In this document: one piece after another, positions 1-64,000 of the stretch
Numbering within the stretch: the first letter of the stretch is position 1
How the letters are laid out: every line of letters starts with the position of its first letter
Source of the DNA: Acholoe squamosa
Lineage: Eukaryota; Annelida; Polychaeta; Phyllodocida; Polynoidae
Assembly (NCBI GenBank): GCA_949317995.1
Contig: OX439043.1
Coordinates: forward strand, 4,146,501-4,210,500
Length of the DNA stretch: 64,000 nucleotides
Direction: 5' to 3'
Translations under genes and position numbers: made by a program
The notes under the pieces: model-generated
What the model saw: the letters and a program-made list of their open reading frames with translations, nothing else
What the model was told of the DNA's origin: nothing
Database searches by the model: none

Positions 1-2835
1 CTCTCAATGTTTTAACATTGTTGCTCCTCACCTGTAACCTGGGTACCACTCCTCATGCTGTAATTGCAATTGATGATCATTGTTGCCAATTCTAAAAGAG
101 ACATGTTCTTTCCTGAAGTGAGATTTACAGACGCATATCAAATATGCTATATCAGTCTGACTTTACACAAACACCCCTGGACTTGAGATTTCAACTCCTA
201 ACCTTTGTTTGGTTCCCTAACTCGGGAGGGTGTTGCTCCTATTGTAAAAAGAGCTGTGAGTATATGCCCTCTTTTCTAAACAAGTCGTGCACTGCTTCAC
301 CTAAGTACTTGCACTCACCACATTAGTCTGAAAAGTCACCTACCTTGTTTAAAATAGAGAGAGCTGCACTACCAGGTACCTACTCATGTCACACACTCTA
401 TAGTTTATTATACTGACTGACTTCTCCCAACTAGGTACCTGCTCAAATCCCCCTTTTTCAGCACTGTACTTGAATGACCACTTGTGAGCAACAAAAGGGA
501 CAAGTTATAGCTACATGAAAAGAAAGGTCTGGAAACAAGGGCATTTCTAGCCAGCTCTTCCTTTTACTATAGGAGCAACACCCTCCAGTGCATTTAGAGG
601 TTAGAAAAATTAAAGTTCAAATCATTTATTTAGAGTTGCAAGCTGCGTCAGCGGCCGGGAGTGTAGCAACCGTAGCAACTCCATAATGTTTTTCGGTTTT
701 CTCCCTGTCACCTATGATGTCATTGGTGACGTCATGCTGCCTCAGTGACGTCACCCGCAGTGGCTAGTGATGTTGCCATAATCTATGAGCGCAACTCCTA
801 TCCGTGGACCTTGCCACATTTTTCTTGTTTTTGATTGTCCAAGCCATGCTCAAACATCCATAAGGTGTTATCCCATACCTATTATTGAGACCTTGGTAAT
901 CACCTGTACTTGGAGACAGGATCTCGATACCTCAGGGATAGAATTCCCTGGTCTCATTAACTCCATATTCTACACATGGACACAAAGTTCAAAAAGATAA
1001 CCTTACTGCCTGCCGCTCTATATTATCAGTAGTTGACAGTAAGACTATTTTCACTGCAGTGATATTATCATTACTTGTGAGGCACAGGGGACCAATATGG
1101 AATACACAATCTTGGTTAAACCTCCAGAGACTATGTAATCTGCATTCAGCTGGTGCTGAGAAATTAACACTATATCTTGTGCTGGATTGTATCCTGTGTT
1201 TAGCACTGTAAGGGGCTGAACACAGTAACAACTGTCCATACAATAAAGATTGCACTTCTCAGTATAAAATTTATTTATCAAAGCTTCTCTATCTACATTT
1301 TGTGTATATTTAGGCACCCTAAAAAGGGCCCATTGTCAAAATGATTCTTGTCCCTTGTCTTTAGGCCTATGCCCCTTGTTAATTTCTTGAAGTGACCTTG
1401 TCACCTTACTCCTAATCCCATGTCCTTTATTGATGTTTGAAATGGCCTTGTCCCTTTGTCGATTTTACCCATATGGGCCGGCCCCTATTTACCAGCCTAA
1501 GTGATTACATTTGAAATCAATTAGAGAAAAAAGATATGTCTGTGTGGACTAGTAATTCTCAGCCCTTATATGGAAATAGTAAGGCTGATAGACGAGGAAA
1601 ACAATTTCTAGTCTAAACCTTTACTGTATGTTAGCTGGTAGTTCCCTAACTCCCTGCACTGATTATGATAGGAGATGTAAGAGACTGTTTATTCCCTTTT
1701 GGGATATAAAACCAGGATATGGAAAAAAAAATGGTTAAAACAGCTGTCATTTGACCTCTCTGCATTGGGACTGCCACTGGGGGAATTGTGACAAACTCCC
1801 CAGACCTGTCATAATATTTGAGAGAGTTTTTCTTGAAGAAGGTTTAGGAGAGCTTCATATATTTCAGAGGAACCAAAAATTTCAACCTCTCCATAGGCAA
1901 GGCCCTGTCCTTATAATAGGAGGTATACCACAGAATATGCCTGAATAGTTTCTTCCACATATAGATGGTCAGAAGAAGTCAACAGGACAAAAAAGACAGA
2001 AAAATTAGCTTTCGAAAAGTAAAGAGGATCATCTGTCCTTTTGCACAATGGCTTCTTGCCTAGTGTACGTGTTTATAACAAAGCTACTTTCCATTAAGTA
2101 TTCTTTCAGAGATCCACTACCTTTCTCCTCCTCCTTTCCACAACAAAAGCTGAACAATATCCCAGTCTTGAGCTTTATCCAATGCTGTATTCCCTTGCTC
2201 CACATAATCCAGCTACGATGTAATTCATTAGATGGATTTCAAAAAGAAAAACGGAGAAAGTAAATTAACCCTTTTCATCTACACCTTCTCAGGCGTTTTG
2301 TGCATGTCTGTTCTGCCACTAACCCTCCCTCTTTAGCCCACCATCTGTCTACCCTATCCCTCTTTCTACACTCATCATTCCCCCATCATCGTCTGTCCTC
2401 CCATCCATGTTCCATGGTTCGCATGTTGCCCACTGTCTGCCCTTGCTGCATGATGTCCACAGTTCTGAGGTAGAGATGACATTTTACCCAAATTATTTAT
2501 TCTTTCTATTGCTCATCAAGAACATGACTTTATCATTTATGAGCTTCTACGCAGAGAAGAAAATGGCGTAGGCTTTTCAGGTTAGTTATACAGAAGCCAT
2601 GTAAACCCCTCTCAATTGAACACAACTAGACAAATAAAGGCTGTTTTAGCTCATCACATTTTACTTAGGTCCATTCATCCATGATGAACTACTTTTTGGA
2701 CATAATTGGATAAAACCTCTTTCAAAAACCATTAGTTTTATTTTCCTTTATGGATTTTAGGAAGCTCACAGCAGTTCCTTTCAATTGGAGTGGCGGAAAC
2801 AGGATCTAGTTAGTTTATAGGAAATGAAAAAAAAA
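1..2835. repeat. Dispersed repeat family I, copy A (non-coding)
   Basis: No convincing gene is seen here. The sequence recurs, diverged and in the same block order, at 2,836-6,290, 8,140-10,360, 34,745-38,770, 50,480-55,000 and 63,210-64,000. Shared blocks include CTCATGCTGTAATG near the start, GACACAGGGGAC about 1 kb in, a TTTATAACAAAGCTACTTTCC block near 2,075, and GATGTCCACAGTTCTG near 2,455. Short ORFs are not conserved between copies. The class of element is unknown to me; it could be a large non-autonomous transposon or a segmental repeat. Confidence 0.6.
225..586. mobile_element. MITE with GGAGGGTGTTGCTCC termini, copy 1
   Basis: The two ends are inverted repeats of roughly 30 bp: GGAGGGTGTTGCTCCTAT at the left and its complement at the right. 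A second copy in opposite internal orientation lies at 57,593-57,944. A related uninterrupted sequence near 9,421 (AACTCTGTGCATTTA) reads across the insertion point and serves as an empty site. There is no coding capacity and I could not define a target duplication, so the superfamily is undetermined. Confidence 0.75.
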
Positions 2836-5800
2836 ATAAGCTTTTAACCTTGTTCCTTCCATGTAACCTCAGTATTTTGATCTTGTTCCTACCCTGTAAC
2901 CCAGTCCCCAACTCCGCATGCTGTAATGGCCATTATTATCCACTGTAAGTGAGACATCTGTTCTTGAACTGAGCTTTATGAACCAACATCAAAGAACCTG
3001 CAAGGTCCGCTTAAAAAAAAGAAAGATTTTTTTTCTATGTTTCAAAACTAATTGAGTTTAAATGTCATGTCAGCATTCCATTTAGACCTTATTCAAAGCC
3101 TAATTGAGATATTTCCTTGCTTTGCAAATACACAGAAAATGTCATAGATAACCTTAGTACTCCAGATGGGCGTCTTACAACTTAGTGTATATGGATAACG
3201 CATACCTCAACTTGGTAACTATTACATGCCCAAGTTGCTCCCGCTAGTCACTAACAGCAGTTGGCAGTCAAACAAACTTTTTAGCCCTGCAACCCAGAGA
3301 CACAGGGGACTGATATGAAATACACTAATTTCACTTTAACCTCCAGGGGCTATAACATCTACAGTTGGTTGATGGTTGGTGGTGTTACCAAAGGGCTTTT
3401 CATGATAAGACGTAAATGTACTTCAGCCCTGGGAGGGTTTGAACCACTAACCTATTGCATGCAGTGACAACTGGCAATAAGGTGGTACCACCCTAATTCA
3501 GCCACTTCCGGTAGAATAGCAAAAATACTTCCTTTGTTATTTCAAGGAATTTGGACCATTTGTGAGGAGAGAAAGGCTTAAACCCATGGTTATTTGGTCT
3601 CAAAATAATCAGAAAGTGTTTTTTTTTTAGTCCAGAGTTAATATTTTATTGATATCAAGAAAACAGTGGAGGGTTATGGGGTTGAAATGACCATATAGTT
3701 TATTCCTACACTAGTCAGGTATCACTGCACAAAATCAGTGTGGTGGTTGCCATGGCGATTTAAAAAAAAATTCGAGCCTGACTTTTATATTCTGGACCTA
3801 CTGGATAATTTTCTCCATTTCAAAAGCTAAATTTTGGTGTATTGTGCTAAGCTGTCAGGGAATTTTAAGTATTTCTAATTTTCCATCCAAGGTCGCCAAC
3901 ACTGGTATTTTCCAGTCCGCATTGGATATTTAGGGTGGCATCAGCATACAGTGACAACTGGCAATAAAATTGGAAGATGGTAGATTGCAGCTTAGAGTTG
4001 AATATCATAACTGCTCCACCTATTGTGATATGATACGGTCCATTGTACCGAACCCGTGAGCCTATGATATATGGAATCAATTAGAGAACACAGATATGGC
4101 TATGTGAACCATTCCTTGCTGGTTCTCATATGTATTAGATAAGGCTGAGCGATGAAGGAAAAAACTCATAGTCTGAAATTTTAGTGAAAGTATAAATTAA
4201 AGTCAGTGGGTTCCCGAGTCCCAACAATGATTAGGAAACAGTGAAAGATATCCTGCCCATCCGCCACATGTCTTTAAACCTCTGCACCAGGACAGCTATT
4301 GGCCATATGGTGCCAAAACTCACCACATAAATAATGATATCTCAGGCAAAATTAAAGTCTAGAGTTGTCTCATGCATTTCTGTCATCATTCATGCACTGG
4401 ATACACACTTGTAGCTTGTATATGCAGCCTTGAGATGACAGTGCAATCCTCACCAATATATTACATCACATAAATTGCACATATATTTATAGTAGCCCTT
4501 GGTAATTCAGAGAAAACCCCTAGAAGTAATTCATGGAAAATGTCATAACTTGTATAACCAAATACCTATTCACTGCCATGCAATCAGAGCATATCAAAAA
4601 TAGAGCCAGAGAATAGGAAGAGAATTTTGGTAGCATGGCATCATAATGCACATACATGGACAGACATGAACAATAGTTACAGAAAGATAGCTGACCCTCT
4701 GTCCTCTTTCATAATGGTCTTTCTTATTTAAACCATAGATTTTGGTTCTTTCCAAGTGTGCTACCTTCCCCAGATCGTACTAAACCTCACCTCCTCCCTC
4801 CCACAATGCCTACAGCAATATCCCCACCCCAAACTCTATTCTATCCACATAATTCCCTTTGACATGACTTCACCAGGAGTTCCACATCGAATTTGGCCAT
4901 GTCAAGTTATGCAATTCATCTAGATCATGGATGGATTTCAGCAAAGACAATACCCCTTTGCATGAGCATGTTCTAAGGCTTTATGACCCAGTCTGTTTTT
5001 GTGCACCTCTAACTGCTACTACCCCTCACTCTCCCCTATTGTCTTTAGCCTATGATCCATTTACACAGTTGCCTTTTCCTCTCTCACCCTGCATCACCCT
5101 GTACCCTCCGGTCCATGTTCAGGAGTTTGTTAGTTCGTCACTATCAATCTAGTGTGTGTGATATCCACAGTTCTGTGGTGGAGTTGTCCTTGTACAGAAG
5201 TTAGTTTCTATTCAACTGCTCATGATTCCATCATTCCCTGAGCAGAATTGTAAGCTCTTCATGTTTGTTATCTGTAAACCATATAAACCATAAGTACTCA
5301 TGATTTTAAGATTTAGTTGTTCCAAATCAACTTCTTGTGGCCATGTTGAAATACTGCATTATTTCTCATAGAAAACAACACATTGCCTACTCAAATTGCT
5401 GTTCTTAGATAGGTCACTTCCATTTGTTTTATGAGTTTCAGGAAGCTTATATGAATCAGCTTCACCTCTTCATTTGCAGATCCAGGTTTATTTGAAAAAA
5501 AATAGGGTGGGTCAAAATGTGACTACAATTTAAAATATTCCGATGTATACCCTAATGTATCCCCGTCAGCTCCAACTATTCTCATTCAAGTCCAATTATC
5601 CCCAAATCTACATGTTGATTTGTAGGTTCAATATATTTAGGCTGCATGTCTTTTTTTATATAAATGTTTATTAGTGTGCCAAGTATGTGAGGGTGTGATA
5701 TCAGAAAAAATAAATAAACAAAGTCAACCCCAGGTGCACATTTTCTTAAACTCAGGGTGTGCCTTATACATGGGTTGTTACAGTATATATTCCATCTCTA

Positions 5801-6422
5801 TATGTATAGTTCATCATTATGATGCAGAACCTGCAGCCTGGGGTGAAGGTAGAGTACAGAATTGTGATGGGTATGTTATGGTAGTCTAGTCATGTCCACA
5901 TGCACAGGCCTCAGGGTAATCCGGTCAACTTCTACCACCTCATCTAAATTTGTATTATATAAAACCTGGATGATAGCTTTCCCCCATTTTTTTTTTATAT
6001 TTAAAAGCCGATGTTAATGTTTACTTTAAAAGGAAAGTGGTAGAATTTGTAAGGCCAATCAGGGTTTAAATGGTGTCTCATTCAGCCTGAATTTGTTTAA
6101 TTCAGATGAAATAGATGGTTTGATTATTTCTTCTTTGCACAGGAGGTTATTTCACAGTAATGGCCAGTTTCAGCACCAGGGTCTCAAATGATTGAAATTA
6201 TTCGTAAGCACATAAAAAAGTATTTAAATGATCAGCTGTTCTGTATAAGTGCCAGCGGGTGGCAGTGAATCACCGTTTTTTAAGGGCATTTCTTTTTTAC
6301 TGTGTTCCCAGAGAGACCAGGCTCACAAAGTGTTGGTGAAGGATGCTTAGAGTGGAAAGAAGACAATCAACCATAGAAGAATAGGTAGAGACACTTTCCA
6401 TCAGGTAAAGCTGAAAACTATA
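2836..6422. repeat. Dispersed repeat family I, copy B (non-coding)
   Basis: This is a second diverged copy in the same orientation as copy A. It has the CCCCAACTCCGCATGCTGTAA start block, the GACACAGGGGACTGATATG block and pyrimidine-rich stretches around 4,750-5,100. It runs further 3' than copy A and matches 36,000-38,200 and 53,700-55,000 (for example TCCACATGCACAGG near 5,897 and 37,560). I see no gene. Confidence 0.55.
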
Positions 6423-7384
6423 CCCAGCTAGCAAAGATACATTGTGCCAATGTTGGGCCAACGATAGCCAGGGTTGGACTGACGTCAGATTCCAATTTGT
6501 TTGTCTAATTTCCCATTGAGCCAACATCAGGAAACTGACGTTGGCCCAACGTTTAGCCAACCAAGATCGGGCTAAAATCTGATGTTGGTCCAATGTTAGA
6601 ATACCAATGTTAGGCCAATGTTCATTTGTCTGTCTAATTTACCATTAAGCCAACATCGCCATGTCAGTGATGTTGAGCCGTTGTCCAAAGCAAACTGTAC
6701 CAACATCTAGCCAACCTTTTTTTTCTTCTCATGTACTCTCCATTATATCATGCTAGTCTAACAAGAAAAGGCAACCACCTAATTTGATCACATCTATTTA
6801 AAGATATAGCTGTCAAGAATCATCATTTTAGAGACGGCCATTTCTTCAGTTTCACCTTATCTTAGCTGTATTAGCCAAGGAGTGATACAATGTCATTCTA
6901 TAGTTTAGACCTTAAAAAGGGTGTCCTTGTGGTGATGTTTCAAGTATTTTGTTATTTCACATAAAACTGTTGAACATTTATCATAAATACTTTAATTGAA
7001 CTTTTCTGGATTTAAAGATATCAAAAACACTCAATATAGATGCTAATCTGATGCTTATCATGACATAATTTGAAGAATCTTAGCAGGTAAAATCCCTTCA
7101 TATAGCCAACAATGCCCTCTGTTGGAGGTTGGGTACACAGTATTTTGCCAATCTTGGGCCAACGTTGTTTATTTCCTCATTAATGGAAGACCTGCCAAAG
7201 TTAATACAGTAATGAACTGCCAACGTTGGTACAACAGGAAATATCTGATGTTTGGCAGGGCACAACGTAGATTTGCCAATGTTGGTATGACATCAGACTG
7301 CCAACGTTGGGCCAATGTTGGAATATTCCTGCTGACGGTGCCGACCATTGCCAACATTGGCCAAACGTTTCCTTGCTAGCTGGG
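6423..7384. mobile_element. MITE of 962 bp with TA duplication and an internal CCAACGTTGG-type motif array
   Basis: The termini are CCCAGCTAGCAA and its complement TTGCTAGCTGGG, each flanked by TA. Beyond the termini both arms carry many variants of GCCAATGTTGGGCCAACG in both orientations (6,440-6,720 and 7,140-7,375). The middle is AT-rich and non-coding. A related copy near 39,657 lacks the element and reads straight across the TA, confirming the boundaries. The TA duplication fits Tc1/mariner-like or other TA-targeting superfamilies. The termini begin like the shorter MITE at 62,990. Confidence 0.8.
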
Positions 7385-7842
7385 TACTTTATATATAGGC
7401 CCTATAGGGTTGAACTAAATCAATAGTCTAGCAGACACTCCGGCTGTTAGTAGTGGTTAGAAATAAGCCAGGGGATAACCCAGCCTGATAGACAGTGTAG
7501 GAGCTCCTCAGTGGGCGTAGAGTCCCATCACTGCGTATAGACGAGGGGACTTGTGGTAAGTCACCAGGAGGGTGTAGGCTTTAAAAGCAGTTCTCTAAAA
7601 GTTGACAGTTTTTGTCATTAGATGATTGCTATTCTATACAAGGGTTCAATAATCAAAACACCAGGCAGCTCCAACAAGGGAAATCATGCATTTACGCTAC
7701 TATCTGTAGGCTAGTCCTGTACATAGATTTGCTATGAAGATCTTCATTATTTAAGCTGTAAAAATATTATTATTTACTGTAGAGATTGATATCATATATC
7801 TACATGTTTCATATGGTGATTCCCATGTAAGTTATGCATGTA
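7385..7842. repeat. Family I copy B, distal part
   Basis: This continues the repeat after the MITE. It matches 39,660-39,815 plus 40,200-40,300, including GTAGGAGCTCCTCAG near 7,497 and 39,766. The comparison gives an empty site for the foldback element at 39,826. No gene is seen. Confidence 0.55.
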
Positions 7843-8036
7843 TGAGTAGTCCTCGTCAACCTGTGTGAAGTGGCTTACACATGTCGCTAGATGGATCAAG
7901 ACGTCGTTATAGCACAAGATCACCAGGAATAGCAATTGCAACACACAGTGGCGAAAGATGACGGAATCAGTTATCACTCAAAAAGGAGTCACCATTGATG
8001 ACCAATCATGGCGACAGATGACGACAATTTGCTGGG
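7843..8036. mobile_element. TACCCAGCAAATTGTCGT MITE, inverted and truncated copy
   Basis: It matches the complement of the intact element at 62,990-63,215 along almost its whole length and ends in ACGACAATTTGCTGGGTA. The other terminus is lost. It is non-coding. Confidence 0.75.
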
Positions 8037-8269
8037 TAAGGTTTTCAAAGCAGTACTAATGGCTGGGTTGACTGTCTTTGTGAAACTGTTCCCTGGTTTT
8101 TCACAGTGACTTCTAAGGGAGTTGTATAACAGGCGAGAACAGTTTAAATGTTTTAACCTTCCTCCTCCTCCCCTATAACCTTGGCCACACTCCTCATTCT
8201 GTAATGGCTAGTGATGGTCATCGCTGGTTATTCTAAAACAGACATGTTTTTCTTGAAGTGAGATTCATA

Positions 8270-8800
8270 AACTGCCCAAATGGCCAATACTAGATCAGTC
8301 ATTGGGCAGAAACTGTTCATGTTCGGTAAACTGCGTTACCTCATGACAGAGAAGGTTGCGGGTATAGTTTATAGACACACCATTTTACCATTTTTTGATT
8401 ACTGCAGCTTTGTGATTGATGGCGCAAATGCTGATCAAACCACAAAGCTCCAGAGGTTGCAAAACAGGGGGCTTAGAATTGTTACAAAGTCTTCAACATT
8501 AAAACCAGTACAGAGGTCCTCCACCCCCGGTGTGTTGTTGATAGGCTAGACATCAGACGCCAAAAACAACTGGCAATCTTTATGTACAAGCAAACCACAA
8601 AACTGGGCCTAAGGGCCACTGAGACCCAAAGGACCAGAGGTGACACGAAAATAAAATTCCTCCGGAAGAAACCAAACCTTAAAACAGGGGTGTCCAACTG
8701 TGGAACAGAATTGATTCCAGAGCTCAGAAAGCAAAGACTATCGCAGAATTTAAAACCTTATACAGCAAGTATAACCTGGCCCCAGTCTTAATTGGCTAAC
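8270..8800 (+). pseudogene. Non-LTR retrotransposon reverse-transcriptase C-terminal fragment
   Basis: The plus-strand translation at 8,280-8,549 contains the signature tail of CR1/Jockey-type reverse transcriptases: an IVYRHTILPFFDYCS block followed by TKLQRLQNRGLRIV. Further frames downstream give RRQKQLAIFMYKQTTKL-like and NLKTGVSNCGTELIPELRKQ-like text, which fits the post-RT tail ending in a W/L-N-x-L-P-type motif. Only about 170 residues' worth of sequence remains and the frame shifts at least twice, so this is a dead 5'-truncated copy. No endonuclease, catalytic YxDD or poly-A tail is present. Assignment to a particular clade is uncertain. Confidence 0.7.
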
Positions 8801-9696
8801 AGCTAAGAATTACACCAAGAGTCAATGGGCTCCTGTCTTTGTTTTGCTGGGTAATCATTGACTTATAGCCACCCACCAACTCTGGTGATACACTATGCAC
8901 TGGTAAGGATACAACTACATTGAAGTAACGCAAACATATTTCATATTTCACTCTGCTTTGAGCTGACCTGACCTTCCTAAAGAGAGCTACAAATGCCCCA
9001 TAGATGTAAAAAATGCCCACACCACTGGGAAAATAACTATCCTTATCATCACACCTCCACTTCACCTTAACTCATCCAAATATCTCCTATCTCACTGTCT
9101 GGATGGCATCAGCAGTGCACACTTTTATCTTTATCCTACCAACCTCCTTCTCCTACTATTCTATATTATTTGAATTCTATCTGCATGACAAAATCATATA
9201 TTGAATGTAAACTCCAGGAATATACTGTGCCAAGATTTAATTGAGGAAATAAAGGTTCAGCAGCCATGTAAAATCATGAAAATGATGTGGTGAAGCTGGA
9301 ACAAAAAACAACAACAACAAAAAACCAACAAAAACCAACCATCAAAGATGCTATATGAGTCTGCCTTTACATAAGACTCTTGAACCTGAGATTTCAACTC
9401 CTAACTTTTGTTTTGTTCCCTAACTCTGTGCATTTATAGGTTAGAAAAGTTAAAGGTCAAAACATTTTGTTTTGATTGTTCAAGCCTATCCATAAAATGA
9501 GGATTACAGCTCTCAGTAAAGTACATTTATTCAAGCTTCTCTACCTATTTTTTTTTTTGTTTTTATGCATCCTAAAAAGGGCCCATTATCAAAATGGTTC
9601 TTGTCCCTTGTATCTAGACCCATGCCCCTTTTTAATTTCTTGAAGTGACATTTTAACCTTTCTCCTAACCCCATGTCCCTTGTTGATTTAAGATAT

Positions 9697-9856
9697 CAGT
9701 GGCGGATTTAAAAGGGGGGCACGGGGGTGTGTGCCCCCCTCTTTTTTGTCAGTAGTTAGGAGTTTATTTGCCTTTATTACCCCCAAATTTAGCCCAAATC
9801 TTGGTAGGTACCAAGGGGTACGTCCCCTCCTTCTCAAAATCCTGGATTTGCCACTG
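9697..9856. mobile_element. hAT-like MITE (CAGTGGCGGA termini), copy 1
   Basis: It starts CAGTGGCGGATTTA and ends TGGATTTGCCACTG, the CAGNGGCG terminus common among hAT MITEs. The uninterrupted counterpart in copy A (near 1,432) serves as an empty site. Relatives lie at 36,700 and 61,714. Confidence 0.7.
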
Positions 9857-10360
9857 GAAATGGCCTTTTCCCCTTGTCAAATTCACCCATCTGGGGCCCT
9901 ATATTTTCCAGCCTAAATGAAGATATATGGAATCGATCAGATGAAAACAGACATGGTTGTGTGGACTAGTAATGTTCAGCCCTTATATGGAATAAGTAAG
10001 GCTGATAAATGAGGAAAACAACTCCTAGTCTGAACCTTTACTGTATGTCAGTCATTAGGTCCCTGACTCCCAGCACTGATTATGATAGGGGAGATGGTTT
10101 ACTCTCTTGAGGGATATAGAGCTACAGTATAGGAAACATTGATAGCACTGCTTTCTTTTAACCTGTGCACTGGGACTACCACTAGGGGATTTGTGACAAA
10201 CTCCTCAGACTTGTGATAAAACCTGAGAGAAAGTTATTTTCAAAGAAAGTTTAGAAGAGCTCCAAACCCTCCATAGCCATCCCCCTTGTCCTTATGATAG
10301 CAAGAATGTCTGAGTCTTTTCTTCAACATAGAGACTGTCAGAAGGAGTCAACAAGACAAT

Positions 10361-10500
10361 AGGGCATATAACCTATTTTCTCGAGCTCTGATTGGCTGAG
10401 AGCAATGATCACGTGATCACAATAAAAAAACATAAAAAAAAACACCGACCACATGATTTTACCACATGGTCAGTGTGCAACACTAAGAACCCTCGTTTAT
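10361..10500. repeat. Polinton left terminal inverted repeat
   Basis: GGGCATATAACCTATTTTCT at the left matches the complement of the right end with a few changes. It continues through a GATTGGCTGAG block and a palindromic GATCACGTGATCAC. A second dyad (GACCACATG...CATGGTC) follows in both copies. These nested palindromes could fold at the ends. Confidence 0.75.
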
Positions 10501-10849
10501 TTTATTTTATAGACAGCAAAAAAAAAAAAAGATAATCAAAGGGACCTGCTTGCACATACGTTTCTACTACGTTGGTTGTTTTACATGCAAAAATCAACTC
10601 AAAGGCTTTTTTTTTTTATTTTTTTATTTTTTTTTATTTTCACTCCGCACACAAACACCAGAAATGCTACAAAAATTTTACATATTTACCTAAATCTTAC
10701 AGAAATTCCACTTTTACACACACACACAAGATTTGACCTTGATACACGACTTTAACCTTTATGTATTCTTTTCACAAAACGAAAGAAATGCAACATTTTA
10801 GGCAAATGTTACAAAATTTCCGTAAAATTTTACAAATTTACCAAAATTT
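10501..10849. other. AT-rich Polinton segment without a gene
   Basis: T-rich and A-rich runs with short imperfect repeats (ACAAAATTT, TTACAAATTTAC) lie between the terminal repeat and the end of polB. I see no coding sequence; it is probably the 3' flank of polB. Confidence 0.5.
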
Positions 10850-11081
10850 CCAAGGGCAAAGTGCTTGCTCCATCTTGACATACCCGTCTTTTGATATACT
10901 TAATCCCTGTTTCTTTTGCGAATAAGCACCTTTTTGTAGTCTTCAGCTGTTAATTTGTTTTTGAATTACTCCTTTGCAGCTCATTTTCTTTTCGACCCCT
11001 TCTCCACTTCCTATGTAACATTTGGAGTTTAAGGCCATCATCTTGTCTCCTTCCCACTCCACTTTGAAAACACGTGGAGTT
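10850..11081 (-). pseudogene. Polinton DNA polymerase B, C-terminal fragment
   Basis: Read on the minus strand from the retroelement junction, one frame gives VFKVEWEGDKMMALNSKCYI and then a KKMSCKGVIQK block. These match the C-terminal part of Polinton polB (an F-K-x-E-x-x-G-D motif, then S-K-x-Y and L-S-C-K-G). A stop at 10,943-10,945 breaks this frame. A neighbouring frame then continues with LTAEDYKKVL, also typical of the family. It is the 3' end of the gene whose remainder lies at 27,194-30,661, separated by the retroelement and itself frameshifted. Confidence 0.75.
11078..11081. repeat. Target-site duplication AGTT, left copy
   Basis: AGTT directly precedes the left LTR and is repeated at 27,194-27,197 directly after the right LTR. 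Errantivirus-type Ty3/gypsy elements make 4-bp duplications. Confidence 0.8.
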
Positions 11082-12431
11082 TGTCATACTAGTGATTGGC
11101 ATGATCAAGTTGTCATATGAGAAATATCATATGACTAGTGGTATATAGTGTAATTATCTCAAGGCTCTTATAAATAGTGTTATTTCCAGTTGTCACTGGT
11201 TTATTCAGCTTTAGGCAACATGTAAGAAATATCAATCATACAGTAGTTAGTATGTAGGTAATTAGTACATACAGTAAACATACAGTAATTTATAAAGTAC
11301 AATGTTCAGTTCCACTCCACCTGTGAGGTATTAATAATACAGTGTCCAGCATACTTCTAGGTGGGTTCCCACACCTAGCTCCTGACCTGCTGCTTAGAGG
11401 AATAATGTAATAATGGATAACTTTACCCTCTGGTGGAAGTCTTGAAGAAGATAGCCTCTGGCCACTAATGGTAGGAAACCAATGCCTGTCTAGCATAGTT
11501 TCACCATAGTGCAGTGGTATAGCAGGTAGCAGGAGATGACTGGAGATGTTACCTCTAGAGCGGTTCTTGGTGATGTGTCTTCCTGGAGGTGCAGACAGGC
11601 TATTTGTAGCAAATCTTGGAAAAGCACCTCCAGACTGACTGGAGCCAGCAGCATCTGCCTAACTCTACAATTGTTTGAGGGGACCCTTTCAAGTGTCACA
11701 GGGGGACAAAGGACCCCCATGGACGCCGCTATGGCCCCCATTGTCTTGGTCGGTTCTGCATCTTTAGACCCTCATATCTCGGCCGTTTATGCTTGTATAA
11801 CCGCCATTTTGGGCATGCGCGGAGCTGAATGTGCCAAGATTATAATGCCCGCTGGATAGGCGCGTTACTCCCGCCGGTTTGTCTGTAGCTTACTCGGAGG
11901 TCGATTCAGTCTCCATGGCGTAACTTCCTTAATACTGGGAGTTCCGCCTTGATCTTGGGCTCATTCTGACCGTCTAATTATGGGCTTTCCATAGAATTTT
12001 TGATATTTGACCTAGGTCGCTCAGGAGCGACGCTAGAGCGACCGGAAGGTTATGGCGTCGTGCTTATGTAACCCATTGTTCAGTCCTTAGAGTGCTCAGA
12101 CACTCATGACGGCGTCAGCGGTGCTCAGGCACCCGTGACGGCCGGTTGCATTCACTTACAAGTTATTAATTTGTGCATTGAACCATGAGGTCGCACACTG
12201 AGACCCTTATTCTTATTATATTGTGCAGTGAACCATTAGGTCGGACCTTTTGATGTCATAAACTTAGTCTAACTGACTGTGGCTGGTGTGCAGTGGGGCA
12301 TGAACGCTCTTATGTAAAGTTTGAGCGCTCTTATAGCTCTTAGAACCAACCTATGTATTAATTTCATAGATATTTCTTTGATTAATACAAAATATGTTAC
12401 AATTTATGGAATAATAAAATGGTATGTCATA
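11082..12431 (-). repeat. 3' LTR (left copy)
   Basis: It begins TGTCATAC and ends GTATGTCATA on the plus strand. It is the same length as, and offset by exactly 14,762 bp from, the right copy. The only difference I found is T at 11,866 against A at 26,628. A minus-strand AATAAA (11,200-11,205) lies near the R/U5 side and a TATA-like TTTATAAATTA lies about 90 bp upstream of it. ORFs read in it (for example 11,536-11,859) are duplicated in the other LTR and look non-coding. Confidence 0.93.
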
Positions 12432-12436
12432 GAATA

Positions 12437-12449
12437 CTCCCTCTCCCCC
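12437..12449 (-). promoter_or_regulatory. Polypurine tract candidate
   Basis: On the minus strand GGGGGAGAGGGAG lies five bases upstream of the 3' LTR, where plus-strand DNA synthesis should be primed. The five-base gap is slightly unusual; otherwise the position is right. Confidence 0.6.
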
Positions 12450-12845
12450 GAAAGAATGCGAAACTCCGTCATTTCGCCGAGGGAATGTACAATTTATACA
12501 ATTTTTACCTTATTTTTTGGAGTTATATACTGTTTTGTAAGAGGATTTGAAGTAATGGGGAGTGCTTCAAATGCAATTTTTGTGGTAGAGCTTTGTCAGT
12601 ATAAACAATTTTCTCCTGGGTATAAGTACATTTCCGAGTTTCTATATCTTACTATACCAGAGCTTATTTGCTTATGTAACATCAATTTTGGGTACAATTT
12701 TCCATTTTTATGTACAACATACAATTTGGGAAATAGTGTGCAATTTTGGCATTTAATATTCAATTTAGCGTGCAAATTGAACATAAATGACAATTTTAGT
12801 GTGCAAATTTACAATTTCGCGTGTAATTGCGTTCAATTGACAATT

Positions 12846-13190
12846 TCAGTATGCAAATATATAATTTTTGCGTACATTTGGCAATTTAAGTGTGCAAATA
12901 TATAATTTTCGCGTATATTTGGCAATTTTAGTGTGCAAATATATAATTTCGCGTACATTTGGCAATTTGAGTGTGCAAATATATAATTTTCGCGTATATT
13001 TGGCAATTTTAGTGTGCAAATATATAATTTCGCGTGCATTTGGCAATTTGAGTGTGCAAATATATAATTTTCGCGTATATTTGGCAATTTTAGTGTGCAA
13101 ATATATAATTTCGCGTGCATTTGGCAATTTTAGTATGCCAATGTATAATTTTGCGTTCAATTGATAGTTTCTGTATGTACAAATATAATT
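12846..13190. repeat. Tandem array, 40/41-bp units
   Basis: About eight to nine units contain GTGTGCAAATATATAATTT followed by CGCGTA and TTTGGCAATTT. Two variants (CGCGTATATTT and CGCGTACATTT) alternate, giving a higher-order period near 81 bp. Long ORFs on both strands here simply reflect the repeat and are not genes. Confidence 0.85.
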
Positions 13191-13303
13191 TTGCGTACAG
13201 CTTGGATACACATAGAAATGTTGATTTTCTAAAAATCTGACTTCAGTGTATGAATTGGGTACAGGCATACAGTATAATGTGCAACATATAATTCAAATGT
13301 AAA

Positions 13304-13531
13304 TTGGATACAACTTACAATCTAGTGTGCAAAAATACAATTTTTGTGTGCAAATTGGGTACAAGCGTACAATCTGGTGTGCAAACATACAATTTTAGTG
13401 TGCAAATTGGGTACAAGCGTACAATCTGGTGTGCAACATACAATTTTAGTGTGCAAATTGGGTACAAGCGTACAATCTGGTTTGCAAACATACAATTTTG
13501 TGTGCAAATTGGGTACAAACGTACAATCTAG
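13304..13531. repeat. Tandem array, about 52-bp units
   Basis: Three to four units contain GTGTGCAAATTGGGTACAAG, CGTACAATCTGG and CATACAATTTTAG. They are distantly similar to the preceding 40-bp array (shared GTGTGCAAAT). ORFs in this stretch are repeat artefacts. Confidence 0.8.
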
Positions 13532-13740
13532 ATTACACTATTCAATTTATGGGATTTGAGACAAATTTTTCCGAGGGCCGGAAAAACAAAGTACTTCATG
13601 TACAATAGGCTTGTTTGTCTCTGAGTTACTCATTGATTTTGCTATATGGGTGTATTAATTGGCAATTTCGGCAGTGGGCCGCTGCTTAATTGACTTTTCC
13701 CCTAGCCTTTTGAGTATGTGTCCCTGAAAGAGATTTATTT

Positions 13741-14112
13741 GGTGAGTATCTTAAGTAAACATGTTTTATGTCAACAATTTTCTCAACAAATTTTTTTTTT
13801 TTTTTTTTTTTTTTCATTCATTTTTCCAACAATTTTCTTGGATACCTAAAGTGTGTTACTTCAAGTAAACCTTGGCATAGTATACAAGTGCTAGTGGGTA
13901 CAAAAACTGTCTTAGTTATCTACCTGCATTCATGTATATTAATGTTAGATTTGTACAATTTTACAATTTGTAATTTGCAATTTCGCAATTTTGCGCGTAT
14001 ATGCGCGCATTAATCATTGATTTTGTGAGAATACCATAGATTTTCATATTATACATCAACAAGTGGCTGTGTATATAATTTTTTTTTCTAATACTTTGAT
14101 AATTTCATTGAC
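13741..14112 (+). other. Putative intron of the antisense transcript
   Basis: On the plus strand a donor GTGAGT follows TTTATTTG at 13,741. A polypyrimidine-rich stretch and TTTCATTGACAG end at about 14,112. If used, the exon would lead to the ORF at 14,340. It also holds a 27-base T run near 13,790. No transcript evidence is available; this is inferred from the consensus sites alone. Confidence 0.35.
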
Positions 14113-14339
14113 AGTGGAGGTGTGTCAGGAGTGAGATGTGAGTCTCCTCCCTGGTGTGCTCATGCAGTGGTGGCACTTGAGGTGTTAGGTGCCAGATTTT
14201 GGCATGTGTCTGTGGCAGTGCCTAGCTTGGTGTCAGTGGACAGTTCAGGGTGGGGGGGGGGTGTGTGTGTGTCCATTTAAGGAGTGTGTGGCTGGTATTG
14301 GAGCATCAGTTCCTCTCTGGAAGTCACTGCTGTAGTACC

Positions 14340-14819
14340 ATGGCCCACCTACAAGCTCTCTTTGCTCTGCCTGTCCCCCAGGTGATGGAGGTGGGGAGTC
14401 CAGCTAGGGCCCTGGTTGAGTCTAACCAGACCATCCATTATGGGTACATAGTGAGTAACTACAAAGAGATCATAGAGCATGGTGATGTGATGGTCTGTAA
14501 TTACTCCTGCCATTATTTCCTGGGCTCAGCCTTGCGTCGGGGGGCCACTGTGGCCCTTCTGACTAGGGCCTTGGGCAGTATGGGTTTCTGGCCCATGGAT
14601 TATAACCTAGGGCCGCGGGAGCGAGTGCTATGGGATTATTTGTTGGCGGCATCCCTCCTCGATCTTGCGGCATCCGGGAATCCATCCACGGCTGCCGAGT
14701 ATGGACTGGGGATGCTGGAGGCCCGGCTCGCTGAGTGGGAGCAGGATCACGGCCATATGTATGGCTCGGACTCGGCCCCGGACTCTCCCATTGATGTTGA
14801 ACCCGAGGATCTGTGGTAG
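14340..14819 (+). CDS. Unrecognised 159-aa ORF, antisense inside the retroelement
   Basis: This ATG-initiated frame runs opposite to gag, pol and env, between env and the 3' LTR. The start has a fair context (ACC before ATGG). The frame is open further upstream to 14,250, but with no earlier ATG. I recognise no domain. The protein has a hydrophobic N-terminal stretch (LQALFALPVPQVM), a central Cys/His-containing part (VCNYSCHYFLG), a Leu/Ala-rich segment and an acidic C-terminus with DSAPDSPIDVEPEDLW. Base composition is more GC-rich than its surroundings. It does not overlap a known coding frame on the other strand, so it is not a shadow. A plausible spliced leader lies upstream. It could be an accessory gene expressed from the 3' LTR in reverse, captured host sequence, or chance. 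Confidence 0.5.
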   Translation: MAHLQALFALPVPQVMEVGSPARALVESNQTIHYGYIVSNYKEIIEHGDVMVCNYSCHYFLGSALRRGATVALLTRALGSMGFWPMDYNLGPRERVLWDYLLAASLLDLAASGNPSTAAEYGLGMLEARLAEWEQDHGHMYGSDSAPDSPIDVEPEDLW

Positions 14820-14968
14820 GATCCCGACTGACTGAAACCTAGGGTGTAAAAACCCGCCATCCCAAAGGCCCTTTTCAGGGCCGGCAAATTGTCCGAAAAG
14901 TTCTGAATACTGTCTCTGATGTGTTGTCTCCTGGTGGTGGACTGGGGGCAGCCTAGGCTGTGGGCAGT

Positions 14969-17593
14969 CTAGGCTGTTTCCACAGTCACCGGGGAGGGCT
15001 GGTGGTTTAGAAAATTAGCAATAGTCTGCATGTTTGACCTTGCGGTCTCCTCCTGTTGTTCGTCAATAATTATATCTGTTGTATTTTCCAGTGCTGTCAT
15101 GGTCACCGGGCTGGTGCCACAATCATTCTGGAGAAGCATGGAGTAGTACAGTCCTTTGTTTTTAAGGGCTGGTATAGTGCTGAACCTAGTGCGCCAAGGT
15201 AGGTGTATCACCTGAGGGAGGTGATAAGCAAATTCTCCTCTCTGTGTTGTTATAACTGCTGGTCCATTCCAGGTAAATATAGCCTTAGGTAGTGGGAAGG
15301 TTTTAACCACTATATCCTTATAGGTAGGGGCAGCTGCTGATTTAATCTCATCAAATTCATGTGGTATTGGCCTCAAGGGTAGCGCGAAGTTTGAGTCTCC
15401 ACAATATATTTTAAAATATATTGTGGGGTTTGTGCGCTTGGCCACATTTTTCTTTCCACAGTGTGTCTGTGCAAATTTCTTAAGGTACTTCATTATTCTG
15501 TAGGCTGAGTAGATGGTCAGGGTGAATAATATAGCAATTATCAGGGTGTGGGTTTCCTGAATTGTGAGGAAAGGGGTGTGGGTTTCCTCTGTAGGGGTTA
15601 ATTTGGTAGGATTCTTATCTGGGAGCATTTTGTGTAGGGGCAGCTCGGTGACTAGTCTGAATGCTTTGGCTGTAGGCAGGTAGGCTACAGTTCCTCCTAG
15701 TCTGTATAATTTGAGTAGTATGTATACTATAAAAATGTGAGCTGATATCCCTAGGATGAGTGCTAAGCTTTGGAAGATTGGATGCTCTGTAACTCGACGT
15801 AGGTATGATTCCTCGTAGCGCGTTTCCATTTCCTTATTAAGGTTGGAGGCATCTTTTAATACTGTTTTAGCAAAGGGCTCTAAATTTAGTTGAGTAATAT
15901 CATCCATGATTGGATTTTCCTGTAGTTTTTCTAAGGTTCTAGAAAGGTTTACTACTGGGAAATTTGGAAGATTCTCTCTTTCATCTGGTTTGGTTTCAGA
16001 AATTTTGTTAAGTGCTGCCATGAATGGTAAATTAATTGTCTTGAGAATGTAATGAAATGATAAGGTTGAGTTACAGGGCAACCTTGTGTTTGGAAGAGAA
16101 AATTCTCCTACACTGATCGTGCACCCACAGGGTACACCTATGATTGAGTAGGACTGGGCCTTCCGAGTTTCAGATGTTTTACCATGGCAGTTGATAAAGT
16201 AATGGGGTTCATTAGTAGTGACCAGATACTCATCTTCAGAAATGGAAATAGCATGGGTGGTAGGTGCTTGCAGTGGTGAAACTGTAAACTTGCAATGTTC
16301 CTTAATCTGTTGAGCCTGGTTAGTAAAAATGGCTACAGGGCATGTAGGCCTGTGTTTATAGATTCTACCATTTACATCTCTGCATACCTTTACTGTAGTA
16401 CCTTCACATGCCTGCATATCTGCTGAGTCCAATTCGATAAATAATGATTCATCGTAAGATACTGCTAGAAACTCAGTTGTGGTTTGTAGTTTGGTGACTC
16501 CTCTGGTGGGGGTCTCCTGTGTGTCTATAGGCATGGGTGATGTGATCATTTGGTACAGTTTGAAGGTCGAGGTGGTAGATTGAATTATAATGTCCAGATG
16601 AATATATATATGGTGAGCTGAGTAAGTGTATGAGGTCAGCTTCTGTGAATAATAGAAATCTAAGTCATTAATTGCGACTTGTGCTCCAGGGTGTGTAATC
16701 CTAAGTTTGTTATTAATGTCAACTAGGTATCTAGCGAGGTCTGAGGGTGGTACTATATCAGGGGTCAGGATTCCTGATGATAGCATCCTCAGGGCTGCAT
16801 TTGTCCTTTGCAGTGATTGAACTGTATTCATTCTTGCTGCTATGATAATTAATGCATCATTTAATACTTGCATTTTCTCCCTTTGAGTTTTCTCGTGCCT
16901 TGAATATGAGTCAAGTGACCTGGACATGTTAGAGGCCCACAGGTTGACGGTGTCACCTATGGTGTTGATTGTGCTGTCCAGTACCTTCTTATCTTGGATG
17001 TATGCTTTGACAAACTTATCTTGTCTGTCTGTGATCTTTTCAATGAGATTAGCTGCTTCCTGATCCTGTTTAGCAAATTTTCTTAGTATTTCATCTATGT
17101 TCTTGAGCTGTCCCATTACTTGGTTTACATCTTCTACTGTGGCTAGACCTAGCACACCGCGAAACAGGGGTGCTAGAAAACCCAGTATGGCCTCTCTTTT
17201 GGCCTTGTCCAATGTGTTTATGGGGTTGGATAAGAACAATTTGATGGAGGCTAGTGTTTCATTTATCTCCTTGTCTGCAATTTCCAGCAAGGTGTCTAGC
17301 TCCTTAGCTTGTTGGATAATTTGGCCAGAGGTATGATCTTGTAGAGTAGGAGTGGTCAAATGGAGTATTCTATCCCTTATGGATCCTTGGGTAACGGGTG
17401 CCCGAGGTATCTTGTAGGGAATAGCTAACAACAGTGTTGTGGTTGTATGTCCATTGACCAATGGTTGAGGGCTAGGTTTGAATACTACTCCTATGTTTTG
17501 TCTCACCACAGGTGTATAGCCTGCAGTAAGTGGTTTTATAGTATATAATAACAGCATAGTTAGCAGTATGGGTGAAACTCTCAGTCTCCCCAT
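14969..17593 (-). CDS. env: Env-like fusion glycoprotein (baculovirus F / errantivirus type)
   Basis: The frame is open from 17,611, but the first ATG is at 17,593, giving 874 aa. Residues 1-24 form a signal peptide (LRVSPILLTMLLLY core). KAKR at 130-133 resembles a furin-type site and is followed by a Gly/Leu/Phe/Ala-rich segment (AILGFLAPLFRGVLGL) like the F-protein fusion peptide. A long helical region with heptad-like spacing follows, then a Cys-rich portion (Cys near 396, 404, 418, 434, 469, 489, 491, 507). A membrane span lies near 609-630 and a second hydrophobic stretch near 684-698. N-glycosylation sequons occur at about 111, 222, 508 and 549. The family is known for class I-like membrane fusion in insect errantiviruses and baculoviruses. 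The reading frame is intact. Whether it is functional cannot be judged. The C-terminal 170 residues beyond the second hydrophobic stretch are unusual for the family. Confidence 0.82.
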   Translation of the reverse strand: MGRLRVSPILLTMLLLYTIKPLTAGYTPVVRQNIGVVFKPSPQPLVNGHTTTTLLLAIPYKIPRAPVTQGSIRDRILHLTTPTLQDHTSGQIIQQAKELDTLLEIADKEINETLASIKLFLSNPINTLDKAKREAILGFLAPLFRGVLGLATVEDVNQVMGQLKNIDEILRKFAKQDQEAANLIEKITDRQDKFVKAYIQDKKVLDSTINTIGDTVNLWASNMSRSLDSYSRHEKTQREKMQVLNDALIIIAARMNTVQSLQRTNAALRMLSSGILTPDIVPPSDLARYLVDINNKLRITHPGAQVAINDLDFYYSQKLTSYTYSAHHIYIHLDIIIQSTTSTFKLYQMITSPMPIDTQETPTRGVTKLQTTTEFLAVSYDESLFIELDSADMQACEGTTVKVCRDVNGRIYKHRPTCPVAIFTNQAQQIKEHCKFTVSPLQAPTTHAISISEDEYLVTTNEPHYFINCHGKTSETRKAQSYSIIGVPCGCTISVGEFSLPNTRLPCNSTLSFHYILKTINLPFMAALNKISETKPDERENLPNFPVVNLSRTLEKLQENPIMDDITQLNLEPFAKTVLKDASNLNKEMETRYEESYLRRVTEHPIFQSLALILGISAHIFIVYILLKLYRLGGTVAYLPTAKAFRLVTELPLHKMLPDKNPTKLTPTEETHTPFLTIQETHTLIIAILFTLTIYSAYRIMKYLKKFAQTHCGKKNVAKRTNPTIYFKIYCGDSNFALPLRPIPHEFDEIKSAAAPTYKDIVVKTFPLPKAIFTWNGPAVITTQRGEFAYHLPQVIHLPWRTRFSTIPALKNKGLYYSMLLQNDCGTSPVTMTALENTTDIIIDEQQEETARSNMQTIANFLNHQPSPVTVETA

Positions 17594-17611
17594 GGTGCTT
17601 GTGTAAAGCAA

Positions 17612-18418
17612 GTTTGCTGTTTAAAGTCTTGTCAAATTTGTAGTGATTTGGTGCTGGTAAAGTCTAAGTGTATGGTGTAACACTTTAAATGAAGTGGTTC
17701 AAACTGTACCTTTGCAAGATTGAGCTGTCTTGGCAATATGTCCGGTGAGTCTATAGAGGTTGACCAGTAAATGGTAAGGTCAGGTTGAAGGTGAAGTAGG
17801 TGTGTTCTTTATCCTAGTGCAGTCTCTCCTAATGGAGAAGTGGGCTGGCTAATTCCCAAGTGGGGTCCTGTAGACTTGTGTTCCAGACTGCAGCTGGATG
17901 AAGACTGATGGTGGGCTATGGTCCACAGTGCTTCTTATGTAGCCTACCCTACCCACATCCATTGTGGGCCTGGTATTGTTTCTCTGGAGTCATGTACCTA
18001 ATCTCCAGTGTCTGCAACTGAGGGGTTCTATTGTGTAATCTGTGTACTGGTAATTAGCTCCTCCTGTCATCCAGGACAGCCATTCATGACCGTCTAGACA
18101 GTTGTCTGAGTGTAGCTTATAAGGTCAATTGATCTCTATAGACTGCTGTGTTGGCATAGCGCGCTCTTTCATGTGGGGATTAGGCTTTAGACACTCCATT
18201 GTGTTACCCTTACTCTTCTTAGACTTCATGTCTGCTTTACTTGGGGGGTCCCAGTCTTTGACCCTTTCAGAGGCAATAACCTACTGATATATTTACAAAT
18301 TTGATTGGCTTTATATACATAGTAATTCATTATCAGTCACACATGTCTTATGTGTGGATGAAGAGAATTTGTAATACATTTTGAAAATCTTATGTCTTTT
18401 GGTATCTCAATCTTGTTT
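17612..18418. other. Pol-env spacer without a gene
   Basis: About 0.8 kb with no long frame. On the minus strand, candidate 3' splice sites occur shortly before the env ATG (for example CTTTAAACAG near 17,620 and CTTTACCAG near 17,650). These would suit a spliced env mRNA. This is consensus-based only. Confidence 0.4.
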
Positions 18419-21400
18419 CTAATTTCTTGAAACTGCACCACACCTAGATGTCTTTCTTAGTATGTGGTGTGCAGGCCTAGGCCTGATAGGGCCTATGCCT
18501 GTGGTTTCTCTTGTAAGGGTGATATCATTTTTGTTCCTTACAATTTTGCTGTAGTATTTGGCCTCATGTGGAATAAGCCTGTGTGCAAATTCATTATTTC
18601 TGACAGCCATAACCTTTTTCAGTCTGTCTATGTGCACTGGTCTGGCCACCAATAGATTGGTGTCCAGGTTTTTGAGTTTGGCACTTGTCAAACTAGGTCT
18701 ATCTACTACAACATATGGTCCCATAAAAAGGGGTTGAAGTTTCTTACACTCTGTGTTGGTCAGGATTCTTGGTATGTTTAGGTACACCATGTCGGTGACC
18801 TTGATTTCCTGTGGTGTAAGTTTCTTATCATATCTATCCTTCCTTTCCTTTTGTAGCTTGGCGACCCTTTCTATAGCTTTCCTCCTAGAGGTATCTTGAT
18901 TTGTTATCATGTTAGCTACATGGTCTGCTACTGTGGATATGTCTTCCTGTATTCCCAGCCCTAAGTCCATTGGGGTGGCTGGGTTTCTTCCATGGAGTAG
19001 GAAGAAAGGGGTGAATCCTGTGGTTTGGGATTCAGTGTTGTTTAATGCAAAGGTTATGGGTTCAATAAATGAATCCCAATTGTTCTGGTGCTTTGAGCAG
19101 AATGCTCTGAGTGCTGTGCCTATGCTAGCATTGAATCTCTCTACAAGCCCATTTGATTGTGGCCTGTATGGTGAGGAGAATTTATGTTTGATCTTGAGGT
19201 GTTTAGTTAACTTTGTGAACTTTGCACCTGTATAACATGTTCCATTGTCTGTTTGAAGAGTGGCTGGTGTTCCATGGTGACAAATTATATTCTTGTAGAA
19301 CTCTGCTGCTGTTGTCTCAGCTTTTAAGTCAGTAGTAGCCCAAGCTGTTGCATATCTGGTAGCATAATCTATGCAGACTTGTATATGTTTGTTTCCCCTG
19401 GCAGTTGTGGGAAGTGGTCCCACCGCGTCTAGGTTTAGGAACTTCATTGGTGAAGTCATGTACTCTCTCACTGTCATTGGTGTTTTGTGTGAGTGTACTT
19501 GCCTTTTTGCTGTGAGGCATGTGTGGCAGGTGGAAACATATTTTGTTGTGTCTGCTAGCATAGACTTCCAATATACCCTAGGTCGGAGTGCTGACAGCAT
19601 CCTACTTGAACCAAGATGGCCGCCGGTAGGTGAGTCATGGAAATACTGTAGTGTACTTGTTACCCATTGCTGTGGTATAACAATTTGAAGTGGTACAGTA
19701 TTGGTTTTTCTCCAATTTATGGGGCATATATGGACTAATGTACCATTTACCAAGGTGTATGTCTGGCCTTGGTTGATGATTCTATTTCCTTGTGCTTTTG
19801 GTGCAGGCAAGGTCCCATCCTCAAGATACTGTATGAGGGGCAGTAGGTCCTTGTCTTTCCTTTGTTCCAAGCCAAGGTTTGTACCTGAGATGGATGTGTC
19901 GGGAATCTGATCCAGTAGTTGATTTATATCTAGCACATGTTGTTTTATTCTGTCTCTTTCTTTTTCTTTTTCATCGACTATTGGCCTATCTTGTGCCTTT
20001 TGTTGGGGTGTGTCACTCTTGTTTTGGTGTGTAGGCTCCTTTGGAGGGCCTATTTTCGCCTTAATGGGAGTGGCAACCTTTTTCTTTAAAGGCACAATTT
20101 GCTTTTTGTCATTCTTCTTTGTCTCAGAGTTCTTTGACTTAGTAGATGCAGTGTCTTTTGTGACATTTTTCCTGGCAGGTGGGGTTTTGGTAGGTTTGTT
20201 TCCTGTGACCTTTTTCTCATTTAGAATAGTTTGTGATTGTGTGGGGGGTTTTGGTGTGCCCTCCTGAATCATTTCTCTAGTCTTTGAGCGTGTGGTCATA
20301 GGACACAAATGGTTTGGTGTTTCCTCTCCCTGCATTGGTTCAAAGAATCTGACTGATTTAGAAGTTGCTTGAGTAATAGCATATATTGTGTCTTCTGGAT
20401 CTTCATCGTCTGAGTCAGGTGGGGTGAAGGGTGGCTCCTTAGGAGTTGCCTTCACTATCTGATTGAGTGATGAGAATTCAATAGGCTCGAAGTCATTATC
20501 TGGAAAGAGTTGTGAGTATTCTCTCTCACAGTGGCAAAACACATAGTGTGTAGATTGCTTCAAGATACCCCTAATGGGTGTCTCTGGCCTTTCAATGGTG
20601 TTGGGTGGATCATCCCTTTTGAATGGTACTTTCTTTGTTACTTTTGCAAACTTGGTTCTACTGGCTGCTCTAACTCTCCTTGGTGGGGGTGGAGGGTTAG
20701 TCATGGGTCCAGAGTCTGGGTATTCTCTTCTAGACATAGCATCTGGTGGTGTGTTATCATCACCCTTCACATGTTGGATGGTGAATGAAAATTGTTGTAT
20801 GTCTAGAGCCCATCTGGCCCATCTATGTGTGAGTCCTGTATTGGTTAATAGTGGGATTAGGGCTGCATGGTCTGTGTATAGTTGGAAGTGTCTGGTCTCC
20901 AGATAGTGTCTGAAGTGTAATACTCCATACACTACTCCCAGTAGTTCTCTCTCTGTGGTATTGTAATTTCTCTCATGTTTTGAGAGGGTTCTACCTGCAA
21001 AGGCTACTGGTCTGAGCACTCCTTCATTATCTCTCTGTGAGAGTACAGCTCCTAAACTCACATTGGAAGCATCAGTTGCCAAACTGAACTCTTTCTCATA
21101 GTTTGGATATCTGAGAAGAGCATTGGTACAGAGGGCATGCTTTAATGTTTTGAAAGCATTATCTGCCTCTTCTGTCCAGACAAATGCTTTGAGATGTGTT
21201 TGTAGATCATATAATGGTCTAGCAATTTGGGCATAACCTTTGATAAACTTTTTGAAGTATTGGCATAGGCCTGTGAAGGATCGGACATTTTTGACTGATT
21301 TTGGTGTTGGGAAGGTTTTGATTGATTCCACCTTTGTGGGAGATGGTTGCAGTCCCATGGGTGTGACTCTCATTCCCAAGAAGTCTATTCTGTCTATGAA

Positions 21401-23149
21401 GTATTCACATTTTGATTTCTTCAGTTTGAGTTTACCAACTCTTAGGCTGTTGAACACATCTTCCAGGTCATGGAAGTGTTGTTCGATTGATGGTGATAAT
21501 ACCAATATGTCATCTAGGTATGGTAGGGCACATTTGTACTTGAGTTTGTTCAGAATTAATGTGACTAGATGGCAGAATCCCGCCGGTGCCGTCGCTAAAC
21601 CCATCGGCATCCTTTCATAGACATATTTTTTGTCATTTGCTATGAATGCGGTTTTATGCTGATCCTCCTGTCTTATAGGAATTTGAAAAAATCCCTGTTG
21701 GGCATCTAGCTTACTGAATACTCTTGGTCTGAGTGACCCTATCATGTCTAGAGTGTCATCGGCCCGGGGTGTAGATAAGGCTTGATTTATCGTGTTCTGG
21801 TTCAAATAACGAAAATCTGTGACGAGCCGATGGCCTCCCGATGATTTTTGTACTAAAAAGGATCTGGAGGCCCAGGGGCCCTCGGCACATTCTCTCAGAA
21901 TGCCCTGTTGTACTAGCCTTTCACACTCTTCCCCTATAGCGGCCTGTTTTTCTGGTGTTTGTCTATATGGTAGGAAATGACATGGTACTGCCTCAGGTTT
22001 TACATGTATTGAGTGTGTATACAGGTGTGTGGCACCAATGTCTCCATCTTTTCCTACAAATACATCATCATACTTGGTCAGCAGTGATTTTAATCTATCA
22101 TGCTGATCTTTGGATGTGAGCACAGATTTTGGTGGAACATTCTCTTCCAATTCTGGCTCGAGGTCATGTGCCTCACTATGTATAGCAGCTATTTCAGAGA
22201 GTCTGATTGAGTTGGGTTCAGGGTCAGCATATGTGGACTCACAGTCTGAGTCTGTGTCACTGAATTGAGTTACATCCTCAGGCCGTATGGCTGAGATGGA
22301 TTGATCAGTGTGTGGGGTAGTGTCTGACACCTGTTGAGGTTTTTCTAAATCAGATTCCTTGACTTCCTGAAATAGAGCTATGATGGCACCCTTTTTGATT
22401 TTATGTGGGCGCCTGCTGGTGTTGAGTAACACTAGGGGATGTTTGTTATTTTCCCTGGGGGTTACTGCTGCCCTTTGAACTAGATATGGGGCATTGTTAT
22501 TTCTTTGGAGGTTATCTACTACTCCAGTCTTCCCTTGCAGTGATTGAGTAGATGTGACCTTACCCAATACTGCAAGTTCAGAGAATGGAGGGATGGTAAA
22601 ATCCCTCACTGCCCTAATGGGTTTGAGAATTTGTTCAGGATCAACATTAAATTCAATTTGAGATTTTGTAGTGCTTAAGAAATCTGTGCCGAGTACAATG
22701 GGCTGTGTGAGGTTGGGTATTACAGCAAATTGGTATTGGAATCTGACACCTTGGATTCTAAAGTTCAGCATAGCTGAATGTCTAACATGACACACCGATC
22801 CATCTGCCAAGTGGATGTTGATTTTAGATTTCCTCAGTTGGATATGGAATCTCTTTTGGAGATCCATGAGGAATGATTGTCTGACACAGGTGATAGTAGC
22901 ACCTGTATCAACCAAACATTGTACATCTGAAACATCATATAGATTTGCATTGATACAGCCATTTTGAAGAAGTACAATAGAAAGCTTGGTACTCTCACCT
23001 GTATCCTTTGATGATGAATCTGGTGGGGTGATGTGTATCACTGATGGACGTCTCTGTCTGTTAGATGGTAGATTGGCACTAGCAATTGTCTCTGGTTGGA
23101 TCTTTGTTAATCCTGATTGATTGTTTGTATTTGGGGTGTCACAGTGCAC
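18419..23149 (-). CDS. pol: Pol polyprotein: protease, reverse transcriptase, RNase H, integrase
   Basis: An uninterrupted frame of 1,576 codons. Residues are numbered from the GTG at 23,149; there is no early ATG, consistent with synthesis as a Gag-Pol fusion. The aspartic protease has LVDTGAT at 79-85. Reverse transcriptase spans roughly 400-600 with YLDD at 544-547. RNase H shows ATDAS (D693), TERELL and YTDHAAL (D760). A Pro/Lys/Glu-rich, low-complexity linker of about 300 residues (roughly 810-1,120) then separates RNase H from integrase, which is longer than usual. Integrase has an HHCC zinc module (HLG...CHTC, about 1,178-1,211), then D1241, D1301 and E1337, a D,D-35-E spacing. The order PR-RT-RH-INT is that of Ty3/gypsy and retroviruses. 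All catalytic residues appear present. Confidence 0.93.
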   Translation of the reverse strand: MHCDTPNTNNQSGLTKIQPETIASANLPSNRQRRPSVIHITPPDSSSKDTGESTKLSIVLLQNGCINANLYDVSDVQCLVDTGATITCVRQSFLMDLQKRFHIQLRKSKINIHLADGSVCHVRHSAMLNFRIQGVRFQYQFAVIPNLTQPIVLGTDFLSTTKSQIEFNVDPEQILKPIRAVRDFTIPPFSELAVLGKVTSTQSLQGKTGVVDNLQRNNNAPYLVQRAAVTPRENNKHPLVLLNTSRRPHKIKKGAIIALFQEVKESDLEKPQQVSDTTPHTDQSISAIRPEDVTQFSDTDSDCESTYADPEPNSIRLSEIAAIHSEAHDLEPELEENVPPKSVLTSKDQHDRLKSLLTKYDDVFVGKDGDIGATHLYTHSIHVKPEAVPCHFLPYRQTPEKQAAIGEECERLVQQGILRECAEGPWASRSFLVQKSSGGHRLVTDFRYLNQNTINQALSTPRADDTLDMIGSLRPRVFSKLDAQQGFFQIPIRQEDQHKTAFIANDKKYVYERMPMGLATAPAGFCHLVTLILNKLKYKCALPYLDDILVLSPSIEQHFHDLEDVFNSLRVGKLKLKKSKCEYFIDRIDFLGMRVTPMGLQPSPTKVESIKTFPTPKSVKNVRSFTGLCQYFKKFIKGYAQIARPLYDLQTHLKAFVWTEEADNAFKTLKHALCTNALLRYPNYEKEFSLATDASNVSLGAVLSQRDNEGVLRPVAFAGRTLSKHERNYNTTERELLGVVYGVLHFRHYLETRHFQLYTDHAALIPLLTNTGLTHRWARWALDIQQFSFTIQHVKGDDNTPPDAMSRREYPDSGPMTNPPPPPRRVRAASRTKFAKVTKKVPFKRDDPPNTIERPETPIRGILKQSTHYVFCHCEREYSQLFPDNDFEPIEFSSLNQIVKATPKEPPFTPPDSDDEDPEDTIYAITQATSKSVRFFEPMQGEETPNHLCPMTTRSKTREMIQEGTPKPPTQSQTILNEKKVTGNKPTKTPPARKNVTKDTASTKSKNSETKKNDKKQIVPLKKKVATPIKAKIGPPKEPTHQNKSDTPQQKAQDRPIVDEKEKERDRIKQHVLDINQLLDQIPDTSISGTNLGLEQRKDKDLLPLIQYLEDGTLPAPKAQGNRIINQGQTYTLVNGTLVHICPINWRKTNTVPLQIVIPQQWVTSTLQYFHDSPTGGHLGSSRMLSALRPRVYWKSMLADTTKYVSTCHTCLTAKRQVHSHKTPMTVREYMTSPMKFLNLDAVGPLPTTARGNKHIQVCIDYATRYATAWATTDLKAETTAAEFYKNIICHHGTPATLQTDNGTCYTGAKFTKLTKHLKIKHKFSSPYRPQSNGLVERFNASIGTALRAFCSKHQNNWDSFIEPITFALNNTESQTTGFTPFFLLHGRNPATPMDLGLGIQEDISTVADHVANMITNQDTSRRKAIERVAKLQKERKDRYDKKLTPQEIKVTDMVYLNIPRILTNTECKKLQPLFMGPYVVVDRPSLTSAKLKNLDTNLLVARPVHIDRLKKVMAVRNNEFAHRLIPHEAKYYSKIVRNKNDITLTRETTGIGPIRPRPAHHILRKTSRCGAVSRN

Positions 23150-23172
23150 TGGCCCATCGGCACTGTGACATC

Positions 23173-24810
23173 CTAGTTTTCCTGGTTCTGTGGGGTGGTT
23201 GAGATGCTTGCCACCAGGAGTTTGGAGATTTGATCCATCACATGAGGTGGTATTTGGGGGTTACTTTGTTGGTTCCCCTGGTAACCTCTTGTGTCAGGTC
23301 TGTAATCCTCCTGGCGTGGGTTGGAACCCTGGTTATATTGACCAGAGTTGCTGTATTGACCGGAGTTGTTGGATCTCTGATTGTTGTAGGCGCCATTGTT
23401 GTTGTAGGATCCACTGTTGTAGTTCCTATGTGGACTCTGGCCCCTACTGTTGGATCCTTGATTATAGGATCCAGAGTTGTTTGAACCCTGGCTGTTGTTG
23501 TAGGATCCAGAGTTGTTGTAGGATCCAGAGTTGTAGTTCCTATGTGGACTCTGGCTCCTACTGTTGGATCCTTGATTATTATAGGATCTGCCATTACTTG
23601 GGGTTCTGTCTCTCCTATCACTGTATGAAGAGTTACCATTGTTGGAGTTGGAAGAGCTGTTGTCTTTCCTACTGTTGTGACCCCCCCGGCTGTTGTTGTT
23701 GCCCCCTCTACCTCTACCTCTATTGGATTGGTAGTTGGGGTCGTAGTTATTTCCTCTGTATCTACCGGTAGGGTCTCTTGATGCAACCTTAGCTTCCTGT
23801 TGCCTTACATGGGCACTAGACATTAGGTTAACATCTTCATCTGAACTAGTGCTGATTTCCTGGACCTTTTTCTTAGTAGGCTGTGGGTTGGTTTCTGCAT
23901 CCCTTACCTTCCTAGATCTCTCTTGGGTCTCAACCTCTAGGGCTAGGTCTAGGGCTTGGTCAAAAGAGTCTATTTTCTTGTTCTCAAGAGCTATAGAGAT
24001 CCAGGGCCTCATGCCTTGGGTAAATGCCTTGCTTAGGGTTTCATCATTCTGGCGTTGGGCATTACACACTTTCCTGAGATGGCATGCATAGTCTAGAACA
24101 GGTTCATCTATCTTTTGTGCACGGAGTGCAGTCCTTGAGATTATATTGTCTCGAGTAGCAAAATACTCTTTTAATTTATTCACTACATTGGTCCATGTCA
24201 ACATATCAGGTGTGGCACTCTCCCTGAAGGATTCAAACCAAGCTAGTGCTTGTCCTTCGAGGTACTTGGGTAAATATGTTACCATGGTGTCACTGTCTGT
24301 CACTTTGTACTTATCCTTCAGATATTCTGGGAATTTGTGATCAATGAATAATGCTGTTGACATGAGTGGTGATGGGTGTGAAAAGGTTTTGGGTTTTGTT
24401 ACCTCATGTATCCTGATCTTTCTGTCGTCCTGCTGTTTATTGTCTATGAGCTTGGTCATGTTGGACACCATGGAGATTATGATGTCATCTTTGGATCCAG
24501 AGGCAGATGGTGTGACAACAGGTGTGATGGCAGGTGTGGGAGGCTGTGGGGTCTGGGATGATACCATTTTCATGAGATCTGCTATCTGTTGTTGTTGTCT
24601 CTCTAGGGACTTCCGCTGATCTGCCATGGCCTTCTGTTGAGCATCTATTGCTGCATTCCTCTCTGCCAGTTGTTGGTTGAGGATCCTCTCCCTTTCCTCC
24701 TGCTGGGACTTGTTGGTCTCTAGGGCAGTAACTGCATCTTGGATGGCCTTCTCATAGGCCCTTATCTTCTCAGCTGTCTGATTAGGTTGGGGGCCTTCAT
24801 CGGTGTCCAT
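23173..24810 (-). CDS. gag: Gag polyprotein
   Basis: The frame is open for 673 codons from 25,194, but that first codon is GTG. The first ATG is at 24,810 (context ATCATGG, A at -3 and G at +4), giving 545 aa. Numbered from that ATG, residues about 13-85 form a Gln/Glu-rich coiled coil. Residues 152-292 are a Ty3/gypsy capsid domain with FIDHKFPEYL, YLEGQALAWFESF and LALEVETQE blocks. The C-terminal third is a Gly/Asn/Ser/Arg-rich tail with RGRGRGG and several imperfect NSGSYNN-type repeats. There is no CCHC zinc knuckle; the basic Arg/Gly tail may bind RNA instead, like the Gly-Arg boxes of foamy viruses. The stop is preceded by GGAAAAC, and pol lies in the -1 frame, so ribosomal frameshifting is likely. 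Confidence 0.85.
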   Translation of the reverse strand: MDTDEGPQPNQTAEKIRAYEKAIQDAVTALETNKSQQEERERILNQQLAERNAAIDAQQKAMADQRKSLERQQQQIADLMKMVSSQTPQPPTPAITPVVTPSASGSKDDIIISMVSNMTKLIDNKQQDDRKIRIHEVTKPKTFSHPSPLMSTALFIDHKFPEYLKDKYKVTDSDTMVTYLPKYLEGQALAWFESFRESATPDMLTWTNVVNKLKEYFATRDNIISRTALRAQKIDEPVLDYACHLRKVCNAQRQNDETLSKAFTQGMRPWISIALENKKIDSFDQALDLALEVETQERSRKVRDAETNPQPTKKKVQEISTSSDEDVNLMSSAHVRQQEAKVASRDPTGRYRGNNYDPNYQSNRGRGRGGNNNSRGGHNSRKDNSSSNSNNGNSSYSDRRDRTPSNGRSYNNQGSNSRSQSPHRNYNSGSYNNSGSYNNSQGSNNSGSYNQGSNSRGQSPHRNYNSGSYNNNGAYNNQRSNNSGQYSNSGQYNQGSNPRQEDYRPDTRGYQGNQQSNPQIPPHVMDQISKLLVASISTTPQNQEN

Positions 24811-25194
24811 GATGGAGGGTGTGGGGGAGGTGTCTCTGGAGGAGTGGCTGTCAAAGGCTGGAGCTGGGGTGGAGGATCTAGATGAGGGTGTGGATCCACC
24901 CCCTGAGGCAGATCCTTCTTCCCCTGAGGTAGATAGCGTGAGTTGGGCGTCCTGTAGAGATCCCTGGGAAATGTTGGATCCCTGAGAACTGGTTGTTCCC
25001 TGAGTAGACAGGGTGGGTGGTGTGGGGTCTACTGAGTGTGGGTCTGTTGTATTGGAGGCTGGTTTGCCTCCTGTGGGCCTCCTAGATCTTGGTGGGAGGG
25101 AGACCTCTTCAACAGGCCCCTGACTACGTAAGGTCTTTGTGTGTTGTTCTGCCAGCTTGACTGATAAGGCCTTGATGTGTGTGGTGGACCTCAC

Positions 25195-25620
25195 TGACGT
25201 GTGGGAGACCTCACTGACGTGTGGGAGACCTCACTGACGTGTGGGAGACCTCTCTGACGTGTGGGAGACCTCTCTGATGTGTGGGAGACCTCACTGACGT
25301 GTGGGAGACCTCACTGACGTGTGGGAGACCTCACTGACGTTTGGGAGACCTCACTGACGTTTGGGAGACCTCACTGACGTTTGGGAGACCTCACTGACGT
25401 TTTGGGAGACCTCACTGACGTTTTGGGAGACCTCACTGATATATGAGAGATCTTACTGATGTGTGAGAGATCTCATTGATGTGTGGGAGATCTCATTGAT
25501 GTGTGTGGGATCTCACTGATGTGTGGGAGATCTCATTGATGTGTGTGGGATCTCACTGATGTGTGGGAGATCTCACTGGTATGTGGGAGATCTCACTGGT
25601 ATGTGGGAGATCTCACTGGT
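25195..25620. repeat. 20-bp tandem array in the retroelement 5' leader
   Basis: About 21 units resemble TCACTGACGTGTGGGAGACC. Units near gag are nearly identical. Those nearer the LTR drift to TCACTGATGTGTGGGAGATC. Because 20 is not a multiple of three, every frame meets a TGA within 60 bases on the minus strand, so no upstream extension of Gag is possible through the array. Confidence 0.9.
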
Positions 25621-25683
25621 GACCTTGGTGGGTATGGTGTCAAGGTCAAGGTCACTGGGTGGGTGGAGTGGGTCTAACTGTGT

Positions 25684-25800
25684 GTATGCGGTACCAGCTT
25701 TAATTTACTGTGTGCATGATTGTTCCCAGTTGCGGTACCAGCTTTAACTTACTGGTGCATGATTGTTTTTAGTTGTGTTACCAGCTTTAATTTTTTATGA
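25684..25800. repeat. Short triplicated block next to the 5' LTR
   Basis: Three copies of a roughly 50-bp unit contain GTACCAGCTTTAA and GCATGATTGTT (the second AGCTTTAACTTAC, the third TGTTACCAGCTTTAAT). They lie between the 20-bp array and the primer-binding candidate. Confidence 0.7.
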
Positions 25801-25825
25801 GCCTGTGAGATATGGGATCTTAGTA

Positions 25826-25840
25826 GGATGTTCTCCACCA
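25826..25840 (-). promoter_or_regulatory. Primer-binding site candidate
   Basis: On the minus strand TGGTGGAGAACATCC begins three bases after the 5' LTR. It starts with TGG, as expected for pairing to a tRNA 3' CCA end. I could not match it to a particular tRNA, so the primer is unidentified. Confidence 0.45.
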
Positions 25841-25843
25841 CTT

Positions 25844-27193
25844 TGTCATACTAGTGATTGGCATGATCAAGTTGTCATATGAGAAATATCATATGACTAG
25901 TGGTATATAGTGTAATTATCTCAAGGCTCTTATAAATAGTGTTATTTCCAGTTGTCACTGGTTTATTCAGCTTTAGGCAACATGTAAGAAATATCAATCA
26001 TACAGTAGTTAGTATGTAGGTAATTAGTACATACAGTAAACATACAGTAATTTATAAAGTACAATGTTCAGTTCCACTCCACCTGTGAGGTATTAATAAT
26101 ACAGTGTCCAGCATACTTCTAGGTGGGTTCCCACACCTAGCTCCTGACCTGCTGCTTAGAGGAATAATGTAATAATGGATAACTTTACCCTCTGGTGGAA
26201 GTCTTGAAGAAGATAGCCTCTGGCCACTAATGGTAGGAAACCAATGCCTGTCTAGCATAGTTTCACCATAGTGCAGTGGTATAGCAGGTAGCAGGAGATG
26301 ACTGGAGATGTTACCTCTAGAGCGGTTCTTGGTGATGTGTCTTCCTGGAGGTGCAGACAGGCTATTTGTAGCAAATCTTGGAAAAGCACCTCCAGACTGA
26401 CTGGAGCCAGCAGCATCTGCCTAACTCTACAATTGTTTGAGGGGACCCTTTCAAGTGTCACAGGGGGACAAAGGACCCCCATGGACGCCGCTATGGCCCC
26501 CATTGTCTTGGTCGGTTCTGCATCTTTAGACCCTCATATCTCGGCCGTTTATGCTTGTATAACCGCCATTTTGGGCATGCGCGGAGCTGAATGTGCCAAG
26601 ATTATAATGCCCGCTGGATAGGCGCGTAACTCCCGCCGGTTTGTCTGTAGCTTACTCGGAGGTCGATTCAGTCTCCATGGCGTAACTTCCTTAATACTGG
26701 GAGTTCCGCCTTGATCTTGGGCTCATTCTGACCGTCTAATTATGGGCTTTCCATAGAATTTTTGATATTTGACCTAGGTCGCTCAGGAGCGACGCTAGAG
26801 CGACCGGAAGGTTATGGCGTCGTGCTTATGTAACCCATTGTTCAGTCCTTAGAGTGCTCAGACACTCATGACGGCGTCAGCGGTGCTCAGGCACCCGTGA
26901 CGGCCGGTTGCATTCACTTACAAGTTATTAATTTGTGCATTGAACCATGAGGTCGCACACTGAGACCCTTATTCTTATTATATTGTGCAGTGAACCATTA
27001 GGTCGGACCTTTTGATGTCATAAACTTAGTCTAACTGACTGTGGCTGGTGTGCAGTGGGGCATGAACGCTCTTATGTAAAGTTTGAGCGCTCTTATAGCT
27101 CTTAGAACCAACCTATGTATTAATTTCATAGATATTTCTTTGATTAATACAAAATATGTTACAATTTATGGAATAATAAAATGGTATGTCATA
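25844..27193 (-). repeat. 5' LTR (right copy)
   Basis: This is the promoter-bearing LTR for gag, pol and env transcription. In minus orientation it opens TATGACATACC and ends AGTATGACA. A TATA-like TTTATAAATTA lies near 26,053 and AATAAA at 25,962-25,967, suggesting a short R and a U5 of about 100 bases. A hairpin-prone stretch GGTCGCTCAGGAGCGACG lies near 26,777. A direct repeat built on GTGCTCAGRCAC lies near 26,853-26,900. It is identical to the other LTR except at 26,628. Confidence 0.93.
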
Positions 27194-27197
27194 AGTT
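27194..27197. repeat. Target-site duplication AGTT, right copy
   Basis: This matches 11,078-11,081 across the retroelement. The polB homology changes from one side of the element to the other exactly here. Confidence 0.8.
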
Positions 27198-30100
27198 CTC
27201 TAGTCGAACGCCAGACATTGTTTACAAACAGTGGAGGGAACCAAGTGTACCCCATAGTTTTACATTCTATGTAGCTTTCTCGATGATAAGAGTTGTCACA
27301 CGACTCTGAGGGCAACCATTTATGACGCTCGCTGAAGAAATCTGTACGTCTCTCGGGTTTGACAGCTTCCTCTAGACTTTTCGCGCTCAACGCAAAGTAG
27401 AAACTGTCAGTGTCCATTCCACATATTTCAAAGTTTCTTTCGTCTATCAATTCCAGAAGGAAGTCTTAGTAGAAGGCCAGTATTTTCAATTTGGCGTACT
27501 GATACACCATGAACCCTATTTGCACAGGGAGGTCGTAGGTGATGGCAGTGGGCAGGCAAGAAAGTTCCACCGTGTTTGCACTGATGTCTTGCACCTCTTG
27601 AACAGACCAGTGTAAAGCTAACTGCTTGGCTTTGGCAGGAGACGTGCACTGTGTTTGAAGAAAGTTTTGCTTGTTTATATAGGTCTGAAAGAGTTTTGCA
27701 GTCGACGTTGTTGTCGCCCTTTCTCGTAGGTGCGGTCACTTTTTCCATGAAGGGGAGAAACATTTTTTCCGACATGTGTTCCACCACTATGTACACCTTG
27801 GTTACCACTAACCCATTTTCCATGTACCACTTTAAGAGAGTGGTGCCCAAGAGGATTTTCTGAGGGTGATAACTTCCTATGAGCTGTCGCTGAGGTTGTT
27901 TCAACTTACCCGCGGCTTCTAACAAGTGCCGCATGTGTTCGCACACGTCTTCTTTTTTTACCAAACAGTTCTTGAAAATGGGAGTCATTTCCGCAAACTT
28001 CTCTTTCAACGCCTCTGGTGTTTCTATGTCAACCTGAATCAGTCCAAAAAGGGAACCATCCGTCACACCTTTGAGAATCTCTGCTTTGTTTTTTCTACCC
28101 GAACAATGGGGTGTTTTTACGACCCACTGCTTCTTTTTCACCTTGCATTCTTCGCACTCTCTTTCTTTCAGCCACTGACATTCATACTTTTCCATCACTT
28201 AGTACCCTAACGACTTGAGGTAGGCAGTGACTTAAGCCGTGTTCTTGGCCTTTTTCTCCATCCACGCTTGCCCATTGGGAGATTTAAGAGTAGACTTGTT
28301 CAAACGACACAAGTGACCATGCCAATAACACCCATGCAATTGATAAACGGTCTTGTCTGCGGGTGAGAAGCCGTCTACTCTGACGAGTTTTCTCCTGATG
28401 CTCACCTTGCCTTAATTGTACTGGTGCAGTATTCTCTTGTCCTCGATGAGGGATCGGTAATGCAACCATTACGTGGCGGAAAAGCTGTCCTGTTGACTGC
28501 AGACAGCTCGAAAGTCGTTCTCTCTGTGGAGTACCACATAGTAGCCTGAGCAGTATGCTTCCCCCAGTCCACGCCCAAGATGTGTCTGCACACATTGCTT
28601 TCCGCCCTGTATTTTCTACCCCTTATTTGAGTTTGTCCACTCTCGTGGTGTCTGTGGAAGATGATAGAAGGACCTCCGACGAGGTTCTTTCTCAGCAAGT
28701 CGTGCACATCCTTTTCTTGCGTGCCCAAAAGAACGTATGGTGCAGCGTTAGGAGAAGTGTTTTCAAAGAGGAACTTTAAGGTGAAGCCGTCTTTGAACAC
28801 GTCTACACCTTGCCCTATGAAAAACTTACTGTGTTCGTTGATGGCTTCCAGGAAGGGAGCCACCCCCAAGTTGTTGTAATACACCAAGTAGTCCCTCATG
28901 GACTGGGTCTTGCATTCTGACCATGCGCATTGGCAAGTTTCATAGTCCTCGCGCGATATACATGCGCCCGTCAGAGAACTGTAGAAAGCCGTTCTTTTGC
29001 ACATCGTCCATCCACTCGTAGGGGAAATAGCCCTTGGTCACTTTCCCTTTGAGGAAGGCTTTCAGGTTATACAGGTATATTTTCAACTCCGAGGTTTTTT
29101 TATGCCCAACTCCTCCAAGAGTTGAAAAACGGGTCTGGCGGGTTTATAAATGCCCCCTTTGTACCTGAAAGTTGTGCAAATCTTTTTCGCATCCCTGTGC
29201 CTGGTGAGAGAGTAAACACTAGTGAAAAGCTTATGACATAGCTCGCAGGAGTAAATTTGACCGTAGCGACCCATGTTAGCGATGAGGCTGATGTGAGAAT
29301 TGTAGACGTTGAGGTTCATGACGTTTCTCCTGTAACACTTTTTGCTTCTCACCACTCAGACGGTTCTCTTTTTTTTCTTTCCCAACCATTTCAGAGAAAA
29401 CAATCTTACATTGACCTTGAAAGGTTCTCTAGTCTGTCCAACTTGTCGACGCTTACGCCTTTGAAGGTTTTTACGTTGGCCTCTGGAAAGGCTTGCTGGA
29501 AAAGTGCTTCGGTGTGTTTCAGAGAGCGTTACTTGTGATAGGAGAGGCATAGAAAGAAACACAAATGATCATCGTAAGGTCTTTTACTCTTTGGCTCTCT
29601 GTGAAAGTGTATCATGTCTTGCTGTGTTAAACCTGGACAGATCGAGTTTAATTTACCCAGTAAGAGTCCTCCAGCCGAAGTTCTCAAGAAGGTGATGTTG
29701 GCATTGATGTTGGCGACAACACGCCATTTGGTAGAGGGTGGAAGCGTGTCGTCTCTGACTCGACTCCTTATGTGTTCCACGCAGTCCTCAAAGTCTTGCT
29801 CGTTTCTCATGAGAAAGTAGGGGTCTCGATGGTTGTCTCTGTCGTAGAACAAGGACGCGTTGTTAGCAGAGGTGTGAAAGTTGATGACTCTGGGTAGTTC
29901 ACCCTCTTCTATGCTGCACAAAAGTCTACCGAAAGAAACGGCCACTCTGTAGGCATAGACTTGATTTTCATGCATAGATCTGAGGCATTATATGACGTTT
30001 TCCACAGACGAATCGCTTTCCGGAGAGGTGAATCTGACGTTGATTATGCTTTGCACCGTTCCTAAGACTGCTAATCCCCCCGCTATAGACTTGAAGTTGT

Positions 30101-30661
30101 CCTCATATGTTTCTCTGTAAGCCGGGTTTTTGTCTATCACTTCACAAACATAAGTGGTTTTCGTCTTCTCGTACACAGGTGGGCGAGCGACAAGTTTTTC
30201 CGCTGTTTTGCACTGTCGAAAGTCACGATGGTCTCGGCATGTTACACCTAGGACAGTTGACTGTGTAAGTTTTTTTTCTTTTTTCGGAGCCATTTTTTCT
30301 TTTTTGTTGCAAAAAAATAAAGAAAAAAACTTGACCAAGTTGACCACTGCAGCTTTTTTCACTTCCATGAGGTCAACCTCTGGCATACAAGGTCGATTGT
30401 CAGGGAGAGTCTTCTTTGCATGATCGACTCGTTGTTGCTGTAGCCGTTGCCGTTGTTGTCAGCACTGTTGTCCTTGGCGAATTTGAGGTGGTCCGACGTC
30501 TTCTTTGTGACAGGAGCAGCAGCAACTGCAGCAGCACCACCAACAGTATCAGTAGGCACAGCAGCAGTAAAGCGAGCAGCAGCATCAGTGGTAACGGCAT
30601 CAGTAGTAGTAGCAGCAGCAACAGCAGCAGCAGTTGGGTAAGGTGTGAAAGTGACATTCAC
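27194..30661 (-). pseudogene. Polinton protein-primed DNA polymerase B, main part
   Basis: A series of minus-strand blocks in shifting frames gives the family signature from N- to C-terminus. 29,529-29,975 has VAVSFGRLL, a HTSANNASLF block and PYDDHLCFF. 29,083-29,355 has a Cys2-type finger (CELCHKLF...RH...C). 28,402-29,004 has YNNLGVAPFLEAI and VGGPSIIFHRHHE. 27,428-28,198 covers more of the exonuclease/palm region. 27,403-27,414 encodes DTDS, the polymerase catalytic motif. The N-terminal block (30,359-30,661) is an Ala/Thr low-complexity stretch of CAG/GTA-type repeats. At least five frame changes or stops separate the blocks, so the gene is dead. It is also cut at 27,194 by the retroelement; the rest lies at 10,850-11,081. 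Confidence 0.85.
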
Positions 30662-31585
30662 TGAGAGCTGAGAACACTACTTATAAACCTTCCACCCCAC
30701 ATAAATTATTTGTGCCTCACTTGCACAACCCCCTCCCCTTAATTACATACACATACACTACCCTCTTTCATGGTCGAACACCTGTGTTTGTCTATACGGT
30801 AGGCTTACCCCTTGAGTTTACTCACAGCATCACAGCTGCTCACTGCTCACCTGCTTGTTCTTCCCCTCTACCTACCCCTGCGGGAGTTTTAGAGGTGTTG
30901 ATGCACCTTCAGAGAAAGGTGCAAGAGGTTCTCCAAGATTCTAGCCTTAAAGGTAAAGAGATACAACCAACTCATGGTGAAGTCCTCGGTACTCCTTTCA
31001 CCGTTCGCGACAGCTATAAGAAGAATGAGATCTCAAATGACGAGTCAGAATGAAGACGAGAAGGAGCAGGACATCAGTGATGATGACAACGAGACTGATG
31101 ACGCCACCGATCGTCCCCCCTCCTCGTGTGACTACGAATGGGACTCTGATCGTGAGGAGGAGAAGGAGGAGGAGGAGGAGGAAGACCTGTCCTTTCCCTC
31201 GGGGAAAAAGATATATTGCGAGGTGTTCCTTTGAGTTATCGTGCTACTGCTGGGAAACTGTACACGCAACTCTGCGCGCTAGAAAACACACAGGTGCTCA
31301 ACTGGGATCGAAACAGTGAAATACAAGTGGGGCACCCGTCGACGGCAGCAGCATAACATAACTTTTAACTGACGGTAGCCGAAAGAAATCTCTGGCCGGC
31401 AGGAAAGCAGTGGGATGCAATCTGCTTGTCAGAGCCGGGAAGCGGGTGAATCTATCCTTGAAATACGTCAGAAACAAGAAACTTTTCACAGAGGCTCGGT
31501 TGAAAAGACTTAGACACCACTCGCAGTCGACCCTGTCTAAAGCTAGGGGGATAACAAAAATAGACATAGGTCAAGAAGGATCAGG
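30662..31585. other. Polinton intergenic segment between polB and integrase
   Basis: This divergent spacer separates minus-strand polB from plus-strand integrase and would hold both promoters. A plus-strand frame at 30,974-31,234 has an acidic run (DISDDDNETDDA and a Glu-rich stretch). It may be the remnant of an acidic Polinton protein, but I recognise no domain. Otherwise nothing is seen. Confidence 0.35.
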
Positions 31586-32600
31586 GTGGAACAGAATAAA
31601 ATGGCACACCAGGCTCTGAAGAAAGAAGTGTTCAAGTTGTACACCAATCCTAAACTACAATGGCAACAATTCAAGAAAACCCAAAGGAAAAACATAGAAC
31701 AAGTCTTAGAGGAGGTGGAATCTTACACCAGACACAAACCCTACAAGAAACACTTTTCCATACACAAGACACAGACCTGGGGAATAGATAAACAGTGGCA
31801 ACTGGACCTGATAGACATGCGAGAAAATGCCAAGGAGAACAAAGGTCATCAGTACATTTTAGTTGGGATAGACGTCTTTTCCAGGTATGGATTTGCCCAA
31901 CCCGTGAAGAGCAAAAGAGCCAAAAACATACTGACCGCCTTCAGGGAAATGACCCAAAAAAGACAACCTAAACAGATCCAGACAGACAAGGGAAAAGAGT
32001 TTGTGGACAAAACCTTCAAGAAACACTGAGAAGAGGAAGGCATCTCTTTTTTTCACAGTCGGAAATGACGACTTGAAATGTGCTCTAGCGGAAGGCTTCA
32101 ACTCAACTCTCCAAGGTAAGATGTGGCAAGCTTTCACACATTACAACAACTGCAAATGGTTGGATTGCTGCCGGTCTTGGTGGAGTCTTACAACAAAACA
32201 CACCACATAATGTTGGGAGCTGCTCCCGCCGACATGAAACCCTCAAACTCCGAGGTGTTGTTCTACAGGTTGTACAAACAACCTAGGCACAAAGAAGTTC
32301 CAGCTCTGAAGCTTAAAAACAAAAGCAAAGTCCACATCTTGAGGAAAGAAAACACCTTCAACAGAGGTTACCAACCCAAGTGGCCAAACTCTTTCCAAGA
32401 AGCTACATCCTGAAGGACCTTCTAGGAGAAGAAATAAAAGGTCACTTTTACCAACCCGAAGTTTAGAAGGTGGTTGATCGTGGTGGTGGCAGAAAGTATG
32501 CCATCAAGAAGGTGCTGAAATACAGGGGCAAAGGCAAGAAGAGAGAGGCGCTTGATCAGACAGGATACTTCTTGAAGGGCACACTCCAAGGGTGAAGTTT
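31586..32600 (+). pseudogene. Polinton retroviral-type integrase
   Basis: The plus-strand block at 31,586-32,029 contains QLDLIDMRE (first catalytic Asp), a YILVGIDVFSRYGFAQPVKSK core and QTDKGKEF (second Asp), then stops. The next blocks, in other frames, hold ALAEGFNSTLQGKMWQAF (the expected catalytic Glu), YNKTHHIMLGAAP, and a tail resembling the post-core region. Around 32,430-32,590 a further frame looks like the start of the C-terminal chromodomain (KYAIKKVLKYRG). This is the c-type integrase of Polintons. It is broken by several frame changes and the chromodomain is truncated. Confidence 0.83.
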
Positions 32601-32749
32601 GGACATATTCTCCAAGGGTGAAGGTGTTTGGACATATTCTGACCATGTGTCATACATGGTCAGAGTGTTGTCATGCTCATAGAGAGTTGCTGGGTAGGGT
32701 CAAGGTGAACGTCATCCTACCACGTTCTTGGTTGGCTCCCAGGTGTTGA

Positions 32750-33253
32750 ACTTCTCTCCGTATCCCAGAAATACTACAAGGACGCTGTGGGTCACATGGA
32801 GGTGAGAACAGCCGAGAACGAGGGGTGGACGGCCAGGCGGGTCAAATTTGTCGCCAGGAAGAAATACACAGTCATCATGCGCCCACACCTGGACCTCGTC
32901 AGAAAGTGCAAGAAATTAGCACCCCACGCGAATTAAAGTTCATCTTTGAGAAGAACGACCCCAAATTTTACATGATGCAAGCGGCCGACCAAGAGTTTTG
33001 GATCAAGGACGTAGTTTGCATGGGGCATCCCACAAGTGTAAGGATCAATTACACGCACATAGTCGACAACGTGCAACAAATAAAAGTGGGAGTGAAACTA
33101 GTCCTGGAACACATAGACAAGTTGGTGAACAAAATGACCGCTTTGGAGGAAAGAGTGCGTGTGTTCGAAATGAAACCCCGCCAGCAGCTAGAAAATCGGG
33201 GTGTTCTTGGAACTGTACTAAAAACTCTACTAGCATGTAGAATGTGTGTGTAA
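32750..33253 (+). pseudogene. Probable Polinton capsid protein C-terminal fragment
   Basis: Two overlapping plus-strand frames are involved. The first encodes GWTARRVKFVARKKYTVIM, then HLDLVRKCKKLAPHAN, and ends at a stop near 32,935. The second (from 32,825, informative after about 32,930) encodes LKFIFEKNDPKFYMM and a further beta-rich stretch, ending in a coiled-coil-like tail (LVNKMTALEERVRVFE). The pattern of an aromatic/hydrophobic block, a long strand and an F-x-x-M resembles the second jelly roll of Polinton major capsid proteins, but this is a weak pattern match. An AATAAA-type signal follows near 33,269. A single frame change separates the halves. Confidence 0.4.
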
Positions 33254-33559
33254 CCCCTTTTTGTAGTGAAAATAAAAGAGAGAGAGAAAAATTGAAAAAA
33301 GCCTTCCAGTTGTTTTTAACATGTGTGCAGAACATATGGTGCAACCACACCCCAACAGCTGGTGGTGTGTGGCGGGCTTCCCTAGCCCACTTAAAAGGGT
33401 CTATATCTCCTCTTTCCTATCCCCTCAGGATGTGTGTGGTGCACATATGCCCGGGCACTGACACATTCCTCTGTTAAATTATCAACCTGTGAAGCACGGG
33501 ATAGCCACTTAGTGCCGCTAAAGTGCTGTAAAACACAAATCAATCAATCAATGGTGGTG

Positions 33560-33736
33560 TGTGTACATTGCGTAAGACTCATTTTTTTTGTTTACATTTT
33601 CTACTGTGGCGACCATGCCAGCCACGTGGTCGGTTTGTTTTTGTTTATTTTGTTGTTGTTGTGATCACGTGATCATCATGTGATGACATCATATTACTCA
33701 GCCAATCATAGCTCAAGAAAGTAGGTCACATGCCCA
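33560..33736. repeat. Polinton right terminal inverted repeat
   Basis: The complement of this stretch aligns with 10,361-10,500, sharing GGGCAT, ACCTA-TTTTCT, GATTGGCTGAG, GATCACGTGATCA and a GACCACGTGG-type dyad. Divergence is considerable, in keeping with an old insertion. Confidence 0.75.
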
Positions 33737-33831
33737 TATATGGAGACTTCTGTTTTCAAAACTAGGTCACTTCCGGTTTGTAAGTAGGTCAAAGTAGCTG
33801 TAGCTATGCGCTGAGTTTACGTAGCGTTTTA

Positions 33832-33906
33832 TAATGTATGTTATGGGAGAGCACAAGTGGATTATCAACCCGTAAATCCACGAGTGCTCTCCCATAACAT
33901 ACATTA
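33832..33906. repeat. 75-bp near-perfect hairpin
   Basis: Two perfect 23-base arms (33,832-33,854 and 33,884-33,906, built on TGTATGTTATGGGAGAGCAC) enclose a second 7-bp stem (GTGGATT/AATCCAC) and an 11-base loop. It could extrude as a cruciform. No function is known to me. Confidence 0.9.
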
Positions 33907-34129
33907 AGGCGTTTATCGAACATATTTCTCCATTTTGTATCAATTTCTTACCTTATAACCCCAGATTTAATCCAGGAGAAGACATTTTGTAAGTGCATCG
34001 GATCTGTACGGTTTGCCAAGCCAGCGTAGCCATTGTTTTTACTCCACCCGTCATACCCTCGTCTTTCCAAACACTTGACCTAGCAGCGCCAAATATACGA
34101 TCTCTAGTTGGTGTTCGCATACATTTTGT

Positions 34130-34335
34130 CTCCATTTTCTTCAAAATAAATAAGAATCCATTGATTTTCCACAGCGATACGTTTCGCCACCCGCCTCCAC
34201 CATGCTCGGCTTCGTGTTGACAGTGTGGGAGGGTCCCGTATGTAGGTCAGCCGGACGGACGACGGGGTGGGTGCCGACACGTATCGCTATGGAAAATCAT
34301 TGGATTCTTATTTATTTCAAACAAAATGGAGAAAG
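34130..34335. repeat. Foldback element, about 60-bp arms
   Basis: The left arm (AAATAAATAAGAATCC, then GATTTTCCACAGCGATACG) is matched by the complement of 34,268-34,335 with few changes. The centre is GC-rich and unique. It is probably a small non-autonomous element; no target duplication was found. Confidence 0.75.
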
Positions 34336-34486
34336 TAGGCATGGCATGTTCATATAGGATATTTAACGATGTTTTCCTGTTAATAACTCCACCAGGTTCC
34401 ATGGATTCTAGGCTAACGAGGTGTGTAAACATCAGGTATGTCGGACAACTTTTTCAAATCCTTGATGTAGATTCATATCTACCACC

Positions 34487-34559
34487 GGTTGCCTTGGTAT
34501 AGTGGACAGCGAGCTCGCCTCCTGCCACAGCAGCCGGGGAACGATTCCCCGTTGAACCA
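34487..34559 (+). pseudogene. tRNA-Gly-like sequence
   Basis: 73 bases with an A-box-like TGGTATAGTGGA, a CTCGCCTCCTGCCAC stretch close to the anticodon region of tRNA-Gly(GCC), and a T-arm with a 5-bp stem CGGGG/CCCCG. The sequence ends AACCA. The T-loop is AACGATT rather than TTCGATT, so the B box is altered. The anticodon arm does not fold normally because of a small insertion. It is best read as a tRNA pseudogene or a SINE head. Confidence 0.55.
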
Positions 34560-36699
34560 AAATGGTTTTAACTGGAAATGTATGGAGGAGTTGACTTTGT
34601 ATACTTCTCCAATTTATTAACATGTCCGGATTGAAACCAGCAGCTTCTTGAAGATGAAGAAAAGGTCTCAGAGTGCATTATGGCTGGATAAGGAACTGGG
34701 GTTATGAGCAAAAAAGCACTGTTGAAGCCCAGATAGTTAGATAACCCTATATACTACTTATAACAAAGCTACTCTCCATTAACTATTTTTTACAGATCCC
34801 ACCACACCCCTCATCCACCTTTCTACAATGCTTTACAATATCCCCGTCCTGACCTTTATCCTATATTGTTTCCCCTCCCTTACACTAGACTATGAGACTT
34901 TCCACATAATCAAGCTATGATGTAATTCATTTAGACAATGGATTTTAGAAAAAAAAAAGGGGAAATGAATTAATGCTTTACATTTGCATTTCATCATGCT
35001 TTTAGTACACTCCCCTACTGCCACCACACCCAACTTCCTCTACCCTACCTCTTAAGCCCACCACACCTTTACCCTATCCCCCTTTCACCCCCCCCCCTTG
35101 CATCACCCTGTTCCCTCTCGTCCATGTTCTATGGTTTGCTAGTTGTTCTCTTTCCTCTTGTACAATGACTCTTCTAATACCATAGATTTGACTTCTTTCC
35201 ATGTGTACATATTTGTAATAAAGCTACTTTCCAATAACTGCTACTCCCTAGATGCCACTACACCTCCTTTCGCCCTCTTCACAATGTTGAACATTATTCC
35301 CATCCTACCCTTTATTTTATTCTATTCATTTGTATCGCAATCACATTTTAGAAAACCTCATTGGAACTTCTACATTTCCAGCCTACCATGTCAAGTCAAG
35401 TAATTCATTTAGGTCATTGATGTATTCATAAAAAAAGAAAACAAGGAAAGGCCCAGTCTGCTCTTGTGCACTTCTGTATTGCTACTATCCCGCACTGATT
35501 CTGTTAACTTCCCATTGCCTTGAGCCCACCACCCTTTACCCTGTCCCCTTTTCTACACATCCCTCCCTGGGCCACCCTCTGCCCTCCAGTCCATGTTCAG
35601 GAGTTCGCTAGTTCCCCTCTATCAATCTGTTGTGCGTGATGTCCACAGTCCTATGGTGGAGTTGTCTTTGTTCTGAAGTTCGTTTTTATTCTACTGCTCA
35701 TGATTCCATCATTCCTACATGTCTTCCCAGGGCAGAATTGTAAACTTTTCATGTTGGCTTTCTGTAAACAATATACACATCAAGTATTTATAATGACCAT
35801 TTTCATCTTAGACATTTTAGTTGTTCCTCATCAACTTCTTGTGGCCGTGTTGCAATATTGCATTATTTCTCATAGAAAATAACACAGTGCCTCCTCAAAA
35901 TACTGTTCTTAGATTGGTCAAAATGTGACTACAATTTAAAATGTTCCGATGTATCCCCCATCAGCTATTCTCCAACATATTTAAGTGCAACTCAAATCTA
36001 GATGTTGATTTGTAAGTTCAACATATTTAACCTGCATCCCTTTTTATAACTAAATGTCATCACTGTACCACCCCCACAGGAATATGACATTTCAGAATGG
36101 TAAACAATTAGGGTCGGCAAATTGGTTTTGAACCACTGTGTCTGCTGGAAACAGAAATGTATTTTCAGCAGGTAAATGCTACATGCCCTCCCTTTGACCT
36201 CATGTATGAGGCTGGCTTGGCAGTTGTGTCCACCGGACATAGCTTAAAAGATAAGTTGTGTCCAGAGAAATGGTTTTGAAGCTACTTATATGCGCGCATA
36301 TAAGTGGTGATAAATGGGCAGTAGCAGTTCCCAATGTATTACCAGATGTCACCACTTCCATTCAGGTGTTATGTAACAGGTTCCTTCACTGGTGGCCTTT
36401 GTAGTCGGCCATATTGCCTAGCCCCAGGAAGGACCACCGGTCTCACATTGGAGATTTTTTTTTAAAAGATAAGTTGTGTCCAGAGAAATGGTTTTGTTTC
36501 CTAGTTACTAGACAGGATTTGTTGAGCCCTGCGGTTATGAGACTTCTTGATATTGAAGGTTCTTTGGTGGAAGCATTTGTCTTATAATTGAAAGCTAGGA
36601 GAGGTGATATGTAGAATGTCAAATGACAAATCATATTCTTGTTTCCCAATAGCAGGTCTAAGTCCCTGAGCTTTGGATGAAAAAGAAAACAGTATCTAA

Positions 36700-36820
36700 C
36701 AGTGCCGGATTTAGAGGGGGGTGCAGGGGTGTGGACCCGGAAATTTGTCCAAAAATAGGGGGTGCGTCCCCTCCTTTTGGGCCGCGCCCCCTCATTTTCC
36801 AAATCCTGGATCGGCCACTG
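36700..36820. mobile_element. hAT-like MITE, copy 2
   Basis: It starts CAGTGCCGGATTTAG and ends CTGGATCGGCCACTG. It is flanked on both sides by ATCTAA, compatible with the core of an 8-bp hAT target duplication. The centre contains GGGGTGCGTCCCCTCC, as in the copy at 61,714. Confidence 0.72.
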
Positions 36821-36869
36821 ATCTAATTCCCTCCTGTTGTCCTAGCAGCTCCAGATGACACTGTCCAGG

Positions 36870-37123
36870 AAGGCATTTCTCAAGATGGTTCGACTAGACA
36901 CAACCACTACGACTTGAAACCCTCAATATCAGAGTGGGTGATCGTAGGTAACATACTACGACTACTCTGTACGATCAGCACTTAAGGCAGTAATTACACT
37001 GGGTTTGGTAGGGCAGTCATACCAGTGCAATCCTTCGTTACCACAGGGCTGTAATGGGATTGAAGTGAGGGATTCTACTACGACTTGAAGTGGATCTAAT
37101 CATAGCATCTTGAGAAATGCCTT
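36870..37123. mobile_element. MITE with AAGGCATTTCTCAAGATG termini, copy 1
   Basis: It is framed by AAGGCATTTCTCAAGATG and its near-complement GCATCTTGAGAAATGCCTT. The interior contains several CTACGACT/AGTCGTAG-like motifs. The uninterrupted relative near 54,110-54,140 (CACTGTCCAGACTGGTCAGCC) is an empty site. Relatives lie at 51,980 and 56,908. Confidence 0.78.
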
Positions 37124-38789
37124 ACTGACCAATCAGCCATCCTGTGTAGGTGACCTCTGATTTGACCTTATGGTGCTATTCCCCCACTGTTTGTTTCCAT
37201 TGTCTCATTGTCTCTTGTATATAAGGGGTATCTGCCGCACCCTACAGGACTGACTAAAGTTAGGGGTGTGCCTTATAGGCTAGGGTATGATCCATTGGGA
37301 GAATGATATAAGCCAAACCAGGAGCCTAAATTGGTTCCAATTCCTCACTATTGTATATCAAAACCCTCATATAAGTTGCACCCTGAATTCATAGCAATGC
37401 TAAAAGCCGGACTAACTTAGGCCTTGAAATGTTCTATAAGCCGCGGCTTATATTCAGAGATGTACGGTTATTTATTATCGTGATGCACAACCTGAAGCCT
37501 GGGTGCTAGAGTGCTGAAATGTGATGGGTATGACAGTTATTCCAAGTCTAGGCATGTCCACATGCACAGGGCTTAGAGAAATCCTGTTAACTTCTTCAAG
37601 CTCATTTAACATTGATTTATATTAAACCTGAACAATGGCTTACTTTCCTTTAAAACTAAATATTAAAGTTTACTTTAAAAGGCTATGTCCAGATTTGTAG
37701 TAATTGCGAAAAGGGCGAATTTGAAAGTTATTAGCAAAGTAGAGAAGAGAGTCCAGTGCTTTAGTATTTACATGACTGTAATTGTAGGGTGTGTATTGAC
37801 AAAATTTATTTTTGTGTGTGTTACCTGAGCAGGAGAAATGCCAGATTTCATTTCAATATGAATGAGCCAAAACACATCATGATCTCTCAAAAACCATTTG
37901 TAGGCCATCTCTCTTTGACTCTCCATGAATATGTAAATTGTCTTTCAGGGGCCAAATATAATCAATAATTCGGGACTGGTGTAGTTTTGGGGATTTGTTT
38001 GGATTGATGCATTGACACCAATCTAAATCATGCAAACACAAGGCCAATCAGTGGTGGTATACAAGGGCTACTGCTGAGTATCCACATCAATTAAATCATT
38101 TGGTTTCATTCAGCCTGAATCGGTGGGTTCAGGTGGTTTTAAATAGATGTTTTTAATTATTTCTGTTTGCACAGTAAGTTACTTCAAACAGTAAAAAAGT
38201 AACATAATTATATGTCTCATTGGTAGTTGTAGTAGCCATTTTAATACTACCCTGGGGTGAACGCGCAGGATCTAAAAGAACATGTCCACAGATGCCACAT
38301 GGATGGGGTGATTAACACATGTCGTTAACACCATTTGACCTTTCATACCCTCATGGACAGGTGTGATTCATAATGCACAGAATACATGTACCAGGCACCT
38401 GGGTCAGGTAGGTTGGGCATAGATGACACCTAATGTCAGCTCCCTTAGATGGCCTCAGAAGCACCTTAACATAATCCACAACTGGGCACACATGGAGGAC
38501 AAGGTGACCCTTCTCCAAGCACATCCCCTGTCATAGGTCATTCTCTAATGCTCAGACGCTACCTACACAACCTGCCCAGTACCAGCACTGGCAGTAGTAA
38601 ACCCATTTGCATTTCGCAAATAGCACAGCGAATAAACAAATAAAAATGATTTTAGGAATGCTTCACAAACTTTATTGAAGACATGCAACATTTTAGCCTA
38701 GCGCAAAACAAAATTGGCAATATGTGCGGATTGGCGAAATGCGCCTCACAGCAATGGCTCAAATGAGCACCTGTCCACACAGCTGGGGA

Positions 38790-39590
38790 AACTCATAGTG
38801 CATTATCCACAATGCTGCATTCTGATTGGCTGATTGACCGTGCATTATCTAGACGGATAATTCATTCCCAGTACAGGAGGTTAACTTTATCTCTCCTTTA
38901 GACTTTACAATTGATGTCCCTATGCTATTGGCCCCTGGATGTCTCAATACAGTCAGAGCACTCCCAGAGCCATGCCCCGTGCCTTATTCCCTAATAAGTT
39001 CCATGGGTGGCGGCATAAGTTGTCCCTTATATGCAATAAAAATGTCAACCAATTTAGAAAACTTACAGTGAATGGACTAACAAAATGCTGCTTAATTAGG
39101 GAATAAAGCAGGGGCATGGCCATGGGAGTACTCTACACTGTATTGAGACGTCAATAGGTCTTATATTTGATGTCTCTACAGTCTAGAGCATGTCCAAAGG
39201 AACAAGTGCCCAATAATAGAAAAATCACAGATGAGCCAACCTATAACACAGGAACATCGATAATGAAGTCTAAAGGTGAGATAAAGTTAGCATCCTGTAC
39301 TGGGAGTGCATTATCTATCTAGATAATGCATGGTCAATCAACCAATCAGAACACAGCATTGAGGATAATGCACCATGATTCTGCCCAGCTCCTCTTAACA
39401 TATCTAGACGAATAATGCAATACCAGTCCAGGAGGTTAACTTCATCTCACCTTTAGACTTCAGTTTTTTTCTGTTATAACAGAAATAAGGTACTTTGTCA
39501 TGGCTGAGGTTGTGCCTATAAGGTCCCTTGATGTCTCAAATCAGTCTAGAGCACTCCCACGGCCATGCCCCGTGCCTTATTCCCTAATTA
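38790..39590. mobile_element. Foldback element with a third direct arm
   Basis: The arm at about 38,790-38,995 (GTGCATTATC, GGAGGTTAACTTTATCTC, CATGCCCCGTGCCTTATTCC) is matched by the complement of 39,100-39,405, and again in direct orientation at 39,405-39,590. The result is an inverted pair followed by a direct copy. It is non-coding. Confidence 0.7.
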
Positions 39591-39825
39591 GAGTGAAAGG
39601 AAGACAAATCATGGTAGATAAATGGGCAGAGACACTTTCCATCAGGTAAAGCTGCACCTTATACCTTATATATAGACCCTATAGGGTTCAACTAAATCCA
39701 TAGTATAGCAGGCTGTTAGTAGTGGTTAAAAATAACCCAGGGGATGACCCAGCCAGATAGACGTGTAGGAGCTCCTCAGGGGGAGTAGAGTCCCACCACT
39801 GAATATAGACGAGGGGAGTTGGTGG

Positions 39826-40198
39826 TACACTGATAAGTCTGTGGGTGTTCCGTCCCTCCACAATACAATAAGAGAACAGGGTCTGTATGTGGGTCACTCT
39901 ACCGATGGATGGACGGGAGACTGAGGGCAATACACATTCACCTTAATCTATTACTTTTAATGACCCCCTTTGATCTAGATAAGAATCTGATTGATCTAAG
40001 ATGTGTATTACAGCCATGCACCTCATTCCCCATCCCCTCCCCTCCACCCTACAGATAAGGATCTGATTGAAGTTGAATGTGTATTGGCCCTCCCTGCCCT
40101 CAGTCTCCCATCCATCCGTCGGTAGAGTGACCCACATACAGACCCTGTTCTCTGTGGGTATTGTGGAGGGACGGAACACCCACAGATTGATCAGTGTA
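39826..40198. mobile_element. Foldback MITE with 9-bp target duplication
   Basis: TACACTGAT at the left and ATCAGTGTA at the right begin arms of about 130 bp that are close to mirror copies (for example GTTCCGTCCCTCCACAATAC). The flanking AGTTGGTGG is repeated at 39,817-39,825 and 40,199-40,207. The relative at 7,551-7,580 lacks the insertion. A 9-bp duplication and long inverted repeats are typical of MULE-type elements. ORFs on the minus strand here mirror the palindrome and are not genes. Confidence 0.85.
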
Positions 40199-40298
40199 AG
40201 TTGGTGGTAACTCAACAGGAGGGTGTAGGATTTAGGCACAACTCTGTAAAAGTTTAGTTTTTACTGTAAGCCGCAATAGCTCTTTTCCCACACTTTCT

Positions 40299-40313
40299 AT
40301 ACGGGTCAATATC
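40299..40313. repeat. Left terminus of the 10.1-kb transposon with ATAC duplication
   Basis: ATAC at 40,299-40,302 is followed by GGGTCAATATC. Two motif copies, CAAACGCCCATT and GAAACGCCCGTAAT, follow within 45 bases. The 4-bp duplication is short, so chance contributes; the paired inverted ends make the boundary credible. Confidence 0.75.
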
Positions 40314-40316
40314 CTT

Positions 40317-42460
40317 CAAACGCCCATTTCATGAAACGCCCGTAATGGAAAATAAAGGTGTCCTTTTTTCAAAACCTGTCAAATTTTCTGAAAATACATT
40401 TATTTACCTCCAAAAGACACTAAACGGGAGGATTTTGGTCCCAGCGGTTCAGTTTTTATTAACGGCAGAAGGTGGACATGTCTTTTCGAAAAAAACGTCC
40501 GTAATTTTAATTCATTTCTCATGTTCAATCACTTAACACATATCTACAACCTGCTGACCATGGCTTCTTTGGGTTCATTTTACAGTAGTCAGTTGTGGTA
40601 ATTGTTTAAATAGCTTTTAACCTTGTATCATGATTTATTTAACAGTAGGACTTCTCACAAAAAGGACAATTTCACTAGAAATTCTGAAAGTCCATGTCAT
40701 GCCAAGTATGCTGCATGAAAGTTCTTGCTGTTTCAACAAGAAGCAGTCCTTAAAAATATCTCTTTCTTATCATGAAACTCCAACTCACTATCTTTCATTT
40801 GGACCCACAATCAGGTGTAATGTTCATATTTATATCAGTCCCACACACTCTCAAAGTTGGGTTAATTAATGAATTTATATTATGGGCGTTTGTCCACGGA
40901 CCATACATTCACTAGCCATGTTCTTGTGTCACCTTGATGGCCACAGGTCCCACCAGTTATTCCTCAGACCCCCTATCTTCCACATATAGGTAGTAAACAC
41001 ATGTGGCATCATAATCTATACCCCATACCTCTTGCAAATCTCATTTTCCCTGACATCCACCCAACTTTACTAATGTTAAAAGAAAAAGTTGTAGATCCAA
41101 AATATTTTTCTTTTCCATCAATACCTAAGCCACGCAGAAGCATACACTGACTTATCATTCAAACAACTTTCAACATGTAGGTATATGTCTTTACTTTCAC
41201 TTTGACCTTAAAATTAATGGATATGGTTTGAATTAATGGAGCTCAGACTCACATATTTCATCCCATAATTAATCTTACGGACGTTTGCCCTCACTCCCTA
41301 TTTTGTAGGGATTTGACAGCTCTATCCTATGTGGCCTCCATGTCCTTCCTAATCCCCTCAGAGCTTTCATACATTAAAATGCCAAAGCAGGGACATGTGG
41401 CTGTGTCCTGCTGGCCCCAAATCAATTGTAATCAACCATTAGACCATACATTCTACATCTGAAAACCAGCTTCTCCAAAAATTATAATAATTTTGAAAAA
41501 AGTCTAAACGTGTTCCCTACCTTTAAACCTTGAACACCACTTTACATTTCATCCCCTCCCCTTATTTACTGTTTCTCTATGTACCCAGTTATATATCCTA
41601 TTAAACCCATGAACCCAAACCACCCTGCCACCAATTTTTCATTCATACATCCCCTCTCTACTCACCCACCTATTTAAATTATGGACGTTTTCTGTCGACC
41701 TCTGGCAAATTGGCCAAAGACCATGTCCTGCCACACCGCTCACAGCTCCCCTATTTCTAACTCCAAACCTTATATTCTGCCACCACTTATAAGAGACACC
41801 CTCTGCTATCCCTTCCTGTTGTTATTGACCTATACCTATCCATTTTCCTTTAAAAATTACACCCCAACTAAAACTTTTACCAAAAATTTTCCCTGTTTCA
41901 ACCATGTAGCCTGACTTAGTACTTCAACCACTGTACAGTGACGTTCCCCGGGAACCTAACATATGCCCCTACATAGACCCAAATATGTTTTTGAGTAGAA
42001 CCCCTATGCTGAAACCTCATGTAGGCCACAGAACAGGTACCCAGCAGCTGTCAAGTCAACATCCAATATTTATTACGGGCGTTTTCCGCGGACAACCACT
42101 TTTCATCATCGCCTTCCTAGCTCCCCCAAAATAGAAAAAAAAAGAATTTTTGCTTTCAGACAAGGAAAACAGTTATTCCTGTTCCTTCAGCAGAGCTGAA
42201 ACAGTTATAAAAACTAAATCATTCTGAGTAACATGTTCTGAAAGTTGTTTCAATGATCTAAGCATTCATCTCTCATCAATTACCAACCTGAATTTTCAAA
42301 TACAACTCCATGTAGCATTACCTGTTCTGGTATAGAGATCTATCATGTCCAGACCCACTGCTTCACCATTACAAAAATGCCTGAACTTACTAATGTCACT
42401 TAAATTATCACTGTAACTTCTCTTATCTAGTGTACTATAATAAAAATTACGGACGTTTGC
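40317..42460. promoter_or_regulatory. Left subterminal motif array (TTACGGGCGTTTGC-like)
   Basis: Motif copies lie at about 40,317 and 40,333 (reverse orientation), then 40,879, 41,275, 41,679, 42,072 and 42,446 in forward orientation, spaced about 400 bp apart. A further copy is at 45,682 inside the intron preceding the last exon. Forms include TTACGGGCGTTT, TTACGGACGTTTGC and TTATGGACGTTTT. They resemble the transposase-binding subterminal repeats known in several DNA transposon families. The intervening 2.6 kb is non-coding. Confidence 0.75.
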
Positions 42461-42972
42461 GTCGTTAAGCAAACATTACAAAATATCTGTGTGATATGGT
42501 TTAAAATGGTTAGTAGTCATCAACATGCAAATAAAGGTTCTTGGGGTCTGCTCTCCTCCTCTCTGGCTCCACCTGTACCTGCTTAATTAACTCTTAAACC
42601 TACAAAACCAACTGTGAACCAACTGTGTTAATTAATCAATTTTAAAAGTAGCCTTTCCTATATACAGTGTTTGAACATAAAGTTTGATATTGTCTAACAT
42701 ATATACATTTAAAATAATGGGCAAAAATCAAACACTGCATAAGGAAGGACTGATAAAGAAATTTGTCTGGCCTGTTCCTACATGCGAAGACTGGAGAGGA
42801 GGTGTGAAGACGGTGGTGCAATGTCCTTGTACTCCCCTCGGCTCACATGGGTTCGGCTGTGCAGACAGGTCAAGTCCGGTTGGTATGTACAGTTCTGTAG
42901 CCTCAAGCCCTTGCGGGCGAAGCTAGAGTCCATAGTAGTAGGTATGTGTCTCTAGACTGAGGTGTAGGTACT

Positions 42973-45900
42973 CTACTTGCTGTTGGCTCTACCTATACGC
43001 CTAGTAGGTAGCCGAGGTCTGCAGTCTACCCTGACCTGGTAAAGGGCCTGGACTGACTGAAACTCTTCATGGGTTAGCAGTAGGTTCCGGGAGCGGGCGT
43101 TGCTGTAAGGGGATGCCACAGGGCAGATGATGTCGGCCTCGGATATTTCTTCTTCATCTTTCAACTTCGGCCAGGACAACTTGATGTTCTTGTCCCAACT
43201 GCTTCCAGCTCTGAAGCCGGGTCTCAGAAAGTTAAGGTTGTAATAACCGCGGGCAAGCCTCTCGCTGGTCACTTCAGCGACATACCATGAATTCCCCCAC
43301 ACAGCTGCAACATAACTTCCACGCTCATACACTTCCTGCCGCACACAGTCATGGTGGACATCAGAGGTGTCCTCAACATAGCGAGCACCCACGTGCTCTG
43401 CAGTGTTGACTTCCTCCGGTGCTGCAGGTTGCTCAGTCTCTATCTCTTCCTCTATCTCTTCCTCTGTCTCTTCCTCTGTCTCGTCCGGGATAAGTCCGCT
43501 CTTGATGGCCTGGGCACGCGCTCGTCTAGCATCTTTCTCCGCCTCTTCCTTCTCAGCTGCATTATGGGCTAACTCTGCAGCTTCCATCTGCTCCGTCTCC
43601 AATTCACCAAGGCGTAGCATAATGTCATAGTCATATAGTAGGAACTCCTTCCACTTGGATCTTACAGGGGTGGAAGCACACTCATTGTCAAGCAGAGGGA
43701 TGTTGTTCTCTCTATCCCAGCAGCACTCGTCGAAGCACGATGTTGCACGTGTGCAGATCTTCTCCGAACGGGCAGTGACTGCTACTGAGTGTATGGTCAT
43801 GGAGCCTTCTACAGACTTTGGGGAAACAATGAAGGGCAACCGGCTGCGTGCATCATAAGTGTTCTTCATGGACATACAATCATACTGCACGGTTCCCTCT
43901 CCATCATTACAATGTTCAACAAACAGCTGGGCAGTGTAGATGTCGTTACCCTTCTTCACTTTGTAGTCCACCTTGCGTTTCGCGGCTGCACCAACGCCGT
44001 CACATGGACCTTTGCCATGATTGGTCTCGAAGTAATTCCACGTGCCGTCGAGTTGATACAGCTCATGGTGGCGACATACCAGACTGTAGATCGAGATATT
44101 CCTATACTGGGATGATGGTGAATCCGTCCAGTAGTGCACGATCTTGATGTGCGGGTAGTTCTCGATGATGTAGTTGCACACTCGCTTCATTATATGGCTG
44201 ATGGTCCCAGCGTCATGCTTGCGGTCATCGCTCACGTAGCAGAGGCACTTTGATACTGTCAGGCCGTCCTGCTTCAAGTGAATGACGACTGGGTGGACAG
44301 TGATTCCATCTTTGTTGAAAAAGACAGACTGAATCTCACCGCCCTCACCAAACCCTACTAGCCAGTTCTGGGCAAAGTCCATCTGTATCGTACAGTCTGT
44401 ATTGCCAAGCTCTTCACGCTGCTGGCGGACTTTACTGTGCTGATGTTTTGCACGGTCGGAGTGGTTCTTGGTAACGTCAAAGTCCTTGATCAGCTGTTCT
44501 ATGAAGTCAGTCTTGTCCAGGGTACAGTCCACAGGGCGCAGTCTGTTCACCCAGACAGTCTCATTTACCTTCTTGGTGGCAAGCAGCACTGGTGTAAACT
44601 GCCACTGCTTGAAGGTAATTTGATCAGGTAAGTTAGAATAAGTGTAGTCCTTGTTCAGCCTTCCGGTGTCATCTCTCAAAGCCTTCTCGAATGCTGCCTT
44701 GGTGTACTCCTTAAACAGGGAATCAGGATTGACTGGCACAAACTGGGCATAAGCGTTGATGGCCTTCAGCTTCAATGAATAGTTCTGATGGGTTTTACAG
44801 AGACAACACTCAACCTTGTGCTGCCGTAGGGGGACAATCCACTTACACTTCCTTAGCACACGAGTGAAGTGGTTGTACTGGCACTGGTACTTCGCGGGAG
44901 CACGGTCTCTGTAGGTAGCATGGATCTCCTTAACATCCATCAGTAACACACGCTTTTGCCTCACTTTCTTTACCCCGTCTGCCTCATCCTTTGCAAAGAG
45001 AGTCACCTTCTCCTTCTTCCCTGGACACAACCAAGTGAACTCACCATCCTGGACGAAGGCTATGATAAAGGCTTCAAGTTCTTTCTTATTAACTCCACGG
45101 TCGGTAATGTCCTTGTTCACATGTTTGGCTGCCTTCCCAGTGAGACCGAACTTCTTAGCCATAACAGCCATAAGTTTCTTCTCGGTGAGAACTTGTGGGT
45201 CTACTAGGCTGTGCAGGATCTTCTTCCTCTTGTTATGGCTCAAGGTCTCATTGACATGCTGGGAAATGACATCCACAGCCTGAAGGATGCGGTTGTCACT
45301 CACTGATTTCTTACGAGCTTCAGCGAGTTCAAGCTGTCTCTCCTTGCGCTCGAGTTCTGCTCGGAGAGAAGCAATTTGAGCATCAACTTCCTGCTTCTCA
45401 TGCTCAAGGGACTCAAAGTCATCAAGTTGGGTTCTGAGTCTCTTGTCATAACCTGAGCGCATCTTACGGGCGCGCCACTCGTGGATGCGAGCACACTCTG
45501 GGTGAGGGAAATGCTCCACCGAGCCTTCCTTCCCTGGTGCTTGTCGCACTTCCAGCTCCGCCTGGGGGTCGCTGGATGGTCCAGGATGAGACGCGTCACC
45601 TGCGCTGTCGGGTTTGTTATGGCCACTGAAAGAATAAATTTTTTATGCAACAAGAATGAAAATAAAGAAACACTAATATAAATTACGGGCGTTTGCGCGC
45701 GTACTTCAAAACATTGAATTAAGAGTGATTAAGTTAATGAATTCACATAAATGTGAGATATTGAAACACTATCTATGTTCAGATGAATTGATTTGGTGTG
45801 ACTAATTTATAAAGATGCCCACGATGCTCCAATGAAGTGCTGGTGACACTGCTAGCTCCAGCACTTCATTGGTGCATCGTGACGACCAATCATTTTTCAA

Positions 45901-48446
45901 CTTACCATGGTGTTGGCGAAGACATGCGGGCAGACTGCCGTGGAGCTGGCGCTACTGGTGTCGAGCGGGATCGCTTCTCTGTCATGATAACCATGCTGCT
46001 TAGCGCCCTCAGCTCTTTCATAGCTGGTCTCCGCGGAGTCGTCTTGCCATCGTTCAAGTCACTATCAAATTATATTCAATTTGTCACTTATTCTATACAA
46101 AAGACACAAACTCACAGAAAAAATGAATTAATTTAAATTTAAAGAAACCTTTATTTACTTGTTATATAGATCTATTTCACAGAACTTGTCTTATGTACAA
46201 TGAGGACATTTATGTTACATGATAACTTTCAAATAAATCTAGGACTTCCATTATGTATTTGTATGTACATGTTGGTCTAGTTGTCTTCGTCGGTTGAAGA
46301 GACTGAAGAGATGGTTATTGGACTCCAGATAGGCACGGTTGAGTACAAAACGGGGGGGAGGTCTTCCACAGCAGAACTGCCAACAAGAACAATTGAACAA
46401 ATGTAAGAAAAGAAGATAGATTGCCGCTAAACATTGACCATAATAAAAATTAGGACAGATCTGGAAAAACACTTACTTTTCGGTGGCGGGTTTTGCGGCT
46501 GGTGGCACCACTGGCCTTCGGATCACCAACTCCCGTGTGGCAGGCGCCACAGCTCCACGGCCCTCCCTTCCGGGTGGTGTGAGGCAAAGGGGGCGACGAG
46601 AGGTGCTACAAGAAAAAGGTGAGTCTGTAAAGTAACTATTTTTTTATTTCAGATTTCTGGAATACCTGAAATACACCCTTCTTCTTTTATTATTTACTGA
46701 AGTATCTATTGCAAAAAAAAATAGTATATACGGGAGTAGGAGTACTTACTTTGGGGTGGTAGTATCCTGCTGTTTCTCCTGCGTTGAGTCCTCATTCGTC
46801 AAGTCCTCCTGGGCCGTCTCCACCTGGGGCGTCTCCTCGACCTGCAGGGCGGCTCCTGCTGCTGCACTGGCTGCGGTACGCCTCTTCCTCCTGGTAGGGA
46901 GTATGAAATAAAGTTATTGTCAGTGAATTGGGATACAGGCCATCATAGTATATATATACATGTACATACATGTAGAGTAGGAGTACTTACTTTGGGGTGG
47001 TAGTCTCCTGCTGTTTCTCCTGCGTTGAGTCCTCCTTCGTCAAGTCCTCCTGGGCCGTCTCCACCTGGGGCGTCTCCTCGACCTGCAGGGCGGCTCGTGC
47101 TGCTCTGGCTGCGGTACGCCTCTTCCTCCTGGTAGGGAGTATGAAATAAAGTTATTGTCAGTGAATTGGGATACAGGCCATCATAGTATATATATACATG
47201 TACATGTACATGTAGAGTAGGAGTACTTACTTTGGGGTGGTAGTCTCCTGCTGTTTCTCCTGCGTTGAGTCCTCCTTCGTCAAGTCCTCCTGGGCCGTCT
47301 CCACCTGGGGCGTCTCCTCGACCTGCAGGGCGGCTCGTGCTGCTCTGGCTGCGGTACGCCTCTTCCTCCTGGTTAGGAGTATGAAATAAAGTTATTGTCA
47401 ATGAATTGGGATAGAAGCCATCATACATATACAGAGGTACATTTACATGTATACATATATATATATGGGAGTAGGAGTACTTACTTTGGGGTGGCCTTGA
47501 CAGCAGACTTAGGGCGGCTCGGCTCAGCTGAAGCATATACTGCTTTGCGGGTCTCATCCGAAACCTTCATAAACAGTAGAATAAGATCAATATTACGAAA
47601 GAAAGACAAGGTAAGTGACAATAATCAAAAAATTATAACATACAGCAAAGTTGTTTTTGAATTGTGAATGTTCTTAAACATTTGTCCATGAGATGAAGAT
47701 TCAATATGAATTCATGAAATAACATACAATATACATTCATTTAATTTTACAACATCTATAGATAGAAAGTGGGGAAAATGAATAATTCTTTTCTTGAAAC
47801 TGATACTCACTACTAGAGATCTACGCTGCTGGGGTGCGGCATCCTCGGTCTGCTGGGGTGCCTCATCGGTCTGCTGGGGTGCCTCATCGGTCTGCTGGGG
47901 TGCCTCATCGGTCTGCTGGGGTGCCTCATCGGTCTGCTGGGGTGCCTCATCGGTCTGCTGGGGTGCCTCATCGGTCTGCTGGGGTGCCTCATCGGTCTCC
48001 TGGTGTGTCTTGTCCTCCGTTGCCTTGGGTGCATGCTCCTTGGTGGACTGCTCGGGGGCCGCTTGGACCTGGCCGGGTGCCTTAAACTTCCCCCTACCCC
48101 CATGGCCTTGAGATCTCTTCTCCAGATGAGGAGGGAGAGGGGAGTTGGGGTTCTGTTTTAGAAAATTTCTCCTTTCGCGGTCTAATTTACCACGGGCTGA
48201 CGACAACTCTCTCTCCCTTTGCTTCTTTTTAAAAGCTTCTGATCCTTCACCCCCTGCCTCGGCCGCTTCTTTCAGTTCTCTACGCTTTTTTACCGAGCGT
48301 TCGGCATCTTTTTCTAGTTTTTTGGCATATTCATCTGGGTCTTCCTGAACTTTGTCTCGATGCCTCTGGGCACATTCTTTCCCGGACATCTTGTCGTCAC
48401 CCTTGGATGGCCTACCTACACTCTTCCTTCCTTGATCGTCAGACAT
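42973..48446 (-). CDS. Candidate transposase gene, 8 coding exons, 1,356 aa (long form)
   Basis: Minus-strand exons by GT-AG reading: 48,446-47,811; 47,564-47,485; 47,368-47,231; 47,128-46,991; 46,890-46,750; 46,605-46,477; 46,061-45,906; 45,625-42,973. Donors are mostly GTAAGT, and every junction keeps frame. Exon 1 encodes a basic helical N-terminus (CAQRHRDKVQEDPDEYAKKL) and DEAPQQT repeats. Exons 3-5 are copies of one acidic/basic module. The last exon encodes a coiled coil, a Cys/His cluster (KVECCLCKTHQN) and DFAQNW, WTDSPSSQYRN and NHGKGPCDG motifs. The first two Asp (about 889 and 974) look like DDE-type catalytic residues. A Glu-rich stretch and an SH3/Tudor-like tail (YVAAVWGNSWYVAEV) follow. 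Similar uncharacterised proteins occur in fish, cnidarians and molluscs as I recall, unchecked. The function as transposase is inferred from the core motifs and the flanking termini. Confidence 0.78.
45821..45880. repeat. Hairpin in the last intron of the transposase gene
   Basis: Arms at 45,821-45,843 and 45,858-45,880 (core CCAATGAAGTGCTGG and CCAGCACTTCATTGG) pair nearly perfectly around a 14-base loop. On the transcribed strand it starts about 25 bases after the donor at 45,905, so it could influence splicing between exons 7 and 8. Confidence 0.85.
46277..46376 (-). CDS. Alternative terminal exon giving a 453-aa short form
   Basis: The acceptor TTGTTGGCAG precedes a 100-base stretch that starts in the same phase as exon 7 (one base completes the codon left by exon 6) and encodes 32 residues before a stop (SAVEDLPPVLYST... 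ending STDEDN). AATAAA lies on the minus strand near 46,150. Joined to exons 1-6 it would give 453 aa, with the basic N-terminus and repeated modules but no DDE-like core. Phase agreement and a downstream poly-A signal support a real alternative 3' end. There is no transcript evidence. Confidence 0.6.
46750..47368 (-). repeat. Triplicated exon-intron unit
   Basis: Three tandem units of about 240 bp each contain an exon (138, 138 and 141 bp) with its splice sites and intron. The two units nearest the gene start are almost identical in their exons; the third has one extra codon and a few changes. Each exon encodes a KRRTAARAA basic start and an acidic/Gln tail ending TTTPK. Exon lengths are multiples of three, so copy number can change without breaking frame. 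Confidence 0.88.
47836..48003 (-). repeat. 21-bp minisatellite in exon 1
   Basis: Eight units encode DEAPQQT, followed by a degenerate TEDAAPQQ. Units are nearly identical at the DNA level, indicating recent expansion or homogenisation. Frame is preserved. Confidence 0.9.
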
Positions 48447-50411
48447 TCTTCTGTTAGAGAAAAGAAAAGAGAGAAAGTTTGTTAAAAGGAACGCCCGCAA
48501 ACGCCCGTAATATTAATTCGAAAATAAAGTGGCAATGGGATTCTGCAAAAATGCCAGTTTAAAAGACACAACAGAGGTGCATCTTCACCCCTGATATCAA
48601 GTCCCTATCTACATTTTTTCCCCTGTCAACAGAGGATTTTCTATTATGCTTACGGGCGTTTGCCGAGAGAAACGCCCGTAATTGTAATTAAAATTGTACT
48701 TTACACTAAGAGAGTAAGGGAGGAAATAGTCCATTTTGGGCAAGAACAAAGTACATCAGTAGGCCTAACTTTGGACATATAGAACAGGTGGGCAGGATAT
48801 GGCTGATAAGAGAAATGCACAAATCTATGTCAGCGACAAACGCCCACAAACGCCCATAATCAATATCACCACATGGTCTCCAGAGTGAAATGGAGGGGTG
48901 TAAAAGCAGTTTCTTCATAGAAATTTCAGAACTAGGTGTAAGAAGGGGGTCAGGGGAAGGACAGGAGGGCTAAAAAATAAGATTTCAGAGAATAATGACT
49001 TTCACATATATCTTTTTGTGAGCTAAGTGTACTGTTTCGGACAAGAAAATGGTTTTTGAAGGTGAAAACATACTTCATATGACATTAAAAATGATCCAAA
49101 GAGGCAGGGGAGAATAAAGGAGATTGTTTTCTAACATAAAATGGAAGTTCATTGATGTTAGGGGCACACCTTTACATAGTATAGGTCCACGACATAAATG
49201 TAAACAACAACCGAAACTTTACGGGCGTTTGTGGGCGTTCGCGAACGCCCGTAAGATATATTACGTCACATTCTGGAACGTCGTGGAAATGGTCTTAGCA
49301 GACACGCGGGCACGTCCCTGCCTCTTTTAAAATGTTCCTAAAGAACTAATTCATCGATTAAACACACAATTTTTACAGCCAGGTTGATCTATGGTCCGAA
49401 AAGTATGCCCCTAACATACAGAGATACACGAAATCTTACCTTTGGTCAAGTTTGCAGCTAGATTTTCACTTCTGAAGACAACCCAGTAGGACTCCAAGGA
49501 TGAAAGATGGCGGCCGCGTCATCGGCTCACCCTCCGCCAGGAACCAGCTCAGCTAGTACCGAACGCCGGCTGTAGGGGTCCCCGAGAATTCCCGCCACTA
49601 TAAAACTTATGGGCGTTCGGATAGGCAAACGCCTGGCAAACGCCCTACATCGACTCGATGTATATTCGAGGGTAAAGAAGAGGGAGAGGGTTCAGGGAGG
49701 GTAAGAACTGTTCTGTAGGAGAGATTTTAGTCTAGGGTACACTTCTCCACAGGTTAGAAAGACGTAGGTGTGGTTTTAATGGGAGATATTGCCACTTCTT
49801 TAATTTCGTTTGGACAAACGCCCGTAAGCAAAACTATTTTATGAAACTCTCCCAACACACATTTTCATGGGAAAGAGTGGCGATGGGGGTCTGTTTATTA
49901 GTTAAATGGGCAGTAAATGAAGGGAACTACTTTCCCAAAGAAGAAAAATGGATATAGGGGTACTAGTCTCTGACCAGAAGTACCTGGGAAGGGCAGGTTG
50001 GACCTCCCCGACAGATGTGGTATGTTTCGGTATATGAAGCCCACTTGGTGGGTATTACAGATAGAGGGTCAAAATTAGCTTGAGGCCCAAGACTTCATGC
50101 TATGGGCTAAAAAGGAGAAAAAATACCTGTGGCTATCCATGTCACATTTATTGGAGACAGTTCATTGACATTTCAGTGTAAAAAGAGGAAAAAACACCTT
50201 TTCTCCGACTTTCAAGCTGATTTCTGCAGCATAATTAAATATAAATAACGTAAAACTATACATTTTTATAGCCCCCCATATGTTAACAGTACATCAGGTA
50301 TAAGAAACAATAGATAGAACTCATTGGTACTACCCCAGGGCTGTGTGAATGGGACAAGTACCCAAACGCCCGTAATATAAATCAAAATGGACGTTCGGTA
50401 GATATTGACCC
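48447..50411. promoter_or_regulatory. Right subterminal region with motif array and presumed promoter
   Basis: Non-coding flank upstream of the transposase gene. Motif copies, mostly as AAACGCCCGTAA and often paired head to head, lie near 48,490 (two), 48,650-48,684 (an inverted pair), 48,838 (two), 49,219-49,255 (inverted cluster), 49,607-49,647, 49,813 and 50,362. A weaker GGACGTTCGG lies 10 bases from the terminus. The density is higher than on the left. Short ORFs here look accidental. Confidence 0.72.
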
Positions 50412-51981
50412 ATACACATTGAATCATCTGTGTAAAGTGACTAGCTCATTCAAGACAAAAGCTGTATCCACCAGCAGATGGACAGTCTGGGTGGAAATTA
50501 CCGTTGCTTGTCATTGAGATCAAAGTGACTTCTATGAGGAATGACAAAAGAAGAGTCTCCATGACCTTTTCCCTCCCCTCTAGCCCATACCCTACTCAGC
50601 ATGCTGTAATGATCATTGCTGGTAAAGGATATGTGTCTCTTTCTGTTTCCATGGTTCATAGACCAACAGAAATCAAGGATGCTAGTCTGGTCTGCTCCGG
50701 AATGATGACTCTAGGTCGGTTATTTCAACCCTCGAACCAGATTGATTTAAATGTTTAGTCAAAATAATTGCGTCATTTGGTTTTCATAGAGATGGTTCCA
50801 GCTTCATGCTGTTAAAATCCCCTGTAACTCAACATATAAAATTGTTGTTTATAGACAAGAGATCTTGGCAGTACAAAAATGGTAAAAGAAGGTACCCCTA
50901 TCGCTTATCAGCAGTTGGCAGTCAAAGATTTTTCGCCGCAGTAGTTTTTACTTTAGATACACAAGGGACTCATAAGAAATACAGGAGTATCAGTAAAACC
51001 TCCAGAGACTATCATATTTGTACAGTAGTTGGGTGCTGGCATAGTACTCGTCATGAAGACTGCATCTCATGATAGGACAAAAGTGTGCTTAAGCCCTGTA
51101 AGGATTTCAACCACTGAAGGACATTTTTATAGCCCCCCATATGTTAACAGTACATCAGGTATAAGAAACAATAGATAGAACTCATTGGTACTACCCCAGG
51201 GCTGTGTGAATGGGACAAGTACCCAAACGCCCGTAATATAAATCAAAATGGACGTTCGGTAGATATTGACCCATACACATTGAATCATCTGTGTAAAGTG
51301 ACTAGCTCATTCAAGACAAAAGCTGTATCCACCAGCAGATGGACAGTCTGGGTGGAAATTACCGTTGCTTGTCATTGAGATCAAAGTGACTTCTATGAGG
51401 AATGACAAAAGAAGAGTCTCCATGACCTTTTCCCTCCCCTCTAGCCCATACCCTACTCAGCATGCTGTAATGATCATTGCTGGTAAAGGATATGTGTCTC
51501 TTTCTGTTTCCATGGTTCATAGACCAACAGAAATCAAGGATGCTAGTCTGGTCTGCTCCGGAATGATGACTCTAGGTCGGTTATTTCAACCCTCGAACCA
51601 GATTGATTTAAATGTTTAGTCAAAATAATTGCGTCATTTGGTTTTCATAGAGATGGTTCCAGCTTCATGCTGTTAAAATCCCCTGTAACTCAACATATAA
51701 AATTGTTGTTTATAGACAAGAGATCTTGGCAGTACAAAAATGGTAAAAGAAGGTACCCCTATCGCTTATCAGCAGTTGGCAGTCAAAGATTTTTCGCCGC
51801 AGTAGTTTTTACTTTAGATACACAAGGGACTCATAAGAAATACAGGAGTATCAGTAAAACCTCCAGAGACTATCATATTTGTACAGTAGTTGGGTGCTGG
51901 CATAGTACTCGTCATGAAGACTGCATCTCATGATAGGACAAAAGTGTGCTTAAGCCCTGTAAGGATTTCAACCACTGAAGG
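50260..51981. repeat. Perfect 861-bp tandem duplication across the transposon right end
   Basis: 50,260-51,120 and 51,121-51,981 are identical as read. The duplicated unit holds the last 150 bases of the transposon, including its terminus and one motif copy, plus about 710 bases of family I flank. ACATTT lies at the start of each unit and again just after the second, so it could be the microhomology used. ORF pairs in it are just the duplication. Confidence 0.95.
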
Positions 51982-52186
51982 ACATTTCTCAAGATGATAC
52001 AACTAGACCGCTTCTAGGTCTAGTCTCTGTCATATCAGTCCCAGATCTAGTGGTTAGAAGCTATTGCACTAGTTGAATGTTAATCATTCAGAGTAGTTGT
52101 AGTGCATGATCTACGATCACCCACTCTAACATCAAGGGTTTAAAATAGGGGTTCTGTTCAGTTGTACCATCTTGGGAAATGCCCTC
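51980..52186. mobile_element. MITE with GGACATTTCTCAAGATG termini, copy 2
   Basis: It starts GGACATTTCTCAAGATGAT and ends ATCTTGGGAAATGCCCT. It is homologous to copies at 36,870 and 56,908. It abuts the end of the 861-bp duplication, whose right breakpoint falls in its first bases. Confidence 0.72.
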
Positions 52187-55100
52187 TAAAACTACTGCAC
52201 ACAACAACAATTGTTTATAAGTATCATAATCTTTTCACCTGTTTTGTGTAATAATGGCCAACCTAAAAGGTTATTACATATGAAAACAATTAGATATATG
52301 AGGCCGCTGAGAAAACAGATATATATGTGGCTGTGTTTAGCAGTCCCTCCTGGTCCTTACGGGAAATCTCCATTCGCCGATAGATGAAGGAGAATCACCT
52401 AGTCTGAACTAGTCTCTGCTATATGTAAGCCAGTAGGTCCTTGAGTCCCCACACTGATTATGATAGGAGAAAGCCACTGACCAAGTTGTGCCAATTTCCC
52501 CCAGATAAATGATAATATCTACAGCAGGTTTTGTCATTGAAGAAAGTCTAGAAGGGTCTCATACATTTGTTGCCATCATCTATACTCACAGTTGTAACAT
52601 GCAGCCTCCAGGCAACAATCCAATTATCAGAACCATTGCAAAATGTATAGATTTTACATATACTAGGGGAAGCTCTTAGTAACTCAAATAATATCACAAA
52701 CCAGGGAAATTATCATAACATATGTAACCAAATATCTATTCACTGCCAGGTAAAACGATTAAATCAAAAATAGAGCCCGAGGCCAGCAAGAGGTTTGAGA
52801 CATTATGGTGTTGTTATTATGCAAATGCAAAAACATCATGTAAGAAAAAGGAAAAATAATGAAAAGGCATCATCAGATAGTAACGATGACCCTGTGTCCT
52901 CCTACACAATGGCTTTTGTTTGGCTTCTTTCCAAGTGTACATGTTTATAACAAAGCTACTTTCCATTATAACCGCTCCTCCCCATTTCCCACTATGTCAC
53001 CTCCTCCCTCCCACAATGCTTACAACAATATGCTCATTCTAACCTTTTTCTATCATTTCTCTCCCATCAAAATCTCCTTCCATAAGACTTCATTAGCACT
53101 CCCACATGTTCAGGCTTCCACATGTTCAGGCTCCCACATGATTCATTTAGATTGCAAAGAGCAAAAAAGAAAATAAGAGTAAAATCAAAAACAGAGACAA
53201 AACAACCGATTTACATGTGCATGTCCTCAGGCTTCATAACCCAGTCTGTTTTTTGTACACTTTTGTACTTCCATCACCCTTCACTTCTTTCATTGATCTA
53301 CCCTCCCGCTTTAGCTCACCACCCTTTACCATATCCTTGATTTCTACTCCTGCCCTCCCTGAATCACCCTGCGCCCTCTGTCTGTTGTTAGTTTCCCACC
53401 TTCTGCACTTAGTGCGTGATGTGCACAGCTCTGTGGAAATCGCCAAAGTTACTTTTTTATCCAATTGCTCATTAAAGACACGCTTGCATTATCTGGGGCC
53501 TTGTATGTTGTGCAGAATATGGCCTAAGACTTCAGGTTAGCAATATTTCTTATAGAATAACAACATGCTACTTACCTAGGTTGATGTTATTGGATGGAAT
53601 TTCTTTCAAATGCCATTAGTTTCATTTTCTGATATGAATTACAGGATGTTGATGTGACACATGAATAGGCAGAACCTCTCCCAGGATGTATCCAAAAAGA
53701 GTTTCTTTTTATAAAGAATGGGTTAATAGGAGAAAACTATACAAGCCATTTACTACAGGTAAAAAGGTTCTGACTCTAACCTCCATATCCTTAATATCAA
53801 CTACATATTAAGGTGCAGGGATATCCATATAACCATTTTCAGTTTCAAAGTATCAATACTGCAGAAATGTCCCACTATCTTGTCACAAATGAAATACCAC
53901 TCCCACAGTATTGTGACGTTCCAAATTGGTTATAAAAATCATTATTATTCTAGATTATTTGATGAAATAATTTGGGCTTATAATCCCAAATTACGGGTTC
54001 TTGAAAATTATGTCAATATGCTGAATACCATTCTTGTTCCCCAATCTCTTGGTCCTTCAATGACAAAACACAGAGCAAAGTACATAATTCCCTCCTGTCA
54101 TCTTACCAGCTCCAGATGACACTGTCCAGACTGGTCAGCCATCTTGTGCAGGTGACCTCTGCTTTGACCTTATGGTGTTATCCAATTGCCGATCCTTAGT
54201 ATAAGGCATCATTGCTTGTTTCGGTAACCCTAGCAACAAGCACTGATAACAACCAGCAGTTATTACCCTGAAAGGTCTGCACTGAATGAAGGGACCAATC
54301 TCCTTGGTCAATAATGTATCCCGCCAGCTCATTTAATATTCTATAATGTGAAAGCCTGGATGATGGCTTATTTTCTGTTGTTTGAATATTAAGCAGTTAT
54401 CATTAACATGGCCCCAGAAGCTCATGTGCAGCCTTTAAAGTAATTGTGAAGAATGAGAAAGTTATGAGGAAGTAGGTGGGACAACGAGATTAGTGCCTTA
54501 GAGTTTAAATGACATACGCTTAACAATGTGGTCACTTTCAAGCTATGAGAAAGTAGGTGTGGTGGGGAGATTATGCCCTTGAGTTTACATGATGTAACGC
54601 TTCAGAGGGATAACTGCTCTGGTATATGTAATTTTCAGGTATGCTGAGAAAACCAAATTTAGTAACATTTCATCATTTTGTAATTCCTGTGACATCTAAG
54701 GCATGCCTCAACATTGTCATCAATTGAGAATTTCTTATGATTCATTTTTGTGTGTGACACATCACCAGGACACATTTTAAATCTTGTTTTAATGGGAAAC
54801 AGCTAACACATAAGCTCTGTCAAAACCATTTGTAGGCAGGCTTGCTTCATTTTCCCATGAATATATAAATTGTCTCTCAGGGGTCAAAGTATAGTCATTA
54901 ATTCTGGCAAGGTGTGGTTTTGGGCATTGGCTCAAATAGATGCATTGACACCACATGGATATCTGTAGAAGAGGAATCTAAATCATGCAAATATCGATTC
55001 ATGGGACATTTACAAAGGTTTTAGCTCGTTTGGTTTCCAGGGATATTGCTTAGTATCCATCATCCTTCTTTATCTAAATAAAACTGAATTAATTTAATCT
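52187..55100. repeat. Dispersed repeat family I, copy E (distal part)
   Basis: It matches copies A, B and D in order (TTTATAACAAAGCTACTTTCC near 52,950; CCAGATGACACTGTCCAGAC near 54,113; AACCTGGATG-like block near 54,355). It provides the empty site for the MITE at 36,870. No gene is seen. Confidence 0.55.
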
Positions 55101-56600
55101 CAATGAACTCGTCAGTGCAGATAATGATAATCCATTCATTGATTATTAGTGAATTGGTGATGTATAAAATTGTGACGACAGCTAAGATTTATCTTCATGT
55201 TTTTCTTTGAGCACACACATAAAACATACCTTCAATCTCATACACTGAACCAATGCCTTTAACTGTTCAGGACGACAGAAATATATCTCAAGTTTGATGC
55301 TGAGATGATGGCAACAAATTGAGCATGTAAAGGATAGGTTTCCACAATCCTATACTAATCTGATGCCAAAAGATAACATTAGGCCATCCATTGTGTTGCT
55401 TTTTGGCAAATATTAAAATTTGAACCCATGGTAAGAATATTAAACGATAATTCAAAAGTCCCAACAGCAGTCCTGATATCCATGTGCACTGTCCCTCATC
55501 AATCACCTGGGCTGCACTAATCCCTAACCCCCACCCGGGTGTGTTTTCCATGACCCCCCCCCCCTAACATTTTGAGGTGTATAGGTGAAGGATTACTGGT
55601 ATTGGGTACACTTCATTGAACAGCCTGAATACCCTGCTCCGTTTGCTCTATAAGGTACTATTGACACCACCAGTTGACCATATAAAGAAGTCTACAACCC
55701 CTGCCTGCCTCTGACTGCCTATCACATGGGGCCACATGCTCCGCTGTACAAGGCCCTACAAAGTCCCTATGATAAATAGCCTTGGCTAAAGATTCTAGGA
55801 TGTCAAATATCCAAGAGTATCAGAGGCGTAGGAAGCAAATCTTCATGGGGGGGGCCACCACAGCCACCATAAATTGTCAGCTTGAGCGCGCTGGTGTTGA
55901 TGCATAACTGTATTGGATATATATAAAAGAATACTCCTTGATGACTTATCTTTAAACAAATCTGCTGTTTTCCCTATTTTAATTACATATTTGTCCAATT
56001 TTAGTGCTGAGCTGTGGGAATCTTGTACATTTTATAAGGGGGCTTGACTCATATCTGGGGGGGGGCCAGACATATTCAGGCCCCACCTGCTCTGTGATTG
56101 GGGGGGGGGGCCGGGCCCCCTGGCCCCCACTTTTCCTACGCTCCTGAGTATCTAAGCATATCCTAAATTCCCTTGTATCCTTCTTTTTTTTAATGATATT
56201 AACCTGTATACAGAAAACATGTATTTACATTTTACCACTCGAGTGAGTGTGGGAAAAAACAACTTGGGCCCAAGAGTATGAAAATAACAATCACCCTTCT
56301 ATCATTCTTTTTTTGAGTTTTCCTTATTTAAATTTCTACTTCCTATCATTCTTTCCTTTAGATTTTGTTTGTTTGGCCTTTCTGGTTTGATATCTTTGGT
56401 CTGACCTCTCCTTCCTTCCATCCTTCCTTCCTTTTCCACCTTGTATCTTCTCACCAAGATATGCTTTGATAGTTCTAGGATTAAAGGATCAGTTCTAGTG
56501 ATGGCACAGGGTAGGATTAGTCCTCTCACAATCAGAATATCCTGTAACATCTATTTACTGTGACAAAAAGAAGATTATACAAAATGTGTCAGTAATTCTT
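55101..56600. repeat. Repeat family II, copy 1
   Basis: It shares blocks with 57,170-58,620 and 59,490-60,720: the CCTGAATACCCTGCTC stretch, CACATGGGGCCACATG, and a TTTGGTTTGATATCTTTGGTCTGA-like pyrimidine-rich block. It is non-coding, with one nested MITE. Confidence 0.5.
55822..56145. mobile_element. MITE with AGAGGCGTAGGAAG termini
   Basis: It starts AGAGGCGTAGGAAG and ends CTTTTCCTACGCTCCT. GAGTATC flanks both sides (55,815-55,821 and 56,146-56,152). The long G runs inside (near 55,850, 56,058 and 56,100) are typical of a hAT-like group. The 7-bp duplication is one short of the usual 8. Confidence 0.75.
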
Positions 56601-56907
56601 TTTTTCTGAACATGGAAAGTTACATCCTCCAGCAGGTGGCTACACATGGATGACCAAACAGCCTAGAAGCACCATTCTGACACTGAAGGTTTGCTTTTGC
56701 AGCCGGAGGCAGGGATTAAATTATAATCATCTACCACTGAATGTTATCTAGATGGTTATCTGCTAATGGCAGACAAATACCAACTTTTGGATGTAGTCAC
56801 TTGGAAGTTACATCTGACTAATGGGAGGGGTGACTATTATGTTTGTCAATTTTAGTTAATTGCTTGTTGCATTTACAAAGCTGTTCACAGGAGAGCCAGT
56901 TATCTCT

Positions 56908-57170
56908 GGAGGCCATTTCTTGACACACTACGACTGCTGTCCTTTAAATCGTAGTGAGAACCTAATAATTTGGCCATAACAGTACCATGCACTAGTAGTC
57001 CCTCATGTCTGCACCAGTACGACTGCCCTACTAAACCTTATGTAATTACTGCATAGCTGCTAATTGTAGCGAGCAGTCGTAGGGCAGTTCCTACGATAGC
57101 CTGGCTTATTCTTGGCATTTTTAAATCGTAGTGGCTGTGTGCAGTCGTAGTACATTGAGAAATGGCCTCC
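56908..57170. mobile_element. MITE with GGAGGCCATTTCT termini, copy 3
   Basis: Framed by GGAGGCCATTTCTTGACA and TGAGAAATGGCCTCC. The interior has repeated CTACGACTG / CAGTCGTAG motifs in both orientations. The uninterrupted relative near 59,790 (TTACCTCTGAAATCTTTACT) is an empty site. Confidence 0.78.
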
Positions 57171-57592
57171 TGAGATTTGTATTCCATCATGGACCGTTGC
57201 AGCTGGGAGACAAGAATAACCCTTTAGTGGATACAAACCTGATGATTCAATTCAGGTTAAGCCTTTTTTGGGGATCACACAACACTAACAAAGTGATGTC
57301 AATAACGGGGAGACATTATCATTTCAATCAACTGAGGCTACACACAGTGCATCTGCTGTTCACTGCTATGGAATCACGGTAGTTCATGCTTCAGTTCTAC
57401 AAAGATCCCTGCTAGATTCAACAGTTATTTCCTGTGGTGTGCGCTAATCCTTATAATCCCCCCCCCCCACTGTTGGCCATGATCCACTCTACCTACTATT
57501 CTGGGGTGTTTGGATGAAGGATTGCCTGTACTATGTCACCTACATAGAGAACCCTGAAAACCCTGCTCTGTACCTCTATATATGGTATTACA

Positions 57593-57944
57593 GGAGGGTC
57601 TTGCTCCTATAGTAAAAGGAAGAGCTGGCTAAAAATTTCCTTGTTTCCAGTCCTTTCTTTTCATTTAGCTTTAACTTGTCCCTTTTGTTGCTCACAAGTG
57701 GTCATTCAAAAACGGTGCTAAAAAAGGGGGATTTGAGTAGGTACCTAGTTGTGAGAAGTCAGTATAATAAACTTTAGAGCGTGTGACATGAGTAGGTACC
57801 TGGAAGTGCAACTCTCTCTATTTTAAACAAGGCAGGTGTCTATTCAGACTAATGTGGTGAGTGCAAGTACTTAGGTGAAGCAGTGCACGACTTGTTTAAG
57901 AGGGCACATACTCACAGCTCTTTTTACTATAGGAGCAACACGCT
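57593..57944. mobile_element. MITE with GGAGGGT-CTTGCTCC termini, copy 2
   Basis: The reverse counterpart of the element at 225-586; its right terminus is eroded (CACGCTAC instead of CACCCTCC). Family II sequence continues on both sides. Confidence 0.75.
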
Positions 57945-58716
57945 ACTGGCACCTTGTTCACCATATAAGAAGTTAGAAAGCAGTCTGAGGCCCTTGACTA
58001 CCTCTACCTGCCTCTCACATGGGACCACATGGTGTGGTATACAGGGCCGTGTAATAGCCTTGTTCAAATACCTACAGATTGATGTAGCAAGTGGCAAAAA
58101 CAGTTATGAACAACTCATTCCTTCTGATTTCTTTTGGTTTTCCTATTTCAATTTCTGCTAAGCCTCTATTGGGTGATTTGCTAAATTGAGGCGTTACTCA
58201 AGTCAAAATTTCTATGTACTATCCTTCTTTCTGATTTTGATTGACCGTTTTGGTTTTATATTTTTTGTCTGATCTTTCAGACCACTCCCCACCTTTGACT
58301 TTCTTCGTCTTGATAGGATTTGTCTACCCTTTGCCATCACTGTGGGATAGCTTACAGTGACAGCACAGGGTAGGATTGCACTGTACAAAATGTCATTGAA
58401 ATCATGACAGAATCCTCGTTTCAAATTTGTCAGAGATCATTGTTACTTTCACAGACAGACTACTTGTACATTTAAGTACAACTGTACTGCCACCTGGGGC
58501 TTCTTGTAAAAACTACACTGGTTCAATGCTATACAATTATGGTGGTCCACGGTGCAGTTTTACAAGGATCCCTGATATATTCAACAGTCCTCCTGCAATC
58601 ATCCTGTAACATTAACTTACTGCGATGAAAAGAGGATTATACAAAATGAGCTGGGAGAACATGAGATTGAGGAAAGAAGTAGGCGGGTAAACGAGACCCA
58701 TGTGACAGGATCTGCG

Positions 58717-58755
58717 AAAAGGGACCTTATTTCAGGAGGGAATAAGGTCCCTTTT
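58717..58755. repeat. Perfect short hairpin
   Basis: AAAAGGGACCTTATT at 58,717-58,731 pairs with AATAAGGTCCCTTTT at 58,741-58,755 around a 9-base loop. Purpose unknown. Confidence 0.85.
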
Positions 58756-59490
58756 CCCAGTGCAGGTCACTTATAAAGGAGTGTGTTATCTGTGACTGAG
58801 TATCATAAGGGAATAACTACATAGATAACATCAGGTGCAGGGTTTTTCTCAGCTAGTCTCTGTACAGTCAGTCAGCACTATTTATCTTCTGAACGCACTA
58901 ACGCTGCTCCCCATACCCTCTCTATTGTACTTCTTTTTTTTAAAAGTTTGATGATTTGCAAGTAAACTTACCAGGGATGCATTCAATTGTTTTTCATTAT
59001 TTTTTTTCCTGACAAAAATAATCTTGAGGTATTCTGTCTTGCCAAAATCAATTTGAACCTTTGGAATGATAAAATATGCAGGACCGAATGACCTGTGAGG
59101 GAAAAGCTTTTTTTTAGAATGCATTCATCATGGACAGCGTTGGACATGATAGATGGATGCCCTAGCGGCCCATAATGGGTTCAGCGATCAACAACCATTA
59201 CACTTCAACATTGGGCAGAGGTGGAAATCTGATGTTTATCGCAGAAATTGAGCATCGAAACCCAATTAAGTAATCTTTCCATGAACTCACACTGAAAGAG
59301 AAACACCTGGTTTCAGTCATAGGCAGAGTTGTGTTATAGATGAGATCAGATAATGAGGAATCAGCAGCATTCTAGTCAATGAGATATAAAACATTATCAT
59401 TTATCACTCATGAATAATACTGTCACAGTTAGGAAATTAGCCTCTGTGCGTCAGAATTAAGGATGTATAATTTACTGGGTGTGTAATCCA

Positions 59491-60760
59491 GTGGAATTTT
59501 ACATCCTCCAGCAGTTACTTACGCATGGATGATCAGAGTTATACTCTAGAACAACATTCTGACATTGGAGGTTTGTAGCAAGCAGCTGGAGGCAGGGATT
59601 GAATTATAATCATCATCCTACCACTGAATGTTATCTAGATACAAATCTGCTAATGGAAGACAAATACCAGCTATTGCATTAAGGCATTAGATTTTTAGAA
59701 TTGACTAATGGGAGGGAGTGTTCATGCTGTCAATTTCAGTTTATCACTTGATGCATTTACAAAGCTTTTCAAATGAGAGTGTGTTACCTCTGAAATCTTT
59801 ACTTCAACATGGATCATAAGAGGTAGGATTTTACTGATTTGATCTGCCTTAACCCTCAAATGATCACAAACCTGATAATCAAATTCAGCTTTGCTTTATT
59901 TTTTATTTTTTGGAAACACCATCCCTGTATCAGGGCTACATACACCATGATCATTGTATCAACACCATTGATCATCAGTAAACAATCTCACTGAAAACCT
60001 GAGAAGCCCAAAACTCGTCAGTGCAGACGACGTTAAGTCCTCAGGTTGACAATACCTAAATCTACAGCTTTAGGTCGTCAAAATGGCTACTTTAGGTCGT
60101 CATCCTGACCACTTAAGTCGTCAGTATGACGACTTTGTATTGTCAGTATGACATGTTTAGGTTGTCATTTGACCTTGACTACTCTAAACTCGGCAGTATT
60201 GACGAGTTTTAGGCGGCGGCAGGTTTTCTGTGTGGGTACCAACTCAATTGTGTAATTCGAAAGTCCAATTGAAAAAGAGAGATCAGACCTAAATAAGCCT
60301 TTGTGTTATGCAACCCAGAACACAATGACCTTCTTTTTTTTTGTCTAATCCAGGTTTTTGTTATGCCACACAATGTCCTAGTTAGAACTGAGTTCTGGCA
60401 GCTCAGCACACTTGTATTAGGTTTCAGTATGGACAAAGTCTGTAACATTGCCAGGCACAAATTTTTATATCAATGACCTCGCCCTGCTGCTCCCGACATC
60501 CTGAGGTGTGTCTGAGGGTTAAGGATAAATTGGTATTGGGTACACTCTGTCATCAGCCTGAATACCCTGCCTAGTAACCTCAATAAGGTAAGTAATACTG
60601 ACAACATACTGGCCATATAAACAGATGGTATAAAGAAGTTGACTCTCCCTGCCCATCACATGGGGTCACATGTTCTCCTATAGGGGGTGTTTTATAGGTT
60701 CATGATGTATGGGATCAGACTTTGACAAAATTAAACTTCCAGTTCCAAATCCCCAGCCTC
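59491..60760. repeat. Repeat family II, copy 3
   Basis: It aligns with copies 1 and 2 over the TACATCCTCCAGCAG and CCTGAATACCCTGCC blocks. A MITE is nested at 59,989. No gene is seen. Confidence 0.5.
59989..60232. mobile_element. MITE with an internal TTTAGGTCGTCA array
   Basis: Left CACTGAAAACCTG...AAAACTCGTCA is mirrored at the right by TGACGAGTTTTAGG...CAGGTTTTCTGTG. Between them, five to six variants of TTTAGGTCGTCA or TTAAGTCGTCAGTATGAC are spaced about 20 bp apart. It is non-coding. Confidence 0.75.
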
Positions 60761-61713
60761 CATGGTGAGGTCATGCTACTATTGATATCGTAAAACCACA
60801 TAGATATATGCTCAAGCACATAAGGATTTGGAGCTCCTATGGGTTGGTGGTTTGTGACTGTACATAACGGTACACATGACAGTATATAAAACACTAATCC
60901 TTGTGGGTGAGAGATATCCAGAAAGGAACAGAAATATGAGGATATTAAGTGTTGTGATAACTTGGTATAGTCTAGAGAAATGAGGGCAAGAAGTATGAAG
61001 ACTCACACAGGGGTTTTGTTTTGTCCTTAAAAGATCTATAAACAGACTGCCATGTCATTTGAAAAAGGTCATTTAATTCCATATAGCCCAGTGTTGGACT
61101 CAGCTAAGTAGGAAGAAATGAACTATTGTGGTTCTGAGTATTTTTAGGCATGGGACTCGGACTCACCGCCCAGTCTAACCCTTTGTTGTTGTTTATATTC
61201 TGCCCCAGACCTCTCCATCTCATGGCCCCCTGTCTGTCATTTACCTAGCAGAGTCTGGTGAGGAGCTTTTGCCTCTGCTACATGCTGCCTTTATCTTATT
61301 GCTGATTTAAATGATTGTTTCAGTGCAATATGAAACAATGAGTTCAAAGAAGAAAGTATGTCTAAAGTAAGTTACCTCACCTGACCAATTCTTTTCCTCA
61401 GTGCTAAATTAAAATTAGTAATGTTTGGGTGATGTATAAGTAATTCTGGTTTTGAGACTTCGATAGAGGCAAAAATATGTAAAAATAAACCAAATAAACA
61501 ACAAAAGGACATTTGACTTACCTACCCTATTTCTTTTCAGATATAAATCTACTTGAAACCACCATTGTCATCTTCATTTCTCTACCCAGTACCATTTCTA
61601 CCAACCCTTTGATTATTCATGCACAGTTCCTGTTGCTCTTTCCGCTTGGTCGTGTGGCTCTTAAGTGTGAGCTGCTTTACAATGATGAATCGGGTTATTT
61701 CCCCGATACAGTG
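60761..61713. other. No gene seen
   Basis: AT-rich sequence with no convincing frame, splice pattern or repeat that I could place. It is possibly unique DNA or a strongly decayed repeat. Confidence 0.4.
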
Positions 61714-61878
61714 CAGTGGTGGGTTTAGATTGAATGTGGGGGAGTGTACTGCCTCCTTGATGTCTACAGATAGGACTTTATCTAGTTATTTTATACATGA
61801 AATAGTCCTCAGAATTTGGGGTGTGTCCCCTCCTATTGGTTGCGCCCCCACCTTTTCCAAATCCTGGATCCGCCGCTG
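61714..61878. mobile_element. hAT-like MITE, copy 3
   Basis: It starts CAGTGGTGGGTTTAG and ends CCTGGATCCGCCGCTG. Flanks ATACAGTG and ATACATCA are a decayed 8-bp duplication. Confidence 0.7.
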
Positions 61879-62989
61879 ATACATCAGTCGCTATTTAGGT
61901 GGCGGTGTACTCGGTAGCTGTATGCACAAATTTACCCTCAGTCTCTTATCAGTCTGATAGCATAAAATGAGTGCTGCTTAAATAATCATATATGTAGATT
62001 TCCTGGTTAGGATAAGAGAGGGCTGATTAACTGGATAAAACACTCCTATAAAAAAAGTAACATTCTTAATACAGCACACTTGAGTTTCTCCTCCTCTTGA
62101 AGACTGACAGTAAAATGCTTGATTTTATGTAGATTTTCCTGGTTAGGATAAGAGAGGGCTGATTAACTGTATTTGATGATACTTTTTAGACACCATGATG
62201 TAACATTTCCTATTTCATTCCCCAATACAATTCTCATAGTTCATAAGCTTCCTCTTGAACATTGGCAGTACATGTGGATATACTAAAAGGTAGCTCAGGG
62301 CCTCCCTGGATCCATAAAACTGGGCATTGACACAGTTTTAAGACACCTTGCTCACTTGCTTACTTGCATCCTGTCTTCCTTCCTTCTTTATAAGTTCCCC
62401 CATATTGCAGCACATAGTGCTCTTGTATACAGGATGATTCTGTTTGGCCTAAAATGGTGTCACCTCAATACAATACTTACGACTTTTCAACACTTAAAAT
62501 AGCTTAGCAATCAGATTATCCTATAATACCCACCTGATATTGCCAGCAGGAGATAGCACAAAATGAGTTTGGATGGTTTCTAATAAAAGGGAGAGGAGTA
62601 TGTAGATGGAGGAAACCTTAAATAGATAAATCTATTTAGCAGAGTGTCACTGAACATCATACTAAGTTTGCTCATATGTGATATGACCCGGAGGTCCCTG
62701 ATAAACCTGGCTTATTTGTATTATTAATGTGAGACCCATGGACACACTTACACATGCACATACCGCATTGGTCACCCCCCCCCCCCTGTGCACTCTACAC
62801 AAGTTTATTATATGAAAACTAGCTTTGATAGGGTTTTCAGTAATATTTGAATTAAGAATACTTCCCCAGGATTAATTCAAACCTCATGCTTTTAAAATGC
62901 ACCCTATTACCTAATATATACTATTGCCAAAGTATTGATGATCAGCTCCAGTTGAAGACAAATGATTGCGGCTGTAGGGAGTGCCCCAT
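61879..62989. other. No gene seen; one short duplication
   Basis: CTGGTTAGGATAAGAGAGGG with following GCTGATTAACTG occurs near 62,002 and again near 62,139, a direct duplication about 135 bp apart. Otherwise no structure is noted. Confidence 0.45.
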
Positions 62990-63215
62990 TACCCAGCAAA
63001 TTGTCGTCATCTGTTGCCATGATTGGTCAGCAATGGTGACTCCTTTTTGAGTGCTAACTCATTCCGTCATCTTTTGCCACTGTGTGTTAGACTCACGTGG
63101 CATAGCAATTGCTATTGCTGGTGATCTTGTGCTATAACGACGTCGTGTTCCATCTAGCAACATGTGTGAGCCACTTCACACAGGTTGACGAGGACTCACG
63201 ACAATTTGCTGGGTA
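62990..63215. mobile_element. Intact MITE with 18-bp perfect termini
   Basis: TACCCAGCAAATTGTCGT and its exact complement bound 226 bp. With TA as the likely target duplication the element proper begins CCCAGCAA. The interior is non-coding and matches the truncated inverted copy at 7,843-8,036. Its first bases resemble the 962-bp element at 6,423. Confidence 0.88.
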
Positions 63216-64000
63216 GGTTATCAGGAGTTGGTAGTCAAAGATATCTCACTGCAATGGTTATTACTTTAGAGACACAGGGGACTGATATGAAATATATCGG
63301 TAACATTTAAACCTCCAGAGACTATAACAAAGTGTACAGTCGGATGCTGACATAGTACTTTTCATGAAGGCTACATAGGATATTAGTGTACTTTAGCCCT
63401 TACAACAACTGACCTACTGCACACAACAACAGCAACAACAACAACAGTAGCAACAACAAGAGCAACAACAACAGCTACAACAACAAGAGCAACAACAACA
63501 ACAACAACTGTACCGTAAGTATTACCTTTCTACCTGTTTTGTATAATGAGCAACCATTGTTCCCAACCCAAGAGCCTATAACAGATGAAATCAATTAGAT
63601 GCGTGAAATTGCTGAGAAAACAGATAATATGTGGCTTTGGTACCACTCCTCCCTGATCTGATAAGGCTGATAAATGAAGGAGAATCATCTAGTCAGAACT
63701 AGTCTCTACTATATGTACGTCAGTAGATCCCTGAGTGCCTCCACTGATTATGATAAAGGGGAAAGTTGCCCCCGTGTGGAATATAATCCTACAGCATGTG
63801 AAACATTGAAGCAACTCCTAGTTTTTAACCTCTGCACCAGGACAGCCACTGGGGAATCATGCCAAACTCCCTAGATAAATGATAATATCTACAGCAAAGT
63901 TTTGTTACTAGAAAAATGTCTAGAAGAGCCTCATATATTTGGTGCCTCCATGCAACAATCCAATCCTCAGAACCATTATAGAATGTACAAATTCTACATA
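63216..64000. repeat. Dispersed repeat family I, copy F (cut by the window edge)
   Basis: It resumes at the GGAGTTGGTAGTCAAAG and GACACAGGGGACTGATATG blocks and follows copy A through TCTAGAAGAGCCTCATAT. A CAA/CAACAG microsatellite lies at 63,421-63,512. No gene is seen. Confidence 0.55.

What the first reader, a model, noticed from the sequence alone, without database searches (positions are those of the whole stretch)
40303..50411. Possible new DNA transposon superfamily or family
The sequence shows paired perfect 11-bp ends, an ATAC flank on both sides, and one coherent multi-exon gene in between. The core motifs (DFAQNW; TDSPSSQ; HGKGPCDG) look like an RNase-H-fold transposase. I know similar proteins only as uncharacterised multicopy genes, not as the transposase of a named superfamily. 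The boundaries found here would tie that protein family to real transposon ends.
Basis: partly seen in the sequence, partly recalled or inferred. Interest (0 to 1): 0.9.

Follow-up and report, generated by a model that had tools for sequence, protein, structure and literature searches.

The report
Transposon with nucleosome-spaced motif arrays
The region is a real, recently active 10-kb cut-and-paste jumping gene whose enzyme has an integrase-like core, and it and four sister families carry a short family-specific DNA motif repeated at about the spacing of nucleosomes.

Summary
Window 40303-50411 is a 10,109-bp autonomous DNA transposon (family A). Of 29 near-identical copies examined, 28 have both ends, and 25 of those 28 have exact 4-bp target duplications. 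One insertion has clean empty paralogous sites. The gene has eight exons (1,356 aa). Its core is predicted to be an RNase H/integrase fold with a D391-D476-D517 triad.
"New superfamily" is not shown. A 4-bp duplication, a DDD triad, an 11-bp terminal repeat and this size fit published features of Sola, but no Sola sequence was available to test homology.
The main new result lies beyond the finding. Family A and four relatives in the same genome (43-47% identical to A in the core) each carry their own 12-14-bp motif, 13-20 copies per element. Sites lie 150-195 bp apart, or a small multiple of that, mixed in orientation on the gene-5' arm, in DNA otherwise hardly alike. No random placement reached the regularity of the pooled gene-5' arms (0 of 5000). 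I propose transposase sites in successive nucleosome linkers. That step is inferred.

The parts
40303..50411 (.). complete transposon, family A, 10,109 bp
   Evidence: both ends found in 28 of 29 near-identical copies examined
40299..40302 (.). left target-site duplication ATAC
   Evidence: exact 4 bp in 25 of 28 copies
50412..50415 (.). right target-site duplication ATAC
40303..40329 (+). left terminal inverted repeat, 11 bp perfect, about 27 bp imperfect
50385..50411 (-). right terminal inverted repeat
47811..48446 (-). exon 1, basic N terminus and 21-bp coding tandem repeat
47485..47564 (-). exon 2
47231..47368 (-). exon 3, first copy of a triplicated exon
46991..47128 (-). exon 4, second copy
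46750..46890 (-). exon 5, third copy
46477..46605 (-). exon 6
45906..46061 (-). exon 7
42973..45625 (-). exon 8: helical region (HTH possible), RNase H/integrase-fold core, C-terminal beta barrel that may be Tudor/chromo-like
43714..44517 (-). catalytic core modelled alone (residues 345-612 of the 858-aa reading frame; D391, D476, D517)
40334..42458 (.). gene-3' side motif array: 40334+, 40493+, 40879-, 41274-, 41678-, 42072-, 42446- (AAACGCCCGTAAT, up to 3 mismatches)
48489..50376 (.). gene-5' side motif array, 12 sites in 7 clusters
45682..45694 (-). single motif copy in the last intron

Best explanation
An autonomous, recently active DDE/D cut-and-paste transposon. The spliced gene makes a 1,356-aa transposase. 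Its predicted RNase H/integrase-fold core (D391, D476, D517) cuts at the GGGTCAATATC ends and joins them to the target with a 4-bp stagger, preferring YATATR-like sites; the duplications are shown, the chemistry is inferred from fold and residues. The stated confidence covers this part. Further, inferred and less sure: an N-terminal part of the protein binds the family-specific 12-14-bp motif (about 0.6), and the motif is repeated at one- or two-nucleosome spacing along both non-coding arms so that sites fall in successive linkers of the chromatinised element, where a C-terminal barrel may contact histones (about 0.35, see the section on the most novel reading). Many transposase molecules would thus mark and synapse long, chromatin-packed arms before cleavage.
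Against: No binding, transposition or chromatin data. In the decayed 89%-class copy L044 the motifs are hardly better conserved than other non-coding DNA (185 of 214, 86.4%, against 3159 of 3735, 84.6%). A relaxed motif definition (up to 3 mismatches) was needed in family A. Intervals range from 150 to 195 bp, so the period is loose, and offsets in A drift from those of B, C and D by up to about 94 bp. The pooled test treats related families as independent. Families B-E have tandem units of about 360-382 bp on one arm, so old duplication may have set the spacing. The GC dip beside sites is weak (0.369 against 0.398, Wilcoxon p 0.039). Foldseek gave no match at E 0.001 or below, and 5 of the 50 best VIA-align rows for the core are argonaute-type proteins, not transposases.
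Confidence: 0.8

Rival explanations
1. It is an ordinary, divergent member of the Sola superfamily (Sola1, 2 or 3), merely not annotated here.
For: 4-bp duplications, DDD-type triad, 11-bp terminal repeat, size; Sola features in PMC10741241 passages; AT-rich AWWT duplications of Sola2 in PMC3627910 passages.
Against: No sequence test was possible. Repbase superfamilies are delimited by convergence of transposase sequences (PMC4455052 passages). The passages seen do not mention motif arrays.
Confidence: 0.5
2. It is a separate superfamily or deep lineage of DDE/D transposons.
For: No consistent Pfam family among 23 members, no PDB sequence relative, no confirmed relative by pattern scan in the prokaryote genome collection or IMG/VR, no paper in the held library containing any of six motif strings.
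Against: Absence from these libraries is weak: none holds a named collection of transposon proteins.
Confidence: 0.3
3. The regular motif spacing is a relic of ancient tandem duplication, kept without function.
For: Families B-E have tandem units of about 360-382 bp with one motif each on the gene-3' arm; A has same-orientation motifs every 374-404 bp there.
Against: On the gene-5' arm orientations are mixed and inter-site DNA is hardly more alike than shuffled, yet corresponding offsets in B, C and D agree within 28 bp (A drifts by up to about 94 bp), although their non-coding DNA aligns only in short scraps. The 12-bp motif of B is perfect at 13 of 13 sites, in unrelated flanks on the gene-5' arm.
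Confidence: 0.25
4. The motifs bind a host regulator (insulator or transcription factor) rather than the transposase.
For: They lie mostly in non-coding arms and could position nucleosomes or drive transcription.
Against: The motif sequence differs between families of one genome, as expected for family-specific transposases rather than one shared host factor.
Confidence: 0.2

Closest known systems
Sola superfamily (Sola1-3)
   Same: 4-bp duplications, DDD transposase, terminal repeats that can be short, elements of several kb (PMC10741241 and PMC3627910 passages)
   Different: homology not testable here; motif arrays, triplicated exons and a C-terminal barrel are not in the passages seen
Sleeping Beauty IR/DR (Tc1/mariner)
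   Same: several transposase sites per end needed for ordered synapsis (PMC7827188 passages)
   Different: four sites in about 220-bp ends and TA duplications; here 13-20 sites over kilobases and 4-bp duplications
Galileo (P-element superfamily)
   Same: several transposase sites shown by footprint or EMSA, two of them inside direct repeats of a long terminal repeat (PMC3688188 passages)
   Different: three sites within about 0.72 kb of the end, THAP domain; 'nucleosome' does not occur in that paper's main text
Retroviral integrases, Mos1, Metnase, IstA cores
   Same: predicted fold of the catalytic core
   Different: 5-14% sequence identity in the listed alignments of the core; no relation by sequence search

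Membership tests
Sola superfamily | 4-bp target-site duplication | tested here: met
   25 of 28 family A copies; 8 of 9 further family B copies with both ends
Sola superfamily | DDD-type transposase | tested here: met
   conserved D391, D476, D517 placed as in RNase H folds, by alignment and structure prediction only
Sola superfamily | terminal repeats 11-1124 bp, elements mostly 2-9 kb, some over 15 kb | tested here: met
   11-bp perfect repeat, 10,109 bp; ranges from a PMC10741241 passage
Sola superfamily | transposase sequence converges with Sola1-3 | not testable with these tools
   no named Sola protein in any collection on hand; I tried the original paper by a recalled DOI and it is not held
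piggyBac / Kolobok (TTAA rule recalled, from no call) | TTAA duplications | tested here: not met
   none of the duplications listed is TTAA
Zisupton (KDZ) | 8-bp duplications (PMC12730594 passage) | tested here: not met
   4 bp; 0 of 18 tested extend to 5 bp
CMC/Transib | C(2)C motif between second D and last acidic residue (PMC12730594 passage) | tested here: not met
   no CxxC between D476 and D517 (sequence)
Ginger | protein with high similarity to Gypsy integrase (PMC10741241 passage) | tested here: not met
   no integrase family in the Pfam scan at E up to 1
Academ | Academ transposase sequence | not tested
   no Academ sequence on hand
DDE/D RNase H-fold transposases in general | three-carboxylate RNase H fold in an element with defined ends and duplications | tested here: met
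   the fold is predicted, not solved

The most novel reading that the evidence does not exclude
A lineage of DNA transposons whose ends are organised as chromatin. Family-specific transposase sites sit in successive nucleosome linkers along kilobase-long arms, and a transposase with a DNA-binding N terminus and a histone-reading barrel assembles on the phased array before cutting. The motif sequence changes between families while the spacing is kept.
Probability: 0.35. Interest if true: 0.9.

Novelty: new variant of a known kind. Interest (0 to 1): 0.75.

Why it matters
It ties a multicopy protein family without a Pfam name to real transposon ends, with many intact near-identical copies to test. 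If the spacing is functional, it is a natural case in which transposon ends evolved around nucleosomes. It would make the question of how transposases assemble on chromatin directly testable by comparing families with different motifs and one layout.

Tried and rejected
Rejected: host gene family (copies carry termini and duplications); piggyBac/Kolobok, Zisupton, CMC and Ginger by the tests listed. Two Foldseek scans of solved structures gave no match at E 0.001 or below; their top rows are a herpesvirus terminase nuclease, RNases H, NurA and SPARTA. A scan of viral structures gave no such match either. The bacterial and viral scans gave 7 and 12 pattern matches and no confirmed relative. A second protein search, with the alignment, again listed 23 proteins: P0024 and P0025 were new, P0020 and P0023 dropped out. 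The 2,618-bp deleted copy with an ATTT duplication has motif matches near both ends, but deletion after insertion is not excluded, so I do not use it as evidence.

Weak duplication data of sister families. C: L090 has TACT, in a CTACTG-like repeat. Of 7 further copies fetched by predicted place, 1 had both intact ends (ATAT), 1 had altered terminal bases, 2 showed one end only and 3 neither. D: one copy, inside (AT)n; the right end of a second was not found. E: one copy, inside (ACAT)n. B is better: of 10 further copies, 9 had both ends and 8 of 9 exact duplications (ATGT/ATAT in the ninth; two of the eight are in AT-repeat-like DNA), plus the copy read in full (ATAA). L091 lacks the outer 5' part seen in L090.

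Not run: a search of the second joined-flank set; a search for the left ends of B, C or D that was answered; any synteny test.

Literature: ten searches. By title and start of abstract, none of the papers listed is on this family or on nucleosome-spaced transposase sites; the library is open-licence only. Of nine papers I saw passages found by term, no whole text: PMC3627910, PMC10294476, PMC4455052, PMC3985635, PMC10741241, PMC12730594, PMC2884549, PMC7827188, PMC3688188.
Full report
WHAT IS THERE. The window lies in an unnamed 1.48-Gb genome (G000, contig 9). Bases 40303-50411 begin with GGGTCAATATC and end with its complement, with ATAC on both sides. The first 300 bases have 41 matches (40 scored of 110 candidates), 40 of which start at query base 1-7; the last 300 have 40 (40 scored of 99), all reaching the end. 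I fetched the ends of 28 further near-identical copies; two more known were not fetched. With the window that is 29, of which 28 have both ends; the one without is C9:75087012. Exact 4-bp duplications flank 25 of 28, and the other three differ at one base. No duplication extends to 5 bp among the 18 tested, and random re-pairing gives at most 7 of 18. Target sites lean to Y-ATAT-R. Two more distant copies also carry duplications: AAGG around an 8,436-bp copy and ATTT around a 2,618-bp internally deleted one.

EMPTY SITES. Two of the six sites gave matches across the junction. For the insertion at C9:78679487, three of three fetched paralogous repeat copies (L116-L118, 91-93% identical) run straight through the target with a single ATAA. 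For C14:55561424, three of three fetched paralogues carry 8 extra bases at the junction, so that site is not a clean test.

THE GENE. Eight exons joined by seven introns with GT donors and AG acceptors give 1,356 codons without an internal stop. Splice sites are read from sequence; no transcript was available. Exons 3-5 are copies of one exon inside a 240-bp tandem repeat of 2.9 units. In 20 copies fetched for the last exon, 19 match at 98.9-99.6%, three of them cut short by the fetch; 9 of 20 are open over 889-918 codons to the same C-terminal residues. This means recent activity.

SISTER FAMILIES. The core protein finds 146 places in the genome (143 scored of 1,337 candidates): 30 at 97-100%, decayed relatives, and several families at 43-47% identity, many of whose copies are open and have equal scores. 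I read four. B (C1:31897417-31905712; repeats of 29 bp with 2 mismatches, read from the sequences; ATAA). C (8,046 bp, 16-bp perfect repeat, TACT). D (9,215 bp, 15-bp repeat, ATAT within (AT)n). E (ends like C, ACAT within (ACAT)n). The right end of B in the script includes 3 flanking bases; I corrected it by 3 and here. Further B copies: of 10, 9 had both ends, and 8 of 9 exact 4-bp duplications.

THE MOTIF ARRAYS. Family A carries AAACGCCCGTAAT 20 times with up to 3 mismatches, against 1.6 expected (mean of 20 first-order Markov sequences, most 4); the other 53.9 kb of the window has 9, about the chance rate. Each sister has its own motif, up to 2 mismatches: B AACGTCCGGTAC 13, C TTACTCCGATAG 13, D GTGACCAACGCTGA 13, E TTACTCCCTGCTC 16. 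In bases from the gene-5' end (close pairs in A merged), A has sites at 41, 589, 783, 1174, 1562, 1745, 1911; B 401, 576, 753, 1129, 1303, 1479, 1657; C 401, 579, 758, 1141, 1507, 1675, 1835; D 569, 735, 1120, 1483, 1651; E 399, 576, 746, 1128, 1491, 1659, 1809. Corresponding sites of B, C and D agree within 28 bp; those of A drift outwards, by 20 bp at first and about 94 bp at the far end. From the gene-3' end all five have a site at 193-197 and one at 552-583 (B corrected). A and D also have one site each in the middle of the element. Orientations on the 5' arm are mixed; on the 3' arm of B-E the motif comes once per tandem unit of about 360-382 bp.

TESTS. With the period left free between 140 and 230 bp, 89, 36, 0 and 36 of 5000 random placements were as regular as the two A arms and the 5' arms of B and C. 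Pooled 5' arms of A-D on one phase from the end, n = 26: 0 of 5000, best period 183 bp; with E, n = 33: 0 of 5000, 181.5 bp. The pooled test treats the families as independent, which they are only as far as their DNA has diverged. Mean local scores between inter-site segments exceed those of shuffled segments by 0.7-1.4 on the 5' arms of A-D and by 1.8 on the A 3' arm (single pairs up to 31 and 38), while the tandem control in C scores 623 against 21. The non-coding DNA of A, B, D and C aligns only in short scraps; C and E are alignable over long stretches and count as one lineage. So spacing seems to have outlived sequence. GC is slightly lower beside the sites than 66-100 bp away (0.369 against 0.398, Wilcoxon p 0.039; 0.002 by jittered positions), a weak hint of linkers. 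Against: in the decayed copy L044 the motifs are hardly better kept than their surroundings (86.4% against 84.6%).

READING. Shown: a recently active transposon family with 4-bp duplications; sister families; family-specific motifs at nucleosome-like spacing. Predicted: an RNase H-type core with three aspartates. Inferred: the motifs bind the transposase, lie in linkers, and serve synapsis on chromatin. Sleeping Beauty and Galileo show that several sites per end can be needed or bound (PMC7827188, PMC3688188, passages), on a smaller scale.

KNOWN OR NEW. As a mobile element it is a known kind. Its measurements match published features of Sola, but homology is untested, so I do not file it as Sola. 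None of six motif strings occurs in the held papers, and no paper listed is, by title and abstract start, about nucleosome-spaced transposase sites.

Noticed in passing
L094+L088, L090, L092, L093 (families B-E): Four sister transposon families, 43-47% identical to A in the catalytic core, many of whose copies are open and equal in score, in the same genome.
   Followed up: partly
window 46734-47425: A 240-bp unit repeated 2.9 times triplicates one exon in frame, with its introns.
   Followed up: partly
L088 from about 6134 and L090 6431-7928: Tandem units of about 382 bp and 370 bp on the gene-3' arm of families B and C, one motif per unit.
   Followed up: partly
window 45820-45881: Short inverted repeat (about 24-bp arms, one mismatch by eye) in the last intron.
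   Followed up: no
window 39861-40170: Inverted-repeat (foldback-like) sequence, seen by eye, just outside the left end of the transposon.
   Followed up: no
matches of L090:8230-8479: 14 listed places with the same score at 86% identity to the family C end, suggesting one more recently amplified family.
   Followed up: no
L086 567-3184: 2,618-bp internally deleted relative of family A with an ATTT duplication and motif matches near both ends.
   Followed up: partly
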